A stretch of DNA of 35,154 nt from Flavobacteriaceae bacterium (GTDB lineage Bacteria; Bacteroidota; Bacteroidia; Flavobacteriales; Flavobacteriaceae): the NCBI GenBank assembly GCA_029861705.1, contig JAOTYW010000003.1, forward strand, positions 1-35,154, in the 5' to 3' direction. This document shows positions 1-35,154 of this stretch, piece after piece. The first letter of the stretch is position 1, and each line of letters opens with the position of its first letter. The notes under the pieces were generated by a model. It made no database searches, was not told the origin of the DNA, and saw only the letters and a list, made by a program, of their open reading frames with translations. The translations under genes and the position numbers were made by a program.

Positions 1-683
1 GGAGATCCTTTGTTAGAATTAGGGGTATAAAATGGAGTGATTTCCCCCAATACCAGTTCAAAACTCACTATTTTTTTCCTGCTTAGCAAGGCTTGAAATA
101 ATTTAAATATACTAAATGGTATAAAATATGTTAACCTAAGTAAAAAAGGGATATCAGAGATATCATCTATATCTACAAAAGCAGGGAGAATCAGCGGATT
201 CTCCCCTTTTATTTCCAAATGTTCTTTCAATTCTTTGTAAAGGGATGAACGACCCCAGGAAAAAGCTAAAAAACGCTTTTTGTCAAATTCTGATTTCAAG
301 AGTCCAAGAAGATAAATTCCACCATCCCTGGATGGGCCCAAAACCTGATTTCCGACTTCTAATGATTCAATCGCTTTACGAAGTTCAAGTTTGGTCAAAT
401 GAGGCGTGTCATTTCCAATGGAAATAATACGATCAAATCCTGAATCAAAAATTTTTAGAATGGCATTCGTAAACTTTTCACCAAAATTTTGACCATGCTG
501 ATCTTTCTCAGAAATATGAAAATAAGGCAGCCCTGAATGCTGAATTAATTTTAATGAATGTTCGTTGAACTGCTCGAAGAGATACTCGCCGTTAGGCATC
601 CATTTATGCTGCATTTCGGCCTGAGATGTCCTGGCGAAAAGTAAAATGGCAGTTTTAGGAACTGTAAGGGTCACTCTCTTCAT
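1..683 (-). CDS. DUF2064 family (TIGR04282-like) glycosyltransferase, 3' end cut by window edge
   Basis: This gene is absent from the ORF track because its stop lies beyond the left edge. I translated it from the ATG (CAT at 681-683), and the frame stays open to base 1 (about 227 codons). An N-terminal AILLFAR strand resembles the start of a GT-A nucleotidyltransferase fold. It is followed by QNFGEKFTNAI, then SIGNDTPHL (family pattern IGSDxPxL) and GPSRDGGIYLLGL (family pattern GPxxDGGYYLIGL). These last two are the hallmark motifs of DUF2064, a family with a predicted sugar-nucleotide-transferase fold that is often called arsenosugar glycosyltransferase-like. Asn stands where many members have Ser in the first motif. 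The substrate is unknown. It is transcribed divergently from the patatin gene, and a TATATTTA -7-like element lies 11 nt before the ATG. Family assignment is fairly sure; function is not. Confidence 0.75.
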   Translation of the reverse strand, partial: MKRVTLTVPKTAILLFARTSQAEMQHKWMPNGEYLFEQFNEHSLKLIQHSGLPYFHISEKDQHGQNFGEKFTNAILKIFDSGFDRIISIGNDTPHLTKLELRKAIESLEVGNQVLGPSRDGGIYLLGLLKSEFDKKRFLAFSWGRSSLYKELKEHLEIKGENPLILPAFVDIDDISDIPFLLRLTYFIPFSIFKLFQALLSRKKIVSFELVLGEITPFYTPNSNKGS

Positions 684-694
684 ATTTAGCGCGA

Positions 695-702
695 TAAATA
701 TA
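695..702 (-). promoter_or_regulatory. Candidate Bacteroidota -7 element (TATATTTA) of the DUF2064 gene
   Basis: The minus strand reads TATATTTA, matching TAnnTTTG except for the last base. It ends 11 nt before the ATG at 683. No clear TTG -33 element is visible at the expected spacing, so this rests on one box only. Confidence 0.35.
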
Positions 703-783
703 CCTTTTTAATTGGTCGGAGAGACCTGTAATCATTACATAAAGCTTGGAGAAAAGGCCAAAAAGGGTATTTTCACCTATCCG

Positions 784-798
784 ACCACCTGGTTTGTA
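784..798 (+). repeat. Direct repeat copy 1 (ACCACCTGGTTTGTA)
   Basis: It matches 13 of 15 bases of the copy at 910-924. It overlaps the 3' arm of the 714-786 inverted repeat. The pair could be binding sites for a regulator of the flanking genes; that is inference. Confidence 0.55.
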
Positions 799-909
799 TA
801 CCAAATGTTAATAGGAGGGGACTATACCTCCGAATCAGGTTGAGTTACTTCGCTAATACGTTGAAACGCAAAGTTTTGAATTTATGTGCCCCTTGATTCA
901 TGCCAACAA

Positions 910-924
910 ACTACCTGGTTGGTA
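910..924 (+). repeat. Direct repeat copy 2 (ACTACCTGGTTGGTA)
   Basis: This is the second copy of the 15-mer, 126 bp downstream of the first and 74 bp before the patatin ATG. TACC...GGTA within it gives weak dyad symmetry of the kind seen in TetR-type operators. Confidence 0.55.
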
Positions 925-998
925 AAAAGGGTTTGTATTTTATGATCGTATATTAAAAAAGCGGTTAATTTCACGCCAGCAGTGCTATTGAACTAGAT

Positions 999-1775
999 AT
1001 GGAAAAAGCAACAAAGAGCATCAACTTGGTTTTGTCAGGTGGCGGCGTTCGTGGTATGGCACATATTGGTTTGATTAAGGCTTTACAGGAACAGGAAATA
1101 GGTATTTCAGCAATATCGGGTACCAGCATAGGGGCGATAGTCGGCGCACTACATGGTAGTGGAAAAAACATCGATGAAATGCTCGACTTTTTCAGGACTA
1201 TACCACTCTTCAAATATAATTTTTTGACATGGAGTAAACCCGGACTTTTAGATACGGAGCGATATTATAATATGTTCAAGAAAGGGATTCCTAATGACGA
1301 CTTTTCAAAGCTGGAGTGCAAACTCTATGTAATAGCGACTAATTTGGAAAAGGGAGAGCCCGTTATTTTTGACAATGGCCCCCTGATAAGGCCGGTTTTG
1401 GCATCCGCAGCCTTACCGCCATACTTCAGTCCGGTGAAAATTGACGAAACACTCTTTGCAGATGGGGGGATCATGAATAATTTTCCTATCGAGCCCTTTA
1501 AAAATGGAAAGCTTCCAATTTTTGGAAGTAATGTTACTATGTTAAAAGACGTAGCTCAAAAAGAACTAACCTCTTCCTTACAACTGGTCCAACGCACTAC
1601 AGGCCTAATGATGTATGCCTTGAATAAAGAGAAACCAAAAAATTGCGATCTTCTCTTTCAACCTTTTGATTTAAAGAACATTGGAGTCTTGGATAAGAAA
1701 CAGATCGATGCAGCCTTTGAAATTGGATATGAAAATGCCGTCAATGTCTTGAAAAAATGGCGTTCGAATGCCTAA
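999..1775 (+). CDS. Patatin-like phospholipase
   Basis: The 258-residue protein has the complete patatin signature. The oxyanion-hole motif SGGGVRG is at residues 13-19, the nucleophile elbow GTSIG has Ser43, and the catalytic-dyad Asp155 lies in ADGGIMNNFP. Patatin family enzymes hydrolyse acyl esters of phospholipids or neutral lipids with a Ser-Asp dyad. No signal peptide or extra domain is visible, so it is probably a cytoplasmic or membrane-peripheral RssA/YchK-type esterase rather than the surface-exposed OM type. The ATG at 999 fits, since the GGG motif starts about a dozen residues in, as usual. Its 3' end overlaps the stop codon of the convergent reductase by 4 bp. Confidence 0.9.
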   Translation: MEKATKSINLVLSGGGVRGMAHIGLIKALQEQEIGISAISGTSIGAIVGALHGSGKNIDEMLDFFRTIPLFKYNFLTWSKPGLLDTERYYNMFKKGIPNDDFSKLECKLYVIATNLEKGEPVIFDNGPLIRPVLASAALPPYFSPVKIDETLFADGGIMNNFPIEPFKNGKLPIFGSNVTMLKDVAQKELTSSLQLVQRTTGLMMYALNKEKPKNCDLLFQPFDLKNIGVLDKKQIDAAFEIGYENAVNVLKKWRSNA

Positions 1776-2830
1776 ACATCATCGTAATCGATTTTAAGAG
1801 TGGGTGTTGTCGGATGAGATTGACAGGTAAGTATATAACCTTCTTCGATTTCGCTATCTGTCAGGATCTGATTTTTCTCCATGACAACCTTTCCTTCGGT
1901 CACTTTCGCAATGCAGGTACTGCAGACACCCCCCTGGCATGAATACGGAGCATCTATATCGGCATTGAGCACTGCATCCAGCAGCAGTTCTTTTCGTTTC
2001 ATGACCAGGGAATATTCTTCATCATCCAAAATCACCTGAACACTTGATTTTGAATCATCTGTCTGCTCAGGTGTTGAAGTATTCTCAGTTTCAACGGGGG
2101 TTGTGAATAACTCGAAAAAGATATGATCTTGATGAATCCCCTGTTCTAACAGCAAGGACTTAACTTCCTGGATCATGGTCTCAGGCCCGCAAAGGTAGAA
2201 TGAGTCGAAAGCGACATCTTTATGCTTGTTCTTCAGCAAGTAATTGGCTTTTGCTGCGTCTATCCTTCCAAATAATGCACCTTCTTCTGAAGTTCTGCTA
2301 AAGGAATAGTGAAGAGAAAAGCGCTCTGGATATTGTTTTTGTAAATCCGTCAGCTCATCATAGAACATGGTCTCGTTTTTTCCCTGGTTTCCATACAACA
2401 GCACAAATTGATTAGCATCATGAGATTTTAAAACCTCATGCGCAATGCTCATGATAGGTGTAATACCGCTTCCTGCAGCAAATGCTATTATATTTTGAGG
2501 GCTTGTAGCAGCTTCAAAAATGAATCTCCCTTCCGGTGGCATCACATCTAACGTATCCCCTTCCTTTAATTTGCGATTAGCGATGACAGAAAACTTCCCA
2601 TCGGGAACTTCCTTGACGCCTATTGCAAGAGAGTCATCGGATCGGGAACTACAAATGGAATATGCCCGACGTATTTCTTCGCCATCATGGGAATAGCGAA
2701 TCGTGATGTATTGTCCTGGAATAAAAGTGAATTCAGAAGACAAGTTTTCCGGCACCTCAAAATAAATGGTAACAGCGTTGGGTGTATTCGGAACAATCCT
2801 GGAAATCCGTAATGAATGAAATGCGCTCAA
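1772..2830 (-). CDS. PaaE/Hmp-type ferredoxin-NAD(P)H oxidoreductase with C-terminal 2Fe-2S domain
   Basis: A 352-residue three-domain electron-transfer flavoprotein. The FAD-binding barrel has RRAYS at about 54-58. The NAD(P)-binding Rossmann half begins at GSGITP, about 120-125. The C-terminal plant-type ferredoxin domain carries the C-x4-C-x2-C-x29-C ligand set (Cys 298, 303, 306, 336). This order matches the PaaE reductase of phenylacetyl-CoA epoxidase and related oxygenase reductases. No paaABCD genes are in the window, so the partner is unknown. The track start (TTG at 2863) reads through a TACTTTTGC promoter-like element. I prefer the TTG at 2830, which gives a typical MSxFHSL start. 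It overlaps patatin tail-to-tail by 4 bp. Confidence 0.85.
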   Translation of the reverse strand: MSAFHSLRISRIVPNTPNAVTIYFEVPENLSSEFTFIPGQYITIRYSHDGEEIRRAYSICSSRSDDSLAIGVKEVPDGKFSVIANRKLKEGDTLDVMPPEGRFIFEAATSPQNIIAFAAGSGITPIMSIAHEVLKSHDANQFVLLYGNQGKNETMFYDELTDLQKQYPERFSLHYSFSRTSEEGALFGRIDAAKANYLLKNKHKDVAFDSFYLCGPETMIQEVKSLLLEQGIHQDHIFFELFTTPVETENTSTPEQTDDSKSSVQVILDDEEYSLVMKRKELLLDAVLNADIDAPYSCQGGVCSTCIAKVTEGKVVMEKNQILTDSEIEEGYILTCQSHPTTPTLKIDYDDV

Positions 2831-2840
2831 TTTTTTTTTT

Positions 2841-2849
2841 GCAAAAGTA
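2841..2849 (-). promoter_or_regulatory. Candidate -7 element TACTTTTGC of the ferredoxin reductase gene
   Basis: The minus strand has TACTTTTGC, a full TAnnTTTG match, followed by a run of ten A and then the TTG at 2830. It lies inside the longer ORF-track version of the gene, which argues for the shorter start. Confidence 0.5.
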
Positions 2850-2907
2850 AGTATTCTATGCAAAGCAATTCGAGTTCTATGGAATAGGAAATTGATGTAA
2901 CAAAAAT

Positions 2908-2915
2908 TACTTTTG
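2908..2915 (+). promoter_or_regulatory. Candidate -7 element TACTTTTG for the ABC exporter operon
   Basis: A full match to TAnnTTTG, 34 nt before the ATG at 2950. A TTG occurs only 13 nt upstream, which is not at normal -33 spacing. It is back-to-back with the matching element of the reductase gene. Confidence 0.5.
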
Positions 2916-2949
2916 CGCCACTAACCTTCCAACGCTATCAACAAGATCT

Positions 2950-4422
2950 ATGTTTAGGCATTTTATTACGCTGCAATGGAAATCCTTTACCCGGGCAGCT
3001 GCATTTAAATCAAATCTGGCCTTTAGTATTTTTCTAATATTCATGGGCCTTTATTTCTGTGCTACATTTTTAATGCTGGGTGTAGGGGCCTACTTTATTA
3101 TTGAGGATCTGGAATTGGGCGATCCGCTTACTATTGTAAATAGTTTTATGATCTACTACCTGGCAGCAGACCTTATCATGAGGTATATGTTTCAGAAAAT
3201 GCCTGTGTTGAATATCAGGACCTTGCTATATCAACCCATAAAGAAAAACGGTGTTGTAAAATATTCCCTTTGGAAAACAGTAGCTTCTTTTTTCAACATC
3301 ATGCATGCTTTTTTCTTCGTTCCCTTTTCAATTGTACTGATCACACAGGGTTATGATCCCCTGGGCGTACTAGGTTGGCATTTGGGAATTTTTGCCTTGT
3401 TCTACACAAATAATTTCCTTAATGTAATGATGAATAATATGGATAGTGTATTCTATCCATTGGTAGCCCTTATGCTTATCTTAGGGATCAGCCAGTATTA
3501 TGGTTGGTTTGACATTACAGTTTATACGAATCCTGCGTTTCAGGTATTATATGAATTGCCATGGACGGCGATTTTACCATGGGCATTGTTAGTTGGAATG
3601 TACTTTGCTGCATTTTCTTATTTCAGGAGGCATATGTATCTGGATGCTGGCCTGGCTACAAAACATTCTGAAGCTAAAACAGAGGATTATGCCTGGCTTA
3701 ACCGATTCGGGAATCTTGGCACCTTTTTAAAAAATGATATACGGCTTATTCGCAGGAATAAGCGATCTAAGACAACAGTGATTATGAGCGTCTTTTTTCT
3801 TTTCTATGGACTGTTCTTTTTCACACAAAGCCTTGAAACATTTGATCATCCCACTTGGAAAATTTTCGCCGGAATTTTTATTTCAGGCGGCTTCTTATTC
3901 AGTTTTGGGCAATACGTTCCTAGTTGGGACAGTGCTTATTACCCCCTAATGATGAGTCAGAATATTAAATACAGGGAATACCTGAACTCAAAATGGTATT
4001 TGATACTGTTTGCGACTGTGATTAGCACCATTCTTTCCGTTTGGTATATCTATTTTGGAATTGATACCTACCTGGCAATTCTGGTGGGTGCAGTTTATAA
4101 TATTGGGATTAATTCCTATTTAGTACTGTGGGGCGGGGCTTATATAAAGACCCCGATCGACTTAAACAGCAATAAGAATGCATTCGGAGATAAACAGGCA
4201 TTTAATGCCAAAACTATGCTTCTTACGATTCCTAAACTCGTGCTACCGCTGGGTGTTTACATGATTGGGCATATTTTTATAGGAGAAACAGCAGGATTTA
4301 TACTGGTAGCATTGACCGGGGTATTAGGGTATGTTTTTAAGGAGAAGGTTTTTGGTATCATTGAAAAGATCTACAAAAAAGAAAAATATAAAACGCTTCT
4401 GGCGTATAGCCAGAAAAACTGA
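2950..4422 (+). CDS. DUF5687 family ABC transporter permease
   Basis: A 490-residue polytopic membrane protein. Hydrophobic segments appear near residues 25-50, 60-75, 110-135, 145-165, 170-190 and 205-225, then in several more blocks from about 275 to the end. A hydrophilic cytoplasmic loop rich in Arg/Lys lies near 235-275. The N-terminus, length and location directly before an ABC ATPase match DUF5687, a Bacteroidota ABC-2-like permease family. It should form the membrane part of an exporter; the substrate cannot be read from the sequence. The ATPase starts 17 bp downstream, so the two are surely co-transcribed. No periplasmic adaptor or outer-membrane channel gene is adjacent. Confidence 0.8.
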   Translation: MFRHFITLQWKSFTRAAAFKSNLAFSIFLIFMGLYFCATFLMLGVGAYFIIEDLELGDPLTIVNSFMIYYLAADLIMRYMFQKMPVLNIRTLLYQPIKKNGVVKYSLWKTVASFFNIMHAFFFVPFSIVLITQGYDPLGVLGWHLGIFALFYTNNFLNVMMNNMDSVFYPLVALMLILGISQYYGWFDITVYTNPAFQVLYELPWTAILPWALLVGMYFAAFSYFRRHMYLDAGLATKHSEAKTEDYAWLNRFGNLGTFLKNDIRLIRRNKRSKTTVIMSVFFLFYGLFFFTQSLETFDHPTWKIFAGIFISGGFLFSFGQYVPSWDSAYYPLMMSQNIKYREYLNSKWYLILFATVISTILSVWYIYFGIDTYLAILVGAVYNIGINSYLVLWGGAYIKTPIDLNSNKNAFGDKQAFNAKTMLLTIPKLVLPLGVYMIGHIFIGETAGFILVALTGVLGYVFKEKVFGIIEKIYKKEKYKTLLAYSQKN

Positions 4423-4439
4423 TCAAGAAATTTGGGATT

Positions 4440-5147
4440 ATGATCAACGTACAAAACGTTACAAAGAAGTATGGAAATAAGACCGTACTCAATATCGAAC
4501 ATCTGGACATTCCAAAGGGACAGAGCTTTGGATTGGTTGGCAACAACGGTGCCGGGAAAACCACTTTTTTTAGTATTCTGCTAGACCTGGTTCAACCGTC
4601 TACTGGAACGATAATTTCCAATGAGGTTGATGTGAATAATAGTGAAGCATGGAAGCCATTTACCTCAGCCTTTATTGACGAGTCATTTCTTATTGGCTAT
4701 CTCACCCCGGAAGAATATTTTTATTTTATTGGGGAGTTACGCGGACGGAATAAGGCAGATGTACATTCATTACTAGAGCAATTTCAGGATTTCTTTCATG
4801 GCGAAATTTTAGGGCAAAAGAAATATTTACGTGACCTTTCAAAAGGGAATCAAAAGAAAGTTGGAATTGTTGCTTCCTTTATTGGGAATCCTGAGATCAT
4901 CGTGCTGGATGAGCCCTTTGCCAACTTGGATCCAACTACTCAAATACGCTTGAAATCAATTATTAAAGATCTTGCCTCAAATCAGGAAATCACAGTACTA
5001 ATATCCAGTCATGATTTAATGCATGTTACGGAAGTAAGTGAACGTATTGTCGTCCTGGAAAAAGGGGATATTGTCAAAGATATTGTGACTTCTGAAGAGA
5101 CCTTGAAAGAACTGGAAAACTTCTTTAGTGGAACCCTTGCCGACTGA
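4440..5147 (+). CDS. ABC transporter ATP-binding protein
   Basis: A 235-residue single nucleotide-binding domain. Walker A is GNNGAGKT (34-41), Walker B is IIVLDEP (153-159) with catalytic Glu158, the D-loop is ANLDP, and the H-loop is SSHD with His191. The signature motif is LSKGN (133-137) rather than LSGGQ, a variant common in ABC-2 exporter ATPases. A homodimer would energise the DUF5687 permease encoded 17 bp upstream. The ATG at 4440 puts Walker A at the usual distance from the N-terminus. The C-terminal extension past the H-loop is short and no regulatory domain is seen. Confidence 0.9.
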   Translation: MINVQNVTKKYGNKTVLNIEHLDIPKGQSFGLVGNNGAGKTTFFSILLDLVQPSTGTIISNEVDVNNSEAWKPFTSAFIDESFLIGYLTPEEYFYFIGELRGRNKADVHSLLEQFQDFFHGEILGQKKYLRDLSKGNQKKVGIVASFIGNPEIIVLDEPFANLDPTTQIRLKSIIKDLASNQEITVLISSHDLMHVTEVSERIVVLEKGDIVKDIVTSEETLKELENFFSGTLAD

Positions 5148-5222
5148 TCAATTTCCGGGCATTACACAGACATATTTCCAACGGTTTTATTTTCGGCAGC
5201 CTGTTCGGTAAGAATATTCGCT

Positions 5223-5230
5223 TAATTTTA
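5223..5230 (+). promoter_or_regulatory. Candidate -7 element TAATTTTA upstream of sprE
   Basis: A TAnnTTTA box 62 nt before the sprE start, in the 145-bp gap after the ABC ATPase gene. No -33 TTG is evident, so support is weak. Confidence 0.3.
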
Positions 5231-5292
5231 GGCCCGGAGGCATAATAATCACAGCCTTTTTCAGTTAAGATTACGTACGAATACCGAGAAAA

Positions 5293-7851
5293 TTGAAACT
5301 TCGTTTTAAAATAATCCTTATCGGTGTTCTTGGGGGCATTTGGATTAACGCTTGTTCTACCAAGAAAGACGCCTTTTTAAACAGGAATTGGCATTCCTTA
5401 AATACCAAGTACAATGTCTTGTACAATGGTAATATTGCCTTTGAGGAAGGTCGGGCACAACTCAATCAGAATTACCGCGATAATTATTGGGAAGTATTAC
5501 CCATAGAACCCCTCGAGATCCGGGAAGAGGTAATTCTTGCTTCAGAGGAAGCAAATCCGAATTTCGTGCTTGCCGAAGAAAAAGCGACTAAAGCAATCCA
5601 AAAGCACAGCATGGACGTTGGCGATGTGGAACGAAATCCGCAAACAGCTGATGCATTTATTTTGTTGGGCAAAGCCCGATACTATGATCAGCGTTTTGTA
5701 CCGGCTCTGGAGTCTTTCAATTATGTCTTGCGAAAATTCGACCAAAGTAAGAAATTAAATGAAGCCGCTATTTGGCGGGAAAAAACCAATGTACGCCTGG
5801 AAAATGAAGAATTGGCGTTAAAAAATTTAGGTCTCCTGATGAAATTTGAACGCTTGAACGATCAGGAATATTCAGATGCCCATGCTACAATTGCTCAGGT
5901 TTATATCAACAGAAATGCGCCAGATACAGCGATGAGAGAATTAAAGATCGCTGCTGCATACACTACCCGGATCGCGGAAAAAGGCCGCTACTTATTTATC
6001 ATTGGACAATTGTACAATGAACTTGGGCATAAGGACAGTGCCAATTTCGCCTTTGACCGGGTGATTGACCTCAATAGAAGATCGCCTCGAGTGTATATGA
6101 TTAATGCACACCTTCAAAAAATACGGAATACAGAAATCACCGCTGAAACTAAAGAAGGACTCCTGGAATATCTGACCGAACTGGAAGAGAACAGGGAAAA
6201 CAGGCCTTTTTTGGACAAGATCTATCACGAGATCGCAGTTTTTCATGCACAGAACAATTCAGACAGCCTGGCAATTGCTTACTACAATAAATCCTTAAGA
6301 GCTTCTCTGGAGGAACGACGCCTTAATGCATTGAACTACGAACACCTTGCGGATTATTATTTTGATGAAAATCAATATAAAACGGCCGGAGGTTATTATG
6401 ATAGCCTTTTGCAGAATCTCGATGAGAACACAAAAAAGCATCGGACTATTGGAAAGAAATTAGACAATCTTGAAGATGTAATCGCCTATGAAGAAGTGGC
6501 AGAAGAAACGGATAGCATTATCCGCTTATTTGAAATGCCCGAAGCTGAACGACTGAACTATTTTGAAACCTATATAGCCGACCTTAAAGCAAAGGCAGAG
6601 GCTGAAGCCGAGAAGAAAGAAAAGCAAGCTGCGGCAGGATTTGCAGCATTTGGAGAAACTGCGGGAGGCAAAGAAAATCAAGGGAAATTCTATTTCTACA
6701 ATATTACAACCCTGGGCTATGGCCGGACTGAATTCACAAACAGGTGGGGAAACAGGACGTTGGAAGATGATTGGCGATGGAGTGATAAAACAGCGGCAAT
6801 ACCGCTGGATGAAGCAACGGACCTGGCCGGTGGTGATGGAGAAGCACCACAGGAAACGCTAACTGAGGATCAAAAATATTCTGTCGATTATTACCTGGAA
6901 AAGATCCCTACGGATATTGTAGTGATTGATAGCTTGAGGAAGGAACGCAATTTTGCCAACTATCAATTGGGATTGATCTATAAGGAAAAATTCAAGGAAG
7001 ACTTGTTGGCCGCAGGAAAACTTGAAAATGTATTAGAGTCGGATCCGGAAGAGCGTCTTGTTCTCCCATCGAAATACAATCTCTATAAGATCTATGAGGC
7101 TGCAAGTAGTCCTCTTGCAGAAACAATGAAACAAAATATCATTGATAACCACCCTGATTCAAGATATACCGAGATCTTGCTTAATCCACAGGCCATTTTG
7201 GCCCAGGAAGAAGATAGCCCGGAAGCGAAGTATTCACGATTGTATAAATTATATGAAGACCAACGTTTTCTGGATGTTATTACCGGAACAGAAAAAGAGA
7301 TCAATGCTTTTGCCGGCGAACCTATCGTCCCTAAATTTGAAATGCTAAAGGCCAATGCCATTGGTCGGCTTCAGGGCTTTGAGCAATTTAAGGAAGCCTT
7401 GAATTATGTCGCCTTGAATTACCCGAACAATGCAGAAGGTAAAAAGGCTCAGGAAATCATTGATAATCAATTATCTAAGTTAGAGGCAAAGGATTTCGTC
7501 TTAGAAAATGGCCCCCCTATTTCAGGGAATTGGAAGGTGGTATTTCCATTTAAAAGACATGCAATAGAGGAATCAAAAGCCCTGATGGAAGTCATTGAAA
7601 AGTCCATCGCTGACCTTAGATATAAAAACAGGGTATCTAGAGATATTTACAATCTTGAAGAACAATTTATAATTGTTCATGATTTTAAATCCAGGGAATT
7701 TGCACTTGGATATCTGGAACTCCTAAAAAACAATAAGGATTACCGGATTGATAGGGAGAATTTTGTAATTTTATCGGCTAACTATAAGATCATTCAAGTC
7801 CATAAAAATTTACCCGAGTACAAGAACACTATATTAACCCCAAAACCATAA
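5293..7851 (+). CDS. sprE: Gliding motility / type IX secretion TPR lipoprotein SprE (PorW homologue)
   Basis: An 852-residue lipoprotein. The start is a TTG at 5293, giving a signal sequence that ends in a lipobox (INAC, Cys at about residue 21). The mature N-terminus has the STKKDAFLNRNWHSLNTKYN-type region I associate with flavobacterial SprE. Several tetratricopeptide-like helical repeats follow (roughly 115-400 and 550-720), with a Glu/Lys/Ala-rich stretch near 430-450. F. johnsoniae SprE and P. gingivalis PorW are envelope lipoproteins needed for type IX secretion and, in gliders, motility. They link the PorP-PorE-type periplasmic/OM parts to the rest of the machine. The bactofilin gene begins 5 bp after its stop, so they form an operon. 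Length fits SprE better than the shorter PorW. The assignment rests on recognition, not alignment. Confidence 0.8.
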   Translation: MKLRFKIILIGVLGGIWINACSTKKDAFLNRNWHSLNTKYNVLYNGNIAFEEGRAQLNQNYRDNYWEVLPIEPLEIREEVILASEEANPNFVLAEEKATKAIQKHSMDVGDVERNPQTADAFILLGKARYYDQRFVPALESFNYVLRKFDQSKKLNEAAIWREKTNVRLENEELALKNLGLLMKFERLNDQEYSDAHATIAQVYINRNAPDTAMRELKIAAAYTTRIAEKGRYLFIIGQLYNELGHKDSANFAFDRVIDLNRRSPRVYMINAHLQKIRNTEITAETKEGLLEYLTELEENRENRPFLDKIYHEIAVFHAQNNSDSLAIAYYNKSLRASLEERRLNALNYEHLADYYFDENQYKTAGGYYDSLLQNLDENTKKHRTIGKKLDNLEDVIAYEEVAEETDSIIRLFEMPEAERLNYFETYIADLKAKAEAEAEKKEKQAAAGFAAFGETAGGKENQGKFYFYNITTLGYGRTEFTNRWGNRTLEDDWRWSDKTAAIPLDEATDLAGGDGEAPQETLTEDQKYSVDYYLEKIPTDIVVIDSLRKERNFANYQLGLIYKEKFKEDLLAAGKLENVLESDPEERLVLPSKYNLYKIYEAASSPLAETMKQNIIDNHPDSRYTEILLNPQAILAQEEDSPEAKYSRLYKLYEDQRFLDVITGTEKEINAFAGEPIVPKFEMLKANAIGRLQGFEQFKEALNYVALNYPNNAEGKKAQEIIDNQLSKLEAKDFVLENGPPISGNWKVVFPFKRHAIEESKALMEVIEKSIADLRYKNRVSRDIYNLEEQFIIVHDFKSREFALGYLELLKNNKDYRIDRENFVILSANYKIIQVHKNLPEYKNTILTPKP

Positions 7852-7856
7852 GAACG

Positions 7857-8345
7857 ATGTTTTCTGATAACAAAAAACCTAGAGCCATGAATGAAATAGG
7901 AGGACAACCCAACAGGATTGAAAGAAATACTAAGATCAAAGGAGATATTGTCTCTGAAGCAGATTTTCGGATCGATGGAAAACTTGACGGCAATGTGAAA
8001 ACATCGGGAAAAGTTGTCATTGGGAAAGGCGGATATATTCATGGTAAAGTAGAATGCGTCAATGCCGATATTGAAGGCAGTTTTAATGGAGAGCTAATTG
8101 TTACAGATCTTTTAGCCTTAAAAGCATCTGCCTTAATCGAAGGTACGGTGAGTGTAGCAAAGCTATCCGTTGAACCCGGCGCCACTTTTAATGCGAGCTG
8201 TTCAATGAAAGGGAAAGCAGGTTCTCAAGTAGATCAAAAACCGATCTCTTCTTCTTCTGAAACGATAACAGGCGGTTCGGGATTTAAATCAACTCTCCGT
8301 TCTTCCACTTCAAAATCAAGTTCTGAAGAGTCAGTAAAAGCCTGA
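7857..8345 (+). CDS. Bactofilin (polymer-forming cytoskeletal protein)
   Basis: A 162-residue protein. The central region (about 20-115) has the repeating strand pattern of the bactofilin beta-helix, with NTKIKGDI, IDGKLDGNVKTSGKVVIGKGG and SFNGELIVTDLLALKASALIEG as rungs. Short, polar, disordered tails flank it; the C-tail is rich in Ser, Thr and Lys. Bactofilins self-assemble without nucleotide into filaments, often membrane-attached, that position cell-wall enzymes or other machines. It lies 5 bp after sprE, which suggests co-transcription and possibly a role in placing or supporting envelope complexes (inference). An internal Met about ten residues in could be the true start, but the ATG at 7857 has better spacing to the upstream stop. 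Confidence 0.9.
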   Translation: MFSDNKKPRAMNEIGGQPNRIERNTKIKGDIVSEADFRIDGKLDGNVKTSGKVVIGKGGYIHGKVECVNADIEGSFNGELIVTDLLALKASALIEGTVSVAKLSVEPGATFNASCSMKGKAGSQVDQKPISSSSETITGGSGFKSTLRSSTSKSSSEESVKA

Positions 8346-8370
8346 TATCAACATTGTATTAGTGCATATT

Positions 8371-8408
8371 CACGCAAGGATTAGATTGTTGCGCGTGCCT
8401 GGTTTTTT
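8371..8408 (+). terminator. Possible weak terminator after the sprE-bactofilin pair
   Basis: CACGC (8371-8375) can pair with GCGTG (8393-8397), and a run of six T follows at 8403-8408. The stem is short and the T-run is five bases away. The right arm overlaps the likely -33 region of atpZ, so this is tentative. Confidence 0.3.
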
Positions 8409-8418
8409 GTTACCTTTC
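8389..8418 (+). promoter_or_regulatory. Candidate promoter of the ATP synthase operon (TTG-N19-TACCTTTC)
   Basis: TTG at 8389-8391 is followed after 19 bp by TACCTTTC (8411-8418), a good fit to the Bacteroidota -33/-7 pattern apart from the last base. The predicted transcript start falls almost on the GTG at 8426, so the atpZ leader would be absent or only a few nucleotides long. Confidence 0.5.
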
Positions 8419-8425
8419 CAAAGAA

Positions 8426-8638
8426 GTGGCAAAGAAAAGCAAAAGAAATTATTGGCTTAGTTTAACGGGGATCGCTGTCCAAATGGGGGTGATTATCTAC
8501 CTCGGCGCCTGGGGAGGCAAAAGTCTTGATGAACAATATAGCGACGGGGCAAATACCTATACCATCGTACTTACCCTAGCAGCTGTTGCTGTTGCTATGT
8601 ACCTGGTCGTGCGCCAGACTAAGAATCTACACGAATAA
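8426..8638 (+). CDS. atpZ: AtpZ/AtpI family protein of the ATP synthase operon
   Basis: A 70-residue protein with two membrane helices (about 10-30 and 45-64) joined by a short loop containing GAWGGKSLDEQ. It belongs to the small AtpZ/AtpI group encoded first in F-ATPase operons. In other bacteria these proteins are implicated in Mg2+/Ca2+ handling and in assembly of the c-ring. The start is a GTG at 8426; no ATG or TTG in frame fits better. The next gene begins 4 bp after its stop. Size and place match flavobacterial orthologues. Confidence 0.8.
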   Translation: MAKKSKRNYWLSLTGIAVQMGVIIYLGAWGGKSLDEQYSDGANTYTIVLTLAAVAVAMYLVVRQTKNLHE

Positions 8639-8642
8639 AGGA

Positions 8643-9029
8643 ATGAGAGAATTGAGCCGATTTTCACTCACTCTGATAAGTGCGCTGATTGTTATTGGAG
8701 GCCTGCACTACGGCTATTTCTTAATTCGGGAGCTACCTTTCTCATGGGCTGAGTTCTTCTATGGCTATGGGATCAATTTTGTTATGGCCCTGATCGTGTA
8801 TGGAGCTATGCGCTATCTGGCAAGTAAGAAATCCACATACCTGGGTTTCCTTTTTCTCGGAGGTAGCGCCTTTAAATTTGCAATTTATTTTTTATTGATC
8901 GACCCGGTTTTCAGAGCTGATGGCAAACTCAGCTTCTCAGAATTCTTCCTCTTTTTCATCCCGTATTTAATCTGTTTGGCAATAGAAACTTTGGCCGTGA
9001 TCCAGCTTCTCAAAAAGATGGAGAAATAA
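8643..9029 (+). CDS. DUF6168 family membrane protein (AtpI-like) in the ATP synthase operon
   Basis: A 128-residue protein with four predicted membrane helices (about 8-26, 35-55, 63-82, 95-118). The ORF track begins at 8586 inside atpZ. The ATG at 8643, just after the atpZ stop, is far more likely and gives MRELSRFSLTL. Position between atpZ and atpB is where proteobacteria carry AtpI, so it may be an AtpI analogue assisting Fo assembly (inference from context). I recall DUF6168 as the family placed here in flavobacteria, but no motif proves it. Confidence 0.65.
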   Translation: MRELSRFSLTLISALIVIGGLHYGYFLIRELPFSWAEFFYGYGINFVMALIVYGAMRYLASKKSTYLGFLFLGGSAFKFAIYFLLIDPVFRADGKLSFSEFFLFFIPYLICLAIETLAVIQLLKKMEK

Positions 9030-9088
9030 GCCCTGTTATCCCGCCAAAATATTAGATTAAATGCTTTTTTTCTTCAAATAGATTAACG

Positions 9089-9097
9089 TACATTTGC
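9089..9097 (+). promoter_or_regulatory. Candidate internal promoter -7 element TACATTTGC before atpB
   Basis: A perfect TAnnTTTG plus C, 34 nt upstream of the atpB start, in the 101-bp gap after the DUF6168 gene. A T-rich stretch but no TTG lies at -33. It could drive the structural atp genes separately from atpZ and the DUF6168 gene. Confidence 0.55.
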
Positions 9098-9130
9098 AGC
9101 GATTTTTAGGGACCTGTTTTTCAAATATTT

Positions 9131-10243
9131 ATGCATTACCCAAATATGGCAAAAATCCTATTCTTATTAGTCTTGATGACTTCACTTACCGGATTCGGAA
9201 AAGAGGTAAATGCAGAGATAGCTGAAGAAGGGAAAGACATCAAATCTGAGATCGATGCATATATTCAGCATCACTTGAAAGATGCGCACGATTTCACACT
9301 TTTTTCCTACACTGATGGAGAAGGCACTAAAAAACACGTAGGATTTCCACTTCCTGTTATACTCTGGGATGAAGGCCTTCATCTGTTTTCTTCTTCCAAA
9401 TTTCATCATGGCGAAACTGTAGCACAGTCCGGTGATAAGTATTATAAACTCTACCATAGCAAGATATATCGTACAGATGCTCAAGGGGCCATCAACTACG
9501 ATGAAAATCACCATCCGACCAATGTAAAACCAATAGATTTCTCAATGACCAAAAGTGTGTTAATGATCATCTTCACAGGTCTGCTGATGTTTTGGCTTTT
9601 CAGAAGTCTGGCCAGATCTTATAATAAGAATGACGGAATTGCAACAGGTGCAGGAAGATTTTTTGAACCTGTTATCTTATATATTCGGGATGATATAGCT
9701 CGTTCAAATATTGGTGAGAAACGCTATGAGAAGTATATGCCTTTTCTCTTGACGATATTCTTTTTTATCTGGTTCCTCAATATGTTTGGACTTACACCAT
9801 TTGGCGTAAATGTCACCGGAAATATTGCGATCACTACGGCCCTTGCCTTACTTACGTTCCTGATCACGAATTTCACTGGGACCAAAGATTACTGGAAACA
9901 CTTATTTGACCCACTGGGGGATTCGATGCCCTGGTATGGTAAATTACCTTTATATGTGATTTTGATCCCTATTGAACTCCTGGGATTGTTCATTAAACCT
10001 TTTTCGTTGCTGATTCGACTGTATGCGAATATGCAGGCCGGACACATCGTGATCATGAGTTTGATCGGGTTGATGTTCATTTTCAAGAATTGGATCGGGA
10101 GTCCATTATCATTTGGATTGGCTTTCGCCATATCCCTTATTGAAATATTAGTGGCCCTATTGCAGGCGTATATTTTTACGATGCTTTCGGCCTTGTATTT
10201 TGGCTTTGCTTCCGAAGAACATGAACATGCGGAAGCTCATTAA
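9131..10243 (+). CDS. atpB: F0F1 ATP synthase subunit a
   Basis: A 370-residue Fo subunit a forming the proton half-channels beside the c-ring. A hydrophobic N-terminus (MAKILFLLVLMTSLTG) looks like a signal peptide. A long periplasmic extension follows (to about residue 135), a known feature of Bacteroidota AtpB that makes it over 100 residues longer than the E. coli protein. The membrane core starts near 140. The essential Arg, in LLIRLYANMQAGH, is Arg296. The second Met (codon 6) may be the true start because it opens the signal peptide cleanly. A His/Glu-rich tail ends the protein. Confidence 0.95.
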   Translation: MHYPNMAKILFLLVLMTSLTGFGKEVNAEIAEEGKDIKSEIDAYIQHHLKDAHDFTLFSYTDGEGTKKHVGFPLPVILWDEGLHLFSSSKFHHGETVAQSGDKYYKLYHSKIYRTDAQGAINYDENHHPTNVKPIDFSMTKSVLMIIFTGLLMFWLFRSLARSYNKNDGIATGAGRFFEPVILYIRDDIARSNIGEKRYEKYMPFLLTIFFFIWFLNMFGLTPFGVNVTGNIAITTALALLTFLITNFTGTKDYWKHLFDPLGDSMPWYGKLPLYVILIPIELLGLFIKPFSLLIRLYANMQAGHIVIMSLIGLMFIFKNWIGSPLSFGLAFAISLIEILVALLQAYIFTMLSALYFGFASEEHEHAEAH

Positions 10244-10273
10244 TTTGAATGTTTAATTTTTAATTATATATCT

Positions 10274-10477
10274 ATGACTATTCCAAGAATTGTAGGCGCA
10301 GGATTGATTGTGATCGGCGTTGGTGTTGGTATCGGTAGGATCGGTGGTCAGGCTATGGAAGCGATTGCGCGACAGCCTGAAGCATACGGTAAGATCCAGA
10401 CAGCGATGCTTATCGTAGCAGCACTTATTGAAGGAATTGGCTTCGCGGCATTGTTTGCCACAGCGGAACCTGCTTAA
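10274..10477 (+). CDS. atpE: F0F1 ATP synthase subunit c
   Basis: A short 67-residue two-helix proteolipid. Helix 1 carries the GxGxGxG packing motif (GVGVGIG, 15-21), the loop is ARQPE (32-36), and helix 2 holds the ion-binding Glu53 in LIEGIGF. In Na+-coupled rings a Gln in helix 1 and a Ser/Thr next to the Glu complete the site. Here those positions are Ile20 and Gly54, so proton coupling is predicted. An AT-rich leader precedes the ATG. A strong hairpin follows the gene, fitting the need for about ten c copies per complex. Confidence 0.95.
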   Translation: MTIPRIVGAGLIVIGVGVGIGRIGGQAMEAIARQPEAYGKIQTAMLIVAALIEGIGFAALFATAEPA

Positions 10478-10487
10478 TTAATTACAG

Positions 10488-10526
10488 GCAGACGATCGTA
10501 ACGGTTGGTTCCGGTCGTCTGCTTTT
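10488..10526 (+). terminator. Intercistronic hairpin between atpE and atpF
   Basis: GCAGACGA (10488-10495) pairs with TCGTCTGC (10515-10522), extended by up to three inner pairs including one G-U, and TTTT follows. It looks like a leaky terminator or an RNA-stabilising 3' end placed just after the c-subunit gene. Either would raise atpE message over the distal genes. Confidence 0.65.
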
Positions 10527-10557
10527 ATGAATACGTCATATTTAATTCAAAAACACA

Positions 10558-11058
10558 ATGGAACAATTGCTTGAAGAATTTTCGCTAGGCCTTTTTTTCT
10601 GGCAGACGCTTTTGTTTTTACTGCTATTATTTCTTCTGTGGAAATACGCCTGGAAACCAATTCTCGGCGCAGTCAATGACAGGGAAGAAGGTATAAAAAA
10701 TGCGTTAGCTGCTGCTGAAGATGCAAAGAAAGAAATGCAGAATGTTACAGCGGATAGTGAGAACTTGCTCAAAGAGGCCAGGGCAGAACGAGAAGCGATG
10801 CTAAGAGATGCACGTGATATTAAAGAGAAAATGCTTGCAGACGCGAAAGGTCAGGCAAAAGCCGAAGGCGATAAAATGATCAAGCAGGCCAAGGCTGCTA
10901 TAGAAAGCGAAAAGAAGGCAGCTGTTGCTGATATAAAAAGCCATGTAGCCAATCTTTCAGTAGATATCGCCGAAAAGGTACTGAAAGAGCAATTGGATAA
11001 TAAGGAAAGACAACTCAAGATCATTGACGATTTCCTGGATGATGTTACCTTAAAATAA
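10558..11058 (+). CDS. atpF: F0F1 ATP synthase subunit b
   Basis: A 166-residue peripheral-stalk subunit. One N-terminal membrane helix (LGLFFWQTLLFLLLLFLLWKY, about 10-30) is followed by a long Ala/Lys/Glu-rich coiled coil (40-140) and a C-terminal segment that contacts delta. It dimerises and holds the catalytic head static against the rotor. The ATG at 10558 puts the helix at the usual place. Length is typical. AtpH follows 5 bp later. Confidence 0.95.
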   Translation: MEQLLEEFSLGLFFWQTLLFLLLLFLLWKYAWKPILGAVNDREEGIKNALAAAEDAKKEMQNVTADSENLLKEARAEREAMLRDARDIKEKMLADAKGQAKAEGDKMIKQAKAAIESEKKAAVADIKSHVANLSVDIAEKVLKEQLDNKERQLKIIDDFLDDVTLK

Positions 11059-11063
11059 ATCGA

Positions 11064-11603
11064 ATGATCCGTTCAAGAGTAGCAATACGATATGCTAAAG
11101 CACTTTTAGATCTATCTGCCGAGCAGAATTCCCTGCAGCAGATCGATGCTGATATGCGCCATATTGCCCAGTCAATGACGGAGAATCCAGAGCTGCTACA
11201 GTTGCTGAAAAATCCGATCGTAAATCGGGATGTTAAAAAGGAAGAGCTCATAGCTTTTTATGGAGATTTAACGCCACTTTCGCTTGATATGATCGGCTTG
11301 TTGATAAGAAATAAACGCATTGATCTATTAGACGAGGTTGCCTTACAATTCATGATTCTCTATGAGAAACTAAAGCAAGAAGATGTCGCAACGGTAACAA
11401 CAGCAATACCATTAGACAAGAACCTGGAAGAAAAATTACTAAAGAAATTAAAGATGCTTACTGGAAATACGGTAAGCCTTGAAAATATAATAGACGAATC
11501 CATTTTAGGTGGATTCATACTTCAAATGGGAGATATTCAATACAATGCCAGTATTGCCAATTCTGTGGAGAAGTTGAGAAAAGAATTTAATAAAAGTATA
11601 TAA
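11064..11603 (+). CDS. atpH: F0F1 ATP synthase subunit delta
   Basis: A 179-residue OSCP/delta subunit that caps the F1 head and binds subunit b. The N-terminal helical bundle starts with RYAKALLDLSAEQ, a standard OSCP opening. The C-terminal region has the conserved DESILGGFILQMGD strand-turn followed by a final helix. It lies 5 bp after atpF. A GC-rich hairpin separates it from atpA. Confidence 0.95.
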   Translation: MIRSRVAIRYAKALLDLSAEQNSLQQIDADMRHIAQSMTENPELLQLLKNPIVNRDVKKEELIAFYGDLTPLSLDMIGLLIRNKRIDLLDEVALQFMILYEKLKQEDVATVTTAIPLDKNLEEKLLKKLKMLTGNTVSLENIIDESILGGFILQMGDIQYNASIANSVEKLRKEFNKSI

Positions 11604-11609
11604 TAATCA

Positions 11610-11628
11610 GCGCGACCCCGGTACGCGC
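11610..11628 (+). promoter_or_regulatory. Intercistronic GC hairpin between atpH and atpA
   Basis: GCGCG (11610-11614) and CGCGC (11624-11628) flank a 9-nt loop in the 40-bp atpH-atpA gap. No T-run follows, so it is not a terminator. It may mark an mRNA processing or stability site, or be chance. Confidence 0.35.
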
Positions 11629-11643
11629 CAGAGCTAAATAGAT

Positions 11644-13221
11644 ATGTCAGACGTTAAAGCAGCAGAAGTTTCTGCGATCTTAAAAAAGCAACTTTCGGCT
11701 TTCGAAGCCTCGGCTACCCTGGATGAGGTAGGTACCGTACTTCAAGTCGGTGATGGGATTTCCCGGGTATATGGTCTTTCCAATGCCCAGTACGGGGAAT
11801 TGGTTGAATTTGATGGAGGTCTCGAAGGGATTGTCCTAAACCTGGAAGAAGATAATGTTGGGGTTGTACTTTTAGGTCCGTCAAAAGAGATCAAAGAAGG
11901 TTCAACAGTTAAGAGGACAGGAAGAATATCGTCTATCAAAGTTGGGGAAGGGATTGTTGGCCGTGTGGTAAATACACTTGGAAATCCCATAGACGGTAAA
12001 GGCCCGATTTCCGGAGAGCTTTATGAGATGCCGCTGGAGCGCAAAGCACCTGGAGTAATTTATCGTCAGCCTGTAAATGAGCCATTACAAACAGGGGTAA
12101 AAGCAATTGATGCGATGATCCCAATTGGAAGAGGTCAGCGGGAATTAGTGATTGGTGACAGGCAAACAGGAAAAACAACTGTTTGTATAGACACCATTAT
12201 CAACCAAAAGGAATTCTACGATGCAGGAGAACCCGTGTATTGTATTTATGTTGCTATTGGCCAGAAGGCCTCAACGGTTGCGCTCATTGCCAAGACGCTG
12301 GAAGACAAAGGAGCAATGGCATATACCACTATTGTTGCAGCAAATGCTTCAGATCCGGCCCCAATGCAAGTATATGCCCCCATGGCGGGAGCGGCCATTG
12401 GTGAATATTTCCGCGATAGCGGAAGACCTGCTCTGATCATCTATGACGATCTTTCCAAACAAGCAGTTGCCTATCGGGAAGTATCCTTACTTCTTCGCAG
12501 ACCTCCGGGGCGTGAGGCCTATCCAGGGGATGTATTCTACCTTCACAGCCGACTCCTAGAACGTGCTGCTAAGATTATCAATGATGATACCATCGCTGAA
12601 CAAATGAATGATTTACCTGAGGTGCTAAAACCTATGGTTAAGGGAGGGGGATCCCTAACGGCGCTTCCGATCATTGAAACACAGGCGGGAGATGTATCAG
12701 CCTATATCCCTACGAACGTGATCTCTATTACAGACGGACAGATATTCCTGGAACAAGACCTCTTTAATCAAGGGGTTCGTCCTGCGATCAATGTGGGGAT
12801 TTCTGTATCCCGAGTGGGTGGATCAGCGCAGATCAAATCCATGAAAAAAGTAGCTGGAACATTGAAACTGGACCAGGCACAATTCCGTGAATTAGAAGCA
12901 TTTTCCAAATTTGGTTCAGACCTGGATGCGGCCACATTAAATGTGATCGAAAAAGGGCGAAGGAATGTGGAGATCTTGAAACAAGCGCAGAATGATCCGT
13001 TTACGGTTGAAGATCAGGTAGCCATTATCTATGTCGGTTCCAAAAACTTACTTCGGGATGTTCCGGTAAACAAGGTAAAGGAGTTTGAACGCGATTTTCT
13101 CGAATTTTTGAATGCAAAACACAGAAACGTTCTGGATAGCCTGAAACAAGGAAAGCTTACAGATGAAATGACAGATACGCTTATGAGTGTGTGTAAGGAT
13201 CTGGTCGCTAAATACAAGTAA
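11644..13221 (+). CDS. atpA: F0F1 ATP synthase subunit alpha
   Basis: A 525-residue F1 alpha subunit of the non-catalytic nucleotide sites. Walker A is GDRQTGKT near 171-178. The [16 protein letters not shown] stretch carries Walker [21 protein letters not shown] and the alpha arginine-finger motif SVSRVGG (Arg390) are intact. It pairs with beta, which is encoded elsewhere: atpD and atpC are absent here, the usual split in Bacteroidota. Length is slightly above the E. coli protein through a longer N-terminus. Confidence 0.98.
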
Positions 13222-13243
13222 TTATTGACAGCAATACAGAGGC

Positions 13244-14101
13244 ATGCCTAACTTAAAGGAAATACGGAACAGGATCTCATCGGTTAAATCTACGATGCAG
13301 ATCACCAGTGCAATGAAGATGGTATCAGCATCTAAGCTTAAAAAAGCTCAGGATGCCATTACGGCAATGCGACCTTATTCCGATAAGTTAACAGAGCTCT
13401 TGCAGAATCTAAGCGCCAGCCTGGATGCAGATTCTGCCAGTGTCTATGCTAAGGAAAGGCCTGTAAATAAGGTATTGATCGTTTCTATCACCTCCAACAA
13501 AGGTCTGTGCGGGGCATTCAACTCAAATATCATAAAGCAATCTGTGTCTTTATTGCATGGAGAATATGGTGAAAAGGAGGTCTCTTTTCTATGTGTGGGT
13601 AAAAAGGGAAATGATATATTGGGCAAAAGACATACGATTGTAGAGAATTGCAGTGATGTCTTCGATGACCTGACCTTTAACAAAGTTGCGGATATTGCAG
13701 AACAATTGATGTCCTATTACAGTGAAGGTACGTTTGACAAAATAATCCTGGTCTATAATAAATTCAAGAACGCAGCTACTCAGACCCTGATGACGGAGCA
13801 GTACTTGCCTATTATACCCATTGAAGGAAAACGCTCGCAAACCGATTATATCCTTGAACCAAATGAAGCTCAAATAGTTTCTCATTTGATACCAAAATCT
13901 CTGAAAACACAACTTTTTAAGGCTATCAGAGATTCGTTTGCCAGCGAACATGGCGCACGAATGACCGCCATGCATAAAGCGACAGACAACGCCTCTGAAC
14001 TAAGAGATCAACTTACCCTGACTTACAATAAGGCTCGGCAGGCAGCCATTACCAATGAGATCCTTGAGATCGTTGGAGGCGCTGAAGCATTAAAAGGCTA
14101 A
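13244..14101 (+). CDS. atpG: F0F1 ATP synthase subunit gamma
   Basis: A 285-residue central rotor shaft. The N-terminal helix (LKEIRNRISSVKSTMQITSAMKMVSASKL) and the C-terminal helix (ATDNASELRDQLTLTYNKARQAAITNEI) form the coiled coil inside the alpha3beta3 head. The Rossmann-like middle domain contains ITSNKGLCGAFN. It is the last gene of this ATP synthase operon, 22 bp after atpA. A sigma-54-like element begins 5 bp after its stop. Confidence 0.97.
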   Translation: MPNLKEIRNRISSVKSTMQITSAMKMVSASKLKKAQDAITAMRPYSDKLTELLQNLSASLDADSASVYAKERPVNKVLIVSITSNKGLCGAFNSNIIKQSVSLLHGEYGEKEVSFLCVGKKGNDILGKRHTIVENCSDVFDDLTFNKVADIAEQLMSYYSEGTFDKIILVYNKFKNAATQTLMTEQYLPIIPIEGKRSQTDYILEPNEAQIVSHLIPKSLKTQLFKAIRDSFASEHGARMTAMHKATDNASELRDQLTLTYNKARQAAITNEILEIVGGAEALKG

Positions 14102-14106
14102 TCTTT

Positions 14107-14122
14107 TTGGCACCAATTTTGG
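14107..14122 (+). promoter_or_regulatory. Sigma-54-like -24/-12 element (TTGGCAC-N5-TTGG)
   Basis: TTGGCAC (14107-14113), five bases, then TTGG (14119-14122). The GG and G(G) doublets are exactly 10 bp apart as sigma-54 requires; only the last base differs from the consensus TTGC. It lies 35 bp before the lipoprotein ATG at 14158. No activator site was identified. Confidence 0.4.
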
Positions 14123-14157
14123 ATGTCTATCTTTATAGTATTGAAATTTTACAACCT

Positions 14158-14661
14158 ATGAAGAGGTCCATGTTTGTATTACTTATTCTAATGATGGGAT
14201 TATACGCCTGTTCTTCACAAAAGAAGTTAACAGAAGAAGCTCCTTTTACTATCTCTAATGCGATCTGCCAAACATGGGTAGGGGGTATGGAACAAACCGG
14301 TCATGGCACAGAGGTTACCTTAGACCTGGATGCATTGCCAGGTGCTCAGATCACTTTAGTAGAAATGTACTTTCGCGGACGTGTAGGTGATATAAAAATG
14401 GCCACTACTCCAGATGGTATTAAGGCCACCTGCAATTTTATTGAGCAGCCCAAGGAAATTGCTATGCATAGTGATCCCGCTAAAGAGGTTGGTAATCAGC
14501 CCCCCAGAGTAAGGTCAGAAAAGGAAATAAAATTCCCTTTTGAATTGGAACCTAATGAAGCAGTGGTCAGCTATATGGAAAATGACAGTTTAAAGTATTT
14601 TAAAGTAGTTAATGTAGTGGATAAACCCGGGCGTGTATACCAATCACGACCCAATAATTAG
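14158..14661 (+). CDS. Lipoprotein of unknown function
   Basis: I use the ATG at 14158 rather than the track's TTG at 14107. It gives a clean type II signal peptide, MKRSMFVLLILMMGLYAC, with the lipobox Cys at 18. The mature protein (about 150 residues) is polar and likely beta-rich. It contains FTISNAICQTWVGGMEQTG near its start, a DLDALPG turn, and a basic/proline segment QPPRVRSEKE. I do not recognise a named family. Similar small lipoproteins occur in flavobacteria. It follows atpG but probably has its own promoter (see the sigma-54-like site). Envelope location is the only safe inference. Confidence 0.7.
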   Translation: MKRSMFVLLILMMGLYACSSQKKLTEEAPFTISNAICQTWVGGMEQTGHGTEVTLDLDALPGAQITLVEMYFRGRVGDIKMATTPDGIKATCNFIEQPKEIAMHSDPAKEVGNQPPRVRSEKEIKFPFELEPNEAVVSYMENDSLKYFKVVNVVDKPGRVYQSRPNN

Positions 14662-14663
14662 AC

Positions 14664-14694
14664 TTTGCCGACAGGCTTTTAATAGCTACTTTTA
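14664..14694 (+). promoter_or_regulatory. Candidate promoter TTTG-N19-TACTTTTA of the flippase operon
   Basis: TTTG begins at 14664, and after 19 bp comes TACTTTTA (14687-14694). This is one of the best -33/-7 pairs in the window, with only the final A off consensus. The flippase start lies 19 nt downstream. Confidence 0.55.
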
Positions 14695-14713
14695 GCCCAT
14701 AATCTCGCTCCGG

Positions 14714-16183
14714 TTGGGTCTCTTTAGAAATCTTTTCAAACAAACATTCATCTATGGCCTGGCAACAGTCTTGCCAAGGATGCTCTCTTTCTTATTAGTC
14801 CCTCTTTATACAAGGGTAATGGCCCCGGAATCATATGGTGAAGTAACGCTTATTTATGCAGGCTTTGCCATTTTCAATGTGTTTATGGCCTATGGCATGG
14901 AGACCGCATTCTTTAGATTCTATTCCAAGGAAGGACGGAAGAATAGCGTAGTCTCTACAGCGCTGATCTCGCTAACAGCCAGTAGTTTTTTAATTGCACT
15001 AGTGGTGTTATTATTTAAAGATGCACTTGCCGGTCTATTGAATATACAGCCCCGCTTCTTTTCCTATGTGGTGATCATACTTGTTCTGGATGCGCTTGCA
15101 ATCATTCCATTTGCCTGGTTGAGGGCGATGGAAAAGCCAACCAAATATGCCATTATTAAAATAGTAAATGTTGCAATAAATCTTGGCCTCAATATCTTCT
15201 TGCTCGTTCTGCTGCCTAAACTGGCTGCGGACACAGAAAGCGGACTCTGGAATAAGATCTATGTACCCGATTTTGAGATTAATTACATTTTGATCGCAAT
15301 TGTGATCGCCAGCGCAATCACCCTGTTACTTGTGGGGAATATTTATACCCGACAAACATTTGTATTCGATGCACAGTTGTGGAAGAAAATGCTTCGCTAT
15401 GCGCTTCCGGTCATGATCGCTGGGGTTGCCTTTACCATTAATGAAGTCTTTGATCGAATATTACTGGCTGAATTATTGCCGCAGGATATAGCTAAAGCTG
15501 AACTGGGAAAGTATCAGGCGTGTTATAAATTAGCCCTGTTTATGACTTTATTTGCAACTGCATTCAGATTAGGAATTGAACCCTTCTTTTTTAAGCATGC
15601 AAACTCCTCAAATCCGCAAAAAGCATACGGACAAATCACTAACTATTTTGTCATCCTCGGAAGCCTTATCTTACTTACAGTAGTTGTATTTATTGATTAT
15701 GTAAAACTGATTATTGATGCAGCTTATTGGGAGGCGCTTTACATAGTTCCGATTATTTTGCTTGCCGGTTTTTGCCTGGGGATTTATCACAATCTCTCCG
15801 TCTGGTATAAAGTAACAGACCGCACACATGTGGGGGCAATTATCTCCTGTATCGGAGCCGTATTAACGATTGTAATCAATATCATGCTTATCCCAAAAAT
15901 TGGCTACCTGGCTTCAGCCTTGGCAACTTTGGCAGCCTATGGAAGCATGATGACTATCTCATATTTTTGGGGCAAAAGACAGTATCCAATTCCCTATAAT
16001 ATGCGAAAAATCGGCTTTTATTTAATAACTTCAATACTCTTCTCAGCCCTTGTGTTCTATGTATTCAACAGAAATATACTAATTGGTATATCATTTTGGC
16101 TTCTTTTCCTAGCCCTTGTCTACAAACTTGAAGGCCGTGAACTAAAAAACATATTTCTTTCCAATGAAAGTGAACATCATTAA
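14714..16183 (+). CDS. MOP-superfamily polysaccharide flippase (Wzx/MurJ-like)
   Basis: A 489-residue polytopic protein with about 12-14 membrane helices spread along its whole length. The TTG at 14714 gives [20 protein letters not shown]. The [15 protein letters not shown] segment is typical of oligosaccharide flippases of the MOP (MVF) superfamily in flavobacteria. Such proteins move undecaprenyl-linked sugars across the inner membrane. No glycosyltransferases flank it, so the substrate (capsule, O-antigen or peptidoglycan precursor) is open. Its 3' end overlaps the dUTPase start by 20 bp, implying co-translation with dut. Confidence 0.85.
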
Positions 16184-16598
16184 TATATCATCTAATGCCC
16201 TGCCAGAATATGAAACAGAGGCATCTGCCGGTATGGACCTGCGCGCTAATGTGGCATCACCCATTGTGTTGAATCCAATGGAGAGAGCGCTTATCAAAAC
16301 CGGTTTATTTATTGAATTACCTGTAGGAATAGAAGCACAGGTCAGGCCCAGAAGTGGTCTTGCATTGAAAAAGGGAATCACGATTTTGAATACGCCGGGA
16401 ACTATTGACGCGGATTACCGGGGCGAGATTGGTGTGATTCTTGTAAATCTTTCACAGGAAGCGTTTACAATTGAACAAGGGGATCGTATTGCCCAATTGG
16501 TTATCGCCAGGCATGAACGTGCAACGTGGAACAAAGTAGATTCCTTATCTGTCACCTCACGGGGTGAAGGAGGCTTCGGAAGTACCGGGGCAGAATAA
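16164..16598 (+). CDS. dut: dUTP diphosphatase
   Basis: A 144-residue trimeric dUTPase that cleaves dUTP to dUMP and PPi, keeping uracil out of DNA and feeding dTMP synthesis. All five motifs are present: SAGMDLRA (21-28), [11 protein letters not shown] (61-71), [15 protein letters not shown] (76-90) with catalytic Asp83 and Tyr85, the GDRIAQLV stretch (106-113), and the C-terminal P-loop-like [10 protein letters not shown] (133-142). It begins inside the flippase gene (20-bp overlap). Length is standard. Confidence 0.97.
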
Positions 16599-16615
16599 GA
16601 TTGCGCAATTGTAGC

Positions 16616-16623
16616 TACCTTTG
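16616..16623 (+). promoter_or_regulatory. Candidate -7 element TACCTTTG before the TPR gene
   Basis: A full TAnnTTTG match, 23 nt before the ATG at 16647. A TTG at 16601 is too close to serve as -33. It may give the TPR-DUF4292-EnvC set its own promoter. Confidence 0.45.
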
Positions 16624-16646
16624 TACGAAGAACTTAACGAAGACAA

Positions 16647-17573
16647 ATGCGATTTTCGGGTTTACTTTTGGGTTGGATGGTTATAGGTGTGCTATCCATT
16701 TTTTCCGGACATGCACAAATTGAAGAAGAGAGTGCAGAAGTCTTTCTGGAAGAATATTCAGATGCCTTTCAAGAAAAATTCTTTGAGGCCCTAAAAGAAA
16801 AGGGAATAGAAAATTATGATAGGGCTGTAAATCTACTTTTAGAATGCAAGGGCATGGAGCCCAATTATGTCGTGCTAAATCATGAATTAGCCCAGTGTTA
16901 TCTGGCGGATAATAAATGGGATGATGCACTTGAGTTTTCTTTGGAAGCAGTTGTTGCCGAACCTGAAAATTACTGGTATGCCAATACCCTGGTTGCCATT
17001 CTGATTAAGAGAAATATGGCCATAGAACAGGTCATCGGATCAATTCCAATTAGCAATGAAGACCTGGCTCATAATCTGAGCAAAAGTCTTTTTAAGAATA
17101 AGCGTTATAAAGAGGCACTGGGGATGACAAAATACCTGTCTCAATCTGAAAAGCACGCACAGTTAAAGCTAAAAATTGAAGATTCCATTGAAGCCTCGGG
17201 AAAGAAAACAGCCAAAACAAAGACTCCTATAGAATCTGAAGTGGTACGCTCAGACGACCCACTTAGTTCTATTAAGTCTCAAATAGAAACCTATATAAAT
17301 ACAGGTCAGGCACAAAAGGTTTTGGAAGCCTCTGAATCTGCGCTCGAAGCCTACCCTAATCAACCCTATTTCTATTATTCGCATGGCTGGGCACTCCAGC
17401 AATTGGGAAATCATAAGACGGCTGTTCGTTCGCTTGAAACAGGCTTAGATTACTTATTTGATGATGACAGTTTAGCCAACAAATTTTTTAAGACATTAGG
17501 CGCTGCGTACCAGTCCTTAGGAAATGCTTCTAAGGCAAATATGTATCTTAGTAAAGTGAAATCGGGACTGTAA
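16647..17573 (+). CDS. Periplasmic tetratricopeptide repeat protein
   Basis: A 308-residue protein with a signal peptide (hydrophobic 5-20, cleavage after GHAQ). TPR-like helix pairs lie around residues 45-120 (YDRAVNLLLECKGMEPNYVVLNHELAQCYL) and 215-300 (YSHGWALQQLGNHKTAVRSLETGLDYL). A basic linker (SGKKTAKTKTPIE) lies between them. TPRs mediate protein contacts; no enzyme motif is present. It is encoded 3 bp before the DUF4292 lipoprotein, in front of the EnvC-like gene. This arrangement suggests a shared envelope or cell-wall role. I cannot name the specific family. Confidence 0.75.
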   Translation: MRFSGLLLGWMVIGVLSIFSGHAQIEEESAEVFLEEYSDAFQEKFFEALKEKGIENYDRAVNLLLECKGMEPNYVVLNHELAQCYLADNKWDDALEFSLEAVVAEPENYWYANTLVAILIKRNMAIEQVIGSIPISNEDLAHNLSKSLFKNKRYKEALGMTKYLSQSEKHAQLKLKIEDSIEASGKKTAKTKTPIESEVVRSDDPLSSIKSQIETYINTGQAQKVLEASESALEAYPNQPYFYYSHGWALQQLGNHKTAVRSLETGLDYLFDDDSLANKFFKTLGAAYQSLGNASKANMYLSKVKSGL

Positions 17574-17576
17574 TCG

Positions 17577-18362
17577 ATGATGAAGAAGCGAAACCGGATT
17601 TTAGCCAATGCCCTGACAGCCGTGATGCTGCTCTTACTTTTTGGATGTAAGTCGGCCAAACCTGTAATTGCCGAAGGCCCTGATGCGAGCATCTCAGCTC
17701 GCAGCATAATTAAGAATCATTACAAGAATGAGCTCCAATTCAAGACCATGAGAGGCAGGGTGAAGATTGCTTATAATGATGGTCGGTCTACCTCGAATCT
17801 TGGCGTAAGCTTGAGAATGCAACGTGATAAAGCCATTTGGCTAAGTGCGCCATTGGGTGTTGTCAAAGCCTTTATTACACCAGAGCGAGTATCTTTTTAT
17901 AACAAACTTGATCAGCAATATTTTGATGGAGATTTTGTTTACCTCAGCAGGATCGTTGGCACGGATCTGGATTTTCAGAAAGTCCAGAATATATTATTCG
18001 GACAGGCTTTATTTGACCTGAGGCAGGCATCTTATGAGGCAGAATTGAATGAAAGTAACTATCAGTTACAACCGGAAGAGGCACAAGACCTTTTTAAAAC
18101 CCTTTTCAACATAGAACCTACTTATTTTAAACTGGCTTCTCAGCAAGTGTCTCAACCCTGGAAAAAGAGATTGCTGGAAATTCGTTATTTAAACTATCAG
18201 TCGCACAACAATACTATAATGCCTACAGAAATTGGCATTACGGCAATAGATACAAATGAGCGCACACTTATAGACCTCGAATACCGCAATTTGGAATTTG
18301 ATAAACCGCTGAGATTCCCTTATAAAATACCTCAGGGATATGAAGAGATCGTTTTAGAGTAG
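17577..18362 (+). CDS. DUF4292 lipoprotein (LolA/LolB-like fold predicted)
   Basis: A 261-residue lipoprotein. The signal peptide MMKKRNRILANALTAVMLLL is followed by a lipobox FGC (Cys about 24). The mature part has the beta-rich pattern of DUF4292, including KTMRGRVKIAYNDG, LGVSLRMQRDKAIWLSAPLGVVKAF and a C-terminal LEYRNLEFDKPLRFPYKIP. DUF4292 proteins are thought to resemble LolA/LolB-type folds that bind lipids or lipoproteins, but I know of no proven function. It sits 3 bp after the TPR gene and 5 bp before the EnvC-like gene, so one operon. Met2 is an alternative start. Confidence 0.75.
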   Translation: MMKKRNRILANALTAVMLLLLFGCKSAKPVIAEGPDASISARSIIKNHYKNELQFKTMRGRVKIAYNDGRSTSNLGVSLRMQRDKAIWLSAPLGVVKAFITPERVSFYNKLDQQYFDGDFVYLSRIVGTDLDFQKVQNILFGQALFDLRQASYEAELNESNYQLQPEEAQDLFKTLFNIEPTYFKLASQQVSQPWKKRLLEIRYLNYQSHNNTIMPTEIGITAIDTNERTLIDLEYRNLEFDKPLRFPYKIPQGYEEIVLE

Positions 18363-18367
18363 GAAGT

Positions 18368-19594
18368 ATGAACAACATCTGGATCCGAAGGATACTTATT
18401 TTGATAATAGCCCTGCTTTTATCTGGCAACCTATGGTCACAGACTAATGAACAAAGGGCGCTTGAGGCTAAACGAACTCGTTTGCAAAAAGAGATCTCGG
18501 ATATCAATAGATTGTTATTTGCCGAAAAGAAGCAGCGAGGTAATGTCCTGGAACAGATAGAAGTCCTGGACCGAAAGATGAATGTTCGTCAACAATTGAT
18601 CCGTGTAACTAATCAGCAGGCTAACTTATTAAACAGACAGATAAATACGAATATTAGAAGCATCACCAAGCTAAGAGATGACCTGGAAGCCCTGAAGGAA
18701 GACTACGCTAATATGATCCGAAAATCATATCAGAACAAAGGGCAAAACAGCCATATAATGTTTCTGCTATCCTCACAAAACTTCTTTCAGATATATAAGC
18801 GAATGCAGTATATGAAGCAATATACTGCGCATAGAAAGCAACAGGGTCTTGAGATACATGAGAAGACAGAAGAGCTTACCAATTTAAATTTAGAATTGAC
18901 GTCTCAGCGCAAGGACAAACAAAAATTAATAGCAGAGAATCGACGTGCCAGGAATAGGATGCTGACTGAAGTAAAAGCTCAAAAAGAATTGCTAAAGAGC
19001 ATCCGTCAAAATGAAAGTAAGTATGCCGATGCCATGAAAGAGAAAAAGCGCGAGGCACGCCGCATCGATGAACAAATAGAGCGTTTGATCAAAAGTGCCA
19101 TCGCAGCATCTAATAGGAACAGTGGAAGCAGTGGAAGTTCTAACAGGTTTACCCTTACCCCGGAAGCATCCATCATATCAACGAATTTCTCATCCAACAA
19201 AGGGAAATTGATATGGCCGGTTGAAAAAGGCGTGAAGCGACAAGGATACGGAGTGTACAAAGACGCCGTTTATCCCGGTATAAAGCATCAAAGCAACGGG
19301 GTTATAATTGCGACAGATCAGGGCGCAAAGGCCCGGGCAGTTTTTGAAGGGGAGGTTATTGCCATCCTAGCCGTCCCGGGAGGTAATAAAGGGGTTCAGA
19401 TCAAACACGGAAATTTCATAAGCACCTATTATAATCTGCAGGAACTGTTTGTGAAAAAAGGAGATAAAGTTGCGGCAAAAGAAGAACTCGGTACTATCAA
19501 CACCAATAGGTTCAACGGTCTTACTCAATTGAAATTTTATCTTTATCGGGATGCAACCCGACTCAATCCGGAGGAATGGATTTATAGATTATAA
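18368..19594 (+). CDS. EnvC-like murein hydrolase activator (coiled coil plus degenerate LytM/M23)
   Basis: A 408-residue periplasmic protein. A signal peptide (to about residue 24, LLSGNLWSQ) precedes a long coiled coil (30-245, rich in Gln, Arg, Lys and Glu). The C-terminal LytM/M23 domain runs from about 285 to 408. The zinc site looks lost: the second metal motif, HxH in active M23 enzymes (as in HYGHL), reads STYYNL here. That is how EnvC works in E. coli: it binds and activates amidases rather than cutting peptidoglycan. Role: cell separation or septal murein hydrolysis. The FtsEX partner and amidase are not in the window. It is the third gene of the TPR-DUF4292-EnvC group. Confidence 0.85.
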   Translation: MNNIWIRRILILIIALLLSGNLWSQTNEQRALEAKRTRLQKEISDINRLLFAEKKQRGNVLEQIEVLDRKMNVRQQLIRVTNQQANLLNRQINTNIRSITKLRDDLEALKEDYANMIRKSYQNKGQNSHIMFLLSSQNFFQIYKRMQYMKQYTAHRKQQGLEIHEKTEELTNLNLELTSQRKDKQKLIAENRRARNRMLTEVKAQKELLKSIRQNESKYADAMKEKKREARRIDEQIERLIKSAIAASNRNSGSSGSSNRFTLTPEASIISTNFSSNKGKLIWPVEKGVKRQGYGVYKDAVYPGIKHQSNGVIIATDQGAKARAVFEGEVIAILAVPGGNKGVQIKHGNFISTYYNLQELFVKKGDKVAAKEELGTINTNRFNGLTQLKFYLYRDATRLNPEEWIYRL

Positions 19595-19656
19595 GAGACA
19601 ATTATGAAGCTATTATAGATATCCAGGGATGTTTTACACTGCACAATGGGGTCAAA

Positions 19657-20439
19657 ATGCCCTATTTCGGTCTTGGAGTTTATTTGTCCCAGGATGGTGA
19701 AGAAGTCATAAATGCTATCCGCTGGGCTGTAGATGCAGGATACAGGCACATAGATACTGCTGCTATCTATAATAATGAAAAAGGCGTAGGTGATGGCGTA
19801 AGGGCTTGTTCGGTGGCGCGGGAATCACTCTTTGTAGTTAGCAAGGTCTGGAATACGGATCAGGGCTATGATAGCACCTTACGTGCTTTTGATGCCAGCA
19901 TGGAACGATTGGGCTTAGACTATCTGGATTTATATTTGATACACTGGCCAAAAGCGCAATTATACAAGGATACATGGAGGGCTCTTGAGCGATTATACGC
20001 TGAAAAAAGAGTCCGGTCTATTGGGGTAAGCAATTTTATGCAACATCATCTTGTAGACCTGTTAGAATCTGCCAAAATAGTACCCATGGTCAACCAAATG
20101 GAATTTCATCCCTACCTGGTACAGCAGGATCTTATCGACTTTTGTCGATCAAATAAGATCCAATACGAGGCCTGGTCTCCGCTAATGCAGGGTCAAATTT
20201 TTGATGTTCCACTAATGGATGAACTCGCTGTAAAATACCAGAAATCTATCCCACAAATTGCCCTGAGGTATGATTTACAAAAAGGAGTGATCACGATCCC
20301 AAAGTCGTCCAAAAAAGAACGCATTATTGCCAATGCGGATATTTTTGATTTTGCAATTAGTGAAGAAGATATAAATGCGATGGATGCACTTGATCGGGGG
20401 AAACGCTTCGGTCCTGACCCTGATAATTTTGATTTTTAA
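19657..20439 (+). CDS. Aldo/keto reductase
   Basis: A NADPH-dependent TIM-barrel oxidoreductase. The catalytic tetrad is complete in this numbering: Asp33 and Tyr38 (HIDTAAIYNNE), Lys63 (VSKVW) and His96 (LIHWP). The phosphate-binding end IPKSSKKERI is also present. It resembles the 2,5-diketo-D-gluconate reductase/AKR5 group. The physiological substrate is unknown. Start problem: the in-frame sequence upstream (GCFTLHNGVK before MPYFGLGV) is conserved AKR N-terminus. From the in-frame TAG at 19585 to 19657 there is no ATG, GTG or TTG. Either a rare start (ATT/ATA/CTG) is used or there is a one-base indel near the ATG at 19604. Confidence 0.9.
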   Translation: MPYFGLGVYLSQDGEEVINAIRWAVDAGYRHIDTAAIYNNEKGVGDGVRACSVARESLFVVSKVWNTDQGYDSTLRAFDASMERLGLDYLDLYLIHWPKAQLYKDTWRALERLYAEKRVRSIGVSNFMQHHLVDLLESAKIVPMVNQMEFHPYLVQQDLIDFCRSNKIQYEAWSPLMQGQIFDVPLMDELAVKYQKSIPQIALRYDLQKGVITIPKSSKKERIIANADIFDFAISEEDINAMDALDRGKRFGPDPDNFDF

Positions 20440-20446
20440 ACTACGC

Positions 20447-20965
20447 TTATTTGTCGCCAAGAAAAAGCGCTTTCAATTCCGTAGCGTCCTGAGGTTTCAT
20501 TTTTCCGGCTAAAACCAAACTGAGTTGTTTGCGTCTTAAAGCCCCCTCAAATCTTTCTTTTTCCAATGCTGTCACCGGGGTGATTGGAGGAATAGCCGTA
20601 GGTTTTCCCGTATCATCTACGGCAACGAAAGTATAGATAGCTTCATTGGCTTTGGAACGCTCTCCTGTAAATCTATCCTCTATCCAGACATCGATAAATA
20701 CCTCCATTGAGGTATTAAACGTACGGGAGATTGCAGCTTCAACAGTAACAACACTCCCTAATGGAATTGCCCGGTTAAAAGCTACATGATTGACGGAAGC
20801 AGTGACAGTGATCCTTCGGCTATGGCGCCTGGCAGCAATACTCGCTGCACGATCCATTCGGGCCAAAAGTTCTCCACCAAAGAGGTTATTTAGCGGATTG
20901 GTTTCGCTGGGAAGGACCGTGTCAGTCATAATCGTCCTTGAATCCTCGGGTGTTTTCGATTTCAT
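20447..20965 (-). CDS. Acyl-CoA thioesterase, hotdog fold (YciA/BFIT type)
   Basis: With the ATG at 20965 the protein is 172 residues, MKSKTPEDSRTIMTDTVLP. The track start at 21037 would overlap the SPOR gene and add an unconserved tail. The hotdog motif TNPLNNLFGGELLARMDRAASIAA, with its acidic residue in MDRAA, is typical of hexameric acyl-CoA hydrolases. A second block, ASVNHVAFNRAIPLGSVV, follows. These enzymes release free fatty acid and CoA, tuning acyl-CoA pools. It lies downstream of the SPOR gene on the same strand, 46 bp away with a small hairpin between. Confidence 0.9.
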   Translation of the reverse strand: MKSKTPEDSRTIMTDTVLPSETNPLNNLFGGELLARMDRAASIAARRHSRRITVTASVNHVAFNRAIPLGSVVTVEAAISRTFNTSMEVFIDVWIEDRFTGERSKANEAIYTFVAVDDTGKPTAIPPITPVTALEKERFEGALRRKQLSLVLAGKMKPQDATELKALFLGDK

Positions 20966-20973
20966 ACGCAAAA

Positions 20974-20986
20974 CCCCATGCTGGGG
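20974..20986 (-). promoter_or_regulatory. Small hairpin CCCCA-TGC-TGGGG between SPOR gene and thioesterase
   Basis: A 5-bp GC stem with a 3-nt loop. On the minus strand TTTTGCG follows, and the thioesterase ATG is 8 nt downstream. It could be a weak terminator of the SPOR gene or an element controlling access to the start codon. Confidence 0.35.
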
Positions 20987-21011
20987 ATAAAATGATATTT
21001 CAAATTGAGGC

Positions 21012-21983
21012 TTATCTCTTGGAGAGTAACCAGGCATCCCTGGATTCTGTACGTTTTACCCGTGTTAAGAATTCGAGGGCTTCATCTACATTGTTAAAAC
21101 CATTAAAAGCTACCTGATGCAGGCCGTAGGCATTGGTGCCAACATAATAGGCATCATATCCTTTTCGCTTAAGTTGACGCACTTTTTTATCGGCATTAGC
21201 CCGAATGCGAAAAGCACCGGCAATTATGTGGTGCGATACTGAGGCATCAGCAACTTCTTTGATCTCTTTTTCGGTAATAGCAACATTGAGCTTCACGGGA
21301 GCTAATTCTACAGGTTTGGCATCAAAAAACGTGGCTTCCTGTATGTGCTTATTTACTTGCTCCTGAGCATTATCTCTAACAATGCTATTGTTTGATAAGG
21401 TTTTTTCATAGGCCCGAAAACCGGTTAACCCAGTAGAGAAGGCCAGCAGGATCACGGCTGCATACTTCAAATAAGGCCTGAAATTAAAGGCTTCGCGTTT
21501 CTCCTGCGTAATTATGAACGGAACTTTTTCTTCTAAGGCTACTATCTCTTCCTTCATCACCTCTCTAGTAGCAGGTGTATGTACAATAGACGATAGTCCA
21601 AAAGAGGAAGTAAGGAAATTTACTTTTTCATTGGGTTGAAACTGGATCTTCCCTCCACTGTTAGTCCATAGTTTTCCTACAGAGCCAATGGTGAGTCGCT
21701 CCCCGGCTTTTAATTTCGACTTCCAATCTAAAGTAATGTCTTTCATGCGTTCCAACATCTCCTCATAACTCAGTTTTTCTGCCTGAGCAACATAAGAGAT
21801 CAACAAACCGTCATTAGAAGATAACTGCTCATTGAAGGAAATAGATTTACTTGGCGGGTAAAGTGTATGGGAAATGCGGTTTATACGCGCAGGTTTGCGT
21901 TGTGTTAGAAATGCACCAAAATCAGGTACAACTACACAGTTGTAGCGGTACAGTAATTCATCAATATATCCCTCAATTTGCAT
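21012..21983 (-). CDS. HU-CCDC81 and SPOR domain protein
   Basis: With the ATG at 21983 the protein has 323 residues. The N-terminal MQIEGYIDELLYRYNCVVVPDFGAFL is the standard opening of bacterial HU-CCDC81 proteins. A second HU-like repeat spans about 70-135 (KLKAGERLTIGSVGKLW). One membrane helix lies at 172-190 (YLKYAAVILLAFSTGLTGF). The C-terminal SPOR domain (about 248-323, SHHIIAGAFRIRANADKKVRQL) faces the periplasm. SPOR domains bind glycan strands stripped of stem peptides at the division septum; HU-CCDC81 is predicted to be cytoplasmic. It may link an inner cytoplasmic partner to septal murein (inference). It is divergent from dprA. Confidence 0.85.
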   Translation of the reverse strand: MQIEGYIDELLYRYNCVVVPDFGAFLTQRKPARINRISHTLYPPSKSISFNEQLSSNDGLLISYVAQAEKLSYEEMLERMKDITLDWKSKLKAGERLTIGSVGKLWTNSGGKIQFQPNEKVNFLTSSFGLSSIVHTPATREVMKEEIVALEEKVPFIITQEKREAFNFRPYLKYAAVILLAFSTGLTGFRAYEKTLSNNSIVRDNAQEQVNKHIQEATFFDAKPVELAPVKLNVAITEKEIKEVADASVSHHIIAGAFRIRANADKKVRQLKRKGYDAYYVGTNAYGLHQVAFNGFNNVDEALEFLTRVKRTESRDAWLLSKR

Positions 21984-21988
21984 CTTAA

Positions 21989-21996
21989 CAAAGATG
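21989..21996 (-). promoter_or_regulatory. Candidate -7-like element CATCTTTG next to the SPOR gene start
   Basis: The minus strand reads CATCTTTG, one base off TAnnTTTG. It ends five bases before the ATG, so a transcript from it would be leaderless. Only one box is seen. Confidence 0.3.
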
Positions 21997-22089
21997 GAGA
22001 AAAATATAAGGCCTTCAAAACCACTAGACCGACTTTTTATCAACATCTAGTGAACGATTGGAATTTTTACAGTGGAGTAGAAAAAATAA

Positions 22090-23193
22090 ATGATTGATAA
22101 AGAGATAATTGCAGTCTTACGTCTACAACGACTTCCCAGAATTGGTGACATAACCGCAAAAAAGTTGATCACTTTTTGCGGTAGCCCATCTGCTATTTTC
22201 TCCGATAAAAGGGACCACCTTCTCAAGATCAATGGAATCGGCAGTTGGTCCTTGGAAGGGCTTTTCGATGAGAGGTACCTAAAAGAGGCGATAAAAGAAT
22301 GGAAATATATTGAGAGGAATAATGTGGCATATACGTATTATCAGGACGAGGCATATCCATCCAAACTACTTCATTGTCCGGATGCTCCCTTACTTCTATT
22401 TCACCGGGGCACCATTGATATCCAGGACCGATTGATGCTAAGCGTTGTAGGTACGAGGAACATGACGGCCTACGGCGCTGCTTTTTGCAGAGAACTTATT
22501 GATGGCCTCGCGCCATTGAATCCCGTAATTGTGAGCGGTATGGCATATGGGGTAGATATTTGTGTACAGAAGGAAGCCGTAGTAAATGGACTTCAGACTA
22601 TAGGATGCCTTGCTCATGGGCTTAATCAGATGTATCCTAAAATTCACCGGCAGTATGTAGCTGAGATTGAAGCGAATGGGGGCTTTATTACCGAATTTTG
22701 GAGTTCGAGCAGTCCGGATCGGGAAAATTTCCTACGGCGGAACAGGATCATTGCAGGCTTGAGCGAAGCCACACTGGTTGTAGAATCTGCAGAACGAGGG
22801 GGAAGTCTTGTAACAGCAGATCTGGCATTTCATTACAACAGGGAAGTATTTGCTGTTCCGGGCAGAGTAAGTGATGAATACAGCAAGGGCTGTAATAACC
22901 TGATCAAGAAACAAAAAGCCCAGATGATAAGCAGTGCAGCCGAACTAATTTATTATATGGGATGGAATATTGATGAGAAGAAATCAACCGGCCGACAACA
23001 AAAGCTTTTTGTTGAATTGGATAAAATTGAACAAAAGATTTTTGATTTTCTCCAGGAACAAGGACGTCAGGAATTGGATACTATATCCATGGCCTGTGAA
23101 TTGCCTGTAAATAAAACACCATCGATCCTGTTAAATATGGAAATGAAAGGCGTGATTACTCCACTTCCCGGGAAGTATTTTGAGGTGATCTAA
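22090..23193 (+). CDS. dprA: DNA-processing protein DprA
   Basis: A 367-residue protein that binds incoming single-stranded DNA and loads RecA during natural transformation. An N-terminal helix-hairpin-helix-like region (LPRIGDITAKKLI, about 14-60) comes first. A Rossmann-like core follows, with SVVGTRNMTAYG (about 117-128), SGMAYGVD, RNRIIAGLSEATLVVESAERGGSLVTA and FAVPGR. The C-terminal winged-helix (DML1-like) region starts near 300. Length is standard. It is convergent with trpS; the stop codons overlap by 4 bp. No other competence genes are nearby, but recA is 4.4 kb away. Confidence 0.95.
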   Translation: MIDKEIIAVLRLQRLPRIGDITAKKLITFCGSPSAIFSDKRDHLLKINGIGSWSLEGLFDERYLKEAIKEWKYIERNNVAYTYYQDEAYPSKLLHCPDAPLLLFHRGTIDIQDRLMLSVVGTRNMTAYGAAFCRELIDGLAPLNPVIVSGMAYGVDICVQKEAVVNGLQTIGCLAHGLNQMYPKIHRQYVAEIEANGGFITEFWSSSSPDRENFLRRNRIIAGLSEATLVVESAERGGSLVTADLAFHYNREVFAVPGRVSDEYSKGCNNLIKKQKAQMISSAAELIYYMGWNIDEKKSTGRQQKLFVELDKIEQKIFDFLQEQGRQELDTISMACELPVNKTPSILLNMEMKGVITPLPGKYFEVI

Positions 23194-24158
23194 TATCCCA
23201 GTGAATTCCGTACCCGCCCTAAAACTTCGCCAGCTACCGTGGCTGCTTTTTCGGCACCTTTAGCAAGGACTGCATCCAGCTCATCCTTGTGACCCATATA
23301 GTGATCAAATGATCTCCTCGCTTCCTCAAAACGTGAAATAATGGTTTCAAAAAGGGCTTGCTTGGCATGGCCATAGCCATAATTTCCAGCAAGGTAGTTT
23401 GAACGCATATCAGATATGTCACTTTCTGAAGCCAGGAGCGAATACAATTTGAATACCGTATCTGTATCAGGATCTTTAGGGTCCTCGAGGGGAGTGCTGT
23501 CGGTTTCTATTTGCATGATCTGTTTCCGCAAGGCTTTTTCAGGCAAAAAGATGTTGATAAGATTGTCTTTGCTCTTACTCATTTTTTCACCATCTGTTCC
23601 GGGGACATACATTGTATTTTTGTGAATCTTGGCTTCCGGGATCACAAAAACTTCCCCCATTTGATGATGAAAACGGGCAGCAACATCCCGTGTCATCTCT
23701 AAATGTTGCAATTGATCTTTACCTACAGGCACAATATCGGCATCGTACAAGAGAATATCTGCAGCCATAAGCATGGGATACGAAAACAATCCGGCGTTAA
23801 CATCTTCTAAACGATCTGCTTTGTCTTTAAATGAATGTGCCAGGGTGAGCCTTTGATAAGGATAGAAACAACTTAGATACCAGGCCAGTTCGGTCACTTG
23901 AGGCACATCACTCTGCCTGTAAAATACTGTAGCATTAGTATCAAGGCCACAAGCCATCCATGCTGCGGCTGTAGCATAGGTATTTGCACTTAATTCTTCT
24001 GCATCCTTGATCTGTGTCAGCGAATGCATATCTGCAATAAAAAGAAAAGATTCATTGTCCTTATCGGAGGCCATTTTTATTGCAGGTATAATGGCCCCTA
24101 GGATATTTCCCAAATGGGGTGTGCCTGTACTTTGAATACCTGTTAAAATGCGTGCCAT
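23190..24158 (-). CDS. trpS: Tryptophan--tRNA ligase
   Basis: A 322-residue class I aminoacyl-tRNA synthetase. The ATG at 24158 gives MARILTGIQSTGTPHLGN, with the HIGH-type motif HLGN at 15-18. KMSKS is at 192-196. The core signature blocks FIADMHSLT, YPMLMAADILLY and VGKDQLQHLE are all present. The track start at 24239 adds 27 unconserved residues and overlaps the divergent plsC-like gene. A TACATTTGC promoter element lies 21 nt upstream of the corrected start, which supports it. Confidence 0.97.
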   Translation of the reverse strand: MARILTGIQSTGTPHLGNILGAIIPAIKMASDKDNESFLFIADMHSLTQIKDAEELSANTYATAAAWMACGLDTNATVFYRQSDVPQVTELAWYLSCFYPYQRLTLAHSFKDKADRLEDVNAGLFSYPMLMAADILLYDADIVPVGKDQLQHLEMTRDVAARFHHQMGEVFVIPEAKIHKNTMYVPGTDGEKMSKSKDNLINIFLPEKALRKQIMQIETDSTPLEDPKDPDTDTVFKLYSLLASESDISDMRSNYLAGNYGYGHAKQALFETIISRFEEARRSFDHYMGHKDELDAVLAKGAEKAATVAGEVLGRVRNSLGY

Positions 24159-24178
24159 GGGCAGGTGTCTTATGGTAG

Positions 24179-24187
24179 GCAAATGTA
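24179..24187 (-). promoter_or_regulatory. Candidate -7 element TACATTTGC of trpS
   Basis: The minus strand has a full TAnnTTTG plus C, ending 20 nt before the trpS ATG. It is identical to the element upstream of atpB. No TTG is found at -33. Confidence 0.5.
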
Positions 24188-24217
24188 ACAGAAATCCTAA
24201 AACCCTACTAAAATTAT

Positions 24218-24225
24218 TACTTTTA
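24218..24225 (+). promoter_or_regulatory. Candidate -7 element TACTTTTA adjacent to the plsC-like start
   Basis: TACTTTTA is followed by GCC and then the ATG at 24229. If it is used, transcription would begin at or just after the ATG, which implies a leaderless mRNA or a wrong start. Confidence 0.4.
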
Positions 24226-24228
24226 GCC

Positions 24229-24963
24229 ATGCGCACCATACTGGTTAAATTCGGGCGCCTGCTCTATAAGATCTGGTTTTATATCCTCGCAGCCCTGCCT
24301 ATCCTGATTTTTTTGCCAATCCTGATCCTGCTATCCTTATCGGAACGTACCTATCCTCAAGTGTTTTGGATGGCGAGAAATGTTTGGGCGAATACAATTT
24401 TATATGGAATGGGATGTATTCCCAAGATCACCCATAAAGAGAATGTCCTTAAGGGCAAAAGTTATATGTTCATTGCCAACCATACCAGTATTCTAGACAT
24501 CATGCTTTTGCTGAAATGTACACGAAATCCATTTGTCTTTGTCGGCAAAAAGGAATTAGTTAAAATCCCAATTTTCGGTTTCTTCTACAAACGTGTATGT
24601 ATTATGGTAGATAGGGAAAGCAGAAGAAGTAGGACGGGGGTTTATATGCGGGCACAAAAGCGACTGGAAACAGGACTGAGTATCGGGATATTTCCGGAAG
24701 GGGGTGTGCCTGAAGAATCAGTACTTTTGGACGCCTTCAAAGATGGTGCATTTAGCCTTGCCATAGCCCATAAGATCCCAATAGTTCCTATTGTATTTTA
24801 TGATTGCAAAAAGCGCTTTCCATTTTCTCTAAATGGGGGATCGCCAGGAAGTTTAAGGGCAACTGTATTCCCATTTTACAGGACAGATAATTTAAGGCCA
24901 GAAGATATCGACACCCTGAAAAACACCATTAGGGAGAAGATCAGATCTGAACTTCTAAAATAG
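24229..24963 (+). CDS. 1-acyl-sn-glycerol-3-phosphate acyltransferase (PlsC family)
   Basis: A 244-residue inner-membrane acyltransferase. The ATG at 24229 (MRTILVKFGRLLYK) replaces the track start at 24148, which overlaps trpS. A membrane segment lies at about 15-37 (IWFYILAALPILIFLPILILLSL). The catalytic NHxxxxD motif is NHTSILD with His85 and Asp90, and IFPEGG (154-159) binds the glycerol-phosphate. The family makes phosphatidic acid from lysophosphatidate using acyl-ACP or acyl-CoA. It could be the housekeeping PlsC or a related acyltransferase. A bidirectional terminator follows. Confidence 0.9.
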   Translation: MRTILVKFGRLLYKIWFYILAALPILIFLPILILLSLSERTYPQVFWMARNVWANTILYGMGCIPKITHKENVLKGKSYMFIANHTSILDIMLLLKCTRNPFVFVGKKELVKIPIFGFFYKRVCIMVDRESRRSRTGVYMRAQKRLETGLSIGIFPEGGVPEESVLLDAFKDGAFSLAIAHKIPIVPIVFYDCKKRFPFSLNGGSPGSLRATVFPFYRTDNLRPEDIDTLKNTIREKIRSELLK

Positions 24964-24965
24964 AA

Positions 24966-25000
24966 AACACCCCGACATCTGTCGAGGTGTTCGTTTTAAT
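24966..25000. terminator. Terminator between the plsC-like gene and the convergent barrel gene
   Basis: AACACC (24966-24971) pairs with GGTGTT (24986-24991). After one C-A mismatch the stem continues with CGAC/GTCG. TTTTAATTT follows on the plus strand and A-rich sequence precedes the stem, so it can act in both directions. Confidence 0.75.
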
Positions 25001-25049
25001 TTGCTGAGAAAGTAACGTATCTTAAAAACAAAATCATAGTTTAATTCAG

Positions 25050-26492
25050 CTAGAATTTATACTGGATCCCGCTGTAGATCCCAATAGTATAGGGATTAAA
25101 TTTTCCTGCTGTATTGGAAAAAGTATTTAGCTGATATTTTAATAGGGGTTCTAACTGGATCTTGAACTTATTTGAAATATCATAGTCTATACCCAAGCCA
25201 AAATTTGCACTGAAGTTCAATGAGTTAATGTTGTTAGCTGTCCCCATTTCGGTAGTTCCATTTTCTGATTCCAGGTTTACGACATTGTCCAGTAGCATTA
25301 AGGAACTTACTCCGCTCACTACATTTATGCCTAATTTCTTGTCTACCAAGACATAGTTTATTTCCATTGGGATCTCTAAATACCCCATTTCCTGGACCAT
25401 TGTTCCGGAGCGTGCCGGATTTTTCGCGGCAATTTCATCAGATCTTGTAGCATTTGCCTTTGTATTCGATAAAGAACGGGATTCAACCACCAGATATTCT
25501 GAAGTAGGCGCAAAATCTATATTACGTATTGAAGAATTTGCCGACGAAGATAAAGAAGAAGTGAATACAATGTCATTTGTGTTATAGGTGTAATCTACTT
25601 TATGAAGCCCAGAACGTAATTGCCATTTATCAGAGAGTTTGTAAGTTACTTTTACCCCATAACTCATGTTAATATTCCCCTTTTTATCATTGTTTATAAA
25701 AGCATTGTCAATAGGAGAACCTGTTCCATTGGCGGCATATAAAACCGGTGCGACGCTAGGTCCGACAGACCATTTTTCTTCTAAATCATTTTGCTGAGGT
25801 TTTTCTTCATCGTCAATCTCTTCAAACAGATCTCTAAACTCCTTTGTAGTTTCCTCTTCTTGTACTTCAGCAACAGCAGGAAGGGATTTGGTTTCAGTGA
25901 GATCTTGTTTTACTACAGGGTCATTCAGATCATCCGTTGTAAAAGGAGAATCTGCCACAGGATCTTCCGAAACCGTTTCAATACCCGAAACTATCTGTGC
26001 AACAGCTGGATCGTTATTCGGTATTGGATTATACGCTTCCGTCTTATTACCCGCAGCAGGAATTACATTGTCAGTTGTATTTGCTGAGCTAGTCGTAGCA
26101 ATTTGACCGGAAAGTGTTGTGGGAGAATTTGGCACATCCTTATCCGGACTTGCTGCGCTATTCGCATCAGTTATTGCTGCCTTATTCTCTCTTATAAATT
26201 TCGGATCTACTGGTTCGTCCGTTGAGGTGTTTAAGTCAGAAGGGGTTGATGTCGTCTGTTCATTTACCGGAATTGATAATTCTGAATCGGTACCGGGCAG
26301 TGCGAGGAACAATATCAATGCCAGGGCAGCTGCAACTCCGCCCAATTGCCACCAAAGCGGGATGGCTCTTCGTTTTCGTTTTATTTGCCTATCCAGTGAA
26401 GCCTGTATATTATCCCAAACTTTGGGATCCGGGGCCTGGGCAAAATCGTCCAGTGTATCCCGGAACAGGTTATCTACATTTTCTTTTTCCAT
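25050..26492 (-). CDS. Fused anti-sigma-like membrane segment and C-terminal outer-membrane beta-barrel
   Basis: A 480-residue protein with an unusual layout. Residues 1-44 are charged and cytoplasmic-like (VDNLFRDTLDDFAQAPDPKVW...), resembling short anti-sigma factor N-termini. One membrane helix lies at 45-65 (PLWWQLGGVAAALALILFLAL). Residues 66-240 form a long low-complexity linker rich in Ser, Thr, Asn, Asp and Pro. From about 242 to the end, alternating strands such as GVKVTYKLSDKWQLRSGLHKV and a terminal YKF resemble an outer-membrane beta-barrel of the OMP_b-brl type. It begins 9 bp after the ECF sigma factor gene on the same strand. A role in holding the sigma factor is inferred from order and topology, not proven. 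Confidence 0.7.
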   Translation of the reverse strand: MEKENVDNLFRDTLDDFAQAPDPKVWDNIQASLDRQIKRKRRAIPLWWQLGGVAAALALILFLALPGTDSELSIPVNEQTTSTPSDLNTSTDEPVDPKFIRENKAAITDANSAASPDKDVPNSPTTLSGQIATTSSANTTDNVIPAAGNKTEAYNPIPNNDPAVAQIVSGIETVSEDPVADSPFTTDDLNDPVVKQDLTETKSLPAVAEVQEEETTKEFRDLFEEIDDEEKPQQNDLEEKWSVGPSVAPVLYAANGTGSPIDNAFINNDKKGNINMSYGVKVTYKLSDKWQLRSGLHKVDYTYNTNDIVFTSSLSSSANSSIRNIDFAPTSEYLVVESRSLSNTKANATRSDEIAAKNPARSGTMVQEMGYLEIPMEINYVLVDKKLGINVVSGVSSLMLLDNVVNLESENGTTEMGTANNINSLNFSANFGLGIDYDISNKFKIQLEPLLKYQLNTFSNTAGKFNPYTIGIYSGIQYKF

Positions 26493-26501
26493 TGTGTTAG
26501 G

Positions 26502-27032
26502 TTATGCAATATTGATTTTTCGATTTTTGATCTTTTCACGTAAAATCACCCTGGCTCTTGCCAGATTGGATTTAGACGTTCCAGTAGATGTGCCTAATTG
26601 TTCGCTGATTTCTTTATGGCTATATCCATCAAGGACATAGAGATTAAAAGTTAATCGGTACTTATTAGGTAATTCCTGGATATATTGTAGTAAAGTGGAC
26701 AGGCTTATTTCAAGGGGCTGATATGCATCATCGTGCATGTCCTTATACTGATCGGGTAGTCGCGCCAAATATTCTTCCTTCCGGTACTTTTGTAAGATCG
26801 TATTTACGGTAATTCGTTTCAACCAGCCTTCAAAAGACCCAAGGGATTTAAACTGTCCAATTTTGTCATATATAGTCATAAAGCTGTCATGAAGATTATC
26901 TTCTGCTTCTGTCTTGTTTCTGGAGTATTTTAAGCAAATCCCATACAATTTATGGGCGTATTTGCGGTACAAATACTCCTGCGCAGATCGATCTCTTTCG
27001 ACACATTTCTTTATGAGCTCTTCAAGAATCAA
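26502..27032 (-). CDS. ECF-type RNA polymerase sigma factor
   Basis: A 176-residue sigma-70 family protein of the extracytoplasmic function class. Region 2 spans about 20-90 (YLYRKYAHKLYGICLKYSRNKTEAEDNLHDSFMTIY...FEGWLKRITVN). Region 4 (about 115-170) has a helix-turn-helix in YSHKEISEQLGTSTGTSKSNLARA. Region 3 is missing, as in all ECF factors. The start is uncertain: the track uses TTG at 27032, while an ATT a few codons upstream would give a slightly longer N-terminus. The next gene, 9 bp on, encodes the anti-sigma-like barrel fusion. A lipoprotein gene lies 38 bp upstream on the same strand. Confidence 0.92.
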   Translation of the reverse strand: MILEELIKKCVERDRSAQEYLYRKYAHKLYGICLKYSRNKTEAEDNLHDSFMTIYDKIGQFKSLGSFEGWLKRITVNTILQKYRKEEYLARLPDQYKDMHDDAYQPLEISLSTLLQYIQELPNKYRLTFNLYVLDGYSHKEISEQLGTSTGTSKSNLARARVILREKIKNRKINIA

Positions 27033-27070
27033 ATTGTTGGTCAGATTAATGGACGCAACTCGTCATTGTC

Positions 27071-27490
27071 TTAATTAACCGGAATATAATAATCCAGGTA
27101 AATAGGATTTCCTTGTGCATCTTCACCTCCCCAGAATTTTAAAGTATACGGTTCATGATTCAGCACAAGAAATTCAAAACTTGCTTGACCGTAATATACG
27201 GCTTGTGTACAAATTTCCCCATTGAATTCGGCCCCGATACAGGTTATATAACGAATGGACTCCCCATCAGTATTTATATCAAAGCCTTCATAGGTAATAC
27301 ATGAATTGGGACGCTCATAAGTAACATTAATGGTGTATACTTCTCCGTGCGCAAAGAATTCCGGAACTTCTACCGAAGTGATCTTTAGTGGCACAAAAAA
27401 GAAATTGGGTTCCGCAGAATCAATATCACACCCATTGAGTAATAACATCCCCAATATGATCCAAACAAAAACGATCTTCTTCATCATCAA
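27071..27490 (-). CDS. Small lipoprotein of unknown function upstream of the sigma factor
   Basis: A 139-residue protein with signal peptide MMMKKIVFVWIILGMLLLNGC, lipobox Cys about 21. The mature domain is about 118 residues, beta-rich and Ig-like in pattern (ITSVEVPEFFAHGEVYTINVTYERP). It has three internal Cys that could form a disulfide. No family is recognised. Three ATG codons in a row begin the gene; any could be used. It precedes the ECF sigma factor by 38 bp on the same strand, so the three genes may form one envelope-linked operon. Confidence 0.65.
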   Translation of the reverse strand: MMMKKIVFVWIILGMLLLNGCDIDSAEPNFFFVPLKITSVEVPEFFAHGEVYTINVTYERPNSCITYEGFDINTDGESIRYITCIGAEFNGEICTQAVYYGQASFEFLVLNHEPYTLKFWGGEDAQGNPIYLDYYIPVN

Positions 27491-27582
27491 TTCCTGTATT
27501 AAAATAAGATGTTGAGGTTGAATAAAGGTTGCTTTACCTTATAACAGCTAAAAAAGGATGTACCCTAAAAGAAAATGGAGAT

Positions 27583-28578
27583 TTATGCCAGGGCTTCCTT
27601 GATGCCGGCCTCCAATTCTTCCATAAGTTCTGGATTATCCAGGAGGAGTGCTTTAACGGCATCCCGACCTTGTCCCAACTTGGTATCTCCATAACTGAAC
27701 CAGGATCCGCTCTTTTTTATGATATCAAAAAGTACGCCGAGATCAATGATCTCGCCTACTTTGGAGATTCCTTCTCCATACATAATATCAAATTCGGCCA
27801 GCTTAAAGGGAGGAGCTACTTTGTTCTTCACCACCTTTACACGGGTCTTATTTCCGAGCACCCTACCTTCTGTGTCCTTTATCTGGGTAGAACGCCTAAT
27901 ATCTAAGCGCACAGAAGCATAGAATTTAAGGGCATTTCCCCCCGTAGTAGTCTCAGGATTGCCAAACATCACCCCGATCTTTTCCCGAAGCTGATTGATA
28001 AATATTACAGTACAATTGGTTTTACTGATCGTTGCGGTAAGCTTTCGCAAGGCCTGTGACATTAAGCGAGCATGTAAGCCCATTTTGGAATCTCCCATTT
28101 CACCTTCGATTTCACTTTTTGGAGTTAAAGCTGCCACGGAATCTATAACTACAATATCGATGGCGCCTGAACGAATTAGATTTTCCGCGATCTCCAGCGC
28201 CTGTTCCCCATGGTCGGGTTGTGAAATGATAAGATTATCAATATCTACACCTAAATTTTCGGCATAAAACCGATCAAATGCATGCTCAGCATCAATAAAG
28301 GCCGCAATACCACCATTCTTTTGAGCTTCAGCCATGGCATGCAATGTCAAAGTAGTTTTACCTGATGATTCCGGGCCATAGATCTCTACAACTCGCCCTC
28401 GTGGATACCCGCCGACACCTAAGGCAATATCAAGCCCCAAAGAACCGGAAGGAATAACTTCCACCTCCTCAAAAACAGTATCCCCCATCTTCATCACAGC
28501 ACCTTTTCCGTAGGTCTTATCGAGTTTATCGAGGGTTAATTGTAGTGCTTTTAACTTGCCATCCTTTTCACTGCTCAT
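27583..28578 (-). CDS. recA: Recombinase RecA
   Basis: A 331-residue RecA with ATG at 28578 ([20 protein letters not shown]). The track start at 28734 adds 52 unconserved residues from the leader. Walker A is GPESSGKT (68-75); the MAW region, Walker B ([13 protein letters not shown]), loop L1/L2 sequences and [13 protein letters not shown]...TTGGNALKF are intact. RecA forms filaments on ssDNA, performs strand exchange, and works with DprA in transformation. The C-terminal tail is short and ends with [11 protein letters not shown]. An inverted repeat and promoter-like elements lie upstream. Confidence 0.98.
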
Positions 28579-28698
28579 ATCATACTTCTTAGAAGGGCTA
28601 AAATAGTACTTCTTTCTGCATATAGCAATCATGAAAGCAACCTTTTTGAACTGGATGTATCTATGGTATAACAGATAGATTATCTCGACATATTTCTT

Positions 28699-28720
28699 CC
28701 AAAATCCTAAGTGATTTTGG
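28699..28720. promoter_or_regulatory. 22-bp inverted repeat at the recA promoter (CCAAAATC-N6-GATTTTGG)
   Basis: Perfect 8-bp arms with a 6-bp spacer. CACCTTTGC (minus, 28729-28721), one base off a -7 element, abuts the repeat, so a repressor bound here would cover the recA transcript start. It resembles neither the E. coli nor the B. subtilis LexA box. If transcribed, it is also a leader hairpin. Confidence 0.5.
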
Positions 28721-28785
28721 GCAAAGGTGATCATCTCTTTACGAAGTACTCTATGAAAAAGAAAGCACCTGAGGGGTGATCCTTT

Positions 28786-28813
28786 AAGAGCCTTGATTCC
28801 AAGGCTCTTTTTG
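28786..28813 (+). terminator. Strong intrinsic terminator with no obvious gene upstream
   Basis: AAGAGCCTTG (28786-28795), loop ATTC, CAAGGCTCTT (28800-28809), then a T-run to 28812. The orientation is plus-strand. Nothing but a tiny ORF (28753-28779, MKKKAPEG) and unassigned sequence precedes it on that strand, which suggests a small RNA or leader transcript. Confidence 0.75.
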
Positions 28814-28844
28814 TATTCTAGACCTTATTCTCTGCCTCAAAGAG

Positions 28845-28875
28845 TTGGTGAAACACCATAGGATCCTTATTTTTG
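28845..28875 (+). promoter_or_regulatory. Promoter of trhO (TTG-N20-TATTTTTG)
   Basis: TTG at 28845-28847 and TATTTTTG at 28868-28875 are 20 bp apart, a full -33/-7 pair. The trhO ATG is 36 nt downstream. Confidence 0.6.
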
Positions 28876-28911
28876 CGCCTCTTTGTTTACTAACTTAATA
28901 CCCTGTATAGC

Positions 28912-29943
28912 ATGCAACTGTACAACACATTAAGCGCGAAAGAACGAAGAGCACTTATAGAAGAAGCAGGGGAGGACAGACTCACTATTTCATTCTATAA
29001 ATATGCTCATGTGGGAAATCCCGAAATCCTTCGCAATCACTTGTTTATTCATTGGAACACGCTAGATGTTCTTGGCCGTATCTACGTTGCCAAAGAGGGC
29101 GTTAATGCGCAGTTGTCAGTACCTGCTGGAAATTTTGACGCATTCAAATCACATTTGGACAGCATTAGCTTTTTAGAAGGGGTAAGGCTAAATATTGCGA
29201 TTGAACAAGACAATATGTCTTTCCTAAAATTGAAAGTAAAGGTGCGACATAAAATTGTTGCGGATGGACTGAATGATGCGGCCTTTGATGTCACCAAAAA
29301 AGGGCAGCATGTTAATGCCCGTGAATTCAATGAACTTATTGAAATGGAAGAGGCTATAGTGGTAGATATGAGGAATCACTATGAAAGTGAGATCGGGCAT
29401 TTCGAGAATGCTATGACTCCGGACGTGGACACATTCAGGGATTCGCTGGATATCATTGAAGAGCAGTTAGCCGAGCATAAAGAGAATAAAAAACTCGTAA
29501 TGTATTGCACAGGTGGTATACGATGTGAAAAGGCCAGTGCCTATTTCAAGCACAAGGGATTCAAACAAGTATATCAACTGGAAGGAGGCATCATTGAATA
29601 TACCAGACAAGTGAGGTCTCAGGAACTCGACAATAAATTCATTGGTAAGAACTTTGTTTTTGATCACAGACGTGCAGAACGAATTTCAGAAGAGGTCATT
29701 GCGCAATGCCATCAATGTGGTCAGGGATGCGACACACATGTTAACTGCGCCAACGAAGCTTGCCATCTCTTGTTTATCCAATGTGAGGCTTGTGCCACTA
29801 AAATGAATGACTGTTGCTCGGAAGAATGCATGGAAGTGATTGCCCTTCCAGAGAAAGAACAGAAAGCGTTGAGACGTGGCAAGGAAGTAAGTAATAAGAT
29901 CTTTAAAAAGGGGCGTTCCAAAGTGCTGAAATTTAAAAAATAA
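28912..29943 (+). CDS. trhO: tRNA uridine(34) hydroxylase (rhodanese family)
   Basis: A 343-residue TrhO (formerly YceA). It hydroxylates uridine 34 of certain tRNAs with O2, giving 5-hydroxyuridine, the precursor of mo5U/cmo5U. An N-terminal ferredoxin-like domain spans 25-115 (TISFYKYAHVGNPEILRNHL...GRIYVAKEGVNAQLS). The rhodanese domain spans about 140-235, with the active-site Cys199 in YCTGGIRCEKASA. The C-terminal region is Cys-rich (CHQCGQGC, CANEAC, CEAC, CCSEEC), which suggests metal binding, and ends in a basic tail. Its own promoter is visible. Confidence 0.93.
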   Translation: MQLYNTLSAKERRALIEEAGEDRLTISFYKYAHVGNPEILRNHLFIHWNTLDVLGRIYVAKEGVNAQLSVPAGNFDAFKSHLDSISFLEGVRLNIAIEQDNMSFLKLKVKVRHKIVADGLNDAAFDVTKKGQHVNAREFNELIEMEEAIVVDMRNHYESEIGHFENAMTPDVDTFRDSLDIIEEQLAEHKENKKLVMYCTGGIRCEKASAYFKHKGFKQVYQLEGGIIEYTRQVRSQELDNKFIGKNFVFDHRRAERISEEVIAQCHQCGQGCDTHVNCANEACHLLFIQCEACATKMNDCCSEECMEVIALPEKEQKALRRGKEVSNKIFKKGRSKVLKFKK

Positions 29944-30017
29944 ACTCAGCTTGAAACGCATCTTAAGATCACATCTTCTAATGCGTGATGGGAATCCTTC
30001 GAACCCGCAAAAAATGC

Positions 30018-30025
30018 TATCTTTA
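30018..30025 (+). promoter_or_regulatory. Candidate -7 element TATCTTTA upstream of ricT
   Basis: A TAnnTTTA box 70 nt before the ricT ATG. The leader from it would include the 30050-30081 inverted repeat. No -33 TTG is seen. Confidence 0.4.
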
Positions 30026-30049
30026 GCCTATAGTAAAATATGAACCTTG

Positions 30050-30081
30050 TTCATCAAAAAATCTCAGATTTTTTGAATGAA
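30050..30081 (+). promoter_or_regulatory. Long AT-rich inverted repeat in the ricT leader
   Basis: TCAAAAAATCT (30054-30064), centre C, AGATTTTTTGA (30066-30076): an 11-bp perfect palindrome arm. It extends to TTCA/TGAA after a one-base bulge. It ends 14 nt before the ricT ATG, so it could be an operator or an RNA hairpin limiting translation. Confidence 0.6.
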
Positions 30082-30095
30082 TCAATATAAAAAAT

Positions 30096-31259
30096 ATGGG
30101 TTGTAACAATTGTTCAACCGCAAAGGATGGACAGCCCAGGGGTTGCCGTAATAACGGTACATGCGGATCCGATGGCTGCAATAAACTGACGGTATTTGAT
30201 TGGCTTTCAAATATGTCTTTGCCAGATGAAAAGATGGCATTCGACTGTGTGGAAATTCGCTTTAAGAATAGCCGTAAGGAATTCTTTAGAAATTCTGAAA
30301 ACTTACCCCTTTCCATTGGAAGCGTTGTTGCCACTCAGGCTAAAACTGGTCATGACGTTGGCATAGTGACCCTTACCGGAGAATTGGTACGTATCCAAAT
30401 GAAACGCAAGAAGGAGGATGCTACAGACGAAGAGCTCCCCAAGATCTACCGATTGGCGACACAAAGGGATATAGATAAATGGCAAAAATGTCGGGGCCAG
30501 GAAGACGAGATCAAAAAGCGATCCAGGGAAATGGCCATTATCCTCGGTTTGGAGATGAAAATTTCCGATGTAGAATTTCAGGGGGATGGCTCAAAAGCTA
30601 CATTCTACTATACAGCGGAGGATCGGGTAGATTTCAGGCAGCTTATAAAAGATATGGCCAAGGCTTTTGGTATCCGGATCGAAATGCGTCAGATTGGGTA
30701 TCGTCAGGAAGCACAACGTTTGGGTGGTATCGGATCTTGTGGGCGGGAATTGTGTTGCAGCACATGGCTGACAGATTTTAGATCAGTTAGTACGGCCTCA
30801 GCACGCTACCAGCAATTGTCACTTAATCCACAAAAATTGGCCGGGCAATGCGGTAAGCTTAAATGCTGTCTAAACTATGAATTAGATCTTTACCTGGAAG
30901 CCCTTAAAGATTTCCCATCTTCTGACACAAAACTCAAAACTGAAAAAGGATTAGCGTTTTGTCAGAAAGCAGATATTTTCAAGGGAATGATGTGGTTTTC
31001 CTATAGAGACGACCCTTCAAATTGGCACAGGCTTTCCCAAGATCAAGTGAAAGAGATCCTGGAGATTAATGGCAGGGGAGATAAGAAGGTAGCGAGCCTG
31101 GAAGAATATGCTGTGGAAAATGTCAGCAGTGAGAATCTGTTGTTTGAGAATGCAGTGGGTCAGGATAGCCTGACTCGTTTTGATAGACCGAAACGTTCGC
31201 GGAATCGAAAAAAGAGAAGAACAAGGAAAAACCGCAATAAGCAAACACGGAATGCGTAA
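30096..31259 (+). CDS. ricT: PSP1-domain protein RicT (YaaT-like)
   Basis: A 387-residue protein. A Cys-rich N-terminus (MGCNNCSTAKDGQPRGC, CGSDGC) is followed by the PSP1 region, about 45-270. This contains KATFYYTAEDRVDFRQLIKD and the conserved GSCGRELCCSTWL and QCGKLKCCLNYELD. A basic Arg/Lys-rich tail ends it. B. subtilis RicT (YaaT) acts with RicA and RicF, carries FeS clusters and helps RNase Y maturation of mRNAs. Bacteroidota keep only the RicT-like member, so the mechanism may differ. The gldH ATG lies inside its last codons (8-bp overlap), meaning translational coupling. Confidence 0.85.
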   Translation: MGCNNCSTAKDGQPRGCRNNGTCGSDGCNKLTVFDWLSNMSLPDEKMAFDCVEIRFKNSRKEFFRNSENLPLSIGSVVATQAKTGHDVGIVTLTGELVRIQMKRKKEDATDEELPKIYRLATQRDIDKWQKCRGQEDEIKKRSREMAIILGLEMKISDVEFQGDGSKATFYYTAEDRVDFRQLIKDMAKAFGIRIEMRQIGYRQEAQRLGGIGSCGRELCCSTWLTDFRSVSTASARYQQLSLNPQKLAGQCGKLKCCLNYELDLYLEALKDFPSSDTKLKTEKGLAFCQKADIFKGMMWFSYRDDPSNWHRLSQDQVKEILEINGRGDKKVASLEEYAVENVSSENLLFENAVGQDSLTRFDRPKRSRNRKKRRTRKNRNKQTRNA

Positions 31260-31725
31260 AGTGATCATACTTTGTATACTCATTGCAGGATGTACAAAAG
31301 GTTTGCTGTACTCCTCATATCAAGCTGTTCCAACTGCAGGTTGGGATAAGAACGATCGTATGTTATTTGAATTCACAAGTGCTGATTCCGTAGGATTGCA
31401 CAATTTATTCATTACGATCAGGAATGACGAGTCCTTTCCATATAGCAACCTCTTCCTGATTTCAACGATCACCTTTCCGGGAGGAAATCAATTACAAGAC
31501 ACTCTTGAATATACTATGGCAGAACCAGATGGCCGATGGCTTGGTTCCGGCATGGGAAGTGTGAAGGAAAACAAATTATGGTATAAGGAGAACATCGTTT
31601 TTCCTGAGAATGGCGTATATAGGATACATATAGCCCATGCCATGCGCCATAATGGCGAAGAATCAGGAATTGATAAATTACAGGGCATAACGGATGTAGG
31701 TCTGGAAATTGAAAAAGTAGAATAG
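31252..31725 (+). CDS. gldH: Gliding motility lipoprotein GldH
   Basis: A 157-residue lipoprotein. The ATG at 31252 gives MRKVIILCILIAGC (lipobox Cys 14). The track start at 31180 lies in ricT and is wrong. The mature protein is beta-rich, with FEFTSADSVGLHNLFITIRND and a C-terminal YRIHIAHAMRHN...GITDVGLEIEK, which I recognise as GldH. In F. johnsoniae GldH is required for gliding and chitin use and is linked to the type IX machinery. It overlaps ricT by 8 bp and precedes the PBP gene by 3 bp, so all three are one operon. Confidence 0.85.
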   Translation: MRKVIILCILIAGCTKGLLYSSYQAVPTAGWDKNDRMLFEFTSADSVGLHNLFITIRNDESFPYSNLFLISTITFPGGNQLQDTLEYTMAEPDGRWLGSGMGSVKENKLWYKENIVFPENGVYRIHIAHAMRHNGEESGIDKLQGITDVGLEIEKVE

Positions 31726-31728
31726 GGA

Positions 31729-34071
31729 ATGGCAAAGCAAAAACTTACAGCACAGTTTAGTGAGTTCAGAAAATTTATAAAGGCGTTTTGGATCTTTTTC
31801 GGTAGCTGTGTTCTGGCCGCCTTGTTAATATTCCTTTTGGCCGGCTGGGGCGCGTTTGGTCCAATGCCTACTTTTGAGAGACTAGAGAATCCCCAAACCA
31901 ATCTGGCTACAGAAATTGTTTCTTCCGATGGGGAGACACTCGGAAAATTCTATTTAGATGATAACCGGACGCCCATAGCCTATGAAGATCTTCCTAAAAA
32001 TCTGACCCGGGCTTTGATCGCTACAGAAGATGCGCGGTATTATTCCCATTCCGGGATTGATGCACGCGGCTTTATGAGAGCCGTTTTTTTTCTCGGTACA
32101 AGGGGAGGGGCAAGTACCATATCTCAACAATTGGCAAGACAACTTTTTGTTGGGATTCGATCTAAAAACAAATTACAGGCACTTCGCCAAAAAGTCAAGG
32201 AATGGGTTATTGCAACGAGACTGGAACGCAACTACACCAAAGAAGAGATCATAGCTATGTATATGAACATCTATGATTTTGGTAATAATGCAGATGGAAT
32301 TCGTTCCGCTTCTAGAATTTACTTTGGGAAAGAACCGCTTGAGTTGAAAACAGAGGAGTCAGCTGTCCTGATAGGGATGCTCAAAAACTCTTCTCTTTAT
32401 AATCCGCTCCGCCGTGAAGAAATGGTGCTGGACCGCCGGAATACTGTGTTATCTCAAATGGCTAAGTATGAATACATTAATGAAAATGAGAAGGATTCCT
32501 TAATCAGTCTGAAGATGGATATCAACTACAATCCGGAATCGCACCGGGAAGGGTTGGCTACTTATTTTAGAATGTATCTGCAACGTTTCTTAAATAAATG
32601 GATTGCTGAAAATCCTAAACCTGTGGTGGGAGACGAGGATGCAAAATGGAATATTTACCTGGACGGACTCAAGATCTACACAACGATCGACTCCAGAATG
32701 CAGGCTAATGCCGAAGAAGCAGTTACTGCCCATATGAGAAAACTGCAGGCAGAATTTTTTGTTCAAAATACGAGGGAGAGGAATCCTACTACGCCCTTCC
32801 TTGATATTACCCCGGAAGAAACCGAAAATATTATAGAACGCGCAATAAAGAACTCCGAACGCTGGAGGAAAATGAAGGCCGCCGGCGTATCAGAAAAAGA
32901 GATCCGTGACTCCTTTCTGGAAGAAACAGAGATGACAGTTTTCGACTGGAACAGGGAGACACAAGAAAAGGATACCATTATGACCCCGATGGATTCTATT
33001 CTCTATTACAAAACACACCTAAGGGCATCTATGATGTCGATGGAGCCGCAAACAGGGCATGTCAAGGCCTGGGTGGGCGGCGTGAATTACACGCATTTTC
33101 AGTATGATAATGTGATCCAGGGTGCGCGGCAGGCGGGTTCTGTTTTCAAACCTTTTGTTTATGCAGCTGCTATAGATCAATTGCGGTATTCCCCTTGTGA
33201 TTCCTTGCCGGATCTGCAGTATTGTATTGAAGCCGAAAAACACGGAAACCCTGAACCCTGGTGCCCAAAGAATGCCAATGGCCGTTATTCAGGAAAGAAT
33301 TTTACCCTCAAACGCGCTCTGGCAAATTCGGTGAATACGATTACAGCTCGACTTATTGATGAAGTAGGGCCAAAACCCGTAGTCTCTATTGTCAAGAATC
33401 TGGGTCTGACAAGTGAGATCCCGGAAGTACCTTCCATTGCCCTTGGAACACCCGATTTTAATGTATATGAAATGGTGGGGGCCTACGGCACATTTGTAAA
33501 TGAAGGCGTCTATGTTAAACCTGTAATGGTAACCCGGATCGAAGATCGTAATGGTACCGTATTATACGAATATGTTCCGGAGACCCGTGATGTGTTGAGC
33601 AAGGATGTCGCGTATACCATGCTAAATTTAATGGAAGGAGTTACCCAGGGAGGTTCCGGTACACGGTTGCGGCATTCCTGGAGAAAGAATGACCCATTAT
33701 ACAAAGAGATCATTACTGGATATCCCTATGAATTTACTAATCCAATTGCTGGAAAAACGGGTACAACACAGAATCAGAGTGATGGTTGGTTTATGGGAAT
33801 GGTTCCCAATCTGGTAACAGGTGTTTGGGTAGGAGGTGATGATCGGGCGACGCATTTTAAATCAATTGCATATGGCCAGGGAGCTTCGATGGCTTTACCT
33901 ATTTGGGCCTTATATATGCAAAAGAATTATGAAATAGAGGAATTAGGAGTCTCTAAAGGGGAGTTCACTAAGCCGGGTTCTTTAAGTATTCGTGTAGATT
34001 GCTCGCTGATAGAGGAAGATGCAGAAAAAAAAGAGAAGCTCGAAGATGACCTTGAAGATCTGGATTTTTAA
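31729..34071 (+). CDS. Class A penicillin-binding protein (PBP1A-like)
   Basis: A 780-residue bifunctional peptidoglycan synthase. One membrane anchor lies at about 20-45. The GT51 glycosyltransferase domain (80-260) has ATEDARYYSHSGIDARG with catalytic Glu100, GASTISQQLARQL, and the YMNIYDFGNNADGI block. The transpeptidase domain has the SxxK motif Ser471-Val-Phe-Lys474, an SVN motif near 540, and KTGTTQNQSDGW near 680. A short acidic tail (DDLEDLDF) ends it. Substrates are lipid II and stem peptides. It follows gldH by 3 bp, so wall growth and gliding genes share an operon. Confidence 0.96.
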   Translation: MAKQKLTAQFSEFRKFIKAFWIFFGSCVLAALLIFLLAGWGAFGPMPTFERLENPQTNLATEIVSSDGETLGKFYLDDNRTPIAYEDLPKNLTRALIATEDARYYSHSGIDARGFMRAVFFLGTRGGASTISQQLARQLFVGIRSKNKLQALRQKVKEWVIATRLERNYTKEEIIAMYMNIYDFGNNADGIRSASRIYFGKEPLELKTEESAVLIGMLKNSSLYNPLRREEMVLDRRNTVLSQMAKYEYINENEKDSLISLKMDINYNPESHREGLATYFRMYLQRFLNKWIAENPKPVVGDEDAKWNIYLDGLKIYTTIDSRMQANAEEAVTAHMRKLQAEFFVQNTRERNPTTPFLDITPEETENIIERAIKNSERWRKMKAAGVSEKEIRDSFLEETEMTVFDWNRETQEKDTIMTPMDSILYYKTHLRASMMSMEPQTGHVKAWVGGVNYTHFQYDNVIQGARQAGSVFKPFVYAAAIDQLRYSPCDSLPDLQYCIEAEKHGNPEPWCPKNANGRYSGKNFTLKRALANSVNTITARLIDEVGPKPVVSIVKNLGLTSEIPEVPSIALGTPDFNVYEMVGAYGTFVNEGVYVKPVMVTRIEDRNGTVLYEYVPETRDVLSKDVAYTMLNLMEGVTQGGSGTRLRHSWRKNDPLYKEIITGYPYEFTNPIAGKTGTTQNQSDGWFMGMVPNLVTGVWVGGDDRATHFKSIAYGQGASMALPIWALYMQKNYEIEELGVSKGEFTKPGSLSIRVDCSLIEEDAEKKEKLEDDLEDLDF

Positions 34072-34087
34072 CTTCGCATTATAAGCT

Positions 34088-34789
34088 ATGATAAATAAGA
34101 CTGTCAAAAACGTGTCGGAGGCACTGCAAGGGGTTGAAGATAGTATGACCTTCATGCTGGGTGGCTTCGGATTATGCGGAATCCCTGAAAATGCAATTGG
34201 TGAATTGGTCCGCTTGGGTATAAAAGACATTACATGCATTAGCAATAATGCAGGGGTGGATGATTTCGGCTTGGGCTTCCTGCTTCAAAATCACCAAATA
34301 AAAAAAATGATCTCTTCCTATGTTGGAGAGAACGATGAATTTGAACGACAAATGCTAAGTGGTGAACTGGAAGTAGAGCTAACTCCTCAAGGCACTTTGG
34401 CTGAAAAGTGTCGCGCTGCCCAGGGAGGTTTTCCTGCCTTTTACACACCTGCCGGATTTGGCACTGAAGTAGCCGAAGGAAAAGAAACTCGTGAATTTAA
34501 CGGTAAAATGTACGTCCTGGAACCTGCCTATAAGGCCGATTTCGCTTTTGTGAAGGCCTGGAAAGGTGATGAAGCAGGCAACCTTATCTTTAAGGGCACT
34601 GCACGCAATTTTAATCCTTGTATGTGTGGTGCAGCGACAATCACTGTGGCTGAGGTTGAAGAATTAGTTCCTGCCGGCGCACTTGATCCCAATCAGATTC
34701 ATATTCCCGGAATATTCGTTCAACGAATTTTTCAGGGAGCCCGGTATGAAAAGAGAATTGAGCAACGAACGGTACGTCCAAAAGAATAG
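34088..34789 (+). CDS. 3-oxoacid CoA-transferase subunit A
   Basis: A 233-residue alpha subunit of a family I CoA-transferase (SCOT-like). The CoA-binding [13 protein letters not shown] (about 21-33) and the C-terminal [25 protein letters not shown] blocks are characteristic. With subunit B it moves CoA between succinyl-CoA and acetoacetate or a related 3-oxoacid, so it serves ketone or branched-chain degradation. The exact acid cannot be fixed from sequence. Subunit B follows 5 bp later. Confidence 0.93.
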
Positions 34790-34794
34790 CAAGT

Positions 34795-35154
34795 ATGCTG
34801 GATAAAAATGGTATAGCAAAGCGAATTGCACGGGAGGTTAAGGACGGATACTATGTTAACCTCGGAATTGGTATTCCTACCCTTGTAGCCAATTTTGTGA
34901 GAGAAGATATTCAGGTTGAATTTCAAAGTGAAAACGGAGTGCTGGGTATGGGCCCTTTTCCCTTTGATGGGGAAGAAGATGCAGATATCATTAACGCGGG
35001 CAAGCAAACGATCACGACCTTGGCCGGAGCCTCTTTTTTTGATTCGGCTACCAGCTTTAATATGATCAGGGGACAGCATGTAGACCTCACTATTTTAGGA
35101 GCCATGGAAGTGGCTGAAAACGGGGATATAGCTAACTGGAAAATACCTGGAAAA
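34795..35154 (+). CDS. 3-oxoacid CoA-transferase subunit B, cut by the right edge
   Basis: This gene is missing from the ORF track because it has no stop in the window; the first 120 codons are present. [20 protein letters not shown] is followed by [13 protein letters not shown] and [10 protein letters not shown], whose Glu46 is the catalytic Glu that forms the enzyme-CoA thioester in family I transferases. [20 protein letters not shown] and LTILGAMEV follow. It is the beta subunit of the preceding gene. Confidence 0.93.

Follow-up and report, generated by a model that had tools for sequence, protein, structure and literature searches.

The Dma (dual membrane-spanning anti-sigma) proteins of Bacteroides consist of a head, a helix, a tether and a barrel, and are encoded beside an ECF21 sigma factor (PMC13088901). 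Deletion of dma2 activates das2-dependent effects in Bacteroides (PMC13088901), and two accounts describe activation of the sigma regulon upon loss of Dma or a Dma homologue, together with a genetic demonstration in Bacteroides that proteins of this family inhibit sigma (PMC13088901, PMC9308784). In Bacteroides thetaiotaomicron, loss of Dma1 is described as raising the NigD-like protein NigD1, which is needed for hypervesiculation (Pardue 2024, via PMC13088901); another study terms NigD a putative lipoprotein and describes a homologous Phocaeicola pair as induced by an envelope-damaging toxin (PMC9308784).

Envelope regulation of a related kind includes the sigmaE-RseA system of E. coli, with an envelope sigma factor, a membrane anti-sigma factor and sigmaE-dependent small RNAs, and the FecI-FecR-FecA system, in which the state of the outer membrane is likewise linked to an ECF sigma factor. 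FecA and FecR are a separate receptor and anti-sigma factor, whereas in the protein described below the barrel is fused to the anti-sigma-like segment. This fused architecture is not new, having been described for the Dma family in 2024-2026; the present locus, from a marine bacterium, holds a flavobacterial member. It lies in a stretch of 35,154 nucleotides from a Flavobacteriaceae bacterium (GCA_029861705.1, contig JAOTYW010000003.1), hereafter the window, whose assembly is incomplete (311 contigs, 89.8% complete). The nearest named relative is a metagenome-assembled genome labelled uncultured Eudoraea, at 67% identity, which makes a flavobacterium akin to it the probable source of the window.

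Operon layout and domain architecture

The operon and the parts of its last product are as follows.

27507..27532 (-): promoter-like motif GCAACC-N15-CATCT (GCAACCTTTATTCAACCTCAACATCT), 22 nt before the lipoprotein ATG
27071..27484 (-): small lipoprotein, first operon gene; ATG at 27484, stop at 27071, lipobox LLNGC
26502..27032 (-): ECF sigma factor, Das-like, TTG start; Sigma70_r2 and Sigma70_r4_2
25050..26492 (-): predicted Dma-like anti-sigma factor, 480 aa, from domain layout, profile homology and synteny
26361..26492 (-): residues 1-44, cytoplasmic head predicted to bind sigma; D7..P21....W26..I29...L33 motif followed by KRKRR
26295..26354 (-): residues about 47-66, putative inner-membrane helix preceded by basic residues, from alignment A1 and hydropathy
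25773..26294 (-): residues 67-240, predicted low-complexity periplasmic tether of 174 residues, rich in T, D, E, P and S
25053..25772 (-): residues 241-480, predicted outer-membrane beta-barrel domain (PF13568), ending ..YSGIQYKF
24965..24992 (-): site downstream of dma that resembles an intrinsic terminator, with a stem of 12 pairs and a T tail

The original prediction of a three-gene operon comprising a lipoprotein, an ECF sigma factor and a fused protein is confirmed by the reading frames and gene order, with all three genes open on the minus strand (27484-25050). The genes lie within the proposed interval of 25050-27490, but the operon itself is slightly longer, since it is bounded by the promoter motif and the terminator-like site. 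Upstream of it, on the same strand, is recA, and genes resembling plsC and trpS are found downstream.

The sigma factor matches the Pfam domains Sigma70_r2 (2.4e-13) and Sigma70_r4_2 (1.5e-15), and the NCBIfam equivalog matches shown for it are all below their cut-offs. Each of the 31 loci compared uses TTG or GTG as the sigma start codon, and none has ATG at that position (27032 in the window), a constancy that suggests conserved weak translation of the sigma gene.

The division of the 480-aa protein into an anti-sigma-like head, one helix, a low-complexity linker and a barrel, paired with an ECF sigma factor, is supported by Pfam, alignment A1 and the relatives. The head is charged, and its D7..P21....W26..I29...L33 columns are invariant in alignment A1 (31 rows). 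A KRKRR cluster and the residues Pro-Leu-Trp-Trp stand before the single helix, for which the basic residues predict an N-in orientation by the positive-inside rule; the helix is aligned in 31 relatives, and hydropathy puts it at the same position in distant relatives. The barrel family PF13568 (OMP_b-brl_2) is matched at residues 269-446 with an E-value of 4.8e-6, just over the Pfam cut-off, and in 25 of the 31 relatives, at best with 4.4e-10. The barrel ends in a C-terminal Phe, a residue common to many outer-membrane proteins. AlphaFold models were unusable, with pLDDT values of 27.9 for the full protein and 26.5 for the barrel alone, both below 30 because the alignment held three sequences, namely the window protein and two relatives; the barrel call thus rests on the profile evidence.

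Conservation follows the domain boundaries. Among 28 relatives with overall identities of 31-42%, identity to the window protein is 47% for the head and helix and 48% for the barrel, and averages 14% for the linker, the length of which is nevertheless 147-249 aa in every one of them. This is the pattern expected if the length rather than the sequence of the linker matters. In Pfam searches of the 31 members, no match was found to the FecR, RseA_N or zf-HC2 domains. PDB sequence searches returned nothing meaningful, with no solved structure passing the cut-off for the barrel protein, and none of the curated anti-sigma models passes its own cut-off for it.

Comparison with the Dma family

The closest described counterpart is Dma2/Das2 of B. 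thetaiotaomicron (BT_1558/BT_1559; PMC13088901), which shares an ECF sigma factor, in that case Das2 of class ECF21 (PMC13088901), beside a protein with a head, a helix, a disordered tether and a C-terminal barrel. Orthologues of the dma2 operon were recovered in two genomes through DUF4943, and their order of sigma, dma, DUF4943, DUF4858 and a nitronate-monooxygenase-like gene, with the last two names assigned by position and by eye, equals the published dma2 order (PMC13088901). Like the window locus, the recovered operons hold a lipoprotein gene (DUF4943) and have a 15-base promoter spacing, and the window sigma factor is 33% identical to the sigma factor of a recovered operon. In profile comparisons, the barrel matched the two orthologues with an E-value of 6.9e-5 and the head (residues 1-66) with 9e-6; against a wider set of distant sigma-adjacent Dma proteins, the values were 8.6e-31 for the barrel and 8.8e-19 for the head and helix. 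Because of these matches, the 480-aa protein is filed as a Dma member on its sequence features, and its inhibition of sigma and its topology are predicted by that membership.

Several features set the window locus apart from Dma2/Das2. Its operon begins with an unrelated lipoprotein and sits between recA and plsC, the protein is longer (480 aa versus about 350 aa) and has a longer tether (174 aa), and its motif is GCAACC/CATCT, whereas the form before the dma2-type sigma genes is GCAGCA-N15-CGTCT. The Dma1/Das1-NigD1 system, as far as it is described, follows a comparable logic of a sigma factor driving envelope proteins, but the window operon has no NigD match and its regulon is predicted. 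The pair M0N98_03760-61 of Phocaeicola vulgatus likewise has a sigma gene followed by a large anti-sigma factor with an outer-membrane barrel; this likeness is by description, and a lipoprotein gene does not figure in the available description of that pair (PMC9308784). The likeness to sigmaE-RseA, including a predicted sigma-dependent small RNA, lies in the way of working, with no claim of homology; the predicted anti-sigma factor of the window lacks an RseA domain.

The locus probably encodes a flavobacterial Dma/Das system in which the head holds sigma, the barrel is fixed in the outer membrane, and release switches on the operon, other lipoproteins and an RNA beside recA. In this model, the head (about residues 1-44) would bind the ECF sigma factor and keep it at the inner membrane, while the helix, disordered tether and barrel would anchor the protein in the outer membrane. 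The barrel or its insertion would serve as a readout of outer-membrane or surface state, and sigma would be freed when the barrel is disturbed or when Dma is cut or misassembled. Freed sigma would transcribe its own operon from GCAACC-N15-CATCT, an autoregulatory loop, as well as genes for outer-membrane lipoproteins and the small RNA beside recA. The architecture, conservation, homology, synteny, and motif enrichment and placement used in the model were computed; sigma inhibition, the dual-membrane topology and release upon envelope stress would carry over from the published work in Bacteroides. With a recA-linked Dma copy in most sampled Flavobacteriaceae and a recognizable motif, the regulon of culturable species can be read from their sequences, and the prediction that emerges is of a Das/Dma system that manages surface lipoproteins and a small RNA.

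Promoter-like motif, predicted regulon and proposed recA-divergent transcript

The promoter-like motif before the Dma operon is new here. GCAACC-N15-CATCT occurs at one spacing in 21 of 22 aligned regions upstream of the lipoprotein start; L015 lacks it, and L019 has TATCT. A promoter survey of Flavobacterium psychrophilum connects T9SS genes with a sigma-ECF motif whose -10 box is CGT, and GCAACC/CATCT is not among the motifs in the available part of that survey (PMC9723704); a literature search for a published account of the GCAACC motif found nothing relevant.

Across 61 genomes of the family, a scan with one more base (CGCAACC-N15-CATCT) gave 176 matches, compared with five for the reversed pattern used as a control. 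The motif is present in 47 of 51 Dma-positive genomes and in none of 10 Dma-negative genomes (Fisher p 1.1e-8, uncorrected for phylogeny), most of the latter being small and one measuring 4.8 Mb. Elsewhere in the class, beyond this family, the pattern shows no enrichment, repeats in one genome apart.

The Das-like sigma factor of the operon probably reads this motif, judging from motif location and co-occurrence. Since the assignment comes from those two lines, another sigma factor or regulator might read it, with the Das/Dma operon merely one of its targets; this is unlikely given that not one of the 10 sampled Dma-negative genomes has the motif, the 4.8-Mb genome included, and that the sigma genes of the dma2-type operon and of the locus L057 have related forms, equally spaced at 15 bases, in front of them.

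The genes downstream point to lipoproteins as a predicted output of Das-like sigma. Among 60 motif sites, with the operon and recA sites left out, 42 have an ATG reading frame of at least 90 aa within 60 nt downstream, at a median distance of 22.5 nt. A lipobox is found in 37 of these 42 genes and in 21 of 155 background genes under the same permissive rule (p=9e-20), and two of the five lipobox-negative genes look like lipoproteins by eye. A recurrent target is an LVIVD-repeat lipoprotein that is 42% and 32% identical to lipoproteins inside the sigma-dma operons of other families, where its gene lies directly 3' of sigma-dma (L038:3882-5186, L039:3708-5009, L044:3655-4926), and this resemblance gives the regulon independent support. 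The window genome holds three exact GCAACC-N15-CATCT matches (at the operon, in a coding region and at a contig start). One-mismatch matches there are near background (32 versus 22 for the control), so such sites were noted solely before lipoprotein starts; imperfect sites 67 and 16 nt before two lipoprotein genes, L178:1080-1433 and L197:1543-1905, make these candidate regulon members. Separately, motif matches with a conserved GATTGG preceding CATCT were seen before an rfbD-like gene in L070, L081 and L134, and could belong to the coding region of the gene ahead of them instead of marking promoters.

The lipoprotein encoded first in the operon has its lipobox cysteine at Cys19 and invariant cysteines at Cys62 and Cys92, and acidic residues follow the lipidated Cys in most relatives, resembling the surface-export signal of Bacteroidetes lipoproteins (PMC5080379). 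Searches of Pfam and of PDB sequences gave no match, and no family is assigned. It had been proposed as the input of the system, and a sensor in contact with the barrel, on the periplasmic or surface side, that governs sigma release, like RcsF or as a co-sensor, would fit its three invariant cysteines, its place as first operon gene in 24 of the 26 loci that show this stretch, and the presence of lipoproteins in distant sigma-dma operons as well. Such a role is nonetheless improbable: in relatives the same upstream motif mostly precedes other, unrelated lipoprotein genes, there is no such lipoprotein gene at the syntenic loci L023 and L027, and the operon lipoproteins of other families (LVIVD, DUF4943) are unrelated proteins. 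The lipoprotein is more likely an output of the sigma system than an input, since it is motif-preceded like the other lipoproteins and missing at these two loci.

A second site with the motif lies on the other side of recA.

28637..28662 (+): promoter-like site with one mismatch to the motif (GCAACCTTTTTGAACTGGATGTATCT), facing away from recA
28669..28811 (+): putative structured small RNA (fold z -3.0) that this site would drive; intrinsic terminator at 28786-28809
L091-L098, L101-L103, L107, L109 and L110: conserved 30-codon frame beside recA in relatives, with the same promoter motif upstream

About 20 relatives have exact-match counterparts of this site in the equivalent position, and the spacer is conserved to an unusual degree. 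The RNA is predicted to form three hairpins in which 11 of 29 pairs are changed on both sides among seven window-type sequences. These hairpins exceed all 500 shuffles (cells paired, covariation score) and all slid controls, in a test that leans in their favour, as the structure was drawn from the same alignment. No Rfam match reached its gathering score. In 14 other genera, the recA-divergent transcript instead holds a frame of exactly 30 codons, mostly ending in CKADGG, with the typical sequence M(K/R)FF(K/R)..I...ALGVSV...N.NCKADGG, third codon positions the most variable, and a stem and terminator after it. A tentative extension, plausible though short of an even prospect, is that Das/Dma in Flavobacteriaceae governs outer-membrane lipoproteins as a general response, using a promoter code of its own, and has a small-RNA arm in which a single conserved recA-divergent promoter yields either a structured small RNA, as in the window, or a short mRNA encoding the conserved 30-residue peptide; this would be a counterpart of sigmaE and its small RNAs.

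Fused, split and tandem forms in relatives

A Dma match was found in 104 of 121 Flavobacteriaceae genomes; most genomes without one are small, but not all, one being of 4.8 Mb. The order recA-lipoprotein-sigma-dma recurs across Flavobacteriaceae loci, so that the gene order proposed from the window is kept in relatives, and an ECF sigma gene adjoins dma in all 31 loci. The fused layout is not a product of chance, because so many genomes hold the protein with its head and barrel about half identical and its linker bounded in length. Its generic barrel family and the want of a structure or curated anti-sigma model over cut-off could imply that the protein serves chiefly as a porin or structural component of the outer membrane, its N-terminus tethered to a membrane, with sigma as a fixed partner but no anti-sigma role. 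This is very improbable, given that conservation of the cytoplasmic head matches that of the barrel (47% versus 48%), that the head is kept beside sigma in distant families, including a barrel-less split form (L057), and that the Bacteroides genetics show repression (PMC13088901).

The split form (L057:1824-3962) consists of a sigma gene, a barrel-less anti-sigma factor of 244 aa and a separate PF13568 outer-membrane protein of 269 aa, with GCAACC-N15-CGTCT upstream of the sigma gene, and may be an unfused counterpart. In one genome of the family, two sigma-dma pairs stand in tandem, preceded by a lipoprotein gene (L056:1711-5315).
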